From a bacterium (lineage in GTDB: Bacteria > Patescibacteriota > Minisyncoccia > Phycocordibacterales > JAUSHB01): 42,458 nucleotides of DNA. Positions 1 through 42,458 of the stretch are shown here, piece by piece. Location of the stretch: assembly GCA_030648955.1 (NCBI GenBank), contig JAUSHB010000016.1:1-42458 (forward strand), written 5' to 3'. The first letter of the stretch is position 1. The number at the start of each line of letters is the position of its first letter. The position numbers and the translations under genes were made by a program. The notes beneath the pieces are model-generated. The model did not search any database, was not told where the DNA came from, and was given only the letters and a program-made list of their open reading frames with translations.

Positions 1-68
1 AAATTAACTCTAGTATCTTTTTGTTCGTCACGAAGAAAAAGGTTTGAAAATTGTTCTGAGGTAATCAT
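1..68 (-). CDS. 5' end of an unidentified gene (runs off the window)
   Basis: An ATG at 68 on the minus strand opens a frame that stays open to the window edge, giving about 22 residues starting MITSEQFSNLFLRDEQKD. It lies downstream of tRNA-Glu in the same direction. Too little is visible to name a family, and the coding call rests only on the open frame and the position. It could be a chance frame. Confidence 0.4.
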   Translation of the reverse strand, partial: MITSEQFSNLFLRDEQKDTRVN

Positions 69-136
69 ATGTATTTTTAGCTTACTGCTTTCTTAGCAAA
101 ATCGCTCCTTAGTTTAGAAAACAAAAACGTTTCGAT

Positions 137-211
137 TGGTGACCTTACGGGGAGTCGAACCCCGATTACCGCCTTGAGAAGGCGATGTCCTAACCATTAG
201 ACGATAAGGCC
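137..211 (-). tRNA. tRNA-Glu (anticodon CTC), CCA encoded
   Basis: The minus strand folds as a complete cloverleaf. The acceptor arms GGCCTTA and TAAGGTC pair with one G-T wobble, the anticodon loop is TTCTCAA (anticodon CTC), and the T arm is CGGGG-TTCGACT-CCCCG. The 3' CCA is encoded in the DNA, unlike the tRNA-Asn at 30.3 kb. The gene lies about 100 bases downstream of murF in the same direction. Confidence 0.95.
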
Positions 212-219
212 ATTTATGG

Positions 220-320
220 CGAGATAAGAATAGCGAATTATGAGCAAAGAATCAAGATAACCATACGCAGAAACCACCCTAGTTCCTCTTTGCAATCCTT
301 AATTCATACTTCTTATCTCG
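220..320. repeat. 11-base inverted repeat between murF and tRNA-Glu
   Basis: CGAGATAAGAA at 220-230 is matched exactly by its reverse complement at 310-320. The right copy overlaps the murF stop codon. About 80 bases lie between the arms. It could pair in a murF-tRNA transcript, but no T-tract follows, so a terminator is not supported. Confidence 0.45.
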
Positions 321-1614
321 TTTGCCACTCCTCTTCCTGTCGTACCAACAACTCCCCCTTCTCTTCCGGATGCGCCATGATTTCTTCTACGATCCGTTCC
401 ATTCGCATTGATTGAGAACCTTTCACCAATATGACATCACTATCTTTAATAAATAATTCAAGAAATTTACCTGCTTCTTTTGTATCATCAAACTGAAAAA
501 TATTTTTCTCACTTAACCCGCCTATTTCTGCTCCTTCTGCAAAATAACGTGCTCGTACGCCAATACACAAAAGCGTATTGCACACACCTCCCGCCAAAGT
601 TCCGATGCGTTTATGTTCCGTAACTGCATACTTCCCCAGCTCGAGCATATCACCCAACACGGCGATCTTTCTTCCTTTTGTTTTAAATTGTGATAATGTC
701 GCAATGGCTGCTTCTACTGCTATGGGGGATGAATTGTATGTGTCGTCGATAATATATGTATTCTTGACACCTTTGATTACACGCGAGCGTCCGTTGGGAG
801 TTTTAAATTTTGCCACTGCTTCTACCATGGTAATCATATTTATCTTGAGAAATGAACCAACGCAGAGCGCAGCAAGAACTGAATAAATATATTGGCGTCC
901 AACAGTACCGGGTAAATGTGCGGGGACTGCTGTGCCGTCATGGTTAACTTTAAAAATAGTACCCTCGGGATTTCCTTCTTTGTCATATTCAATCTCGTCA
1001 TGAGATGCACGAATGGTCGCCTCATCACTGAAACCAAATGTAAAGACCGCGCTCTTACTTTTTTGTTTGAGCGCAAGGACTTTTTCATCATCATAATTTA
1101 AAACGAGTAACCCTTCTTTTTTAAGAACATCGACAAGTGCTGCCTTTTCTTCCATGAGAGCCGCGGGTGAGGAGAAAAACTCAACATGCACGGGCACATC
1201 ACTAAATTTCGTCATAATTACAATATCGGGAGTAAGCCATTTTGTTACGTCGCGAATATCCCCTGGCTTTTCAAGTCCGACCTCAAGCACGAGCCATTGC
1301 GGATAATGTTTTCGTAAGAGAATGAGCGCAAGCCCCGACAAAATATTTTTTGCCCACAACAAAGGATTCCCCCATGCATTTGAAACTCCTAAAATCGTGA
1401 GCGGAATACCGATCTCACTGTTGAAGCTCTTTTCGCTTTTCCGCGCAATGAAAGAGGTTGCAATCACTTCATACACGGCATCCTTGGTTGAAGTCTTCCC
1501 TACACTCCCCGTGATCGCAATGATCTTGGGCTTGTATTTTTTTATGACCAGCCGTGCTTCAAGTGTAATGATCACAACGATAATTTTTTTAGCTATAGAT
1601 TTAATAAGTTCCAT
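313..1614 (-). CDS. murF: UDP-N-acetylmuramoyl-tripeptide--D-alanyl-D-alanine ligase
   Basis: MurF is the cytoplasmic ATP-dependent ligase that adds D-Ala-D-Ala to the UDP-MurNAc-tripeptide, completing the pentapeptide precursor. The 433-residue protein has the Mur-ligase P-loop TGSVGKTSTK at residues 35-44, a central ligase region with DDTYNSSP, and a C-terminal segment with KGSQSMRME that is typical of MurF rather than MurC, MurD or MurE. Length is normal for the family. A hydrophobic stretch at residues 10-18 precedes the ATP-binding domain, a little unusual for a soluble ligase. It is the last gene of the mraZ-rsmH-ftsL-ftsI-murF block, and ftsI lies 93 bases upstream across an AT-rich spacer. 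murE and mraY, which often sit here, are absent from the window. Confidence 0.95.
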   Translation of the reverse strand: MELIKSIAKKIIVVIITLEARLVIKKYKPKIIAITGSVGKTSTKDAVYEVIATSFIARKSEKSFNSEIGIPLTILGVSNAWGNPLLWAKNILSGLALILLRKHYPQWLVLEVGLEKPGDIRDVTKWLTPDIVIMTKFSDVPVHVEFFSSPAALMEEKAALVDVLKKEGLLVLNYDDEKVLALKQKSKSAVFTFGFSDEATIRASHDEIEYDKEGNPEGTIFKVNHDGTAVPAHLPGTVGRQYIYSVLAALCVGSFLKINMITMVEAVAKFKTPNGRSRVIKGVKNTYIIDDTYNSSPIAVEAAIATLSQFKTKGRKIAVLGDMLELGKYAVTEHKRIGTLAGGVCNTLLCIGVRARYFAEGAEIGGLSEKNIFQFDDTKEAGKFLELFIKDSDVILVKGSQSMRMERIVEEIMAHPEEKGELLVRQEEEWQTR

Positions 1615-1632
1615 ATATTTTTATCGAATGCA

Positions 1633-1705
1633 CATATCAAAATTAGGGATTTAAATTTTTTAATTTTAATTTGCCATTTTGCATTTTAATTTTTTAACTT
1701 TCCAT
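1633..1705. repeat. AT-rich intergenic repeat, degenerate copy
   Basis: The ftsI-murF spacer is built from the words ATTTTTTAATTTT, TTTGCCATTTTGCATTTT and AACTTTCCATTTTT. These match one arm of the longer inverted repeats at 4645-4741 and 15183-15285. It looks like a decayed or half copy of that family, though low-complexity AT sequence makes the homology uncertain. Confidence 0.4.
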
Positions 1706-1707
1706 TT

Positions 1708-3429
1708 TTATCTGTCCGGCGGAATATTGTAATAGTTTATCAAGAATTTTGTAATATCCATAAATGGAGCAGTGAGCGTGTATGCGGCATATTTGACGTT
1801 CTTGGGGTATTTTGTATACAGAAAAACGATAAACCTTGGATTATACGCAGGGAAATAGCCAAAAAAGGTGTGCAAATATCGGTCATCATAGTATCCCTTC
1901 CCGTCTTCGCGCGCCATCTGGGCAGTACCTGTTTTCGCAGCAATACTGTAATGTTCCATTTTTACCGTTCCACCAAGAAGTGAATTGTCCACGACATGAA
2001 CGAGCATTCGTGTGATTGTTTCAGAAGTTTCCGGTCTTAAGATAGGCTTTGCATTGTCGGTAACGGTTGTCCGCGAAAAACCCACCGCGTAATTGATTTC
2101 CTTCACTACATACGGTGTGACTATTTTCCCCTTATTTGCAAGTACGGAAAGCGCTCGCGCGGTCGCAATGGGAGTCATTGAAATGCCTTGCCCGAATGCG
2201 GCGGTCGCATACTCAACCATCCTTTTATTTTTTGCGTTCTCATCCAAATTTTTTAAAGACCCACGCACTTCGCCCGGCAAATCAATACCCGTCTCTTCTT
2301 CCAATCCATACCGCGTCATATAATCCCTGAAACGGTCTTTTCCCAGTTTCTGCATCACAAACACGGCGCCTGTATTAAGAGACTCGTCAAGCACTTCTTG
2401 CATCGGAACCACACCCCGTCCCTTTCCATCAAAGTTTTTTATGGTTGAATTGTCAACAACCACAAACCCTTTGTCATCATAGGTCGTTTCCGGCTTCACC
2501 ACGCCCGCATCAAGCCCTGCCGCCATCGTAAGCGGCTTGATAATAGAACCCATTTCGTAGGTGCTCTCGACGATGGGGTTGAGAAAAACGCTTGAGTTTT
2601 TTTCTTTTCCAAATGTATTTGGATCAAAGTCAGGAGCATTTGCAAGAGCATAAATCTCACCCGTCTTCGGGTCCATAATAATTCCACCCGACAAATTAGA
2701 ATTCCATTTTTTCATAATCCCCGCGAGAGAGGTCTCGAGAAAACCTTGCACAGATGGCTCTATTGATGTAACAACATCGCCTTCATGCCATCCATTTTTT
2801 TCAAAAAAAGATTTTGAAAGCGAGAATGCTTCAGCGAAAAAATTAGAGTAAAGGTTTTCATGGTTCTTCTGCAACACATCATCATAGTATGCCTCGAGAC
2901 CATACCTCCCTGCCAACATGTCATCTTTGTACCCAACGAACCCAAGAAGGTGCGCTGCTGTTTTTCCGCCGGGGTATAATCGCCATTTATCTTTTTCTAT
3001 CGTGACCCCCGTGATATCAAATTTTTGAATTGATAGTGCATCTTCTTGATCCAAGCGTTTTACTACCTCTTCATAGGGATCGTCTTTTTTATTCGTTTTT
3101 TCCAAAAAAGAAATTTTGTCGAGCGGGGTAATGCTGTTGATTTTGTTATACACATCTTGCGCATTTACGATGAGTTTTGGATTAATCGCAATGGTATACC
3201 CCGCTTCAACTGTTGCTGCACTGATACGTTCCCCGTTTTTTTCTGTAAAAAATATGGACCCGCGATCAAAATTTCCGTTCCCTCCAATGCTATACTGTCG
3301 CTCTGCTTGTTCGCGATACTCATCCCCATGGATGACTTGGATTGAGAATAGGCGTGCAATGAGAATAAAACTAAAGAGAAAAACCCCCGCATACAGTACC
3401 CACATTCTTGATACGGTGTTAGATTTCAT
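1708..3429 (-). CDS. ftsI: Division-type penicillin-binding protein (peptidoglycan transpeptidase)
   Basis: This is a class B penicillin-binding protein, the septal transpeptidase that cross-links peptidoglycan outside the membrane. The 573 residues contain one N-terminal membrane anchor (about 10-30), a dimerisation/pedestal domain (about 35-200) and a transpeptidase domain. All three catalytic motifs are present: SIIK at 295-298 with the nucleophile serine, SLN at 350-352, and KTG at 499-501. It starts 11 bases inside the end of ftsL, so the two are translationally coupled. The FtsI rather than PBP2 assignment comes from this context, since the PBP2-like paralogue is at 8.1-9.8 kb beside mreCD. 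FtsW is not in the window. Confidence 0.93.
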   Translation of the reverse strand: MKSNTVSRMWVLYAGVFLFSFILIARLFSIQVIHGDEYREQAERQYSIGGNGNFDRGSIFFTEKNGERISAATVEAGYTIAINPKLIVNAQDVYNKINSITPLDKISFLEKTNKKDDPYEEVVKRLDQEDALSIQKFDITGVTIEKDKWRLYPGGKTAAHLLGFVGYKDDMLAGRYGLEAYYDDVLQKNHENLYSNFFAEAFSLSKSFFEKNGWHEGDVVTSIEPSVQGFLETSLAGIMKKWNSNLSGGIIMDPKTGEIYALANAPDFDPNTFGKEKNSSVFLNPIVESTYEMGSIIKPLTMAAGLDAGVVKPETTYDDKGFVVVDNSTIKNFDGKGRGVVPMQEVLDESLNTGAVFVMQKLGKDRFRDYMTRYGLEEETGIDLPGEVRGSLKNLDENAKNKRMVEYATAAFGQGISMTPIATARALSVLANKGKIVTPYVVKEINYAVGFSRTTVTDNAKPILRPETSETITRMLVHVVDNSLLGGTVKMEHYSIAAKTGTAQMAREDGKGYYDDRYLHTFFGYFPAYNPRFIVFLYTKYPKNVKYAAYTLTAPFMDITKFLINYYNIPPDR

Positions 3430-3745
3430 TATGAAGAGCCGAACGAATTCCTACCACAGTATTACGAGTTGTAAATTTTATACGGGAAGTATCTTGAAAA
3501 CCACTTGTATGTGCAAAAGAGAGATCAATCATGGTAGTACGTGTAATGTAATCTCCTTCGAGCTTACCAACCTCAGAATTTAAAAATCGAATTTTCTTTT
3601 CAAAACTACTTTGGTCAACCGTATCAAAAACCATCCCAAAGGCCAATACGCCATATATGGCTAAAAATAAGGCAATCGCCCACGAAACGGTTTTAAATGC
3701 TATTTGTTCATATGGATTTGAAATGGCTAGGATGTGTGTTCTCAT
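3419..3745 (-). CDS. ftsL: FtsL-like division protein
   Basis: This 108-residue protein has a short cytoplasmic N terminus, one membrane segment (about residues 22-43, beginning SWAIALFLAIYGVLAFG), then a periplasmic part that starts with a heptad-like stretch (DQSSFEKKIRFLNSEVGKLE). That is the architecture of FtsL, the bitopic coiled-coil partner of FtsB/DivIC and FtsI at the septum. FtsL sequences diverge strongly, so the call rests on topology and position between rsmH (5 bases away) and ftsI (11-base overlap). A divergent unnamed membrane protein cannot be excluded. Confidence 0.75.
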   Translation of the reverse strand: MRTHILAISNPYEQIAFKTVSWAIALFLAIYGVLAFGMVFDTVDQSSFEKKIRFLNSEVGKLEGDYITRTTMIDLSFAHTSGFQDTSRIKFTTRNTVVGIRSALHNEI

Positions 3746-3750
3746 GGTAT

Positions 3751-4644
3751 TTAATTTTTTTGTGCTATGCGTAATTTTGCGCTACGTGATCGTTTATTGT
3801 TAACCACTTCTTCCCTACTCGGCGTTATTGGTTTTTTGGTAATACTATTAAAAATTCCTTCTTCTTTTTTTTCTTTAAAAAATTTTTTAATGAGACGATC
3901 TTCAAGGCTGTGGAATGATATGACCGCAATCCTCCCTCCACTTTTTAATTTTTTCACGCCATTGGTAAGTCCTTGCTCAAGAGCACCGAGTTCATCGTTC
4001 ACCGCCATCCGAAGCGCTTGAAATGTTTTGGTTGCGCAATTGACTCTCCCTTGCGCATACCATCGCGGAACATTTTTTTTGATAACCTCCACGAGCTCTT
4101 GGGTCGTCTCAATGGGTTTTTCTTTCCGTCGGGCGACAATTGCAGTAGTGATCCTCTTTGCAAACTTCTCTTCTCCAAACCCGTAGATGATCGTTTCGAT
4201 ATTCTCGCCTTCCCATGTGTTCACGATCTCTCGCGCGGTCACGTCGTTTTCGTCTGGATACGCTTTGAACGTCATGAGAAGTGACTCGTCTTTTTGAAAT
4301 GAAAATCCCCTCCCCGAATCTTCAAGCTGGTCACTCGAGAGTCCGATATCAAGCAGTATTTTATCCGCGTATTTAAAACCATTCTTCTCAAGCGCCGTAT
4401 CCAGATTTCTGAAATTATCATTGATAAGAATGACACGGGCGAGAGAATCTTTGAGCGCAACTTTGGAGCGTTTGAGTGCTTCTTCGTCGCGATCCATTCC
4501 GATAATCACCCCCTTTTTCCTTAACAACTTTGATATTGCTAGGCTGTGTCCCCCGCCATTGATTGTCCCATCAAGGACAACATCGTCCGGCTTTATTTGA
4601 AGACCGTCCATAACTTCATGTAAAAGAACTGGTATGTGTGACAT
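3751..4644 (-). CDS. rsmH: 16S rRNA (cytosine-1402-N4)-methyltransferase
   Basis: RsmH (MraW) uses S-adenosylmethionine to methylate N4 of C1402 in the 16S rRNA decoding site. The 297-residue protein starts MSHIPVLLHEVMDGL and carries the family SAM-binding loop DGTINGGGHS at about 25-34. It also has DIGLSSDQLEDSGRGFSF near 100-117 and the C-terminal FHSLEDRLIKKFF block. Length is typical. It is the second gene of the division cluster, with ftsL immediately downstream and mraZ upstream across a hairpin repeat. Confidence 0.96.
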   Translation of the reverse strand: MSHIPVLLHEVMDGLQIKPDDVVLDGTINGGGHSLAISKLLRKKGVIIGMDRDEEALKRSKVALKDSLARVILINDNFRNLDTALEKNGFKYADKILLDIGLSSDQLEDSGRGFSFQKDESLLMTFKAYPDENDVTAREIVNTWEGENIETIIYGFGEEKFAKRITTAIVARRKEKPIETTQELVEVIKKNVPRWYAQGRVNCATKTFQALRMAVNDELGALEQGLTNGVKKLKSGGRIAVISFHSLEDRLIKKFFKEKKEEGIFNSITKKPITPSREEVVNNKRSRSAKLRIAQKN

Positions 4645-4741
4645 AAAATCAAAATTTAAAAATCAAAGATTAAAATTTTTGTACTCGCCAGGGGCGAATT
4701 CATTAATTTTGCATTTTGATATTTGCACTTTGATATTATTC
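4645..4741. repeat. AT-rich long inverted repeat with GC core (copy 1)
   Basis: The spacer between mraZ and rsmH is an imperfect inverted repeat. The left arm (AAAATCAAAATTTAAAAATC) can pair with the right arm (GATATTTGCACTTTGATATT and preceding bases). The centre TCGCC-AGG-GGCGA forms a small GC stem. A near copy with the same arms and core lies at 15183-15285. In an mRNA it would form a long hairpin between the two genes. Confidence 0.75.
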
Positions 4742-5176
4742 TTAAATCGCCCCCACACTTCCTAGTTTTTCGGCCAACGCATCCGCCTGCTTCTCAATCG
4801 TGCCTTTGTATGCATCCCATGCACCCTCATCCCAAAGTTCTGCTCGCTCTCCGACTCCGATCACCGCCACGGTTCCCTTGAGTCGCCCGAAGTCGCGCAA
4901 GAAATCAGGAACAAGGATTCGTCCGAGCGCATCAACTTCCGTTTCTACCGCGCCCGAGAGCATAAAACGACTGAACCCTCGAGAATCCGCCTGTCCCATC
5001 GGAAGCTCCAAAAGCTTGTCGACTTTCTCCTTCCACGCTTTGATCGGATATACGAAGAGACAATTTTCGAGACCGCGCGTGATGACAACTTTCTTCCCCA
5101 TCTCCTGACGAAACTTCGCCGGTAGTGACAGGCGTTTTTTGGGGTCGATGGTGTGGCGGTATTCTCCGATAAGCAT
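4742..5176 (-). CDS. mraZ: Transcriptional regulator MraZ
   Basis: MraZ is a DNA-binding regulator with two SpoVT-AbrB-like half-domains that controls the division cluster it heads. I chose the ATG at 5176, giving 144 residues beginning MLIGEYRHTIDPKKRLSLP, because this is the family's usual N terminus. The frame stays open upstream to 5344, but that extension has no family character. The two diagnostic motifs are DPKKRLSLPAKFR (about 11-23) and DALGRILVPDFLRDF (about 80-94). The upstream region carries direct repeats resembling MraZ-binding boxes. No clear ribosome-binding site precedes the start. Confidence 0.93.
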   Translation of the reverse strand: MLIGEYRHTIDPKKRLSLPAKFRQEMGKKVVITRGLENCLFVYPIKAWKEKVDKLLELPMGQADSRGFSRFMLSGAVETEVDALGRILVPDFLRDFGRLKGTVAVIGVGERAELWDEGAWDAYKGTIEKQADALAEKLGSVGAI

Positions 5177-5385
5177 GGTAGATTTTTTTAGCGAACGACC
5201 TAAATTTCTTACGAGCAATGCGAGTATAGAAATTGGAAGTACTCCTGTGGTGCGAAGTGGGCTTTTAAAAATCACCACTGAGCACTCAGTACTTTCTTTT
5301 TTCCTCAGTACAACAGAGAACCTATCCCTTGTTTCATCACACAAGATTGTGTGATGAAACTGAGTGCTTGGTTGAGAAAATTATC

Positions 5386-5475
5386 TGTGGATAACTTGTG
5401 GACATTTTCCACTTCATCCCACTTAGCCATAATTATATAGCACTTTATACCACAATACAAACATAGTTATCCACA
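5386..5475. promoter_or_regulatory. Pair of perfect DnaA boxes upstream of mraZ
   Basis: The consensus DnaA box TTATCCACA occurs twice without mismatch: on the minus strand at 5386-5394 and on the plus strand at 5467-5475. A 7/9 match, ATGTCCACA, lies at 5397-5405 on the minus strand. They sit in an AT-rich gap of about 680 bases between lysS and mraZ. They could let DnaA regulate the division operon, or mark a replication-related site. Both flanking genes point the same way and dnaA is not nearby, which argues against a main origin. Confidence 0.6.
5405..5424 (-). promoter_or_regulatory. Putative MraZ-box direct repeats
   Basis: Read on the minus strand, the 10-base units AAGTGGGATG and AAGTGGAAAA follow each other directly. 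Known MraZ operators are short G-rich direct repeats (TGGG or AAGTGG-like) with a 10-base period in front of mraZ. The site lies about 230 bases upstream of the mraZ start, beside the DnaA boxes. It implies autoregulation, inferred from pattern and place only. Confidence 0.55.
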
Positions 5476-5500
5476 GCAAAATAAGCCTTGGTTTATAGGG

Positions 5501-5543
5501 GTTTATAGAAAAAGCTCAATATTATTGAGCTTTTTCTATAAAC
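5501..5543. terminator. Perfect 20-base-pair hairpin, possible bidirectional terminator
   Basis: GTTTATAGAAAAAGCTCAAT (5501-5520) is followed by ATT and its exact reverse complement (5524-5543). On either strand the inner stem GCTCAAT/ATTGAGC is followed by TTTTT, as in a weak intrinsic terminator. It would stop lysS read-through before the mraZ promoter. The AT-rich outer stem and perfect 20-base arms are more than a terminator needs, so a protein-binding or cruciform role is also possible. Confidence 0.6.
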
Positions 5544-5823
5544 ATCCAAGATCGCAAAATATAAAATCTTGCTTCCCCCCCCCAAGAACATCATAAAAAA
5601 AGAAAGTTTACTGGAAAAATTATTTTCTTCAACAATTAATTTAGATTTTTAACTACTATTGCTGTAAATAAAGATAACAATAGGTGTGTGCACCCCCCTG
5701 TAATTTTTTTACCAAAACTCGAGGGAGTCGTTGTAATACCAAAACGGCAATCTGCATCAGTTCCTTCCATTATCCAACCAATCCTTAGTTGCAAACATTA
5801 TTAAAAAAGTTCAAATCAACAAC
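5544..5823. other. Gene-free AT-rich spacer
   Basis: No convincing reading frame is present between the hairpin at 5501-5543 and the lysS terminator. Homopolymer tracts stand out: nine or more C around 5576-5584, six C near 5694, and runs of A and T. I see no RNA fold strong enough to call. Confidence 0.5.
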
Positions 5824-5841
5824 CCCGCGGCTTGTCGCGGG
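5824..5841 (-). terminator. Intrinsic terminator downstream of lysS
   Basis: CCCGCG and CGCGGG form a 6-base-pair GC stem around a 6-base loop, 19 bases after the lysS stop. On the minus strand a moderately T-rich stretch follows (GTTGTTGATTT). A very similar stem-loop (CCCCGCGACTTGCCGC core) serves between msrA and the kinase gene at 40.8 kb. Confidence 0.6.
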
Positions 5842-5859
5842 AAAATCCGCTACATACGC

Positions 5860-7332
5860 TTAGACTTGTTTTGGTCTTAATGTCGGGAAAAGAATCACTT
5901 CGCGGATATTTTTGGTATCGGTCAAAAGCATAATGAGACGATCCACTCCGAGACCTACTCCGCCAGCAGGTGGCATGCCGTATTCCATCGCTTCGAGATA
6001 ACTTTCATCGGAAGGAGATACGTCGGCTTCTCCGCCGCGACGTTTTTTGTCTTGTTCCATATAACGCTCTCGTTGTTCAATAGGATCATTCAACTCTGAA
6101 AATGCGTTCACCATCTCAAGACCGCCAACAACAAGCTGGAAACGATCGATGAGCGCAGGATCTTTGGCGCTTTGTTTTGCAAAAGGAGAAAATGCTTTAG
6201 GATAATCAGTAATAAATGTGGGCTGGATAAGTTTCGGGCGACAGAGTTTTTTATAAATATTATCCATAATTTTTTCCGTCGAATCTTTGTCGGCGACAGT
6301 GACACCAAATTGGTTCGCTTTAATCCGAAGCTCTTCTCGATCGATCGATTCCGGATTGAGAATAAGCGCATAGCGTTTCAAAAGGTCGAAATAAGAAATG
6401 ACACTCCATTTTTTTGAGAAATCGATCATGGCACCATCGTACGCAAGAGAAGATTTTTTGGTGATAGATTTAACAACCTGTTTAATCATTTTTTCGACAA
6501 AGACGCGCTGTTCTGCCGCATCACTAAAACTTTCATAGAATTCAAGCATCGTGAATTCCGGATTGTGGGTGACATCGATCCCCTCATTCCTGAAGTTTCT
6601 CCCGATCTCATACACCTTTGAAAATCCTCCCACAAGAAGTTCTTTGAGATAGAGTTCCGGCGCTATGCGCAAATATAGATCAATATCGAGCGCATTATGG
6701 TGAGTTTTGAACGGCTCTGCAAGCGCGCCTCCAGCAAGCGGCTGAAGGATTGGTGTTTCCACCTCAAGATATCCGCTTTCGTTGAGGGCGTTGCGAAGCG
6801 CCGTAATGATTTTTGACCGAACCACAAATCGCTCTTTCACTTCCGGTGACATAAGTGTATCGAGATAGCGTCTGCGGAATCGCTCTTCAACATCCTGAAG
6901 ACCGTGCCACTTGTCCGGAAGCGGACGCAAACTTTTTGCAAGAATTTTCCATTCAGAAACAAGGAGTGTTTTCTCTTTTCGTTTCGTAATAAATAATTTT
7001 CCCTTGATCTCAATAAAATCGCCAATATCTACCGTCTCGCCAAAGAGCGCATGCAGTTTGTCGTCGAGTTCTCCTTTTTTGATAAGTCCTTGCATAGAAC
7101 CCGTCCCATCATATATATCAAAAAATATGATCGCACCTTGTCCTCGGATCGCTTTTATTCGTCCGCCAAGCACGATCGCTTTTTTCTTTTTTAGGAACAG
7201 ATTAAAACCAGATACTGCTTCTTCGAGAGAAAATCCGATTGCGGTAGAAATAGGATACGAATTTATCCCCTTGCTCTTGAGAGCATTTAGTTTTTTGATC
7301 CGCTCCTCTCTAATTTCTTCTAATGAAGCCAC
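5860..7332 (-). CDS. lysS: Lysyl-tRNA synthetase, class II
   Basis: LysRS charges tRNA-Lys in the cytoplasm. The 490-residue protein has an N-terminal OB-fold anticodon-binding domain (about 55-145) and a class II catalytic domain. Motif 2 contains FRNEGIDVTHNPEFTMLEFY (about 245-264). Motif 3 contains GLGVDRLIMLLTD near the C terminus, followed by the family ending IREVILFPTLRP. Length is normal. The start is a GTG at 7332 (MASLEEIREERIKKL), and no better ATG lies upstream in frame. The gene is separated from greA by a cluster of AGCTTC repeats, so it probably has its own promoter. Confidence 0.96.
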   Translation of the reverse strand: MASLEEIREERIKKLNALKSKGINSYPISTAIGFSLEEAVSGFNLFLKKKKAIVLGGRIKAIRGQGAIIFFDIYDGTGSMQGLIKKGELDDKLHALFGETVDIGDFIEIKGKLFITKRKEKTLLVSEWKILAKSLRPLPDKWHGLQDVEERFRRRYLDTLMSPEVKERFVVRSKIITALRNALNESGYLEVETPILQPLAGGALAEPFKTHHNALDIDLYLRIAPELYLKELLVGGFSKVYEIGRNFRNEGIDVTHNPEFTMLEFYESFSDAAEQRVFVEKMIKQVVKSITKKSSLAYDGAMIDFSKKWSVISYFDLLKRYALILNPESIDREELRIKANQFGVTVADKDSTEKIMDNIYKKLCRPKLIQPTFITDYPKAFSPFAKQSAKDPALIDRFQLVVGGLEMVNAFSELNDPIEQRERYMEQDKKRRGGEADVSPSDESYLEAMEYGMPPAGGVGLGVDRLIMLLTDTKNIREVILFPTLRPKQV

Positions 7333-7343
7333 GATGGTAAAAA

Positions 7344-7436
7344 GAGCTTCGATAGCTTGTTAGCTTCGTTAGCTTTATAAGAAAACAATCTAAGTCTTAG
7401 GAAGCTATTAAAACTGCTGAAGCTCTTGAAGCTTGC
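7344..7436. repeat. AGCTTC/GAAGCT periodic hairpin repeat (copy 1)
   Basis: The greA-lysS spacer contains AGCTTCGAT, AGCTTGTT, AGCTTCGTT and AGCTTT in a row, then a short spacer, then GAAGCT words on the other half (GAAGCTATT, CTGAAGCTCTTGAAGCTT). Units repeat about every 9 bases and the two halves are complementary, so the spacer can fold on itself. The same design recurs at 7990-8105 and 18466-18534. Confidence 0.7.
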
Positions 7437-7442
7437 GTTATA

Positions 7443-7913
7443 TTATTTAATGTCGATAATCTTATAGGTTGTTTTTCCGCCCGGTGTATCAAACGAAACC
7501 GTCTCGCCTTTGCCCTTGCCCAAGAGCGCCTCGCCAATCGGAGATTTATTTGAGATTTTCCCTCCTGCCATATCTGCTTCCTCTGATCCCACAATCTGGT
7601 ATTGGCGTGTTTGATTTTCACCTTCACGTTCTACGACTATCGCCGAGCCAATGCGCACAACGTCATCAGCTTTTTTCTTGGTGATAATAATCGCGGACGA
7701 TAAAATATTTTGAAGTTTTAAAATTCGTTCCTCGGTTCCCGCCTGATCTTCGCGAGCCTCTTGGTATTCCGCGTTTTCGGAAAGATCGCCGAGTGATTTT
7801 GCAAACTCAAGTTTCTCCGCAATTTCCTTTCTTCGTCCTGTCTTTAAAAATTCAAGTTCGCGAGTGAGCTCTTCGAGTTTTTCTTTCGTTAAATATTCTT
7901 TTTCTGATGCCAT
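7443..7913 (-). CDS. greA: Transcription elongation factor GreA
   Basis: GreA rescues backtracked RNA polymerase by stimulating cleavage of the nascent RNA. The 156-residue protein has the N-terminal coiled-coil hairpin (about 6-75) with the tip motif GDLSENAEY, whose acidic residues reach the polymerase active site. The C-terminal FKBP-like domain includes GGKISNKSPIGEALLGKGKG. Length is typical. It forms its own unit: a TTGACT-N17-TAGTAT promoter lies upstream and AGCTTC repeat clusters flank it on both sides. No clear ribosome-binding site precedes the ATG. Confidence 0.96.
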   Translation of the reverse strand: MASEKEYLTKEKLEELTRELEFLKTGRRKEIAEKLEFAKSLGDLSENAEYQEAREDQAGTEERILKLQNILSSAIIITKKKADDVVRIGSAIVVEREGENQTRQYQIVGSEEADMAGGKISNKSPIGEALLGKGKGETVSFDTPGGKTTYKIIDIK

Positions 7914-7952
7914 AGTATGAGGTAAGTAAATAATTAATTTTTATTACCCCTT

Positions 7953-7981
7953 ATACTATCGGGGATGAGTAAAGAAGTCAA
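7953..7981 (-). promoter_or_regulatory. greA promoter
   Basis: On the minus strand TTGACT (7976-7981) and TAGTAT (7953-7958) are separated by exactly 17 bases, about 40 bases before the greA ATG. The TAGTAT -10 form is shared with several small genes further right. Confidence 0.75.
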
Positions 7982-7989
7982 ACAAACAA

Positions 7990-8105
7990 AAAGCTTCATG
8001 AGCTTCGAGAGCTTCGATGAAAGAGCTTCAGTAGCTTTTTGAAGACATGCAAAGGATTTGGAAGCAAAGCTTCCAAATCCCCCAAGCTCATGAAGCTATT
8101 GAAGC
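7990..8105. repeat. AGCTTC periodic repeat with central TTTGGAAGC palindrome (copy 2)
   Basis: The left half has AGCTTCATG, AGCTTCGAG, AGCTTCGAT, AGCTTCAGT and AGCTTTTTG, mostly 9 bases apart. The right half has AAGCTCATG, AAGCTATTG and AAGCTT. Between them is a perfect 12-base-pair hairpin, GGATTTGGAAGC-AAA-GCTTCCAAATCC (8054-8080). The right half runs into the mrdA stop codon. The whole region can form one long branched hairpin. Confidence 0.8.
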
Positions 8106-9818
8106 TTATTTAACATATTCCGGCGTATTAACAACCATCCAGTCAAGTAGATTACGCATCACGTATGAAGCCCCGACAAGATTCTCACGAGATCCGTGCT
8201 CCATAACTATCGCAAATGAATACTTAGGATTTTCATAAGGGAAAAATCCAGTAACCCATGAGTTAACAAATTTTTTCGTTACCCCCAATTCGGCTGTCCC
8301 TGTTTTAGCAGCAACCGTTACTCCAAAGGTATTAAGTGCTGATCCAGTACCCCCCAAAATTACATTACGCATTCCCTCACGCACAATAGTAAAATAATCC
8401 CCACTGATATCAATTTTTGTTTCCTGGGGAAGAACTGGCGATGTATCTCCTGCAACTCGAGAAAGTATGTGCGGTGTAACAAGAACCCCTCCTCGCGCAA
8501 TAGCTCCGATAGCACGAGCAATTTGTATTGGAGTGACTTGAAATCCATATTGCCCTATAGCGGTATGATAGGTATCGCCAATTCTCCATACTTCTCCATT
8601 AAAATTTTTCTCTTTCCATTCGGGACTCGGAATCGTGCCTTGTTCTTCACCTGACATATCAACGCCCGTATATTGCCCCAAGCCAAACATTCTTGTGTAT
8701 TTGCCAATATTTACAATTCCCAAACCACGCTGATCTTCATACCCGCCTCCGATGGCGTAGAAATAAACATTCGATGAAACACCAAGCGCCTCACGCATAT
8801 TGACCCATCCATGAGCTTTCCAATCCATAAAGATAGATGTGACATCGGGTAAAAAAGGATTGGGAATTGAAATTGAACCCGTGCTTAATATTTTCTTATC
8901 AGGGTCAATAATATGTTCATTGAGAGCACCAATTGCAATAAATGGCTTGACGATGGAACCTGGTGTATACAAACCTCCTACTGCGCGGTTGAGAAACGGC
9001 TTTTTCTCACTGTTAATATATCCAGAGATTGTTTCATCATCATCCCCATCAGAAAGTACTTTGGGTGAATATTCCGGAAAATTAGTTAGCGCAAGGATTT
9101 CTCCGCTATGTATATCCATAACAACACCTGCGCCACCAACAAATCCACGATCCTCTGCTGTTTGTTTTATCAATTCATATAGTTTTTCTTGAATACGCCC
9201 ATCAACCGTAAGTTCGAGGTCTCTTCCATCGGATGGAGGTTGCATGAAACTTTCCGACTGTATCACCCCCAGCGCATTTACTTCGATGAGCTTTATCCCA
9301 TTTTGTCCCGCAAGAAGATCATTGTATTTTTTTTCAACCCCATTTTTCCCCTCAAATTCTTCCTGATAGAAAAACCCTTTGCTGTCTTTTGACGGATACG
9401 AAACATACCCAAGTACATGACCGAAACCATCCTTCTGAATATATACTCGTTTTGCAATGTCCTTCCCCTCTTCAAACATGTTCCATGCGAGCTCATTTTT
9501 ATTTTTATCGAAAATAATTCCTCGTTTGGCAAATATCGGAATATGCTCGAGGCGATTGTTCTCGCTTCGTTTTGCGTATGTATCACCTTGTGCAATCTGC
9601 AAGAACCAGACTCGTCCGACAAAGAGAATCCCAACGATCAGAAAAAACATACCCAGAATTACTATTATATGTTCCCCAATTGGTCGCTCGATTCTACCCT
9701 CAAATTGTTGTGTATTAAACTGTGGTAGATTTTTAGAATCAAGAAAAATCTCGTCAGGGGCGATTTCTTTGTTCCAATGTTTGGGGTTTATTTTCTTTTT
9801 TTTACGATGAAAATTCAT
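8106..9818 (-). CDS. mrdA: Elongation-type penicillin-binding protein 2
   Basis: PBP2 is the transpeptidase of the lateral-wall synthesis (Rod) complex with MreBCD and RodA. I chose the ATG at 9818 (MNFHRKKKKINPKHW), giving 570 residues; a TTG five codons upstream is less likely. The layout is a basic cytoplasmic tail of about 50 residues, one membrane anchor (about 50-70, HIIVILGMFFLIVGILFVG), a pedestal domain and a transpeptidase domain. The catalytic motifs are SIVK (about 288-291), SSN (about 348-350) and KTG (about 505-507). mreD and mreC lie just upstream on the same strand. No rodA is in the window. Confidence 0.93.
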   Translation of the reverse strand: MNFHRKKKKINPKHWNKEIAPDEIFLDSKNLPQFNTQQFEGRIERPIGEHIIVILGMFFLIVGILFVGRVWFLQIAQGDTYAKRSENNRLEHIPIFAKRGIIFDKNKNELAWNMFEEGKDIAKRVYIQKDGFGHVLGYVSYPSKDSKGFFYQEEFEGKNGVEKKYNDLLAGQNGIKLIEVNALGVIQSESFMQPPSDGRDLELTVDGRIQEKLYELIKQTAEDRGFVGGAGVVMDIHSGEILALTNFPEYSPKVLSDGDDDETISGYINSEKKPFLNRAVGGLYTPGSIVKPFIAIGALNEHIIDPDKKILSTGSISIPNPFLPDVTSIFMDWKAHGWVNMREALGVSSNVYFYAIGGGYEDQRGLGIVNIGKYTRMFGLGQYTGVDMSGEEQGTIPSPEWKEKNFNGEVWRIGDTYHTAIGQYGFQVTPIQIARAIGAIARGGVLVTPHILSRVAGDTSPVLPQETKIDISGDYFTIVREGMRNVILGGTGSALNTFGVTVAAKTGTAELGVTKKFVNSWVTGFFPYENPKYSFAIVMEHGSRENLVGASYVMRNLLDWMVVNTPEYVK

Positions 9819-9868
9819 GGGTAGTAATTGCAAATTTTAAACTTTGATTTTTTATTTTTCCTATATTT

Positions 9869-10159
9869 CTAGCGGGATTTAAGAAATCGCGTATGGTGCT
9901 TAAAACGATTAGTGGCAAAATATACAAAAAGAAACACCAGTGATGTTGCCCACTGAATATGAAAAAACTTTTCAAGGGGTACTCCATAAAGCATATCGTA
10001 CAATATCCCCACCGCTATCGCTTCATAATAATTATCAAAATAAAACAACGCTACAATTACTCCAAGTAACGTAACCCATAGATTAAAAAATAAAATACTT
10101 ATTACCATGAATATGCCGACGATAATTCGTACTGCCCCACGTGTGAAATAAGCGCGCAT
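9869..10159 (-). CDS. mreD: MreD-like membrane protein
   Basis: This 96-residue protein is nearly all membrane segments: about 10-30, 30-48 and 72-85, with a short GILYDMLYG stretch between that resembles the MreD signature region. MreD is the small integral membrane part of the MreBCD complex. It is shorter than typical MreD (about 160 residues), so it is a reduced version or only an analogue. The position between mreC and mrdA is the main support. Confidence 0.7.
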   Translation of the reverse strand: MRAYFTRGAVRIIVGIFMVISILFFNLWVTLLGVIVALFYFDNYYEAIAVGILYDMLYGVPLEKFFHIQWATSLVFLFVYFATNRFKHHTRFLKSR

Positions 10160-10281
10160 GGTGTAATTTTTGTTCTTGATAATTATAAAATACTAAGCAC
10201 ACATTCTTCAAGGCAATCATCTATCGTTGAAATATATTTTTACTCGGACTGAATATTGAGAATATTCTGACATTACTTTTC

Positions 10282-11079
10282 CTAGCGAGACTCCTCAATA
10301 AGTATCTCTACAATTTCAATTTCTAAGGGCGATATTGGACTTTTGAATAAAATGCGTTCAAATGGGTCACTTTCTTTTGATTCTATATACTCAATGACAC
10401 CAAGAAAATGAGGCATGAGAGAAGGGACAAGAATATTGTCTCCAAGAGCAATGTGGGTATCACGAGGAATTTTAATTTCAAAATTTCCTCCACCTAACCC
10501 AACCGCAACTGCGGGCACTGAATGCTTCCCGATTGTTACACTGATATTCTCGCCTGATGATGAAAAAAGTCTTACTTTCGAAGTTTTTTCAGAAACTTCC
10601 GAAATTTCACCAATCATAATAGCGTCGCCATAAAGCACATTTTCGCCCCCCGTAATCCCCTGCTTGCTTCCCACATCGATCACGAGCGTGTCATAAAATG
10701 ATCGTGGAGGTTTTGCGATTACTCGCGCGATGGTTGTTTGTCCATCACCATTTCTCCCAAGTCGTTCTTTGAGTGCGAGATTTTCTTCGTATAATAAATT
10801 ACGATCAAGGAGTTTCAAGCTCATGTCGCGTATCTCTTTTTTTAGTGTTGCGTTCTCTTCTATAATCGAAGTTTTGGAATAGAGCGCGGAAAACATCTGT
10901 GAAGGTGTAAGAGCGAGCTGATTACTCACCCCCCATAAAAAAGGAGCGTACTTTTCTACGAGGTGCTTAGTGAAACTTCCTATGGGTGAGAATGTAAAAA
11001 GATAAAAGAAAAAGAATATTGCAAGTATTGCAAGAAGTTTATTTCTTCCTCCTTGTTTATTATCGCGGTGGTAAATCAT
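10282..11079 (-). CDS. mreC: Rod shape-determining protein MreC
   Basis: MreC links cytoplasmic MreB to the periplasmic wall synthases and activates PBP2. The 265-residue protein has one N-terminal membrane segment (about 15-33), a coiled coil (about 65-110, including NATLKKEIRDMSLKLL and LYEENLALKERL) and a C-terminal beta domain with KPPRSFYDTLVIDVGSKQGI near 124-143. The order and length match the family. Its ATG lies 20 bases inside the end of mreB, so translation is coupled. Confidence 0.93.
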   Translation of the reverse strand: MIYHRDNKQGGRNKLLAILAIFFFFYLFTFSPIGSFTKHLVEKYAPFLWGVSNQLALTPSQMFSALYSKTSIIEENATLKKEIRDMSLKLLDRNLLYEENLALKERLGRNGDGQTTIARVIAKPPRSFYDTLVIDVGSKQGITGGENVLYGDAIMIGEISEVSEKTSKVRLFSSSGENISVTIGKHSVPAVAVGLGGGNFEIKIPRDTHIALGDNILVPSLMPHFLGVIEYIESKESDPFERILFKSPISPLEIEIVEILIEESR

Positions 11080-12109
11080 CTTGAGTATCTATGATAACAT
11101 CGTGAAAACCTTCAAGATCTTCAAGTACGATTCCCGTGCCACGCGCTACGGCAGTCAAAGGTTCGTGTGCAATATATACCGGAATTTTTAGAATTTGCGC
11201 GAGAAGTCCATCAATGCCCTTGATTAACGCTCCTCCGCCAACAAGTACGATTCCTCGGTTCATGACATCAGAAAGAATTTCGGGGGGCGTAGTTTCAAGA
11301 ACTTCCTTAACTGAATCCACAAGTACACCAACGGATGGCGCAATCGCTTCTCGTACGTCCGAATCGGTGATTATTACTTCTCGTGGCAATCCTGTTACCA
11401 AATCACGCCCTCGTATAGGAGCTTCCATGGGGGTATTGCTATCAACTACTGAACCTATAGCAATCTTGATTCCCTCTGCAGTTCGCTCACCGATTAATAT
11501 TTTAAACTCATCACGAATATACGAAATAATGTCATCATTAAGCCGGTCACCTGCAACTCTTAAATTTTTAGATCGAACAATTCCGCCGAGCGAGATTACT
11601 GCTATATCGGTTGTCCCCCCGCCGATATCAATGATCATGCTTCCTACGGGATCTTTAACGGGAAGCTTGATGCCAATTGCGGCCGCCATGGGCTCTTCGA
11701 TAATATGTACTTCTCGTGCCCCCGCATTTTTTGTTGCATCATATACCGCACGCATTTCTACGTTGGTAACTCCAGAAGGAACTCCGATGACTACGCGCGG
11801 TCGAGCGCCTTTCTTGGAAATCTTCTTCCCTTTGTTGATCAGATACGCAAGCATTTCTTCAGTCACTTCAAAATTTGATATCACGCCATCAACGAGAGGA
11901 CGAATTGCGGTAATATGAGTCGGCGTGCGTCCGAGCATTTGTCGCGCCTGATCACCCACAGCAACCACCTGTCCCGTTTTTTGATTAAGTGCCACAACTG
12001 ATGGTTCATTGATAACAATCCCATGATCGCGTAAATAGACCAGTGTGTTTGCGGTCCCGAGGTCAATTCCCATATCATTGGAAAACATTTTGTAGAATTT
12101 ATTTATCAT
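11060..12109 (-). CDS. mreB: Rod shape-determining protein MreB (copy 1)
   Basis: MreB is the bacterial actin homologue that forms membrane-associated filaments guiding lateral wall synthesis. The 349-residue protein has the phosphate 1 loop GIDLGTANTLVY (about 14-25), the phosphate 2 region IIDIGGGTTDIAVISLGG (about 164-181) and the adenosine motif IVLVGGGALIKGI (about 288-300). The extra C-terminal tail LEGFHDVIIDTQDDLPPR overlaps mreC. This copy is in the mreBCD-mrdA operon and is the likely canonical one. A second mreB lies 5 kb away. Confidence 0.96.
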   Translation of the reverse strand: MINKFYKMFSNDMGIDLGTANTLVYLRDHGIVINEPSVVALNQKTGQVVAVGDQARQMLGRTPTHITAIRPLVDGVISNFEVTEEMLAYLINKGKKISKKGARPRVVIGVPSGVTNVEMRAVYDATKNAGAREVHIIEEPMAAAIGIKLPVKDPVGSMIIDIGGGTTDIAVISLGGIVRSKNLRVAGDRLNDDIISYIRDEFKILIGERTAEGIKIAIGSVVDSNTPMEAPIRGRDLVTGLPREVIITDSDVREAIAPSVGVLVDSVKEVLETTPPEILSDVMNRGIVLVGGGALIKGIDGLLAQILKIPVYIAHEPLTAVARGTGIVLEDLEGFHDVIIDTQDDLPPR

Positions 12110-12136
12110 GCGTGGTTATTTTTAAAATGAATTCTT

Positions 12137-12164
12137 ATTATACTGATTTCCCGAGTATCTCCAA
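12137..12164 (-). promoter_or_regulatory. Putative mreB operon promoter inside the proS 3' end
   Basis: On the minus strand TTGGAG (12159-12164) and a consensus TATAAT (12137-12142) are 16 bases apart, about 28 bases before the mreB ATG. The -10 box overlaps the proS stop codon. Confidence 0.6.
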
Positions 12165-13385
12165 AATTTCTTTCTCGCTTACCATTGCTACCACGCCACT
12201 CGTTCGATCTTTGAGTTCTAATTTCCCCGCCTTGAGCGTCTTTCCGCTCACCACGACGCGTGTCGGAATCCCCATAAGATCGGCATCGGCGAATTTTTCT
12301 CCGGCGCTTGTATCCCGATCATCATAGAGCACTTCAATATTATTTTTTTGAAACTCTTGATACAGTTTCTCTGCGTGATTTTTAACATCTTCTTCACTGC
12401 CAAGCTTGAGTAAGTGGACTTGAAATGGCGCAACGGAAGCCGGCCACACGATTCCGTTCTCATCCGAAAGCACTTCAACGATGGCGCCCATCAATCTTCC
12501 CAGCCCAATACCGTAACATCCCATAAGCACCGGCTCATCCACTCCTTTTTCATTTTTAAATGTAAGATTGAAGGGCTGTGAGAATTTTGTTTTAAGTTCA
12601 AAAATGTTCCCCACTTCTATAGACGTTTCTTTCTTGAATGCATTACCGCCACACTCAGGACAGGTTTTCTGCTCTTCCATGATCTCTTTATTGACGCCAA
12701 TATCGCATTTCTCGCATAAATAGATGGTATCCTCGCCTGCGGGCGTTACAGTCTGAAATTCATGGGAATACTTGCTAAAACTGCCCCCTCCCGCAAAGGT
12801 AAGATATGTCATTTTACCCAAGCCAACGCGCTCAAAGATAGATTTGTAGGCTTTTTTCATGACCTCATAATAACGTTTGAGATCTTCTTCATCCTTGTGG
12901 AAAGAGTAAAGATCTTTCATAAAAAATTCGCGTCCACGGAGAATTCCCGATTTCGCACGAAGCTCCATCCTAAATTTATTTTGTATCTGAAACACCGCAA
13001 CCGGCAAGTCACGGTACGAAGAAATAAATTGTTTTGCGAGTGGTACCACAATTTCTTCGTGCGTCGGCCCGAGCGCATTTTCTTTTCCGGAAATATCTTT
13101 TACTTTGTAAAGATCATCCATCGTATCCCATCGCCCTGTCTTCTCCCAATTTTCTTTCGGATGAAGTGACGGCATTAAAATCTCTTGCCCGCCCGCTTTC
13201 ACCATTTCATCGCGAATAATTTTTTCAATATTTTTTAGAACTTTAAATCCGAGCGGGAGATAGGTATAAACGCCCGCCTGGAGCTTGTCAATAAACCCCG
13301 CCTGAATGAGAAATTTCGCATTTTTTGAGACCTCGGCGGCAGGGGCCTCTTTGCGGGTTTTGGTGAATAGTTGAGACTGCAACAT
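12138..13385 (-). CDS. proS: Prolyl-tRNA synthetase, short form without INS editing domain
   Basis: ProRS charges tRNA-Pro. The 415-residue protein starts in the bacterial style (MLQSQLFTKTRKEAPAAEV). It has LGPTHEE at about 105-111, motif 2 with FRMELRAKSGILRGREFFMK at about 138-157, motif 3 with GCYGIGLGRLMGAI at about 289-302, and a C-terminal anticodon-binding domain. Most bacterial ProRS have a roughly 180-residue INS editing domain between motifs 2 and 3. Here only about 125 residues separate the motifs, and they carry two CxxC pairs (224/227, 242/245) suggesting a small zinc ribbon. Cis-editing of Ala-tRNA-Pro is therefore probably lost. A -10 box six bases before the ATG predicts a leaderless mRNA. 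Confidence 0.94.
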   Translation of the reverse strand: MLQSQLFTKTRKEAPAAEVSKNAKFLIQAGFIDKLQAGVYTYLPLGFKVLKNIEKIIRDEMVKAGGQEILMPSLHPKENWEKTGRWDTMDDLYKVKDISGKENALGPTHEEIVVPLAKQFISSYRDLPVAVFQIQNKFRMELRAKSGILRGREFFMKDLYSFHKDEEDLKRYYEVMKKAYKSIFERVGLGKMTYLTFAGGGSFSKYSHEFQTVTPAGEDTIYLCEKCDIGVNKEIMEEQKTCPECGGNAFKKETSIEVGNIFELKTKFSQPFNLTFKNEKGVDEPVLMGCYGIGLGRLMGAIVEVLSDENGIVWPASVAPFQVHLLKLGSEEDVKNHAEKLYQEFQKNNIEVLYDDRDTSAGEKFADADLMGIPTRVVVSGKTLKAGKLELKDRTSGVVAMVSEKEILEILGKSV

Positions 13386-13391
13386 AAAGCT

Positions 13392-13419
13392 ATCTTACAC
13401 GAGGAAAAACAAAAAGCAA
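13392..13419 (-). promoter_or_regulatory. proS promoter, leaderless arrangement
   Basis: On the minus strand TTGCTT (13414-13419), a 16-base spacer and TAAGAT (13392-13397) end six bases before the proS ATG. Transcription would begin at or next to the start codon. Confidence 0.6.
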
Positions 13420-13468
13420 AATAAAAAATGTGTCCTTGTTGCTAAGTTATTGGGATACCGCGGGGAGC

Positions 13469-13497
13469 TTGACTTTTTAATATTTATATGCTACTAA
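13469..13497 (+). promoter_or_regulatory. Promoter of the small lipoprotein gene
   Basis: TTGACT (13469-13474) and TACTAA (13492-13497) are 17 bases apart, followed by an untranslated leader of about 70 bases ending in AAGGAGG. Confidence 0.65.
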
Positions 13498-13571
13498 TAT
13501 TATGGCCCAGTTCTTTGAGATATCTTCCTATCCAAACAACGCCACAAATCTATCCCTTCAAAGGAGGCGGT

Positions 13572-13979
13572 ATGAAAAAGGTTTTCTATGTAATAACTGT
13601 TTTGCTGGCCTTAACGGCCTGTAAAACAACTAAGACAGAATACTCACCCAACCTGACTGAAAAGGCACGCGTAGTCGATCTTATCTACACTCCTGCGGTT
13701 CATGGAAGCGGCGTTGGTCCTACGGTATCGACAAATGGGAGCTTCGGACTTGCTTTTGTGGATGTCGACACAATACAAAAATATGCTGTCGTGTTTGAAT
13801 GCCCACATGGTAAATTCATCGTCGAAAACAACCAAAGAAAAACAAAGGAGCTCTGGCAAAAATTAAAAAAAGATCAGGAAGTTACGGTTACGTATCGTGA
13901 AATTTATCGGGCGACATACGAAGATGATAGCCTCTTGGAACGCCGGCTCAAAAAATATGACTTTATTGATGCAGATTAA
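13572..13979 (+). CDS. Small predicted lipoprotein
   Basis: The start is the ATG at 13572, preceded five bases earlier by a perfect AAGGAGG. The 135-residue product begins MKKVFYVITVLLALTACKTT, a signal peptide with lipobox LTAC, so the cysteine at residue 17 is probably lipidated and membrane-anchored. The mature part is a small mixed alpha/beta domain with VFECPHGKFIVE and ELWQKLKKDQEVTVTYREIY. I recognise the style of a short conserved hypothetical family but no assigned function. It is a single-gene unit with its own promoter and terminator, on the opposite strand from its neighbours proS and rseP. Confidence 0.85.
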   Translation: MKKVFYVITVLLALTACKTTKTEYSPNLTEKARVVDLIYTPAVHGSGVGPTVSTNGSFGLAFVDVDTIQKYAVVFECPHGKFIVENNQRKTKELWQKLKKDQEVTVTYREIYRATYEDDSLLERRLKKYDFIDAD

Positions 13980-14005
13980 ATATCATATTTAATCCTCACA
14001 AAGCA

Positions 14006-14041
14006 CCGCCCAACAGAAACCACTTCTGTTGGGCGGTTTTT
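14006..14041 (+). terminator. Intrinsic terminator after the lipoprotein gene
   Basis: CCGCCCAACAGAA (14006-14018) pairs perfectly with TTCTGTTGGGCGG (14024-14036), followed by TTTTT. The same CCGCC-CAGAAA-GGCGG design ends genes at 31.7, 32.5 and 33.4 kb. Confidence 0.92.
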
Positions 14042-14075
14042 CAACTTTTTACTTTATAATTTTAAACTCCACCTC

Positions 14076-15182
14076 CTATCCCACCACCGGTCTCACAATA
14101 TCGTGATAGGTAATAAGCACCATAAGGAGCATAAGAAGGACGAACCCCACGCCATTTGCCGCGTTGGCGATGCGCGGGCTTATGGGAGACCCCTTGAGGG
14201 CTTCGATAATAAGAAACAGGAGCCGTCCACCATCAAGCGCGGGGAATGGAATAAGGTTGATGATAGCGAGATTGATGGAAATGATCGCGGTAAGAGTGAG
14301 GAGATACACAAAGCCGAAATCAATCGCGCTTCCCACGATCCCCGTTTTGACAATTCCCACCGGTCCCATCACGTCACCAAAATTACCCTGCCCGACAAAT
14401 AAATTTTTAATGAATCCTAAAATTGCAATAGCCGTCGCAGAAGTGAGCGTTCCCGTAAGTTTTGCTCCTTCAAAAAGTGCGCGATGAATCGGGAGTTTCG
14501 CGTTACCAATCATATCGAGTGACACGCCGATCGCCGCCCTATCAGCGACAAACCCTTGTTGGGGAATCGCCGTTGTGATTTTCTGTTCTGATCCACGATC
14601 GTAAGAAATTATTATTTCATTCTTTCCATGAAGCGCAATGAAATTTTGCGTCTCTTCAACGGTAAGATTTTCTATTGCTTGAGTATCAACGCGCAATGAC
14701 CCCAGCCTGTCCCCCGTTCGCAACCCCGCTTTCTCCGCAGGACTTCCGGGAAGAACTTGCATAAGGGTAACGCGAGGATTCTCAAACGTAGCCCCGGGAG
14801 GGATGGAATCAATTGAAGATGGAAGGCCAATCATAAATCCCCACGATATGAGAATCCACGCCAGAAGGATGTTGAATAGAATCCCTGCCGCAATAACAAG
14901 GGCTTGAATATATCGAGGCTTTTTAACCAGACTGCGGGAAGCATTAGGGCCTGATAACGATTCGTTGTCAGGATTCTCGCCAAAAATCTTCACAAACCCG
15001 CCAAACGGAATCGCGTTTATGGTGTATTCAGTTTCACCATATTTCTTTCCGTAAAGTTTCGGCGGGAAGCCCAACCCGAATTCATCCACCCTGACCCCTG
15101 ATTTTTTCGCAACAATAAAATGCCCAAATTCATGGGCAAGAATAAGAATAGCGAGAATGATGATGAAAATTAAGATAGACAT
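14076..15182 (-). CDS. rseP: Site-2 membrane metalloprotease (RseP/M50 family)
   Basis: This intramembrane zinc protease family cleaves anti-sigma factors or leftover signal peptides. The 368-residue protein has HEFGH at 17-21 in the first membrane segment, with two zinc-binding histidines and the catalytic glutamate. It has membrane segments near 93-120, a PDZ domain at about 125-205 and the third zinc ligand in NLIPFPALDGGR (309-320). A final membrane segment follows. All active-site elements are intact. Target unknown. It lies downstream of frr across a hairpin repeat, as in the common bacterial frr-rseP neighbourhood. Confidence 0.93.
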   Translation of the reverse strand: MSILIFIIILAILILAHEFGHFIVAKKSGVRVDEFGLGFPPKLYGKKYGETEYTINAIPFGGFVKIFGENPDNESLSGPNASRSLVKKPRYIQALVIAAGILFNILLAWILISWGFMIGLPSSIDSIPPGATFENPRVTLMQVLPGSPAEKAGLRTGDRLGSLRVDTQAIENLTVEETQNFIALHGKNEIIISYDRGSEQKITTAIPQQGFVADRAAIGVSLDMIGNAKLPIHRALFEGAKLTGTLTSATAIAILGFIKNLFVGQGNFGDVMGPVGIVKTGIVGSAIDFGFVYLLTLTAIISINLAIINLIPFPALDGGRLLFLIIEALKGSPISPRIANAANGVGFVLLMLLMVLITYHDIVRPVVG

Positions 15183-15285
15183 GTTTCAAAATGAAAATTT
15201 AAAAATCAAAGTTTAAAATTTTTGTATTCGCCGAAAGCGAATTCCATAATTTTTCATTTTGATATTTGCATTTTTATATTATTTT
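15183..15285. repeat. AT-rich long inverted repeat with GC core (copy 2)
   Basis: The frr-rseP spacer matches the one at 4645-4741 in order and content: a left arm with AAAATTTAAAAATCAAAG, a TTTTTGTATTCGCC-GAAA-GCGAATTC core, and a right arm with ATTTTGATATTTGCATTTTT. The arms pair imperfectly with each other. Two copies this similar between unrelated genes indicate a dispersed element. Confidence 0.75.
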
Positions 15286-15837
15286 TTATCCCATTATTTC
15301 TTTTTCCTTCCGCTCCGCAAGAGTATCGAGTTTTTTGTGCGATTCATCAACAAGTTTCTGAAGTTCTTCTTTGAAACGAAATTTGTCGTCTTCAGGAATT
15401 TCTCCCTTGCGTTCCTTGTCTTGAATATCATTCCAAACTTTTTCACGTTCGGCGCGAATGGAAACTCGTGCGTCTTCAAGTTTCTGTTTTATGATTTTAA
15501 CAAGAGATGTGCGGCGTTCTGTGGTAAGTTCGGGAAAAAATATTCGAAGCCCCTGGTCATCCGCGCTCGCAGATACACCAAGATTTGCTTCATTCACCGC
15601 CTTCTCGATCGCCTTCCCTTGTCCCTTATCCCACGGCGACACACGGAGCGTCCTCGCATCTTCAACAGTGATCGATGCCACATGGCTTACGGTAGTCCTT
15701 GAGCCATACGATTCAACCATAACGGAGTCGAGAATACTTGGGGTTGCGCGACCGGTATGAATCCCCGAGAATTCTTTTGCGAGCCATTTCTCGATTTCTA
15801 CTGTTTTAGTTTTAAATGAAGAAAAATTGTAAACCAT
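15286..15837 (-). CDS. frr: Ribosome recycling factor
   Basis: RRF splits post-termination ribosomes together with EF-G. The 183-residue protein has the expected three-helix-bundle sequence with the hallmark GIHTGRATPSILDSVMVESYG (starting about residue 25), then RVSPWDKGQGKAIEKAV, and the C-terminal helix region DDKFRFKEELQKLVDE. Length is normal. A TTGATT-N17-TAAAAT promoter ends six bases before the ATG, which predicts a leaderless transcript. Genes pyrH and tsf, often adjacent elsewhere, are not here. Confidence 0.96.
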   Translation of the reverse strand: MVYNFSSFKTKTVEIEKWLAKEFSGIHTGRATPSILDSVMVESYGSRTTVSHVASITVEDARTLRVSPWDKGQGKAIEKAVNEANLGVSASADDQGLRIFFPELTTERRTSLVKIIKQKLEDARVSIRAEREKVWNDIQDKERKGEIPEDDKFRFKEELQKLVDESHKKLDTLAERKEKEIMG

Positions 15838-15843
15838 AGATAA

Positions 15844-15872
15844 ATTTTACCGCAATTGTCTTTATGAATCAA
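15844..15872 (-). promoter_or_regulatory. frr promoter, leaderless arrangement
   Basis: On the minus strand TTGATT (15867-15872), a 17-base spacer and TAAAAT (15844-15849) are followed by AGATAA read in reverse (TTATCT) and then the ATG. The same TTATCT-ATG junction appears before the histidine kinase start at 41795. Confidence 0.7.
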
Positions 15873-15904
15873 GGTGATGTAGAATTATGGTAATAGTGTG
15901 AAAT

Positions 15905-16444
15905 ATGATTAAATTTTTTCATCGAGACAAAGAGGGTTTCACGCTCGTGGAATTACTTATCGTGATTTCAATTATCAGCCTACTTGCGAGCACAGTGCTT
16001 GCGTCACTCAATTCAGCACGAGCAAAAGCAGTTGTTGCCGCTCAAATACAAATTGTAGAAGAATACAAAAAAGTTCTCGATCTTTATTATAGCGATAATG
16101 GTCAATACTTTCACCTGCCTCCTATTAATCAGCCCCCTTTTTATGGTGTTGCCTGCATGGGTGACTACGCAACCGACCAATGTGAATACAGCGCGACTCG
16201 TTTAGAAAATCCGGCACTCAACACAGCACTTGAAAAATATCTCTCGTCAAGAACTCCATTAAAACAAGTGTACTCGTCAATATTCAACAGAAATTACGAC
16301 GGTCCCATTTATGTATGTAATGATATGTCTTGTTCTTTTTTTAGTATGGTGTGGTTTATGCCTGGAGACAATCAACGGTGTGGTTTAGGGGTTACGGGAT
16401 CCAATATGGGTGGTACTACTTTCTGTGGCTTCATTTTTCAGTAA
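15905..16444 (+). CDS. Type IV pilin-like protein
   Basis: The 179-residue protein has a textbook class III/pseudopilin start: short basic leader MIKFFHRDKEG, cleavage expected after the glycine, then FTLVELLIVISIISLLAS with Phe at +1 and Glu at +5. The N-terminal helix continues to about residue 60 and a variable globular domain with cysteine pairs follows (C in VACMGDYATDQCEY, VCNDMSCSF, RCGLG, FCGF). It is probably an exported pilus or pseudopilus subunit. No pilus assembly genes (pilB, pilC, pilD) are in the window. It is a single plus-strand gene between minus-strand frr and holB. Confidence 0.9.
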   Translation: MIKFFHRDKEGFTLVELLIVISIISLLASTVLASLNSARAKAVVAAQIQIVEEYKKVLDLYYSDNGQYFHLPPINQPPFYGVACMGDYATDQCEYSATRLENPALNTALEKYLSSRTPLKQVYSSIFNRNYDGPIYVCNDMSCSFFSMVWFMPGDNQRCGLGVTGSNMGGTTFCGFIFQ

Positions 16445-16488
16445 GAACATAAATCTTCAAAAAATCTTTAGATAAATAACAGGCTTTT

Positions 16489-17223
16489 CTAATTTTTGAC
16501 TTGAGTTAAAACAAGCGCCAGATGCTCAAGGATGAGTTTGACTGACGATGAACGATCATGGAGATATTGTTTCGCGAGGCTAATTTCTTCAAGGAAACCG
16601 GCAATTTGTTTTAATTTTATTGTCGATGAAGTCTCAACGCTACCCATAAGGTGCTCATGAAGTTCTTCTTCCAGTGAATTGAGAAAATGAAGTGCCCGTG
16701 TTTTATCCTTCTCTTCCAAAATTCCTTTAATCATTGTGAGTCGCGATGCCTTGTTGTTCTTGAGAAATTCTTTAGCGGAAACACTTCTCTCGTCATCTAT
16801 TTTTTTTGTTTTATGTTTACTCTCGTGTTCAATTATGAAAAATCTCGAACGAAGTGTGGGAAGAACGCCGGCAGCCGTAGGAATGATGATAAAAAAATGA
16901 ACATTGGGCGATGGATCTTCAAATACCTTGAGAAGAGAATTCTGCGCTTCGTGAGTGAAAGAAGATATGGATAAAACAAAAAAGCGCCGATCGCCTACAA
17001 ATGCTTTTCCTGTTTGCATTTCTTTAAGTCTCCTTCCTTCATCAATCCCAAAAGAATCGAACGTAAGGTGAAGAAAATCGGGATTCCCTTTTATTGCGAT
17101 CTCCAGATCATCTTCAAAAAATTTAAAAAGCTCACTGAGTACAGCCTCGTTTTCCCCTTCAATAAGATAAGCGTGATGGAGGAGATTACCACTTTTATCT
17201 GTAATGGTGGATTTAAGTCGCAT
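16489..17223 (-). CDS. holB: DNA polymerase III delta' subunit, reduced
   Basis: The delta' subunit is part of the clamp loader that places the beta sliding clamp on DNA. The 244-residue protein contains the clamp-loader core LHHAYLIEGENE near the N terminus, FFVLSISSFTHEAQNSLLKV (about 82-101) and EDPSPNVHFFIIIP, then LRSRFF, corresponding to the SRC-motif region. There is no Walker A motif, as expected for a non-hydrolysing delta'. The zinc module and part of the C-terminal collar are shorter than in E. coli (334 residues). A divergent DnaX-like paralogue is less likely. Confidence 0.85.
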   Translation of the reverse strand: MRLKSTITDKSGNLLHHAYLIEGENEAVLSELFKFFEDDLEIAIKGNPDFLHLTFDSFGIDEGRRLKEMQTGKAFVGDRRFFVLSISSFTHEAQNSLLKVFEDPSPNVHFFIIIPTAAGVLPTLRSRFFIIEHESKHKTKKIDDERSVSAKEFLKNNKASRLTMIKGILEEKDKTRALHFLNSLEEELHEHLMGSVETSSTIKLKQIAGFLEEISLAKQYLHDRSSSVKLILEHLALVLTQVKN

Positions 17224-17252
17224 AAGAAAAGAGAACGTCTATAATTTTGAAA

Positions 17253-17370
17253 TTCGCTAATGTAAAATGAAAATATCAAAAATCAAAATGATAGTTAAAA
17301 ATGTAAAGTTGGGGAATTGAAATTTTTTAATTTTGCACTGTCATTTTTCACTTTGATTTTTTATTTTTTA
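17253..17370. repeat. AT-rich inverted repeat, divergent copy
   Basis: The mreB2-holB spacer has a left arm (AAAATATCAAAAATCAAAAT, GATAGTTAAAAATG) that can pair imperfectly with the right arm (TTTTGCACTGTCATTTTTCA, CTTTGATTTTTTATTTTTT) around GGGGAATT. It resembles the elements at 4645 and 15183 but lacks their TCGCC core. Confidence 0.55.
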
Positions 17371-17375
17371 ATCCC

Positions 17376-18389
17376 TTACCTCTTCGCAATAATACTCTTC
17401 TTATAAGTATCAAGGTGTTCAAGCGCAATACCGGTACCTTTTGCAACACAATACAAGGCATCGTCAGCAAGAACTGCTTTTACGCCCGTCCTGCGGTACA
17501 CGAGTTCGGGCAAATTTTTAAGTTGTGATGTCCCTCCGGTCATAATAATGCCTTGATCGATAATATCAGCCGAAAGTTCGGGTGGTGTTTCCTGTAATAC
17601 GTCTTTGATTGCTTTCACAATCTGTCGTAATTCTTTATCAATAGCTTTTACGATTTCGTTAGTAGAAACCTCTGTCGCTCGTGGTAAACCGGCAATAAAA
17701 TCTCGTCCCTTAATTGTCATCGTAAGTTCCTCTTCCAGTGGTATTGCTGATCCCACCGTAATCTTGATATCTTCGGCAGTCTTATCGCCAATGGCGAGAT
17801 TGAATGTTTTCTTGATATAATCCATTATCGCATGGTCAATCCTATCTCCTGCGCATTTTACCGAAGTAGACGCGACAATACCGCCAAGCGAGATTACGGC
17901 AACATCAGTCGTTCCTCCTCCAATATCAACTACCATGTGTCCACGCGCCTCGTGGATAGGAATACCAGCGCCAATAGCGGCAAGAATCGGTTCTTTTACC
18001 ACATACGCATTTTTTGCACCAGCCTTCATGGTTGCTTCAATTACCGCACGACGCTCGGTGGATGAAACTCCCGCAGGCACAGACACCATCACCTCTGGCT
18101 TAAAGATACTCATTGGACCAAGCACTTTCCCGATAAAATATCGAAGCATCGCTTCCGTCACTCGATAATCAGCAATCACGCCATCTTTCATCGGGCGATA
18201 CGCAATAATATTATCGGGAGTTTTGCCAATCATCCCCTTGGCCTCAATTCCTACCGCAAGAATTTTGTTATCCTGTTCGGAAACCGCCACGACAGAAGGC
18301 TCATTTAAAACAACCCCCTTTCCTGGTACAAACACAAGTGTGTTTGCTGTCCCTAAGTCAATTCCAAGTTTTCGTGTAAAAATAGCCAT
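17376..18389 (-). CDS. mreB: Rod shape-determining protein MreB (copy 2)
   Basis: This is a second MreB/Mbl-type actin. I chose the ATG at 18389 (MAIFTRKLGIDLGTANT), giving 337 residues; the frame extends four codons to a TTG. The phosphate loop GIDLGTANTLVFVPGKG, the second phosphate motif VVDIGGGTTDVAVISLGG and the adenosine motif IIMTGGTSQLKNLPEL are all intact, so it should polymerise. It stands alone, without mreC or mreD, between holB and murA. Paralogues of this kind (MreB/Mbl/MreBH) usually divide the work of wall patterning. Which role this one has cannot be told from sequence. Confidence 0.94.
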   Translation of the reverse strand: MAIFTRKLGIDLGTANTLVFVPGKGVVLNEPSVVAVSEQDNKILAVGIEAKGMIGKTPDNIIAYRPMKDGVIADYRVTEAMLRYFIGKVLGPMSIFKPEVMVSVPAGVSSTERRAVIEATMKAGAKNAYVVKEPILAAIGAGIPIHEARGHMVVDIGGGTTDVAVISLGGIVASTSVKCAGDRIDHAIMDYIKKTFNLAIGDKTAEDIKITVGSAIPLEEELTMTIKGRDFIAGLPRATEVSTNEIVKAIDKELRQIVKAIKDVLQETPPELSADIIDQGIIMTGGTSQLKNLPELVYRRTGVKAVLADDALYCVAKGTGIALEHLDTYKKSIIAKR

Positions 18390-18465
18390 GTATTCAAACA
18401 ATATTTAGAGTTTTATAGAAATCAATTGTACTCTTTATTTTTGGAGATGGCAACGCAATAAAAAT

Positions 18466-18534
18466 GAGCTTCCGTAGCTTCGACAGCTTCGTTAGATTCT
18501 TAATTTTATAGACTTAAAGCTTCGTGAAGCTTTT
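18466..18534. repeat. AGCTTC periodic hairpin repeat (copy 3)
   Basis: AGCTTCCGT, AGCTTCGAC and AGCTTCGTT follow each other at 9-base spacing, then a short AT spacer, then a palindrome AAAGCTTC-GT-GAAGCTTT that ends at the murA stop codon. It has the same plan as the repeats flanking greA and may act as a murA terminator. Confidence 0.7.
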
Positions 18535-18535
18535 C

Positions 18536-19846
18536 TTAGTCCGAAACTCTTTTAATATCAACCCCAATTGCTTTCAATCGCTCTTCAATACGTTCATAGC
18601 CGCGATCAATGTTATAAACGTTGTGAATTGTTGAGTTTCCCCTCGCGATTGTTGCCGCAATAATAAACGCGAGACCAGCGCGCAGATCGGGGCTCTCAAG
18701 TTTTTTCCCCCGAAGCGCCGTGGGTCCTTTTACGAGTACACGATGAGGATCCATGGGTGTGATGTCAGCACCCATGCCCATAAGTGATTCGGTGTAATTA
18801 AGTCTCCCTTCAAAAATAGTTTCAAATACAACTGCCTCTCCATTTGTTTGAGTGAGTAGCACCATCATGGGAGCTTGTAAATCGGTCGGAAATCCTGGAT
18901 ACTCATGAGTCTTTATAGAGACCATTTTAAATTGTGATCCTCGTTTGAAAGACGAAATAGTAACACTTTTGTTACCGACCTCAAACGATACACCGATAGT
19001 TCTCAGTGTATCAATAAGAGAAGTGATGTGATCGGGATTACAGTTTTCAATACGCAACGTTTTCGCGCCAAGCGCGCCAAGAATAATAAAACTTCCTGCT
19101 TCAATCCTGTCCGGCATCGTCGTGTATACTTTTCCACGCGCAGAAAGAAGCCCGCCACCTTTGATGGTCAGAGTCGTGGTCCCTAAACCCTTGATATCTG
19201 CTCCACTCTGTATGAGAAAATCCGCAACATCCTTTATCTCCGGCTCAAGGGCGACATTTTGTAACACCGTTATACCTTTTGCGAGTATCCCCGCCATCAT
19301 AAATGTTTCAGTAGCGGTGACACTTGGATTTTTAAGAAAAATAGTTGCTCCGCGGAGCCCGTTCTTGGGTGCGCGAATTATGTATGACTTTTTGCGTGTG
19401 CCTCCCTTTATGGTTACTCGCGCACCCATTTTTTGAAATCCGTCGATAAAAAAATCAATCGGTCGTTCCCCAATTACACAACCACCGGGATGTGGAAATG
19501 AAACTTCCCCAAATCGCGCCAAAATTGGACCAGAGAGAACAATCGACGAACGCATTCGTTTTGAAATCTCTGACGATAGATCTGTTTTTATGGTATTCCC
19601 GCATCGGAACACGTATGTATGAGAATTATTTTTTTTCACTTCACACCCAAGATCAATCAAAAGATCACTCATTCTTTTTACATCTTCTATGTTGGGAATA
19701 TTTTTGGTGGTCAATGTATCTTTAAAAAGTATTGAGGACGCCATCGCTTTAAGCGCAGCGTTTTTTGCACCACTAACTACAATGGTTCCGTTGAGTTTTT
19801 TCTTCCCTCCCAACCCGCGTATAAAAAATTTGTCATTAGCAATCAT
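18536..19846 (-). CDS. murA: UDP-N-acetylglucosamine 1-carboxyvinyltransferase
   Basis: MurA transfers enolpyruvate from PEP to UDP-GlcNAc, the first committed step of peptidoglycan synthesis. The 436-residue protein has SGAKNA (about 25-30) with the substrate-binding Lys-Asn pair, and the active-site loop PHPGGCVIGERPIDFF with Cys at 123. That cysteine predicts fosfomycin sensitivity, as Asp replaces it in resistant forms. The rest follows the two-domain inside-out barrel to the C-terminal RGYERIEERLKAIGV. A weak -10 (TAAATT) six bases before the ATG suggests a leaderless start. Confidence 0.96.
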   Translation of the reverse strand: MIANDKFFIRGLGGKKKLNGTIVVSGAKNAALKAMASSILFKDTLTTKNIPNIEDVKRMSDLLIDLGCEVKKNNSHTYVFRCGNTIKTDLSSEISKRMRSSIVLSGPILARFGEVSFPHPGGCVIGERPIDFFIDGFQKMGARVTIKGGTRKKSYIIRAPKNGLRGATIFLKNPSVTATETFMMAGILAKGITVLQNVALEPEIKDVADFLIQSGADIKGLGTTTLTIKGGGLLSARGKVYTTMPDRIEAGSFIILGALGAKTLRIENCNPDHITSLIDTLRTIGVSFEVGNKSVTISSFKRGSQFKMVSIKTHEYPGFPTDLQAPMMVLLTQTNGEAVVFETIFEGRLNYTESLMGMGADITPMDPHRVLVKGPTALRGKKLESPDLRAGLAFIIAATIARGNSTIHNVYNIDRGYERIEERLKAIGVDIKRVSD

Positions 19847-20083
19847 AATAGAAATTTAATTCCAATAAATAACCCGCTAGGTACAGGATGTGTATCACTC
19901 ATCGTAGAACTCGTTGCGCTCTATCATACGAGGTTTTGGTGATTTTTACAAACAGAAACCGTAAACCCCGACGCCCTATGAATACAAAAGGATTTGTTTT
20001 TTTGTATAGATTGCAAAAAAACACTTAGAAACACCGAGTACCCATCCTTTCACCTTTTGCTTGCTTGTGATTAAATAGAGGTT

Positions 20084-21997
20084 ATGAAGATCGTTAATGT
20101 AATACCACTTGCAAAAGGCATATTCAGGGAACAGCTTTCCTATTTTACCTTGAAAGACGCTGTTCCTGGCTCAATTGTTTCCGTTCCCGTACGAGGAAGA
20201 ACGATAAATGCTTTGGTGGTTTCATCCAGAGATGTATCTGAAGAAAAAACAGCTATTAAGGCATCGTCCTACGCCATTAAAAAAGTTGACTTTTTAAGTA
20301 CTAAGAATTTTTTTGTACCCGGATTTATTGATGCGGCACGGAATGCGGGAGAATATTTTGCAACCACGACCGGAGATATCGTGAGAGTATTTACACCTCA
20401 AGCCATACTATCCCAATCCTCAAAAATTAACCCGGGCAACCAATTCTCCGCGGCGGCACGGAAAAAAGTTTCGGGACTTAAGCGAGAAAAATTTATTCTC
20501 CAACTTCCTGAGGAAGAACGACTCTCGACCTACAAAAGTCTTATTCGAGAGGAATTTGCCAAGAAATCGTCAGTATTTTTCTGTCTTCCCACAATTCAAG
20601 ATATAGAAACTGTCTTCCAATCCCTTGAACGGGGAATCGAAGAATACACCTTCGTACTCCACAGCGGTCTCTCAAAAAAAGAAATGCTTTCGCGATGGAA
20701 CAACATTGCTTCTCAAAAACATCCCGTACTTATTGTCGCAACTGCTACATTTCTCTCCATACCCCGCAGTGATATACACACCATTATATTGGATAAAGAA
20801 AATTCGCGCAGTTATAAAACATTTTCTCGTCCATATGTCGACATAAGAACATTTGCCGAATTTTTTTCTGAAAAGATTGGTGCGAGACTTATTTTTGGTG
20901 ATATCTTGTTGCGCCCCGAAACAATTTGGCGTCAGGAAGAAGGGGAATTCCAAGCGCTTGCTCCACTCAAATTCCGCTCTATTTCAACAGCAACACAATC
21001 TATCGTCGACATGAAGCAATATAAAAAAGATACCCTTCGTGGAACATGGAGTGTATTGAGCACGGAACTGCGTGAGCACGTCGAAGCGACCAAAAAAGAA
21101 AATAGCCACCTTTTTATCCTTGCTGGTCGCCGAGGTCTTTCCCCTATCACCGTATGCGGAGATTGTGGCGCAATTTTTACATGTACCCGTTGCAGTTCCC
21201 CCATGGTTCTTCACAAAAGCCTTGAAAATCAAAAAAATGTTTTTATGTGCCACAAATGTAGCACGATAATTTCTGCAGAAACTCGATGCAAGAAGTGTGA
21301 AAGTTGGCGCCTTACCGCACTTGGAGTCGGCATTGAAAAGGTGCATGAAGAATTGATGCGAGACTTTCCTAAGATTAAAATTTTCCGCATCGACAAAGAC
21401 ACAATAAAAAACCCCAAAAAGGCAATAGAAATTCGAAATCAATTTTATTCTTCTCCCGGAAGTATCCTCTTGGGAACTGGCATGGCACTTCACTATCTCA
21501 ACAAAAACATCGATACGATTGCCATTGTGGGAATTGACTCGCTTTTCGCGATGCCGGATTTTCGCATCAATGAAAAAATAATGAACTTTCTTTTACTTCT
21601 ACGAGAAAAAACAATGAAACATTTCCTGGTGCAAACAAGGAGTCCGGAAAAAAAGCTTTTTGAGTTCCTCACGCGTGGCAACTTGCTTGATTTTTATCGT
21701 GAAGAAATATCCGAGAGAAAAACATTCGGCTATCCCCCGTTTCAGATGCTTATCAAGATTACTTGGAGCGGAAAAAAAGCAAGTGCGAAGGAGGAAATGG
21801 AAAATCTTTCGGCACTTCTTTCTCCTTATGAACACCTTACCTATCCCGCGTTCATTCAGGAGGTTAAAGGACTTTATCGCATGAATACACTTATTAAGCT
21901 TGATCGTGGTATTTGGGTGGATAAGGAGCTTCTCCAGATTCTACGCTCAATTCCTCCATATTTTACAATCCAGATTGATCCGGAGGACATTCTTTAA
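20084..21997 (+). CDS. priA: PriA-like primosomal protein N' lacking ATPase motifs
   Basis: PriA normally recognises stalled forks and reloads the replicative helicase. The 637-residue protein keeps the N-terminal 3'-DNA-binding domain (MKIVNVIPLAKGIFREQLSY), the GRRGLSP segment (349-355) and the zinc region with four cysteine pairs (358/361, 367/370, 389/392, 402/405). It also keeps ILLGTGMALHYLNKNIDTIA, MPDFRINEK and the C-terminal domain (FGYPPFQMLIKI). The helicase motifs are gone: the Walker A position reads LQLPEEERLS (about 139-148), the DEEH position reads DKEN (237-240), and the QVAGRAGR arginine-finger motif is absent. It is probably a DNA-binding, non-hydrolysing primosome factor, as described for actinobacterial PriA. 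Confidence 0.9.
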   Translation: MKIVNVIPLAKGIFREQLSYFTLKDAVPGSIVSVPVRGRTINALVVSSRDVSEEKTAIKASSYAIKKVDFLSTKNFFVPGFIDAARNAGEYFATTTGDIVRVFTPQAILSQSSKINPGNQFSAAARKKVSGLKREKFILQLPEEERLSTYKSLIREEFAKKSSVFFCLPTIQDIETVFQSLERGIEEYTFVLHSGLSKKEMLSRWNNIASQKHPVLIVATATFLSIPRSDIHTIILDKENSRSYKTFSRPYVDIRTFAEFFSEKIGARLIFGDILLRPETIWRQEEGEFQALAPLKFRSISTATQSIVDMKQYKKDTLRGTWSVLSTELREHVEATKKENSHLFILAGRRGLSPITVCGDCGAIFTCTRCSSPMVLHKSLENQKNVFMCHKCSTIISAETRCKKCESWRLTALGVGIEKVHEELMRDFPKIKIFRIDKDTIKNPKKAIEIRNQFYSSPGSILLGTGMALHYLNKNIDTIAIVGIDSLFAMPDFRINEKIMNFLLLLREKTMKHFLVQTRSPEKKLFEFLTRGNLLDFYREEISERKTFGYPPFQMLIKITWSGKKASAKEEMENLSALLSPYEHLTYPAFIQEVKGLYRMNTLIKLDRGIWVDKELLQILRSIPPYFTIQIDPEDIL

Positions 21998-22083
21998 ACT
22001 AATCTATTCAGAGACTACTACATACTGCGAAAATCTATACGGAGGTCGGACTTCCGTAGTGGACATCCGTAGTGATAGTGGCA

Positions 22084-22112
22084 TTGCTAAATTTATAGGG
22101 ATGTGATATCTT
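22084..22112 (+). promoter_or_regulatory. Promoter upstream of the RNA candidate
   Basis: TTGCTA (22084-22089) and TATCTT (22107-22112) are exactly 17 bases apart. They lie 85 bases after priA, and no reading frame begins downstream before the terminator at 22347. Confidence 0.5.
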
Positions 22113-22117
22113 ATCGC

Positions 22118-22386
22118 GAGCATAGAAGTACACCCCTTTAAAAGGTGGGGAGGTTCCCAGCAGGTGAATCGTATACTGTCGAAAAGCCCTGGATTGGGCA
22201 AAGGCACAAAATGGGTTGTGGTGTAATTATTGCCCACAATATCAGCGTGATGCTCCCCCGAATCTCTGGAAATAACCATGGCTTGGTAGAGGCCATTATT
22301 CTCAAAACAGAGATTCGAAACTGAGTTGCGCAGCGTGCTAACGGTCCCCCGGTTACTTTCACAAGTATGCCGGGGTTGTTTTTTAT
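22118..22386 (+). ncRNA. Candidate structured RNA of unknown family
   Basis: About 265 bases between a promoter-like site and a strong terminator contain several strong helices. GAATCTCT (22260-22267) pairs perfectly with AGAGATTC (22309-22316), enclosing ATGGC/GCCAT. TTGTGG pairs with CCACAA. GCCC-TGGATT-GGGC is a small hairpin. GGGGAG (22147-22152) can close over the first half with CTCCCC (22253-22258). No plausible coding frame exists on the plus strand. It does not match the conserved blocks I know of tmRNA, RNase P RNA or 4.5S RNA, and its multi-hairpin form is unlike 6S RNA. It could be a free RNA or an attenuating leader of def. Confidence 0.55.
22347..22386 (+). terminator. Intrinsic terminator between the RNA candidate and def
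   Basis: CCCCGG (22347-22352) pairs with CCGGGG (22370-22375), the inner TACTT-TCAC-AAGTA extends the stem, and TTGTTTTTT follows. It ends 36 bases before the def start. Confidence 0.88.
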
Positions 22387-22421
22387 ATATTTCATTATTG
22401 AATGTAGCATACAATAAAACT

Positions 22422-23012
22422 ATGCTAGAAATCGTACAAAAAGAACACGCCGTACTTCGCGGACACGCACAGGCCGTCCCTGTTGAGAAAATCGGGGGCG
22501 AGTACATAAAAAATGTACTCAAGGAAATGAAAACTGCTCTTGATGCGCAAGATGATGGTATTGCGATTGCCGCGCCGCAAATCAATATTCCTTTGCGGAT
22601 TTTTCTTGTGTCAAAAAAAATCCATAAAATTGAGCAGGAAGAACATGATGCACGCGTAAAAACACGGGCCGTGAAATTACCAGAGAACTCAACATCTCCA
22701 GATTATGAAAAAAAGAAAGATCTTGTATTTATAAACCCCGAAATTATTAAACTTTCTAAAAAAAAGTATTGGATCCCAGAAGGTTGCCTTTCGGTGAGAT
22801 GGCTCTATGGAAAGGTTTTTCGGTCAGACAAGGCGACGATACGAGCATACAATCAAAATGGAGAACGAATCACCCGCGGAGCAAGCGGTCTTCTCGCCCA
22901 GGTTTTTCAACATGAAACCGACCACCTCAACGGAATACTTTTTATTGATGTAGCAAAAGATTTAGAAGAAATACGTCCTGAAGAAATGGAAAAAATCACA
23001 CATGGAAAGTAG
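22422..23012 (+). CDS. def: Peptide deformylase
   Basis: Def removes the formyl group from nascent N-terminal methionine, the counterpart of Fmt encoded next to it. From the ATG at 22422 the protein has 196 residues with all three family motifs: GIAIAAPQ (46-53), EGCLSV (120-125) with the metal-binding cysteine, and QHETDH (163-168) with two metal-binding histidines. Between motifs 1 and 2 there is an unusually long lysine- and glutamate-rich insertion (about 64-100). TACAAT lies six bases before the ATG, so the mRNA may be leaderless. The frame is open further upstream, but that part overlaps the RNA terminator and lacks family sequence. Confidence 0.95.
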   Translation: MLEIVQKEHAVLRGHAQAVPVEKIGGEYIKNVLKEMKTALDAQDDGIAIAAPQINIPLRIFLVSKKIHKIEQEEHDARVKTRAVKLPENSTSPDYEKKKDLVFINPEIIKLSKKKYWIPEGCLSVRWLYGKVFRSDKATIRAYNQNGERITRGASGLLAQVFQHETDHLNGILFIDVAKDLEEIRPEEMEKITHGK

Positions 23013-23880
23013 TAAGCGAAACAAAGATTCGAGGATTGTATTTTGGGGAACTTCCTCTTTTTCCATAGGCGTTCTTGAAGCGCTTAAAGAAAACGGGTTT
23101 ATTCCTGACCTTATTGTTACCGCGCCCGACAAGCCAAGAGGACGTAAATTAATTGTCACCCCCCCGCCAGTAAAAATTTGGGCTCAAGAAAACAAAATTC
23201 CATTCATACAACCTGAAATCCTCAACGACTCCTTCATTGCCGACTTTAAGAACTTTACAAACTTGATGAACTTGAAACTGGCGGTTGTCGCTTCCTACGG
23301 AAAGATAATTCCGAAATCAATACTTGATATTCCAAAACATGGAACGCTCAACATTCATCCCTCCCTACTTCCCAAACTACGTGGCGCATCCCCCATCCAA
23401 AGCGCGATACTTACCGAAGATAAAACGGGGGTCACCATCATGCTCATTGACGAAAAAATGGATCACGGTCCGATCGTGGCGCAGAAGGAAATCACGATTT
23501 CTCCTTGGCCGCCTAAAGCAAGCGTACTTGAGCCAATGCTTGCACACGAGGGTGGAAAATTGCTTGCAGAAATAATACCTGGTTGGGTTTCAAAAAAGAT
23601 CACGGCGCGCGAACAGGAACACGACATCGCAACGTACACAAAAAAATTCACCAAAGAAGATGGGCTAATTGATCTCACGGGAGACCCAATGATGAATTTC
23701 AGAAAAATTCAGGCGTTTGATGTATGGCCGAAGGCATATTTTTTCACCGAGCGACATGGTAAAAAAATCCGTGTCACCATAATAGATGCCGAGCTTGTTG
23801 AAGAAAAACTCGTTATTAAAAAAGTTCTTCCGGAGGGGAAAAGAGAGATGCAATATGAGGATTTTTTGAGGGGAATATAA
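23002..23880 (+). CDS. fmt: Methionyl-tRNA formyltransferase
   Basis: Fmt formylates Met-tRNAi using 10-formyl-tetrahydrofolate. The 292-residue protein has the catalytic signature NIHPSLLPKLRGASPIQSAI (117-136) with the conserved Asn and His, and MDHGPI near 153-158 with the catalytic Asp. A short C-terminal OB-like domain follows (KTKKF.. type region TYTKKFTKEDGLIDL onwards). It is slightly shorter than E. coli Fmt (315). It starts 11 bases inside the end of def, so def-fmt is a coupled pair. Its stop codon directly abuts that of the convergent cyclophilin gene with no base between. Confidence 0.95.
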   Translation: MESSKRNKDSRIVFWGTSSFSIGVLEALKENGFIPDLIVTAPDKPRGRKLIVTPPPVKIWAQENKIPFIQPEILNDSFIADFKNFTNLMNLKLAVVASYGKIIPKSILDIPKHGTLNIHPSLLPKLRGASPIQSAILTEDKTGVTIMLIDEKMDHGPIVAQKEITISPWPPKASVLEPMLAHEGGKLLAEIIPGWVSKKITAREQEHDIATYTKKFTKEDGLIDLTGDPMMNFRKIQAFDVWPKAYFFTERHGKKIRVTIIDAELVEEKLVIKKVLPEGKREMQYEDFLRGI

Positions 23881-24567
23881 TTATTTTACTTTTACACTTT
23901 CAATTACAACTTCTTTGATTGGGCGATCAACCGAACCCTTCCCTTCCGTATCCACGTTCTCAATTTTAAGCGCTACATCTATACCACTAATCACTTTACC
24001 AAAAACGGTGTAATTTGGCTGAAGTTGCGCTTCCGGATCGGCGGTGACAATAAAAAATTGACTGCCATTGGTATTCAGTCCCGCATTTGCCATCGCCAAT
24101 GTTCCTTGTGGATATTTTTCCTGTCCCGAGAGCTCGTCATCAAACTTATATCCTGGTCCACCTTGTCCCCATCTGCTTTTGTTTGCAAGATCTTTTGAAA
24201 GCGGGTCGCCACCTTGAATCATGAAGCCCTTAATCACACGATGAAATCGCGTGCCGTCATAAAATCCTGATTTTGTAAGTTTGAGAAAATTATCAACCGT
24301 GTTGGGCGCTTTGTCGCGTAGCAATGAAACCTCAATCGTACCAAAATTTGTTTTCATGATCACTGTATCCATAGATTTTTTTTCAACATTATTATTGATA
24401 TAAGGTTTTTCAAACGATGTGTCGTAGAAATCGGCGCTCATAATACTGCTTGCAAGCGCTTCTTGTTCTCTTTCAACAATATTCGCAAACGAAACCAAAT
24501 ACCATGTCGTTCCAATGGAAACCATGATCAGTATTATCCAATTGACAAGATCCGCTCTTCTGTGCAT
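23881..24567 (-). CDS. Membrane-anchored cyclophilin-type peptidyl-prolyl isomerase
   Basis: Cyclophilins catalyse proline cis-trans isomerisation during folding. The 228-residue protein has an N-terminal membrane segment (about 7-30, WIILIMVSIGTTWYLVSF), a linker, then a complete cyclophilin domain (about 66-228). The domain has FHRVIKGFMIQGGD (108-121) with the catalytic Arg, MANAGLNTNGSQFFI (159-173) and YTVFGKVISGIDV. The anchor suggests it faces outside the membrane and assists exported proteins, of which this genome encodes many. ppiA-like by domain, but the symbol is left open. Confidence 0.92.
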   Translation of the reverse strand: MHRRADLVNWIILIMVSIGTTWYLVSFANIVEREQEALASSIMSADFYDTSFEKPYINNNVEKKSMDTVIMKTNFGTIEVSLLRDKAPNTVDNFLKLTKSGFYDGTRFHRVIKGFMIQGGDPLSKDLANKSRWGQGGPGYKFDDELSGQEKYPQGTLAMANAGLNTNGSQFFIVTADPEAQLQPNYTVFGKVISGIDVALKIENVDTEGKGSVDRPIKEVVIESVKVK

Positions 24568-24673
24568 AAATTTAAAAGTAAAAAAATAATAATGATTCTT
24601 AATAAGGTATTATAGAATAATATTTGACTTCACCCCAATTCAAATACTCATTTATGTATTCCCCATAATTACG

Positions 24674-25063
24674 CTATCTTTTCCTCTTATAAAAACCGCC
24701 CAACCCCTTTATAAGATTCTTCACTGTGGCACCTCCTCTGCGCAATAAGGTACGTTGTTTATTTTTAGAAGAATTAATCTCTCGCGCAATCTCGTCTTTC
24801 ATATCATCGAGTGCGGCATACAGCGTGCTTTGTTCCGAAACAGCACGAAGAACTTTTCCGTCAATATGCAAATTGATTTCAGCCAGAAATATATCGTTCC
24901 CTGAATGATGGTGGCGCGTGGTCTTCCCTACTTCGATATTTGCCCTTACTGTTGTGGGATCGGTCGCTACGATAAATTTTTCGAGACTCCCCACCTTCTC
25001 ATCTATATACTGAGATATTGCAGGAGTGAGAACTATGTTTGTCGCCTTAACACTGATGTTCAT
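24674..25063 (-). CDS. Short ribosome hibernation / interface factor (HPF/RaiA family)
   Basis: This family binds the small subunit at the decoding centre in stationary phase and blocks translation. The 129-residue protein begins MNISVKATNIVLTPAISQYI and continues with the beta-alpha-beta fold (ANIEVGKTTRHHHSGNDIF, INLHIDGKVLRAVSEQSTLYAAL, DMKDEIAREINSSKNK). It lacks the C-terminal dimerisation domain of long HPF. Its basic tail (KKQRTLLRRGG...FYKRKR) is longer than in E. coli HPF (95). An AGG three bases before the ATG serves as a weak ribosome site. Confidence 0.9.
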   Translation of the reverse strand: MNISVKATNIVLTPAISQYIDEKVGSLEKFIVATDPTTVRANIEVGKTTRHHHSGNDIFLAEINLHIDGKVLRAVSEQSTLYAALDDMKDEIAREINSSKNKQRTLLRRGGATVKNLIKGLGGFYKRKR

Positions 25064-25293
25064 CCTGTAGTGAAATTTCAGGTCGTCTGCTTAAAAGCTA
25101 GACTTCCCTAAAAAGTTAATTATTTTTTTGATAAATATTTATTATTCTACCACACAGAAAGATTGTTTGATATAAAAAGCAACCTGAAATTCTACTACGG
25201 GATTCATTTTGTAAAAGGTTAGCGATTAATTACTCCAATTATACCAAACAAGCATCCATCGGACAAACTTGAGCCTAAACGCAACGAGTATAC

Positions 25294-25518
25294 TTATTCA
25301 ATGGATACATTCAAAATCTTACTTCCTGAATGATGCCCGCTTATGATGCGAACTTTTCCTGTCGATATATTAAAATGATTCGCAATAAGAGTAATAACGC
25401 GCTTGTTCGCGCGATTTTGCTCTGCCGGTTCTTTTACAGAAAGAGTGAAGTGGTCAGATGAGTTTTTTTCGAATGTCTCCCGTTTTGCGTCTGGAGTGAC
25501 ACGGACTTTGATGTACAT
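25294..25518 (-). CDS. DUF167 (YggU) family protein
   Basis: From the ATG at 25518 the protein has 74 residues starting MYIKVRVTPDAKRETFEK; a TTG three codons upstream is less likely. The small alpha/beta fold is recognisable from VKVRVTPDAK-like strand 1, the helix NRANKRVITLIANHFNI, and the end GKVRIISGHHSGSKIL, typical of DUF167. The molecular function is not established. It lies upstream of the 3' end of the hibernation-factor region and just downstream of pyruvate kinase on the same strand. Confidence 0.88.
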   Translation of the reverse strand: MYIKVRVTPDAKRETFEKNSSDHFTLSVKEPAEQNRANKRVITLIANHFNISTGKVRIISGHHSGSKILNVSIE

Positions 25519-25597
25519 GGCATTCAATTTCTAATTTTCAAATTGCTTCATTGTGAATTAATTAAGGATTGCGAATTGGAGATTAAAAATTAATTTT

Positions 25598-27019
25598 CTA
25601 AACTACATGTACGAGAAGCATATTCGTCGCACCGGAACGACCGAATGGAACGCCTGCCGCAATGACCACTTTGTCCCCGCGTTTTGCAATACCGCGTTTT
25701 TTTACAAATGCACTCACGATACTCATTACTTCTCCCACATATCGAAACCCATGAATCGCAACCGGCAGTACGCCGAATGAAAGCGTAACTTTTGCAAGTG
25801 TTCGACGATTTGGTGTCATGACAATGATTGGCTGGGAGGGTTTGAAACGCGAGATCATGCGAGAAGTGAAACCAGATTCGGTGAGCGCGATGATCGCCTT
25901 GGCATCAACTTCGTCGGCGACGTGCACTACCGAATAACTTACCGCATCAACGATTCCCTTGATTCCTCGTCCTTCCTCAAGATGTTTTTTGTGGCTTATT
26001 GTTTCCGTACGGCGAGCCACTTGTGACATCACAGTCACCGCATGAACGGGGTATTCGCCGAGTGTTGTTTCTTCCGAAAGCATCACCGCATCGGTACCGT
26101 CAAGAATTGAATTAGCGACATCGGAAACTTCCGCGCGCGTAGGGACTGGAGATTTAATCATAGATTCAAGCATTTGCGTTGCGGTAATAACTGGCTTGCC
26201 CACGGTGTTACATTTATGGATAATCATTTTTTGAAGAAGCGGAACATCGTGCGCCGGAACTTCGATTGCCAAGTCGCCACGCGCGACCATGATACCATCC
26301 GCGGCTTCAATAATACTATCAATGTTTTCAATTGCCTCTTCGGTTTCTATTTTTGCGATGATGTGCGCGTCAGATTTATGCTTTATAAGAAGTGCTCGTA
26401 ATGCGTGTACGTCGTTTGCCTTACGCACAAATGAAAGCGCCACAAAATCAACGCCATGACGTGCTCCAAAAATAAGATCTTTTTTGTCTTTCTCGGTGAT
26501 CGCACTGATCTTAAGATACGCACCCGGAACATTCACTCCCCTTCGTCCTTTTGTTTCCCCTCCAACAAGCACCTTGCATCGAATAAAGTCCTTATGAGCG
26601 CTTTTGACTTCAAGTTTTTTCTTACCATCATCAAGTAAAATGATGGTTCCCCGTTTTACTTCTTTGGGGAGATTTTTGTAATTCACAAACACGCGCGTCT
26701 CGTCCCCGATGATTTTTTTTGTGGTGAGCGTGAACGTGCTTCCCTTTTTAAGCATGATGCGCTCTTTATAAAATTCCCCGATACGAATTTTTGGACCAGA
26801 GAGATCTTGGAGTACTGCGATGGATCGTCCTAATTTTTGGGAAACCTTTCGCGCAAGCTCGATGCGCTTGAAATGCTCTTGGTGGTCGCCGTGGGAGAAA
26901 TTGAGTCGTACGACATCCATCCCCGCCTTCGCAAGAGCGGTCATTGATTTAAGATTTTCCGTCGCAGGACCTATGGTCGCAACAATTTTCGTTTTTTTGA
27001 ATTTAAGACTGTGTTCCAT
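25598..27019 (-). CDS. pyk: Pyruvate kinase
   Basis: Pyruvate kinase makes ATP and pyruvate from PEP and ADP, the last glycolytic step. The 473-residue protein has TKIVATIGPAT at the N terminus, MDVVRLNFSHG (about 34-44), the active-site IAKIETEEAIENIDSII and DGIMVARGDLAIEVP (about 220-255), and TATQMLESMI. A complete C-terminal regulatory domain follows (SGFTSRMISRFKPSQPIIVM). All catalytic lysine and acidic positions expected in these motifs are present. It is the only central-carbon enzyme in the window. Confidence 0.96.
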   Translation of the reverse strand: MEHSLKFKKTKIVATIGPATENLKSMTALAKAGMDVVRLNFSHGDHQEHFKRIELARKVSQKLGRSIAVLQDLSGPKIRIGEFYKERIMLKKGSTFTLTTKKIIGDETRVFVNYKNLPKEVKRGTIILLDDGKKKLEVKSAHKDFIRCKVLVGGETKGRRGVNVPGAYLKISAITEKDKKDLIFGARHGVDFVALSFVRKANDVHALRALLIKHKSDAHIIAKIETEEAIENIDSIIEAADGIMVARGDLAIEVPAHDVPLLQKMIIHKCNTVGKPVITATQMLESMIKSPVPTRAEVSDVANSILDGTDAVMLSEETTLGEYPVHAVTVMSQVARRTETISHKKHLEEGRGIKGIVDAVSYSVVHVADEVDAKAIIALTESGFTSRMISRFKPSQPIIVMTPNRRTLAKVTLSFGVLPVAIHGFRYVGEVMSIVSAFVKKRGIAKRGDKVVIAAGVPFGRSGATNMLLVHVV

Positions 27020-27091
27020 TACTTTTTATTATTCACATTGTAAAAACTTTGTTCAAAGATAAAGATATCTTATTTATTCAGGTATTGCAAT

Positions 27092-27136
27092 AAAAAAACC
27101 ACCCTGCGTTTTTTCTTGCGAAAATGCACGGGTGGT
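27092..27136 (-). terminator. Intrinsic terminator after the 27.2-kb gene
   Basis: On the minus strand ACCACCC and GGGTGGT pair around an inner partly self-complementary segment and are followed by TTTTTTT. It ends the gene at 27156 before pyk. Confidence 0.85.
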
Positions 27137-27155
27137 GAGTATGATCGATCTTACC

Positions 27156-27683
27156 TTATAGTACTTGAATTAAGAAAGCGAGCCGTGGGAATGGAGCAGA
27201 ATCTTCCGATCGGCTGATATTGTTAAAAAATATATCAACGGGAACATCTCTGCCACTCAAGTGGTATTGTGTCGGAAATATTACCACCGTGCCACGTTCT
27301 TTGACTTTCTGTGAAAGGTCGTATGCTCCCTCGCCTTGAGCATAAATGAAATATGAGCCATTTGCTGTTTTGATGTGAATGCCATAACTCCCGGCACTCA
27401 GTTTATCTATGTCCCCTATTGCAAGAATATTCTTGCCGTTAATGGGAAAATTTTGAGAATCGAGCTTTGGAAGATTGTTATCGATTTGAGTTATGATCCC
27501 TAAAACATACTTCCGTCCGGCACTTGGAGAATTTCTGTCCTCTTCGCGCTTGGCTTCTTCCCTAGCTTGAATCTTTCGAATCCAAGATTCTTCCCGCATA
27601 TTACTATAACCTGCCATCGTAACCATTGTGCTGATGATAGTCAAAACACTAAAGATGCTGATAAAAAATAATCTTTTTTTCAC
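27156..27683 (-). CDS. Unrecognised exported or membrane-anchored protein
   Basis: The GTG at 27683, six bases after GGAGG, is the best start and gives 175 residues. The N terminus MKKRLFFISIFSVLTIISTM is a signal peptide or anchor, followed by a charged linker (KIQAREEAKREEDRN) and a globular part of about 115 residues rich in beta-strand pattern (YVLGIITQIDNNLPKLD, GSYGIHIKTANGSYFIYAQG, KVKERGTVVIFPTQYHL). I do not recognise the family. It is a single-gene unit with a TTGACA-N17-TACTAT promoter and its own terminator. Confidence 0.82.
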   Translation of the reverse strand: MKKRLFFISIFSVLTIISTMVTMAGYSNMREESWIRKIQAREEAKREEDRNSPSAGRKYVLGIITQIDNNLPKLDSQNFPINGKNILAIGDIDKLSAGSYGIHIKTANGSYFIYAQGEGAYDLSQKVKERGTVVIFPTQYHLSGRDVPVDIFFNNISRSEDSAPFPRLAFLIQVL

Positions 27684-27758
27684 AACCAACCTCCATTCAG
27701 TGTTTGATCTGCCACGGGTTTCTCCTTATTTGATTTTGACAATATTTTTCTGGTACTC

Positions 27759-27787
27759 ATAGTAGGATAAGTGTAAACTTATGTCAA
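27759..27787 (-). promoter_or_regulatory. Promoter of the 27.2-kb gene
   Basis: On the minus strand TTGACA (27782-27787) and TACTAT (27759-27764) are exactly 17 bases apart, with a leader of about 70 bases before the GGAGG-GTG start. Confidence 0.75.
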
Positions 27788-27826
27788 CTATTCGTACCTT
27801 TTTTAGAACTGTTTTTTGCGTACGTT

Positions 27827-28012
27827 TTAGGCAGTTTCAAATCTTGTCTTATTTTCAGTCATCCACGTCTGCATGTCCTCTTTAGTTTTACTAGAGTCTT
27901 TCATTACATCAGCATGAGCCTCAAAATAATGAGGCTTAAGTGCTTCCATCCATGCTTCAAAGGTTTCACCTTTTGCTGTTACTTCACATAGATCGCATTT
28001 AAGAGTTTTCAT
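27827..28012 (-). CDS. Small C2H2-type protein, DUF1059-like
   Basis: This 61-residue protein starts MKTLKCDLCEVTAKGETFEA. A CxxC at residues 6-9 and HYFEAH at 28-33 form a possible small zinc site, and the order of elements resembles DUF1059 proteins. Function is unknown. Charged helices fill the C-terminal half (KDSSKTKEDMQTWMTEN). It is an isolated minus-strand gene with AT-rich flanks, and no ribosome site is obvious. Confidence 0.75.
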   Translation of the reverse strand: MKTLKCDLCEVTAKGETFEAWMEALKPHYFEAHADVMKDSSKTKEDMQTWMTENKTRFETA

Positions 28013-28317
28013 CGTGTTATATATTTATAATTGATAATAGAAAAATACAATACCAGAAAAGCTAGATTTTTAGAAACTCCAGACTAGTGAGAGCTATTAG
28101 AACATGGATTAACGCCCAGGAAAACACAATTTACATCCCAGCACCCCAATAAGACTACACCGAAGGGAAACCTACACCGGGCGGATGGAATAAGTTTGTA
28201 TATGGGGAGCTGTAATCCCATCGTTTCTGGGACGGCTCTTGTAAAAGAAGGATGCGTAATAAGTCCAATTATTCTCCCTAAATTATTAACCACGTTAGTC
28301 ATTAATAAACAAAAATC
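28013..28317. other. Gene-free spacer with a stem-loop, leader of the DUF3494 gene
   Basis: The 305 bases between two divergent genes hold no convincing gene. One clear stem-loop is present near 28196-28226: GAGC, TCCCA, loop, TGGGA, GGCTC. GC-rich patches (CACCGAAGGGAAACC, ACACCGGGCGG) stand out from the AT-rich flanks. A 72-codon minus-strand frame exists here but lacks protein character. This may be a structured 5' leader of the downstream gene. Confidence 0.4.
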
Positions 28318-30237
28318 ATGACAAAGTCTAATAAGAATTCAATAATAGCTGCGTTGGCCGTTTCCTTTATATTAGGTCTCACCGGACCGATTAGCGCATT
28401 CGCCGCAACAACGCCTTCTCTAGGAGAAGCGGTAACTTATGGTGTTCTTGGTAGTACCTACAGCAACACTACGGTAACCACAATCAATGGAGATGTCGGA
28501 TTTACCACAGGACCAGCAGTTGCCCCTTTAGGTGTGCATACGAACTACGGATCTGGTGCCCCATATGCTACGGCAGGCACAGATCAAGGTGATGCGCTAA
28601 CTAATCTCAATGGCCAAACATGTACATTCACGTTCACCCCCGGAGCAATCAATCTCTCTACTGATACGACACATGGTCCTATTGGTATATATACTCCTGG
28701 GGTGTACTGCAGCACAGGGGCGATGGACGTAGGAGGTCCGCTTGCTCTTAACGGTAGCGGAACGTACATCTTCAGACCTGTTGGTGCGCTTACATCGCCG
28801 GCCGGTGCGGTTATTACATCAACCAACGCATCAGCTTGCGACGTTTTTTGGACTCCAGCCGCCGCAATGACTCTTGGCGCAAACAACACATTCATGGGAA
28901 CTGTCATTGGCAATGCGGGTATTACCGTGGGTGCTAATACTACGTGGATAGGAAGAGCCTTATCATTTGGTGGAACAGTGACGACCGATACTGACACAAT
29001 TACCGCACCAACATGCACATCACCTTCTGTTCCCGCTACTCTTCATGTTATTAAGCAAGTGATAAATGATAATAGTGGCACCACAACTATTTCTTCCTTT
29101 AATCTACATGTAAAAATTTCTGGGACTGATGTTGCAGGGAGTCCAGCGGCTGGAACTGCGGCACCTGGAACTTCTTATTCGCTCTCTCCTGGCACGTATA
29201 TAGTAAGTGAAGATACAAATGCCTCGTATGTGTCGAGTTTCAGCGGAGATTGTGATTCGAGTGGTAGCGTGACACTTTCCGCGGGCGCCAACAAGACTTG
29301 TACGATTACTAACAACGATATTCTCCCTCCGCCACCAACTCCACTTAAAGAATGTAAACTCGAAATTCAAAAGCAAGTTGATAAATCCATCGCAAACCCA
29401 GGCGACACAGTGACCTATACAATTGCTTTCAAAAATATTGGTACCGCGAATTGCACCGGTGGCGGGGTTAGAGTGACTGATACCGCCTACGCACTACTTA
29501 CGTTTCTCGATGAATCGCACAGTGCAAATGTAGTAGCTGGATACGGCTCAAAACCACTCTACACGGAGGCGACGCGCCTCTTGATCTGGAACGCAGACAC
29601 ACTTACTCCAAATGAGTCTGGTTGGGTCAAATGGCGGGCACGTGTAAATTCTGCCGTCAGCTGCGGAAACTTCGAAATTCCGAATACGGCAAAAATTACT
29701 GCGCTCGAGCTCTCGAACTTCCAAACATTGATTTCAAGTAATACCGTGAAAACAACTGGTACAAAATATTGCCCACTATCTGCCTTAAATCTTATTCAAA
29801 ATCCGTCATTTGAAATAAATGGAGGAAACGGAAATCCCCAAAATTGGCTTCGGGGAGGTTGGGGAACAAACACACGCACTTTTACTTACCCAACAATTGG
29901 CTCCGATGGTAACAAAGCCGTAAAAGTGGCGATCACAAACTATACAAGCGGTGATGCAAAATGGTATTTCAAAGATGTGCCAATTGTTGGTGGGAAAACT
30001 TATACATTCTCTGATTCATACAAATCAAATGTGAAGAACGAGATTGGTGTATTTTATAAAACACCCTCTGGCACGCGCTATCAGTTCCTGACTACTCTCC
30101 CTGCCTCACCTGCTTGGACCAATGTTACGCGTCAGATAACAGTCCCTGCAAATGCCATAGCTCTTACGGTATTCCACACCATCTACAGCGTTGGTTACCT
30201 TGAACTCGATTCGTTCTCTCTCACACAAGTAAACTAA
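28318..30237 (+). CDS. Large secreted protein with DUF3494 ice-binding-like domain
   Basis: The 639 residues begin with a signal peptide ending near residue 29 (ALAVSFILGLTGPISAFAA). A DUF3494 ice-binding-like domain follows (about 33-235) with the family pieces VTTINGDVGFTTGP, GVYCSTGAMDVGGPL and FMGTVIGNAGITVGANTTW. A beta-sandwich of the prealbumin-like type comes next (about 243-333, ending CTITNNDI), then a DUF11-type repeat (about 347-470, CKLEIQKQVDKSIANPGDTV). The last domain is jelly-roll, like carbohydrate-binding modules (about 490-639, NLIQNPSFEINGG). No sorting signal or anchor is visible, so it is probably released or held by its C-terminal domain. DUF3494 proteins include antifreeze proteins and adhesins. 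Ice binding here is inferred only. Confidence 0.88.
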   Translation: MTKSNKNSIIAALAVSFILGLTGPISAFAATTPSLGEAVTYGVLGSTYSNTTVTTINGDVGFTTGPAVAPLGVHTNYGSGAPYATAGTDQGDALTNLNGQTCTFTFTPGAINLSTDTTHGPIGIYTPGVYCSTGAMDVGGPLALNGSGTYIFRPVGALTSPAGAVITSTNASACDVFWTPAAAMTLGANNTFMGTVIGNAGITVGANTTWIGRALSFGGTVTTDTDTITAPTCTSPSVPATLHVIKQVINDNSGTTTISSFNLHVKISGTDVAGSPAAGTAAPGTSYSLSPGTYIVSEDTNASYVSSFSGDCDSSGSVTLSAGANKTCTITNNDILPPPPTPLKECKLEIQKQVDKSIANPGDTVTYTIAFKNIGTANCTGGGVRVTDTAYALLTFLDESHSANVVAGYGSKPLYTEATRLLIWNADTLTPNESGWVKWRARVNSAVSCGNFEIPNTAKITALELSNFQTLISSNTVKTTGTKYCPLSALNLIQNPSFEINGGNGNPQNWLRGGWGTNTRTFTYPTIGSDGNKAVKVAITNYTSGDAKWYFKDVPIVGGKTYTFSDSYKSNVKNEIGVFYKTPSGTRYQFLTTLPASPAWTNVTRQITVPANAIALTVFHTIYSVGYLELDSFSLTQVN

Positions 30238-30326
30238 CTTTGAGTGAGCATTGGTTCGAATATCTGTAAAGCAGATAACAAAACAACATTTCTTTATGGA
30301 ATGTTGTTTTGTTTATGACCACTAAA

Positions 30327-30399
30327 CTCCGCGGCCAGGGCTCGAACCTGGGACATCCTCGTTAACAGCGAGGCGCTCTACCAACTGAGCTACCGCGGA
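30327..30399 (-). tRNA. tRNA-Asn (anticodon GTT), CCA not encoded
   Basis: On the minus strand TCCGCGG pairs with CCGCGGA, the D arm is GCTCAGTTGGTAGAGC, the anticodon loop CTGTTAA lies between CCTCG and CGAGG, and the T arm is CCAGG-TTCGAGC-CCTGG. The discriminator G is followed by TTTAG, so CCA must be added by enzyme, in contrast to tRNA-Glu at 137-211. A palindromic element sits in its 5' leader. Confidence 0.95.
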
Positions 30400-30410
30400 A
30401 TATTGTTTTC

Positions 30411-30481
30411 CCGCGGTATGCTCAGTACTGAGCCCTGCCTGCCCTGCCTACCGGCAGGCAGGCGGCAGGCAGGTACCGCGG
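30411..30481. repeat. CCTGCC/GGCAGG palindromic element in the tRNA-Asn leader
   Basis: The ends CCGCGGTA (30411-30418) and TACCGCGG (30474-30481) are inverted copies. Inside are the perfect palindrome CTCAGTACTGAG (30421-30432) and a G+C-rich core of CCTGCC and GGCAGG words (30434-30473). The 13-base string TACCGCGGAATAT occurs at 30391 at the tRNA 5' end and again at 30474, so the element is bracketed by a direct repeat, as if inserted there. Similar palindromes recur in CPR genomes, from memory. Confidence 0.75.
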
Positions 30482-30505
30482 AATATGTGAATATTTACAA
30501 GGGGA

Positions 30506-30534
30506 ATCATAACAAAACTTGGCATGAATTGCAA
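30506..30534 (-). promoter_or_regulatory. tRNA-Asn promoter
   Basis: On the minus strand TTGCAA (30529-30534) and TATGAT (30506-30511) are 17 bases apart and point at tRNA-Asn about 100 bases on. The surrounding 46 bases recur at 31201-31245. Confidence 0.65.
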
Positions 30535-30563
30535 AATGTTCTGCCGATTTTTATGGAGATATT

Positions 30564-30600
30564 AAGAAAAAGCGCGACACAAAGTGTCGCGCTTTTTCTT
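30564..30600. terminator. Perfect 17-base-pair terminator hairpin
   Basis: AAGAAAAAGCGCGACAC, loop AAA, then the exact reverse complement. The T-rich outer stem works on both strands. On the minus strand it would end transcription of the small gene at 30649-30792. Confidence 0.85.
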
Positions 30601-30648
30601 AACTCTTGTTTTATCATTGCTTCAATGTGTGAACGGACTATAGAGAAA

Positions 30649-30792
30649 TTATTTTTTGTCCACATGCTCCCCTGCCTTTTTTTCATGATCTCCTGCGGCA
30701 TCCTTATGGGCTCCGGCGGCTTTTTCTTCCGCCTCGCGTGCTACTTTATCTTCTTCTTCTACAGCTTGATCTTTTTGTGTTATGTTTGTCAT
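30649..30792 (-). CDS. Small highly charged protein (47 residues)
   Basis: The minus-strand ATG at 30792 opens 47 codons ending TAA at 30649. The product begins MTNITQKDQAVEEEDKVARE and is dominated by Glu, Lys, Ala and Asp, with histidines spaced along GAHKDAAGDHEKKAGEHVDK. It should form a soluble helix or be disordered. Composition is protein-like and a strong terminator follows 49 bases downstream. The sequence on the opposite strand runs across the palindromic element and terminator and is not a credible gene. No family recognised. Confidence 0.65.
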   Translation of the reverse strand: MTNITQKDQAVEEEDKVAREAEEKAAGAHKDAAGDHEKKAGEHVDKK

Positions 30793-31200
30793 AGTATTTA
30801 TTTAATTAGACTGCTTTTTGTAATAGTATACACCTTGAATAATGCCTCCGGCGGAGAAATTAACTCGGTTGTCATTGTATAAACCTAATAATCGCAATAA
30901 GCACACAGGCGCCTAATTGGTCGAAGACAGGGTTGTGTTTCCCATGCTATAGAAGACAATCAATCCCCCCAATGATTATGACTGCCCCCCCAATAACCGC
31001 CGTAGTTTTAGGTTTTAGTCATGAATTTTTTAGTGTTAATGATTAATGAAATTTACTATAGCAGACAGTAGATGAAGAACGGGTGAACAGAAATTGCTCT
31101 TGCTTGGTGACGTAAAAGAATCAACAGCTTGGAACCAGCTGTGAAGAAATCTGGTAATTGATACTCATGTGGGTTCGTTCATTGTTGTAGTAATTTAAAA
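30793..31200. other. Gene-free stretch
   Basis: No convincing gene is present. A short minus-strand frame near 30960-31015 encodes a hydrophobic stretch (TTAVIGGAVIIIGGIDCLL) but has no start codon. CAGCT-TGGAACC-AGCTG near 31128-31144 is a small hairpin. It is bounded by copies of the tRNA promoter repeat. Confidence 0.4.
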
Positions 31201-31245
31201 ATATTTACAAGGGAATCATAATAAAACTCGACACGAATTGCAAAA
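31201..31245 (-). repeat. Second copy of the tRNA-Asn promoter segment
   Basis: Forty-five bases match 30491-30536 with one gap and about four or five substitutions. The promoter core is conserved: TTGCAA (31238-31243), 17 bases, TATGAT (31215-31220) on the minus strand. No tRNA or gene lies downstream within 400 bases, so it is a duplicated or orphan promoter. Confidence 0.65.
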
Positions 31246-31256
31246 GGAGAACTGAT

Positions 31257-31285
31257 TTGCTTTTTAAACATGAAAGACGTAGTAT
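31257..31285 (+). promoter_or_regulatory. Promoter of the GNAT gene
   Basis: TTGCTT (31257-31262) and TAGTAT (31280-31285) are 17 bases apart. AAGGAG and a GTG start follow. Confidence 0.65.
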
Positions 31286-31318
31286 CGTCCCAGACTGCAA
31301 CGTGTAAGGAGCACTGAG

Positions 31319-31699
31319 GTGGAAAATAAAGTTATAGAGCTTTTAAAAAATTATGGGGCTTCTGTAGAACCGGCGGATAGATCGACTGAAGATGCGTACA
31401 TCGTTAGGTTTCATTTTGAAAGAGGGGTGACGACCCTGCGTATCGTTCTCAATGATTACAGCGGTGCTGATTTGGTAATAACAAATATGACAACATTACC
31501 AGAGAGTCATAGGAGGCATGGGTTTGGAAGCAAGGCTCTTGAAACTATCTTACTATGGGCACGGTCCAATGATTTAAAAAGTGTTCGCGCTGTGCAAATC
31601 CTAAAACAAAGTGAGTATTTTTGGATTAAAAACGGGTTTGCACGATGCGAAGAACCAAATCCGTGCAATGACTTTATCTATCAAGAACCCGTGAATTAA
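31319..31699 (+). CDS. GNAT-family N-acetyltransferase
   Basis: The start is a GTG at 31319 with AAGGAG a few bases upstream. The 126-residue protein shows the GNAT core: a beta strand (LVITNMTTLPESHRRHG), the acetyl-CoA pyrophosphate loop RRHGFGSKAL (about 65-75), the following helix ETILLWARSNDLKSV, and the late motif SEYFWIKNGFARCEE. It is small but complete. The acceptor substrate cannot be told. It is a single-gene unit between terminators. Confidence 0.85.
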   Translation: MENKVIELLKNYGASVEPADRSTEDAYIVRFHFERGVTTLRIVLNDYSGADLVITNMTTLPESHRRHGFGSKALETILLWARSNDLKSVRAVQILKQSEYFWIKNGFARCEEPNPCNDFIYQEPVN

Positions 31700-31711
31700 C
31701 CCCGGGCTCGA

Positions 31712-31751
31712 CCGCCAGACAGAAACCCGCTTCTGTCTGGTGGTTTCTTTT
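31712..31751 (+). terminator. Intrinsic terminator after the GNAT gene
   Basis: CCGCCAGACAGAA pairs with TTCTGTCTGGTGG with one G-T pair, followed by TTTCTTTTT. It is a member of the CCGCC-CAGAAA terminator family. Confidence 0.88.
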
Positions 31752-31796
31752 TGCACACACATAGAATTAAAACATACCCACAAAACAATTGGTAAA

Positions 31797-31825
31797 CAAA
31801 ACCCCCGCCTTAGGCGGGGGTTTTG
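31797..31825 (-). terminator. Intrinsic terminator after the SWIB gene
   Basis: AAAACCCCCGCC-TTA-GGCGGGGGTTTT is a perfect hairpin 29 bases beyond the SWIB stop. It is active in both directions in principle, since the GNAT gene converges on it. Confidence 0.9.
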
Positions 31826-31853
31826 TGGAAATGATTCTCAGATACACGAAAAA

Positions 31854-32111
31854 TTATTTCATATGAGCAGAAACAAGCTTTGTCATTTCAAACATCGTAA
31901 CTTCGCCCTTACCACCGAATACGGCTTTCAATTTTTCATCAGCCAAAATATTTCTTTTGTTCTTTGGATTCTGAAGATCCAACTTCTTGATATACACCCA
32001 GATTTTCTTAACAACATCAGAACGCGGCATGGGTCCTTTACCAACAACAGCCTCAAGTTCAGGAGACAAGGTGAGTGGCTTTAAGAACGCTGGATTTGCT
32101 TTTCTAACCAT
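31854..32111 (-). CDS. Stand-alone SWIB/MDM2-domain protein
   Basis: The 85-residue protein is a single SWIB domain. KPLTLSPELEAVVGKGPMPR, then SDVVKKIWVYIKKLDLQNPK, NKRNILADEKLKAVFGGKGE and the final helix FEMTKLVSAHM follow the family order. In eukaryotes SWIB occurs in chromatin remodellers. In bacteria it is known from Chlamydia (with topoisomerase or alone) and scattered groups, where a role in DNA condensation or transcription is supposed. It stands alone with its own terminator. Confidence 0.92.
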   Translation of the reverse strand: MVRKANPAFLKPLTLSPELEAVVGKGPMPRSDVVKKIWVYIKKLDLQNPKNKRNILADEKLKAVFGGKGEVTMFEMTKLVSAHMK

Positions 32112-32227
32112 AATGAGAATTTAAACGATTTTTAATATTAAAACTCGACCATTCTATTATATACCATAGATCCCATACTGTCTTCCCGTCTATTTCTTGT
32201 GTGTATATTTGAAATAAATAGCAGGGA

Positions 32228-32255
32228 TTGACGTAACTCAAGAAAAGATTAGTCT
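32228..32255 (+). promoter_or_regulatory. Promoter of the 60-residue gene
   Basis: TTGACG (32228-32233) and TAGTCT (32250-32255) are 16 bases apart, followed by a 30-base leader with GGAG. Confidence 0.6.
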
Positions 32256-32285
32256 GATGAATAGGTTTGTTACTGGAGAATTCAA

Positions 32286-32468
32286 ATGTTCGACAATGAA
32301 GACGAGACACATTGTGATAACTCGGGGGAATGTGAAGCACCACGCGGTGCTCGTGACATTACCAACTGTATATATTGCGGCAAAGAATTACACGAGAAAG
32401 ACGGGGAATGGTTCACGTGGGATGCCGACATGTTCGAATCCACACAATCACAAGGTCCTGTGATATAA
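32286..32468 (+). CDS. Small acidic protein with a possible zinc ribbon
   Basis: The ATG at 32286 follows GGAG at a suitable distance and gives 60 residues. Cysteines at 10, 16, 28 and 31 include NCIYCGKELHEKDGEW, which looks like half of a zinc ribbon. The remainder is acidic (MFDNEDETHCDNSGECE, WDADMFES). No named family recognised. An overlapping frame from 32257 lacks this logic. The gene is a single unit between a TTGACG promoter and a strong terminator. Confidence 0.75.
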   Translation: MFDNEDETHCDNSGECEAPRGARDITNCIYCGKELHEKDGEWFTWDADMFESTQSQGPVI

Positions 32469-32512
32469 ACCGCCCAACAGAAACCGTTTCTACTTGGGCG
32501 GTTTCGTTTTTT
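32467..32512 (+). terminator. Intrinsic terminator, CCGCC-CAGAAA family
   Basis: AAACCGCCCAA and TTGGGCGGTTT pair around an inner AGAAACCGTTTCT stem, followed by CGTTTTTT. It overlaps the stop codon region of the preceding gene. Confidence 0.88.
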
Positions 32513-32514
32513 GG

Positions 32515-32520
32515 TATAAT
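32515..32520 (+). promoter_or_regulatory. Consensus TATAAT six bases before the DUF296 start
   Basis: TGGTATAAT (an extended -10) ends at 32520 and the ATG is at 32527, so transcription should begin at the start codon. Confidence 0.7.
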
Positions 32521-32526
32521 GTTTCT

Positions 32527-32958
32527 ATGGTTATCGCTTATCACAAAAAAGATACTCATATTCTCAACATAGAACGCGGAGAGGAACTTCTTTCTTCCCT
32601 GCGTGCTTTTTTGGATAAAGAAAAAATCAAAGCTGGATATTTTACCGGACTGGGCGCGGCGGAAGTTCTTGAACTTGCGTATTACAATCTCTCAACAAAA
32701 AAGTTTGAACGGCACACCATAAGAGAAGATGTTGAAATTCTTTCACTTGTCGGAAATATCGCGATACTTAAAAACGAGAGAATCATTCACATACACGGCA
32801 CGTTCGGAAGAAAAGATCTCTCGGTATTGGGCGGCCACATCTTCTCACTTCACATATCAGGCGCATGTGAAATTCATCTTATAAAACTCCCCGGTGAAAT
32901 GACTCGTGCATACGATGAAGCGACCGGGCTTAATCTCTTGTGTTCAATTCCATCATAA
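32527..32958 (+). CDS. PPC (DUF296) domain protein
   Basis: From the ATG at 32527 the 143-residue protein begins MVIAYHKKDTHILNIERGEE. It is a single PPC/DUF296 domain with KAGYFTGLGAAEVLELAYYN, the central LVGNIAILKNERIIHIHGTF and GGHIFSLHISGACEIHL. The histidine-rich HIHGTF...GGH arrangement matches the metal-site region of bacterial members. Stand-alone bacterial forms trimerise and are thought to bind DNA or a small ligand. Function is not established. The leaderless arrangement is clear. The frame is open 33 bases further upstream, through the terminator, and that part is not expected to be translated. Confidence 0.9.
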   Translation: MVIAYHKKDTHILNIERGEELLSSLRAFLDKEKIKAGYFTGLGAAEVLELAYYNLSTKKFERHTIREDVEILSLVGNIAILKNERIIHIHGTFGRKDLSVLGGHIFSLHISGACEIHLIKLPGEMTRAYDEATGLNLLCSIPS

Positions 32959-32966
32959 AAATATAA

Positions 32967-33008
32967 CCACAACATTCCAACATTCTGCAGAATGTTGGAA
33001 TGTTGTGG
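32967..33008. terminator. Perfect 42-base palindrome, likely terminator
   Basis: CCACAACATTCCAACATTCTG (32967-32987) is followed directly by its exact reverse complement (32988-33008) with no spacer. A T-rich stretch (TGTTTGTTT) follows, then the next gene's TTGACA. Its length and perfection are unusual for a terminator alone. Confidence 0.7.
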
Positions 33009-33015
33009 TGTTTGT

Positions 33016-33044
33016 TTGACATTCACGAAGGTAATCCATAGTAT
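33016..33044 (+). promoter_or_regulatory. Promoter of the 100-residue gene
   Basis: TTGACA (33016-33021) and TAGTAT (33039-33044) are 17 bases apart. Confidence 0.75.
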
Positions 33045-33074
33045 TGGCTTAGATACCAGAAAGGAGTGCCAGAA

Positions 33075-33377
33075 ATGACACCTCGCAAAATTGTCTTAAT
33101 CATTGAAATGTATGAGAAACGTCTTCGTGTTGCGGAAGTACCAAAGGTCAGAATGGATGCGAAGAGAACCTTCGAATCGCTTACCAAGCCTGAGCTCCTT
33201 GCACACGCACATTTTCTATGTGACGGAGTTAAAGAATACGCATTGGATCCTGAAAAACAAAGAAAGACAGGAAGCCATTTAACCGCAGTGCAGTTATGTC
33301 TTAGTTTTGCGGGTTGGTACACACTTGAAGAACTTATGGACCATAATCGTCCCGATAACGAAGAGGTAAACGAGTAA
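33075..33377 (+). CDS. Conserved hypothetical protein
   Basis: The ATG at 33075 lies eight bases after AAGGAG and gives 100 residues; an in-frame GTG at 33066 overlaps that ribosome site and is unlikely. The product is helical: KIVLIIEMYEKRLRVAEVPK, LTKPELLAHAHFLCDGVKEY, EKQRKTGSHLTAVQLCLSFA, GWYTLEELMDHNRP. I recognise this as a recurring CPR hypothetical family but know of no function. It is a single-gene unit with a consensus promoter and terminator. Confidence 0.85.
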   Translation: MTPRKIVLIIEMYEKRLRVAEVPKVRMDAKRTFESLTKPELLAHAHFLCDGVKEYALDPEKQRKTGSHLTAVQLCLSFAGWYTLEELMDHNRPDNEEVNE

Positions 33378-33383
33378 AAAAAA

Positions 33384-33414
33384 CCGCCCCCCAGAAACTC
33401 GGGGCGGTTTTTTT
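33384..33414. terminator. Bidirectional intrinsic terminator
   Basis: CCGCCCC and GGGGCGG pair around CCAGAAACTC, flanked by A8 on the left and T7 on the right. It serves the plus-strand gene ending at 33377 and probably the minus-strand gene ending at 33449. Confidence 0.9.
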
Positions 33415-33448
33415 ATAATTACAGTAGACAAAAAAACTCAAACAGGTG

Positions 33449-34582
33449 TTACCGCCAAGTCCTCACAAGCCCCCATTTAATATTCACTGCCGCTCCAAGT
33501 GTAAGGAGCATAAACCCGCAGGCAATGATCCAGCCAACAAAAGGAACTACCCCTAAGATGGCATAGAGCACCGCACCAAGAAGGATTGTTTTCCACGAAA
33601 CTTCATAATGGTCTCCTTTGAATATCCATTTTTGCGCAACACTACCCAAGACAATCGGGACAGCGATCAAAGAGAAAACGATCGCGCCAATAAAACTTAC
33701 CATGCCTAAAATTCCGAGTGGGATGCCAACAAGAGTCACAAAGAGAAGCATTGATGCCACAGGAAGAACAATCAATGTCACAAAACCGCGACCGATCTCA
33801 AGAAGCGGCTGTGCAACCGCCTTTTGCACGAGTTCGTTCGCATAGCGACGAAAGAAAAGCCCCAAGAGAAGTGAGCACACAAGAAGCGCAAAGAATTTTC
33901 CGAGAACAAAGATCGAGAGTATCACCGGGAGTGGACTTTTATAGCCCTCTCGCGCATTTTCCCATGATTCATATTTTGTACCACCCTGTACCACTGCGCC
34001 TTCTTCAATTACTGCTTCTTTTTTCGCGCGATATGTAAGATCTCCCCCAATATTCGCCGATTTACCAAGCGTAAGTTTATCACCATTAAATTCCACATTA
34101 CCGGTCACTGGCGCATTCAAAAATATTTCACCTCCACCAATGTGGATATTCCCCTTGATAGGCGCGTCAATATGAACAACTCCCCCGCCAACAAGAAGAT
34201 CTCCGTCTACACCAGCCCCGGTGATTTGTACTTGCCCGCCACCCACCACGAGGTCACCACCTATTGGGGCACTTATAATAATATTACCGCCAGCGACACG
34301 AACATCATCTCCCACGGTTCCCAATATGGTGATGTTCCCCCCAACTGCAATGATATCTGCCAACACACTTCCGTTTATCAAAATGCTTCCTCCCGCGACA
34401 ATGAGATCTCCTTCAATAATGCCGGAGCTTTGCACGCTTCCACCTGCAATATACGTATCGCCCTCGATACGCTCACCTGAAGATATGCTTGGCTGCTCTC
34501 CCACACGGAGCTCAAGCGCAAAGAGAGTTGCCGGAACGAGAACCATCGCCACAATAAGAACTGTGCGTGTTACTGATTTCAT
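33449..34582 (-). CDS. Exported bactofilin-like beta-solenoid with membrane C terminus
   Basis: The 377-residue protein starts with a signal peptide (TVLIVAMVLVPATLFA) and about 170 residues of short repeats such as GDTYIAGGSVQSSGIIEGDL and DIIAVGGNITILGTVGDDV. These form a right-handed beta-solenoid like polymer-forming bactofilins. After a linker, four or so membrane segments follow (about 225-375, e.g. LGKFFALLVCSLLLGLFF, PLGILGMVSFIGAIVFSLI). Ordinary bactofilins are cytoplasmic and lack both features. Here the solenoid should be outside, anchored by the C-terminal membrane domain. It may be a cell-surface scaffold. Partner genes are not obvious. Confidence 0.85.
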   Translation of the reverse strand: MKSVTRTVLIVAMVLVPATLFALELRVGEQPSISSGERIEGDTYIAGGSVQSSGIIEGDLIVAGGSILINGSVLADIIAVGGNITILGTVGDDVRVAGGNIIISAPIGGDLVVGGGQVQITGAGVDGDLLVGGGVVHIDAPIKGNIHIGGGEIFLNAPVTGNVEFNGDKLTLGKSANIGGDLTYRAKKEAVIEEGAVVQGGTKYESWENAREGYKSPLPVILSIFVLGKFFALLVCSLLLGLFFRRYANELVQKAVAQPLLEIGRGFVTLIVLPVASMLLFVTLVGIPLGILGMVSFIGAIVFSLIAVPIVLGSVAQKWIFKGDHYEVSWKTILLGAVLYAILGVVPFVGWIIACGFMLLTLGAAVNIKWGLVRTWR

Positions 34583-34654
34583 GATTTTTAGTAATTAGAT
34601 GATTAAACTGCTTATAGTATACCTCTCTTTATGTAATATTGTGAACAAATGTCA

Positions 34655-34684
34655 TTGCGCGATAGGTCCGCTATTGGATATAAT
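34655..34684 (+). promoter_or_regulatory. VanY gene promoter, leaderless arrangement
   Basis: TTGCGC (34655-34660), 18 bases, TATAAT (34679-34684), then seven bases and the ATG at 34692. Confidence 0.7.
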
Positions 34685-34691
34685 AACCCCT

Positions 34692-35618
34692 ATGAATCCT
34701 CAAGAAATGAACACGGGGTATGCTTCTCTCATTGTGGCAATACTTGTCGCCCTTATCGGTGCGACGGGATATTTGGGCTACCAGGATTTTAAACTTACCA
34801 AAGAAAAAATAGCGCTTGAAGAAGAGCTCGCAAAAACAAAACAAGAATTTGCAACACAGTCGCAGATACTTCTTGAAAATATTGATTCAGTAAAGCAAAT
34901 CCTAGCCGCAACACAAAGCGATCGAAACAACCTCGAGCAAGACCTCCGCCAGGAACGCGAACTCGTAGATGGAATGGAAGCGCAAGTGCAATTTATGGCG
35001 AGTACTGTTGGCACGCTTAAAAAATTAACAGACACAGACAAAGAACTCCTCAAAAAGTATTCGCGCGTTTATTTTTTGAATGAGAACTATGCTCCCAAAA
35101 ATCTACTACCCATTGCACCTCAATATATGTACGAAATGGAAAAAGAACAATCGTTATCCGGTGAGACGTTGCCCTTTTTACAAAAAATGCTCGACGATGC
35201 AAGCAATCAAAATATTGATCTAAAAATTATTTCCGCATATCGTTCATTTGGTATACAAAGCACGCTCAAATCAGCATACACCTTCACCTATGGATCCGGA
35301 GCAAATAAATTTTCTGCGGATCAAGGATACTCCGAACATCAACTCGGTACAACAATAGATTTTACAACAGCCAAACTTGGAATAAATTTTACCGCATTTG
35401 AAAATACAGATGGCTATGCATGGCTCGTTCAAAACGCATACAAATATGGTTTCGTCCTCTCCTATCCTAAAAACAATGGCTATTATATTTTTGAGCCGTG
35501 GCATTGGAGATTTGTTGGCAAAGGTTTGGCGCTTAAGTTACATAGCGAAAATAAAAATTTTTACGACATCACTCAGCGCGAGATCGATGAGTTTCTTGTA
35601 ACACTGTTTGATCAGTAA
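34692..35618 (+). CDS. VanY-type D-alanyl-D-alanine carboxypeptidase
   Basis: This M15B zinc peptidase family trims the terminal D-Ala of peptidoglycan stems. From the ATG at 34692 (308 residues) there is one membrane anchor (about 10-30), a long coiled coil (about 33-120, KEKIALEEELAKTKQEF onwards) and the peptidase domain. Zinc and catalytic residues are in YSEHQLGTTIDF (about 217-228) and FEPWHWRFVG (about 270-279). The coiled coil suggests it spaces the enzyme from the membrane. The frame is open to 34599, but a TATAAT just before the ATG supports the later start. Confidence 0.92.
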   Translation: MNPQEMNTGYASLIVAILVALIGATGYLGYQDFKLTKEKIALEEELAKTKQEFATQSQILLENIDSVKQILAATQSDRNNLEQDLRQERELVDGMEAQVQFMASTVGTLKKLTDTDKELLKKYSRVYFLNENYAPKNLLPIAPQYMYEMEKEQSLSGETLPFLQKMLDDASNQNIDLKIISAYRSFGIQSTLKSAYTFTYGSGANKFSADQGYSEHQLGTTIDFTTAKLGINFTAFENTDGYAWLVQNAYKYGFVLSYPKNNGYYIFEPWHWRFVGKGLALKLHSENKNFYDITQREIDEFLVTLFDQ

Positions 35619-35659
35619 TATGAGTGTTGCGTTTCAGGTTAGAATTCAGGATTAAAAAA

Positions 35660-35687
35660 TTGACTTCTTTGTACTTTATGTTATAAA
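35660..35687 (+). promoter_or_regulatory. Consensus promoter before the 35.7-kb surface protein
   Basis: TTGACT (35660-35665) and TATAAA (35682-35687) are 16 bases apart. The GTG start follows after six bases, so the mRNA is probably leaderless. Confidence 0.7.
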
Positions 35688-35693
35688 GTACAC

Positions 35694-36980
35694 GTGTTCA
35701 AGAAATTCATATTCACCGCAACGTTTATTATGTCAGCCCTCCCTGGGTTTTTCCTCGTAAAAGCGATGTATGGGAGTGCAGAACAGCCCCTTTCAGCGCC
35801 CGTAAAGGATGCTGTGATGACGAGGAAGATCATTGAACCCCCCACTACTGCCGTGAAAGAGACTGCGTCAAATGAACCGGCACAAAAGAACGCGTTACGC
35901 GAAGTGGCTAAAACAGTAAAAACAACCCTTGATACTTCTTTGACTAAAACACTCTCTCCTGCCAGCGCAAATGATGAGACATTGCACAATAACGACAACC
36001 AAAACAATCAAGAAAAAAATCAATCTGCGCAGGTAGTGTCTGTTATACAAAAACCAAATCCGACAACCTCACCATTTATTTTTCTTGACGAACTACTTTC
36101 CGGCTGGACGATTGAAACATCATCCGCACATGCCGATATAAAATCCCCCCGAAATGGTGCATATGCAATCCAGATGATATTTAATGACGCGCAAGGAGAA
36201 GTTCGATTTAAGAACGACACCGGAGTAGACATAAAAGCATATGATGGTATTGATGTTCATATTGCAGGAAACATCGGAGATGAGGAGATAAATCTCATTT
36301 TATATGATGCCAAAGGCAATAAGCTTGGAAGTCAAAACATATCCCGTTATTTATACGCAGGGAAAATCACCAAAGATTACGCACAAATGTATATCAGCTT
36401 CATTCCCTTTAAAGCATCCGGAACTGTGGTATCTCAAATTGTGTTCCAAAGCCAAAAACCAGAAGAGATCTATATCGATAATTTAATTTTTACCGGCCAA
36501 CCCACCCATCGTCCGACTTCCGGGTTAGGAGACACCTACGCTCCGGATGTATTCACTGATAAATTCCAAAATGGGTGGGACATGCCAACCGTGAATGCCG
36601 ATACGCGTATTTATCACAAAGATGGTTTGAGTGATTCCCCCTCAATTCAAACAACGTTTAGAGAAGCGGGCGAAAGCGTCCTTTTTCGCCAAGAACAAGG
36701 CATGCACACCTATTCCTATCACTACTTAACATTTTGGGCGAAAGGCCAAGCACTACAAGATACGATCTATGTTCAAACGAAAAATACTACCGAGACAGAG
36801 CTCAATAAAATAACCTTGGGTGACTATGTCAAAAACATAGGAGATTACGATAATTTCCAAAAAATTTCCATACCCCTCTCTCGCTTGGGAGCGGAAAATA
36901 GTATCATCAATGACATTATTTTTTCGAGCCGTGATGCTTCGCAGGGACTTTATTTGGATAATATTTCTTTTGAACCTTAG
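35694..36980 (+). CDS. Exported protein with two jelly-roll domains
   Basis: The start is a GTG at 35694, six bases after a -10 box. The 428 residues begin with a signal or anchor (KKFIFTATFIMSALPGFFLV) and a Ser/Thr/Asn-rich linker to about 120. Two related beta-sandwich domains follow (about 122-265 and 280-428). Each opens with FLDELLSGW or FTDKFQNGW and ends with a EEIYIDNLIF or QGLYLDNISF strand, the pattern of galactose-binding-like, carbohydrate-binding modules. Probably a surface carbohydrate- or peptidoglycan-binding protein. No catalytic domain. It follows the VanY gene in the same direction. Confidence 0.82.
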   Translation: MFKKFIFTATFIMSALPGFFLVKAMYGSAEQPLSAPVKDAVMTRKIIEPPTTAVKETASNEPAQKNALREVAKTVKTTLDTSLTKTLSPASANDETLHNNDNQNNQEKNQSAQVVSVIQKPNPTTSPFIFLDELLSGWTIETSSAHADIKSPRNGAYAIQMIFNDAQGEVRFKNDTGVDIKAYDGIDVHIAGNIGDEEINLILYDAKGNKLGSQNISRYLYAGKITKDYAQMYISFIPFKASGTVVSQIVFQSQKPEEIYIDNLIFTGQPTHRPTSGLGDTYAPDVFTDKFQNGWDMPTVNADTRIYHKDGLSDSPSIQTTFREAGESVLFRQEQGMHTYSYHYLTFWAKGQALQDTIYVQTKNTTETELNKITLGDYVKNIGDYDNFQKISIPLSRLGAENSIINDIIFSSRDASQGLYLDNISFEP

Positions 36981-37101
36981 CCCCTGTTCGATGTTTATCC
37001 CCTTGCTCAAAAATTTGTGATCAGAGATTGAACGAGCTCTTGATGCTACTAAATAATTTTGAGTAGATTTTTTCCTTCGCGAAATCAATCTCAACGAAAG
37101 T

Positions 37102-37130
37102 TTGACATACCCGCTAAACACGAGTAGTCT
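37102..37130 (+). promoter_or_regulatory. Promoter of the 118-residue gene
   Basis: TTGACA (37102-37107) and TAGTCT (37125-37130) are 17 bases apart. Confidence 0.72.
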
Positions 37131-37185
37131 AAAAATAGTTCTTGCTCTTTTCGTGCCGAACAACTACCTATTTGGAGAAATTCCG

Positions 37186-37542
37186 ATGATCACAGAAAGA
37201 AATACGGCGAATCAACCATTACGAAATCAGGGAACAGATTTTGAGGTTTTTCTCAAGGCATTAGTACCACTTGCAAAACTTGCCGGGAAACATGGTGTAG
37301 GAAATGAAATCTGGCGACGCATGATAGAACCTGATGGATTGGGACCTGTGGCAATCTCCCCTGCTCCTCACGCTATGGTTCTTGGGCGTAGCGCAAGAAA
37401 TTATACCAATCAAGAATTGGCACATACTGCGTACAAAACTCTTTGTGACTTATCCGAGGAATACCCAAGTATGAAAGAAGTCATAAGGCGCATTGAAAGC
37501 AGGGGATTTCGTCCGTATAAATTCCTCAAAGGATGTCTTTAA
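37186..37542 (+). CDS. Hypothetical protein
   Basis: The ATG at 37186 lies eight bases after GGAG; the frame extends to 37102, but that would include the promoter. The 118 residues form a soluble, mostly helical protein (FEVFLKALVPLAKLAGKHG, NQELAHTAYKTLCDLSEEYP, SMKEVIRRIESRGFRPYKFL). No family recognised. It is another single-gene unit with a TTGACA promoter and a hairpin terminator. Confidence 0.78.
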   Translation: MITERNTANQPLRNQGTDFEVFLKALVPLAKLAGKHGVGNEIWRRMIEPDGLGPVAISPAPHAMVLGRSARNYTNQELAHTAYKTLCDLSEEYPSMKEVIRRIESRGFRPYKFLKGCL

Positions 37543-37563
37543 ACTTTAAAAAAAGTCTCTTCG

Positions 37564-37587
37564 GCCGCGGCGTGCAAACACCGCGGC
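37564..37587 (+). terminator. GC-rich hairpin after the 118-residue gene
   Basis: GCCGCGGCGTG and CACCGCGGC pair around CAAA with one bulge, followed by ATTTTATTT. It lies about 20 bases after the stop codon. Confidence 0.75.
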
Positions 37588-37668
37588 ATTTTATTTACAA
37601 AAAATGCTTCTCTCGTAGTATAATTTTCTTCTCCACCATGCTTGTTTACATGATACTAACTAATTTGA

Positions 37669-37674
37669 TATAAT
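37669..37674 (+). promoter_or_regulatory. TATAAT box of the DUF4870 gene
   Basis: A consensus TATAAT lies 28 bases before the ATG at 37702, giving a short leader of about 20 bases. Confidence 0.55.
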
Positions 37675-37701
37675 GGGTGCTTAATAAATAATCTAATATT
37701 T

Positions 37702-38040
37702 ATGCCAGAAACAACACCAAGTCCATCGGAGACAAAAGAAGGAAGCAGGGGGAAAAATACCGGCATGGCAATCGTCGCTTATATTCTTTTCTTTATTCCA
37801 CTTTTGACAGATGCAAAAAATGATCCGTTTGTGAAATACCACGTCAAACAAGGTCTTGTGCTATTCATCGCTTCGGTGGGTGTCATGATCATCTCGCGAG
37901 TACTTATGATTTACATGTTCGCATGGATATTGAATATTGGACTATTGGTGCTATTTGTCATAGGAATTATGAACGCGATCAACGGCAAAGAAGTTCCCCT
38001 ACCTTTCATTGGACAATTTGCGGATAAGATTCATATATAA
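37702..38040 (+). CDS. DUF4870 / Tic20-like membrane protein
   Basis: The 112-residue protein has a polar N-terminal tail (about 1-20), then membrane segments at about 22-38, 52-72 and 73-92. The signature DPFVKYHVKQGLVLFI (about 40-56) contains the conserved H-x-K-Q-G-L turn of the DUF4870/Tic20-like family. The C terminus INGKEVPLPFIGQFADKI is also typical. These small membrane proteins are widespread. No function is firmly assigned. Confidence 0.9.
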   Translation: MPETTPSPSETKEGSRGKNTGMAIVAYILFFIPLLTDAKNDPFVKYHVKQGLVLFIASVGVMIISRVLMIYMFAWILNIGLLVLFVIGIMNAINGKEVPLPFIGQFADKIHI

Positions 38041-38069
38041 ATAATTTATTCATATTCTACATTAACGTC

Positions 38070-38867
38070 ATGTCGCTTACATCGCGCACTAAAAAAATTC
38101 TTGTATCAACCTTTGTTCTCGCATCTATTGGCGCATTTGCATCCATTGCATATGCAAGTCACGCATGGGCAAATTATCATTGGGCACGAACCGCAAATCC
38201 ATTCACCGTGCAACTTGGTGACAATGTTACTTCAGTGTGGGATACACACCTCGCGATTTCATTAAGTGACTGGAATACATCTTCGGTACTCAATACAAAC
38301 ATAACAACAGGTCAGACAAATCCAAAAAATTGCAAGGCAGTAAATGGTCGCGTTGAAGTGTGTAACAGCAAATACGGCAACAATGGCTGGCTTGGTGTGG
38401 CATCGATCTCCACAAGTGGAAATCATATTACCAAGGGAACGGTTAAATTAAATGACACCTACTTTAATTCCGTAAAATACAACACTCCGGCATGGAAAAA
38501 TCTTGTTATGTGTCAAGAAATTGGACATGTATTTGGTCTTGATCATCAAGATGAAATCTTTGATAATCCTCCGCTTGGTACATGCATGGATTACACAAAT
38601 GACCCAACGCCGAATCAGCACCCGAATACGCATGACTACGACGAGCTTGATTTTATTTATAGCCATCTCGACACGATCACAACGATTGCAAGCGCGATAT
38701 CTCCAACATGGGGACGAAATAATAGCAACAACAACGACACCTCCGCAGAATCATCGGAGGAATGGGGCAAGGAAGTGCGAAAATCAAAAGACGGAAAAAA
38801 TTCTCTCTATGAACGCGACTTGGGCAAGGGACAGAGAGTTTTCACATTCGTCATCTGGGCAAATTAA
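38070..38867 (+). CDS. Matrixin-like secreted protein with altered zinc motif
   Basis: The 265-residue protein has a signal peptide (ILVSTFVLASIGAFASIAYA) and a metzincin-like domain. The active-site region reads CQEIGHVFGLDHQDE (148-162), against the classical HExxHxxGxxH. The first zinc-binding His is Gln149, while Glu150, His153 and His159 remain. TCMDYTNDP (about 171-179) supplies the Met-turn. Bacterial relatives with Q at this place exist to my recollection, so this may be a subfamily rather than a dead copy. A Ser/Asn-rich tail with EWGKEVRKSKDG follows. Substrate unknown. Confidence 0.8.
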   Translation: MSLTSRTKKILVSTFVLASIGAFASIAYASHAWANYHWARTANPFTVQLGDNVTSVWDTHLAISLSDWNTSSVLNTNITTGQTNPKNCKAVNGRVEVCNSKYGNNGWLGVASISTSGNHITKGTVKLNDTYFNSVKYNTPAWKNLVMCQEIGHVFGLDHQDEIFDNPPLGTCMDYTNDPTPNQHPNTHDYDELDFIYSHLDTITTIASAISPTWGRNNSNNNDTSAESSEEWGKEVRKSKDGKNSLYERDLGKGQRVFTFVIWAN

Positions 38868-38909
38868 ATTTCTATTTTACATTCCACGTATTTGCGGTAT
38901 TGTTGATGG

Positions 38910-39599
38910 ATGAACTCAATCATCTATCCGATTCGCATCAATAAATATCTTCGCGATAAAGGATTTGCCTCACGTCGGGAAGCCGATGAGCTTATTTCTA
39001 CAGGGAAAGTACTCGTCAATGGTGCTGTTGCAAAAACAGGTATGCTTGTTCATGAAAGTGACAAGATTGTCTTAAACCAGCCACACCCTAAAAAATATAT
39101 TTACCTGGCATATCACAAGCCACGAGGACTCCCCACGCAAGGACTTCCGGGAGACAAAAGCGTCATTGTTGACTGGGAGAAGAAAGGGCTTTTCCCTGTC
39201 GGACGTTTAGACAAAATGTCGGAGGGGCTTCTTATTCTCACCAACGATGGCAGGGTGACCACAAAAATTCTCGGGGGCGATGCGCAATTTGAAAAAGAAT
39301 ACGTGGCAACCGTTCGAGAAAACCTACGCGCAGGGATTGTCGGAATATTTAAAAAAGGAATGAATACGGACGCACTGGGAAAACTCCTCCCTGCAAATGC
39401 AACCCTCGTTGATTCACACACCATCAAAATCATTCTTCATGAAGGAAAGCGCCATCAGATTCGTGTTATGCTCGGAGACCTCGGATATACAATCACATCA
39501 CTCAAACGTGTTCGTATTGGGCATATCTCGCTTGGTACTATAAAGACTGGTGAAACACGGCCGCTTAGTACAAACGAAATTGATGAGCTTTTTGCGTAA
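38910..39599 (+). CDS. RsuA/RluB/RluF-family pseudouridine synthase
   Basis: This enzyme family converts specific rRNA uridines to pseudouridine. The 229-residue protein starts with an S4 RNA-binding domain (about 8-55: INKYLRDKGFASRREADELI). The catalytic domain has KPRGLPTQG and the signature GRLDKMSEGLLILTNDG (about 97-113) with the catalytic Asp, then HEGKRHQIRVMLGDLGYTI (about 177-195). Whether the target is 16S or 23S rRNA is not clear, though the KPRGLPTQG stretch is closer to RluB/RluF types. A TATTGT box six bases before the ATG suggests a leaderless start. Confidence 0.9.
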   Translation: MNSIIYPIRINKYLRDKGFASRREADELISTGKVLVNGAVAKTGMLVHESDKIVLNQPHPKKYIYLAYHKPRGLPTQGLPGDKSVIVDWEKKGLFPVGRLDKMSEGLLILTNDGRVTTKILGGDAQFEKEYVATVRENLRAGIVGIFKKGMNTDALGKLLPANATLVDSHTIKIILHEGKRHQIRVMLGDLGYTITSLKRVRIGHISLGTIKTGETRPLSTNEIDELFA

Positions 39600-39647
39600 C
39601 GTTTTAAATTGTGGTTTTTGGAGAGAAAATATATACTATTCTCTACC

Positions 39648-40142
39648 ATGATTACACAAAAATATTTAATTTTAGTGGGAATCGTCTTAGTGATTATAGG
39701 AGGCACTCTATTATATCAAGAGTATTCTCTATCCAATAAACAAGTAATGGTCCATGAAATGGGTTCGCGCGTTATGCCATTTTCCCTTGAAAAAACAACG
39801 CATGTTTTTAAACAACTCCCCGATGGCGGTATTGAGCAAGTTTTTGTGAAAGACCTCACTAATACGGAGCAAATTGACTTGGTTCAAGCGCATCTCAAAT
39901 ATGAGGTGGATAATTTTCGCCAAGGGAATTTTGAAGACCCAATGACGATCCATGGCGACAATATGCCGGGAGTTAGTGATCTGCGTAAGGGCGCGGCAAA
40001 AATTACTTTTACCTATCACGCCTTACCCAATGGAGCGGAAATCGTTTATTCATCAAAAGATCCTGATCTAATTTCTGCAATCCACGTGTGGTTTGATGCG
40101 CAAGTGAAAGACCACGGACGAAATGCCATGGAGATGCGCTAA
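39648..40142 (+). CDS. Membrane-anchored conserved protein of unknown function
   Basis: The ATG at 39648 gives 164 residues with one N-terminal membrane segment (about 6-22, LILVGIVLVIIGGTLLY). The exported domain has GSRVMPFSLEKTTHVFKQL, HGDNMPGVSDLRKGAAKITF and a C-terminal VWFDAQVKDHGRNAME. Databases often label this family aspartate carbamoyltransferase, but none of that enzyme's motifs are here and the label looks wrong. Function unknown. Histidines in the mature part could bind metal. A TTGTGG-N17-TATACT promoter ends ten bases before the start. Confidence 0.82.
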   Translation: MITQKYLILVGIVLVIIGGTLLYQEYSLSNKQVMVHEMGSRVMPFSLEKTTHVFKQLPDGGIEQVFVKDLTNTEQIDLVQAHLKYEVDNFRQGNFEDPMTIHGDNMPGVSDLRKGAAKITFTYHALPNGAEIVYSSKDPDLISAIHVWFDAQVKDHGRNAMEMR

Positions 40143-40160
40143 AAAATAATTTTTTTATAT

Positions 40161-40733
40161 ATGAACAATACTACTAAACACCTATCTAAAATTGCAGTGT
40201 TTGGCGGTGGCTGTTTCTGGTGTACTGAAGCAGTATTTAAAATGCTTCGAGGAGTATCATCAGTGACTCCCGGATACACCGGCGGAACAAAAGAAAACCC
40301 AAACTACGGGGATGTATGTGATGGCACCACTGGACATGCGGAAGTTGTGCATATTCTATTTGACCCGCAACAAATTACTTACCGTGACCTGCTCACCGTA
40401 TTTTTTGCGACCCATGACGGAAGCTCATTAAATCGACAAGGAAATGATGTGGGAACGCAATATCGATCGGTTATTTTTTATGCCGATGAAACACAAAAAG
40501 CCGAGGGAGAAAATTTTATCAAGGAACTAAACTCCTCGCATCCCGATGGAAAACCGATCGTCACTACGCTCGAGCCATTAGGGAAATTTTATACAGCCGA
40601 GAATTATCATCATGATTATTACGCAAGAAATTCCGAACAGACGTATTGCCAAATGATTATCAACCCAAAGCTCAAAAAAGTTCAGGAGAAATTTTCGGAA
40701 CTTCTCACATTACAGGAGAATTCATCTCATTAG
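40161..40733 (+). CDS. msrA: Peptide methionine sulfoxide reductase A
   Basis: MsrA reduces methionine-S-sulfoxide in oxidised proteins. The 190-residue protein has the active-site FGGGCFWCTEAVF (about 14-26), GYTGGTKENPNYGDVCDGTTGHAEV (starting about 39) and DGSSLNRQGNDVGTQYRSVI in the middle. It ends in the YYARNSEQTYCQ region that carries a resolving-type cysteine. Length is normal. The stop-start distance to the preceding exported protein is 18 bases in the same direction, so they may be co-transcribed. MsrB is not fused or adjacent. Confidence 0.95.
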   Translation: MNNTTKHLSKIAVFGGGCFWCTEAVFKMLRGVSSVTPGYTGGTKENPNYGDVCDGTTGHAEVVHILFDPQQITYRDLLTVFFATHDGSSLNRQGNDVGTQYRSVIFYADETQKAEGENFIKELNSSHPDGKPIVTTLEPLGKFYTAENYHHDYYARNSEQTYCQMIINPKLKKVQEKFSELLTLQENSSH

Positions 40734-40800
40734 AACATCACTGGAAAATTATATCATTATATACTTCTGGTCATGACTAAAGGTATATAATAAGTACCGT

Positions 40801-40832
40801 TAATTACCCCGCGACTTGCCGCAGGGTAATTA
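40801..40832. terminator. Bidirectional terminator between msrA and the kinase gene
   Basis: TAATTACCC, GCG and their complements pair around ACTTGC, giving a hairpin of about 12 pairs with one mismatch. Its loop region CCCCGCGACTTGCCGC closely resembles the lysS terminator at 5824-5841. Confidence 0.82.
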
Positions 40833-40841
40833 TTACGTCCA

Positions 40842-41795
40842 TTATTCCTGATGTGATATAGGAAATGTAAACCAAAATTGGGTTCCTTGGTTGGTACCTT
40901 TTGACTCAACGCCCACTTCCCCACCATGGCGTTGAACGATATCTTTAGCGATTGCAAGTCCAAGTCCTGCCCGATCGGCATCTTTTGCAACAGCATCTTT
41001 GGTACGGAAAAATTTTGTGTAAACATAAGGAATCTCACTTTTTGAAATCCCAATTCCATTATCCCTTACAGAAACCTTGAGATGTTTCCATTCTTTTACT
41101 ATAACTACCTCGATTCTCCCCTGTGTTGAGGTATAGAGAATGGCATTCTCAAGAAGTGCGCCGATTGCTTCTCGAATACGATCCCGATCGACATATACCT
41201 TAGGTAAATCGGTCGGTGCGGAAATAAGTACTTCAATATTTTTTTTCATGGCACCAATCGCATATTCACCGATTACCTGTCGAACAATGAGACCGAGATC
41301 TTCTTCGTGAGGAATGTAGCTGTAGTAGAGCGACGACTCCCCTGCTTCTGCGGCAGTGAGGAGTTGGTTGGTGATACTGGTGAGTTCAATTGCTGTTTTG
41401 TTGGCATCGTCCGCAAGGCTTTTACCATTTTGCGTTGAAACTTCATCACGCAAACCAGTGATCATCCAGCCAAGCCTCGTCAACGGCGTCCTCAAGCGAT
41501 GAGCCGCCACGGTGATAAATTCATATTTTGAAGTATCTGTTTTTTTACCTTCTTTCCAAAACAATCTCCCAACCAAGAAAAGAATAAAGCTTGAAATAAT
41601 GGGAATAATGAAACTACTTCCCTTCATGCTGTGAACAATGATTTCGCTTAACACTTGGAGAACCCACACGATAATCGCCAACGAAAAAATAATGCCGAGC
41701 GACATCAATCCGTTCCCTGAAAAAACAATTGAAATAAATGACGTGTCGTTTTTTCCTTGTTCATCTTTATGGGGTTTGATGTGCAGTTGAGACAT
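40842..41795 (-). CDS. Membrane sensor histidine kinase, orphan
   Basis: From the ATG at 41795 the 317-residue protein has two membrane segments (about 20-45 and 55-75, with almost no external loop). The dimerisation/phosphoacceptor helix contains AAHRLRTPLTRLGWMITGL (about 95-113) with the phosphorylated His. A complete HATPase_c domain follows: N box REAIGALLENAILYTS, G1 DNGIGISKSE, G2 GLGLAIAKDIVQRHGGEVG. There is no HAMP, PAS or large sensor domain, so it probably senses the membrane or an associated protein. No response regulator lies in the window. A TACAAT box six bases before the ATG predicts a leaderless mRNA. Confidence 0.92.
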   Translation of the reverse strand: MSQLHIKPHKDEQGKNDTSFISIVFSGNGLMSLGIIFSLAIIVWVLQVLSEIIVHSMKGSSFIIPIISSFILFLVGRLFWKEGKKTDTSKYEFITVAAHRLRTPLTRLGWMITGLRDEVSTQNGKSLADDANKTAIELTSITNQLLTAAEAGESSLYYSYIPHEEDLGLIVRQVIGEYAIGAMKKNIEVLISAPTDLPKVYVDRDRIREAIGALLENAILYTSTQGRIEVVIVKEWKHLKVSVRDNGIGISKSEIPYVYTKFFRTKDAVAKDADRAGLGLAIAKDIVQRHGGEVGVESKGTNQGTQFWFTFPISHQE

Positions 41796-41801
41796 AGATA
41801 A

Positions 41802-41807
41802 ATTGTA
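41802..41807 (-). promoter_or_regulatory. -10 box of the histidine kinase gene
   Basis: On the minus strand TGCTACAAT (extended -10) is followed by TTATCT and the ATG at 41795, the same junction as at frr. Confidence 0.65.
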
Positions 41808-41849
41808 GCATATCTTTTGTGATTTGGGATGACAAAAAGCGTATACAGC

Positions 41850-41878
41850 TTGACTGTTGGAGTGAAATAGAGTAGTTT
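41850..41878 (+). promoter_or_regulatory. Promoter of the 78-residue gene
   Basis: TTGACT (41850-41855) and TAGTTT (41873-41878) are 17 bases apart. Confidence 0.68.
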
Positions 41879-41914
41879 GGTGGTTGGAATAAATCACTTA
41901 TTTTGGAGACAGAA

Positions 41915-42151
41915 ATGAAAGAAATCGGTAAAAGAATTAGGGAACTTAAGACACAAGTTATTCCGCTAGAGCTTCCGCCACAAAATAGTCAAATAGTAAA
42001 ATTGATACACGTGCTCCGCAGCGAGGGATTCACGGCGCAAGAAGTTTTCGATGGTATGAAAAATTCTGGTTACGAAAACATCCATATCAACACGTCAAAT
42101 CCTCCCAATGTGTGCATCCTCATTGAAGAATCAATCCCCTTTCCGGCGTAA
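41915..42151 (+). CDS. Small hypothetical protein
   Basis: The ATG at 41915 follows GGAG by six bases. A TTG at 41903 in frame is less likely because it overlaps the ribosome site. The 78-residue product begins MKEIGKRIRELKTQVIPLEL, then a helix-rich middle (NSQIVKLIHVLRSEGFTAQE, VFDGMKNSGYENIHINTS) and ends in NVCILIEESIPFPA. No family recognised. It is a single-gene unit with promoter, ribosome site and terminator, like six others in the window. Confidence 0.75.
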   Translation: MKEIGKRIRELKTQVIPLELPPQNSQIVKLIHVLRSEGFTAQEVFDGMKNSGYENIHINTSNPPNVCILIEESIPFPA

Positions 42152-42174
42152 ACATGCGCCATAAAAAATCTTTA

Positions 42175-42206
42175 AAAGCCCCAAACGCTTACGCGTTTGG
42201 GGCTTT
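42175..42206 (+). terminator. Intrinsic terminator after the 78-residue gene
   Basis: AAAGCCCCAAACGC-TTAC-GCGTTTGGGGCTTT is a perfect 14-base-pair hairpin. The outer AAA/TTT pairs make it work on either strand, so it may also end the RHS fragment transcript. Confidence 0.9.
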
Positions 42207-42215
42207 ACTATATAA

Positions 42216-42255
42216 AATTTGGAAGCCTTGCTTCCAAATTCAAGGCTTCCAAATT
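42216..42255. repeat. TTTGGAAGC palindromic repeat at the RHS gene end
   Basis: AATTTGGAAGC-CTT-GCTTCCAAATT (42216-42240) is a perfect hairpin, followed by CAAG and a third copy GCTTCCAAATT (42245-42255). The same ATTTGGAAGC palindrome lies inside the repeat at 8054-8080. It ends exactly at the stop codon of the RHS fragment. Confidence 0.8.
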
Positions 42256-42458
42256 CACCCATTGATTCTGTCATCTGTCCGTATCGATCCATAGGGCAGG
42301 TAATCGGTTAACTCTGCAACATGAGCTCCACTGTCTGAAACGATGTTGCTCCCCGTTAAGTGATCGGTGTGGTCGTAGTAGAGTATTCCATTCCCCCATC
42401 CTCCCTGTACGGTAGCAAGCATGTTGCCGTTGAGAAAGATGTGCTTTATGGGAGTGGG
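42255..42458 (-). pseudogene. C-terminal end of a truncated RHS/YD-repeat protein (runs off the window)
   Basis: The minus-strand frame enters from the window edge and stops at TGA (42255-42257), giving 67 visible residues. IKHIFLNGNMLATVQGG, LYYDHTDHLTGSNIVSDSG and VAELTDYLPYGSIRTDD match the RHS/YD-repeat signature (compare YYHTDHLGS...YYPFG). In complete RHS proteins the conserved core continues beyond the PYG segment with a KFTG...YFGARYY-type block. Here the protein stops after DDRING, immediately where a TTTGGAAGC palindrome begins. It is therefore probably truncated, with the repeat at the break. The upstream part is outside the window. Confidence 0.8.

Follow-up and report, generated by a model that had tools for sequence, protein, structure and literature searches.

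Our analysis indicates that the segment at 22118-22386, between the housekeeping genes priA and def, is most likely a noncoding unit peculiar to its lineage. This unit would be an orphan small RNA or else belong to priA as its 3' UTR; it would end at a terminator and be uncoupled from the def-fmt pair. The segment lies in the window, the whole stretch of 42,458 nucleotides that was analysed, which is contig 16 in the 973-kb genome of an uncultured member of the Patescibacteria (G000; 972,032 of its 973,492 bases were covered in stretches). According to the explanation that we favour, to which we give a probability of about 0.6 as a whole, the 424-nt gap between the two genes would consist of a REP palindrome followed by the noncoding unit, inserted in this lineage. 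We regard the segment as probably ordinary and specific to its lineage, and not as a new riboswitch. The parts of this explanation that can be read from the sequence itself are the insertion, the REP palindrome, the noncoding character, the terminator, the hairpin and the -10 element of def; the features, in order of position, are as follows.

20084-21997, + strand: priA (primosomal helicase N', divergent), the upstream gene; open reading frame with a PriA 3'BD match and synteny with the priA-def loci of relatives.
22015-22081, no strand assigned: GTAG-tagged REP palindrome with the core ACGGAGGTCGGACTTCCGTAGT (22039-22060) and flanking pairing arms; hairpin z -4.2, core repeated.
22084-22112, + strand: promoter candidate TTGCTA-N17-TATCTT (TTGCTA 22084-22089, TATCTT 22107-22112, extended -10 TG 22104-22105).
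22118-22386, + strand: putative noncoding RNA (orphan small RNA or priA 3' UTR); noncoding, GC 48%, z -2.7 without the terminator, no homolog in 397 genomes of the order.
22259-22317, + strand: long hairpin whose arms CGAATCTCTG and CAGAGATTCG (22259-22268/22308-22317) form a perfect 10-bp inverted repeat; z -4.9.
22347-22384, + strand: intrinsic terminator of 12 pairs with one bulged base (stem 22347-22353/22369-22375 and 22354-22358/22363-22367), followed by the T tract TTGTTTTTT.
22410-22415, + strand: def -10 element TACAAT, the best-scoring -10 in the insert (top 0.09% genome-wide), lying 6 nt upstream of the ATG; a leaderless def mRNA is expected.
22422-23012, + strand: def, peptide deformylase (PF01327, E 1.6e-40 for the longer reading frame 22326-23012).
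23002-23880, + strand: fmt, methionyl-tRNA formyltransferase (PF00551/PF02911).

The insertion becomes apparent on comparison with relatives. Across the 36 priA-def loci with a placeable priA end, our own included, the gap has a median of about 41 nt and is shorter than 120 nt in 27. Since most relatives have such a short gap, the 424 nt found here read as a lineage-specific insertion. Long gaps inspected in other lineages carry unrelated cargo, and the junction repeatedly receives inserts; L115, L134 and L137, for example, have reverse-strand genes inside it. Two further loci were observed separately. In the 235-nt gap of L128 (G157), a Shine-Dalgarno-like site and a terminator accompany a 33-codon frame whose product would have one hydrophobic stretch and may be a small membrane protein. 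The 261-nt gap of L122 (G344) is occupied by another GC-rich, noncoding stretch, closed by a terminator and lacking an Rfam match, and several sampled members of the L122 family have short priA-def gaps. This stretch looked similar to 22118-22386 but was rejected as an analogue, as the two have no common sequence and no model match.

The noncoding unit itself has no detectable relatives in what was searched. Neither blastn nor a single-sequence covariance model returned a homolog in the 397 genomes of the order, the latter also finding none in the syntenic priA-def loci; a model built from one sequence has limited reach, and an RNA restricted to the family would escape this search, as the genomes compared contain no second member of the family to which this genome belongs. 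The best deformylase relatives in public genomes share about 50-58% identity and are mostly labelled Taylorbacteria or Patescibacteria. Against 384 genomes of the class, blastn gave no homolog of the putative RNA, and the REP core alone recurred. No match was obtained by blastn against phage and plasmid records or by exact-motif scans of the viral IMG/VR sequences. Apart from the REP core, the short blastn matches that we inspected are chance stretches within coding genes or terminator and T-rich sequence. The conserved structured RNA that the earlier note had envisaged is therefore not borne out, absence from relatives being the very observation that it had named as counting against this claim.

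The upstream element at 22015-22081 is separate from the putative RNA. It lacks a T-run and was ruled out as a terminator. GTAG-tagged REP elements are mobilised by RAYT transposases (PMC3733652), and by its sequence the element fits this class: it is a palindrome carrying the GTAG tag (22039-22060) and is repeated between genes, with three further copies of the core in the same genome (C5:605, C6:73773 and C9:10075). The core also occurs in other genomes of the class (including L109 and L110), and in two of these it adjoins RAYT-like reading frames, recognised by eye. It differs from the described elements (PMC3733652) in its low copy number here (4 found), and the likeness covers the REP alone, not the putative RNA.

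To characterize the fold of the unit we compared it with dinucleotide shuffles. With the terminator excluded (22118-22343) the folding z is -2.7, and among 59 random windows of 226 nt taken from this contig 4 score lower. The long hairpin, in which an inner hairpin AUGGCUU/AGGCCAU (22278-22284/22290-22296) is nested, stands out, a perfect 10-bp arm pair within 60 nt being seen in 0.6% of shuffles. The 5' part without it (22118-22257) reaches a z of -1.7. Of the "at least four good helices" described previously, the long hairpin and the terminator hold up and the others are not significant: the GGGGAG/CTCCCC helix has pair probabilities of 0.03-0.07 and competes with other pairings, the GAGCAU/AUGCUC helix forms only if the 3' half is omitted, and 6-bp complements are common in shuffles. 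Nearly all of the predicted folding signal thus comes from one hairpin and the terminator, and the remainder is at the level of unrelated sequence. The folding of a single sequence is weak evidence and not proof of function (PMC8250186); a covariation test needs homologs, and the fold given here rests on one sequence.

The strong terminator noted earlier is present (folding z -4.3 for 22344-22384), giving the segment the Rho-independent terminator of an intergenic small RNA, and a genome-wide scan found no other terminator after the priA stop. The promoter-like TTGCTA-N17-TATCTT reported before is likewise present, with the additional extended -10 TG, and in a -10 model trained on 105 putative leaderless promoters of this genome its TATCTT at 22107 scores in the top 0.36% of genome positions, yet four others in the insert rank above it. 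By chance alone, 424 nt should contain about 1.5 such matches, and a generic promoter scan gave no site in the region. The candidate promoter of the putative small RNA is a moderate extended -10 element which by itself is not better than chance.

We infer the transcription of the unit, its start point and any function as follows. Its transcription would begin at the extended -10 promoter (22104-22112) or would continue from priA, making it the 3' UTR of that gene, since the first terminator found downstream of priA is the one at 22347-22384; in both cases the transcript would end there. Its function, if any, would be that of a small RNA acting in trans or of a 3' UTR protecting the priA message. 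The unit would not control def, whose transcription would begin from a separate leaderless promoter immediately behind the terminator. The segment resembles bacterial small RNAs that lie between genes and end in a terminator, and RNAs derived from 3' UTRs, in being noncoding and in having a promoter-like site, hairpins and a Rho-independent terminator between two genes; it differs from them in having no homologs, target or Rfam family, its expression being putative. A search of the genome for antisense matches of at least 14 nt yielded no excess over shuffles. The small RNA proposed in the earlier note is a possible reading: the terminator, the hairpin and the noncoding character speak for it, the moderate promoter and the lack of a homolog against it. 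Gene calling in the genome is crude, and counts of orphan terminators were for this reason left out as evidence for other small RNAs. If expressed, the unit would add a small RNA of no known class to a reduced genome of the Patescibacteria; our few literature searches found no small-RNA study in this group. It is a rather doubtful proposition that it represents a new, narrowly distributed structured small RNA of one Patescibacteria family, which arrived beside the REP and took over the priA-def junction.

Among the alternatives, the one that survives best, although we hold it to be clearly the lesser possibility at about one chance in four, is a non-functional spacer, a decayed remnant of the insertion (REP plus lost cargo) in which the terminator of priA is the sole working part. 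The segment could be such a decaying spacer, transcribed incidentally only. The unrelated inserts that the junction repeatedly takes across the order (L115, L134, L137, L128, L122), the lack of a homolog in 397 genomes and the non-significant folding outside the hairpin and terminator are all consistent with this. Against it, the GC content of the segment (48%) is above the genome average (42%), a perfect 10-bp hairpin is retained, and neither a coding frame nor a known protein has left a trace.

A terminating leader of def-fmt, in which a ligand or a stalled ribosome chooses between terminator and readthrough, had also been proposed. The arrangement invites it: a promoter-like site, structure and a terminator follow one another ahead of def, whose start at 22422 lies, as described, 36 bases after 22386, and THF riboswitches and other folate or formyl-methionine leaders would share this location ahead of def-fmt. 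We nevertheless consider it improbable. The best -10 element of the insert lies six bases before the def ATG, and the genome-wide distribution of -10 distances peaks at 6 nt before the ATG. Such elements are enriched before def throughout the order: in 44 distinct def upstream regions, our own included, 26 have a -10 of at least 5/6 near the start codon, compared to 11.8 +/- 2.7 in shuffles (maximum among 1000 shuffles, 22). On this sequence evidence def most likely has a near-leaderless promoter to itself, located after the terminator, which counts against a riboswitch or attenuator. In addition, most relatives have def without any leader, no pairing of an antiterminator with the arms of the terminator has a probability as high as 0.3, and no Rfam leader family appears up to E 10 other than a chance-level atoC match (E 4.9) far below the cut-off. 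A leader would be expected to form a single unit with no separate def promoter and to have an aptamer fold conserved in several lineages; as far as the sequences indicate, the segment has neither property, and it differs from the THF-type leaders in having no model match and a def promoter below the terminator. The leader is accordingly disfavoured, and our preferred reading remains a noncoding unit uncoupled from def. In practical terms, priA-def sequence in this order should not be taken as a def leader, because def in the order appears to have its own near-leaderless promoter.

As an observation of its own, the genome shows an excess of -10 elements, with the TG extension, 6-11 nt before start codons. 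The extension occurs in 37 of the 105 putative leaderless promoters, against 6 expected, and 32 of them have a -35 scoring 4/6 or better, against 15 expected. Leaderless mRNAs therefore seem, from the sequence, to be common in this genome.

A short protein gene, for instance the 20-codon GTG frame at 22164 behind GGGGAGG, is more improbable still. The GGAGG lies 10 nt upstream of the GTG and L128 has a 33-aa ORF at the same junction; however, the Shine-Dalgarno spacing of this genome peaks at 6-8 nt and no frame of 22118-22386 has a coding score above shuffles. A hexamer model trained on this genome gives negative scores for the ORFs of 59 and 90 aa, and six-frame protein matches reveal no trace of a known protein in the stretch. 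The earlier view that it holds no plausible gene is confirmed by these scores. A resemblance of the 59-aa frame to a Cas6 C-terminus was rejected, the match being weak (Pfam E 0.013, below the cut-off; PADLOC E 0.0035) and the coding score negative.

Known RNA classes were assessed with the Rfam covariance search that had been put forward as a check, which returned no family for 22118-22386 at gathering cut-offs, nor up to E 10 apart from the chance-level atoC match. The statement that the segment is not tmRNA, RNase P RNA, SRP RNA or 6S RNA is in agreement with this. The tmRNA of the genome (RF00023) is located at C20:3298-3694 (121.6 bits), and RNase P RNA (RF00010) gives a 441-nt match at C18:22223-22663 (53.4 bits, below the cut-off, E 5e-16). 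The SRP RNA models (RF00169, RF01854) and the 6S model (RF00013) match neither here nor in the genome, the S-domain pattern occurs nowhere in the genome, and the predicted fold is multibranched and not the unbranched rod with a central bubble of 6S RNA. A highly diverged 6S or SRP RNA, for which it speaks that the Rfam models find no other in the genome, is very improbable, given that neither model matches the stretch even at E 10, that the fold is not the 6S rod, that a universal RNA should occur in relatives and none was found, and that the genome has neither the S-domain pattern nor an Ffh/FtsY GTPase, so that no SRP RNA is expected.

A limited literature search found no paper on an order without SRP. 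Across 60 genomes (this one and order relatives) SRP RNA was found in none, and the SRP54-type GTPase (Ffh/FtsY, PF00448) went undetected in 58, this genome included, with two weak matches; it was found in 14 of 14 control genomes. Based on these sequence searches, the signal recognition particle may be missing from the order. Elsewhere in the window, the intergenic region at 7960-8090 consists of nested AGCTTC/GAAGCT inverted repeats and folds very strongly (z -7.5 for the 226-nt window at 7912), and two terminators with related stems (CAGAAACC...) lie about 750 nt apart at 31710-31745 and 32467-32504.
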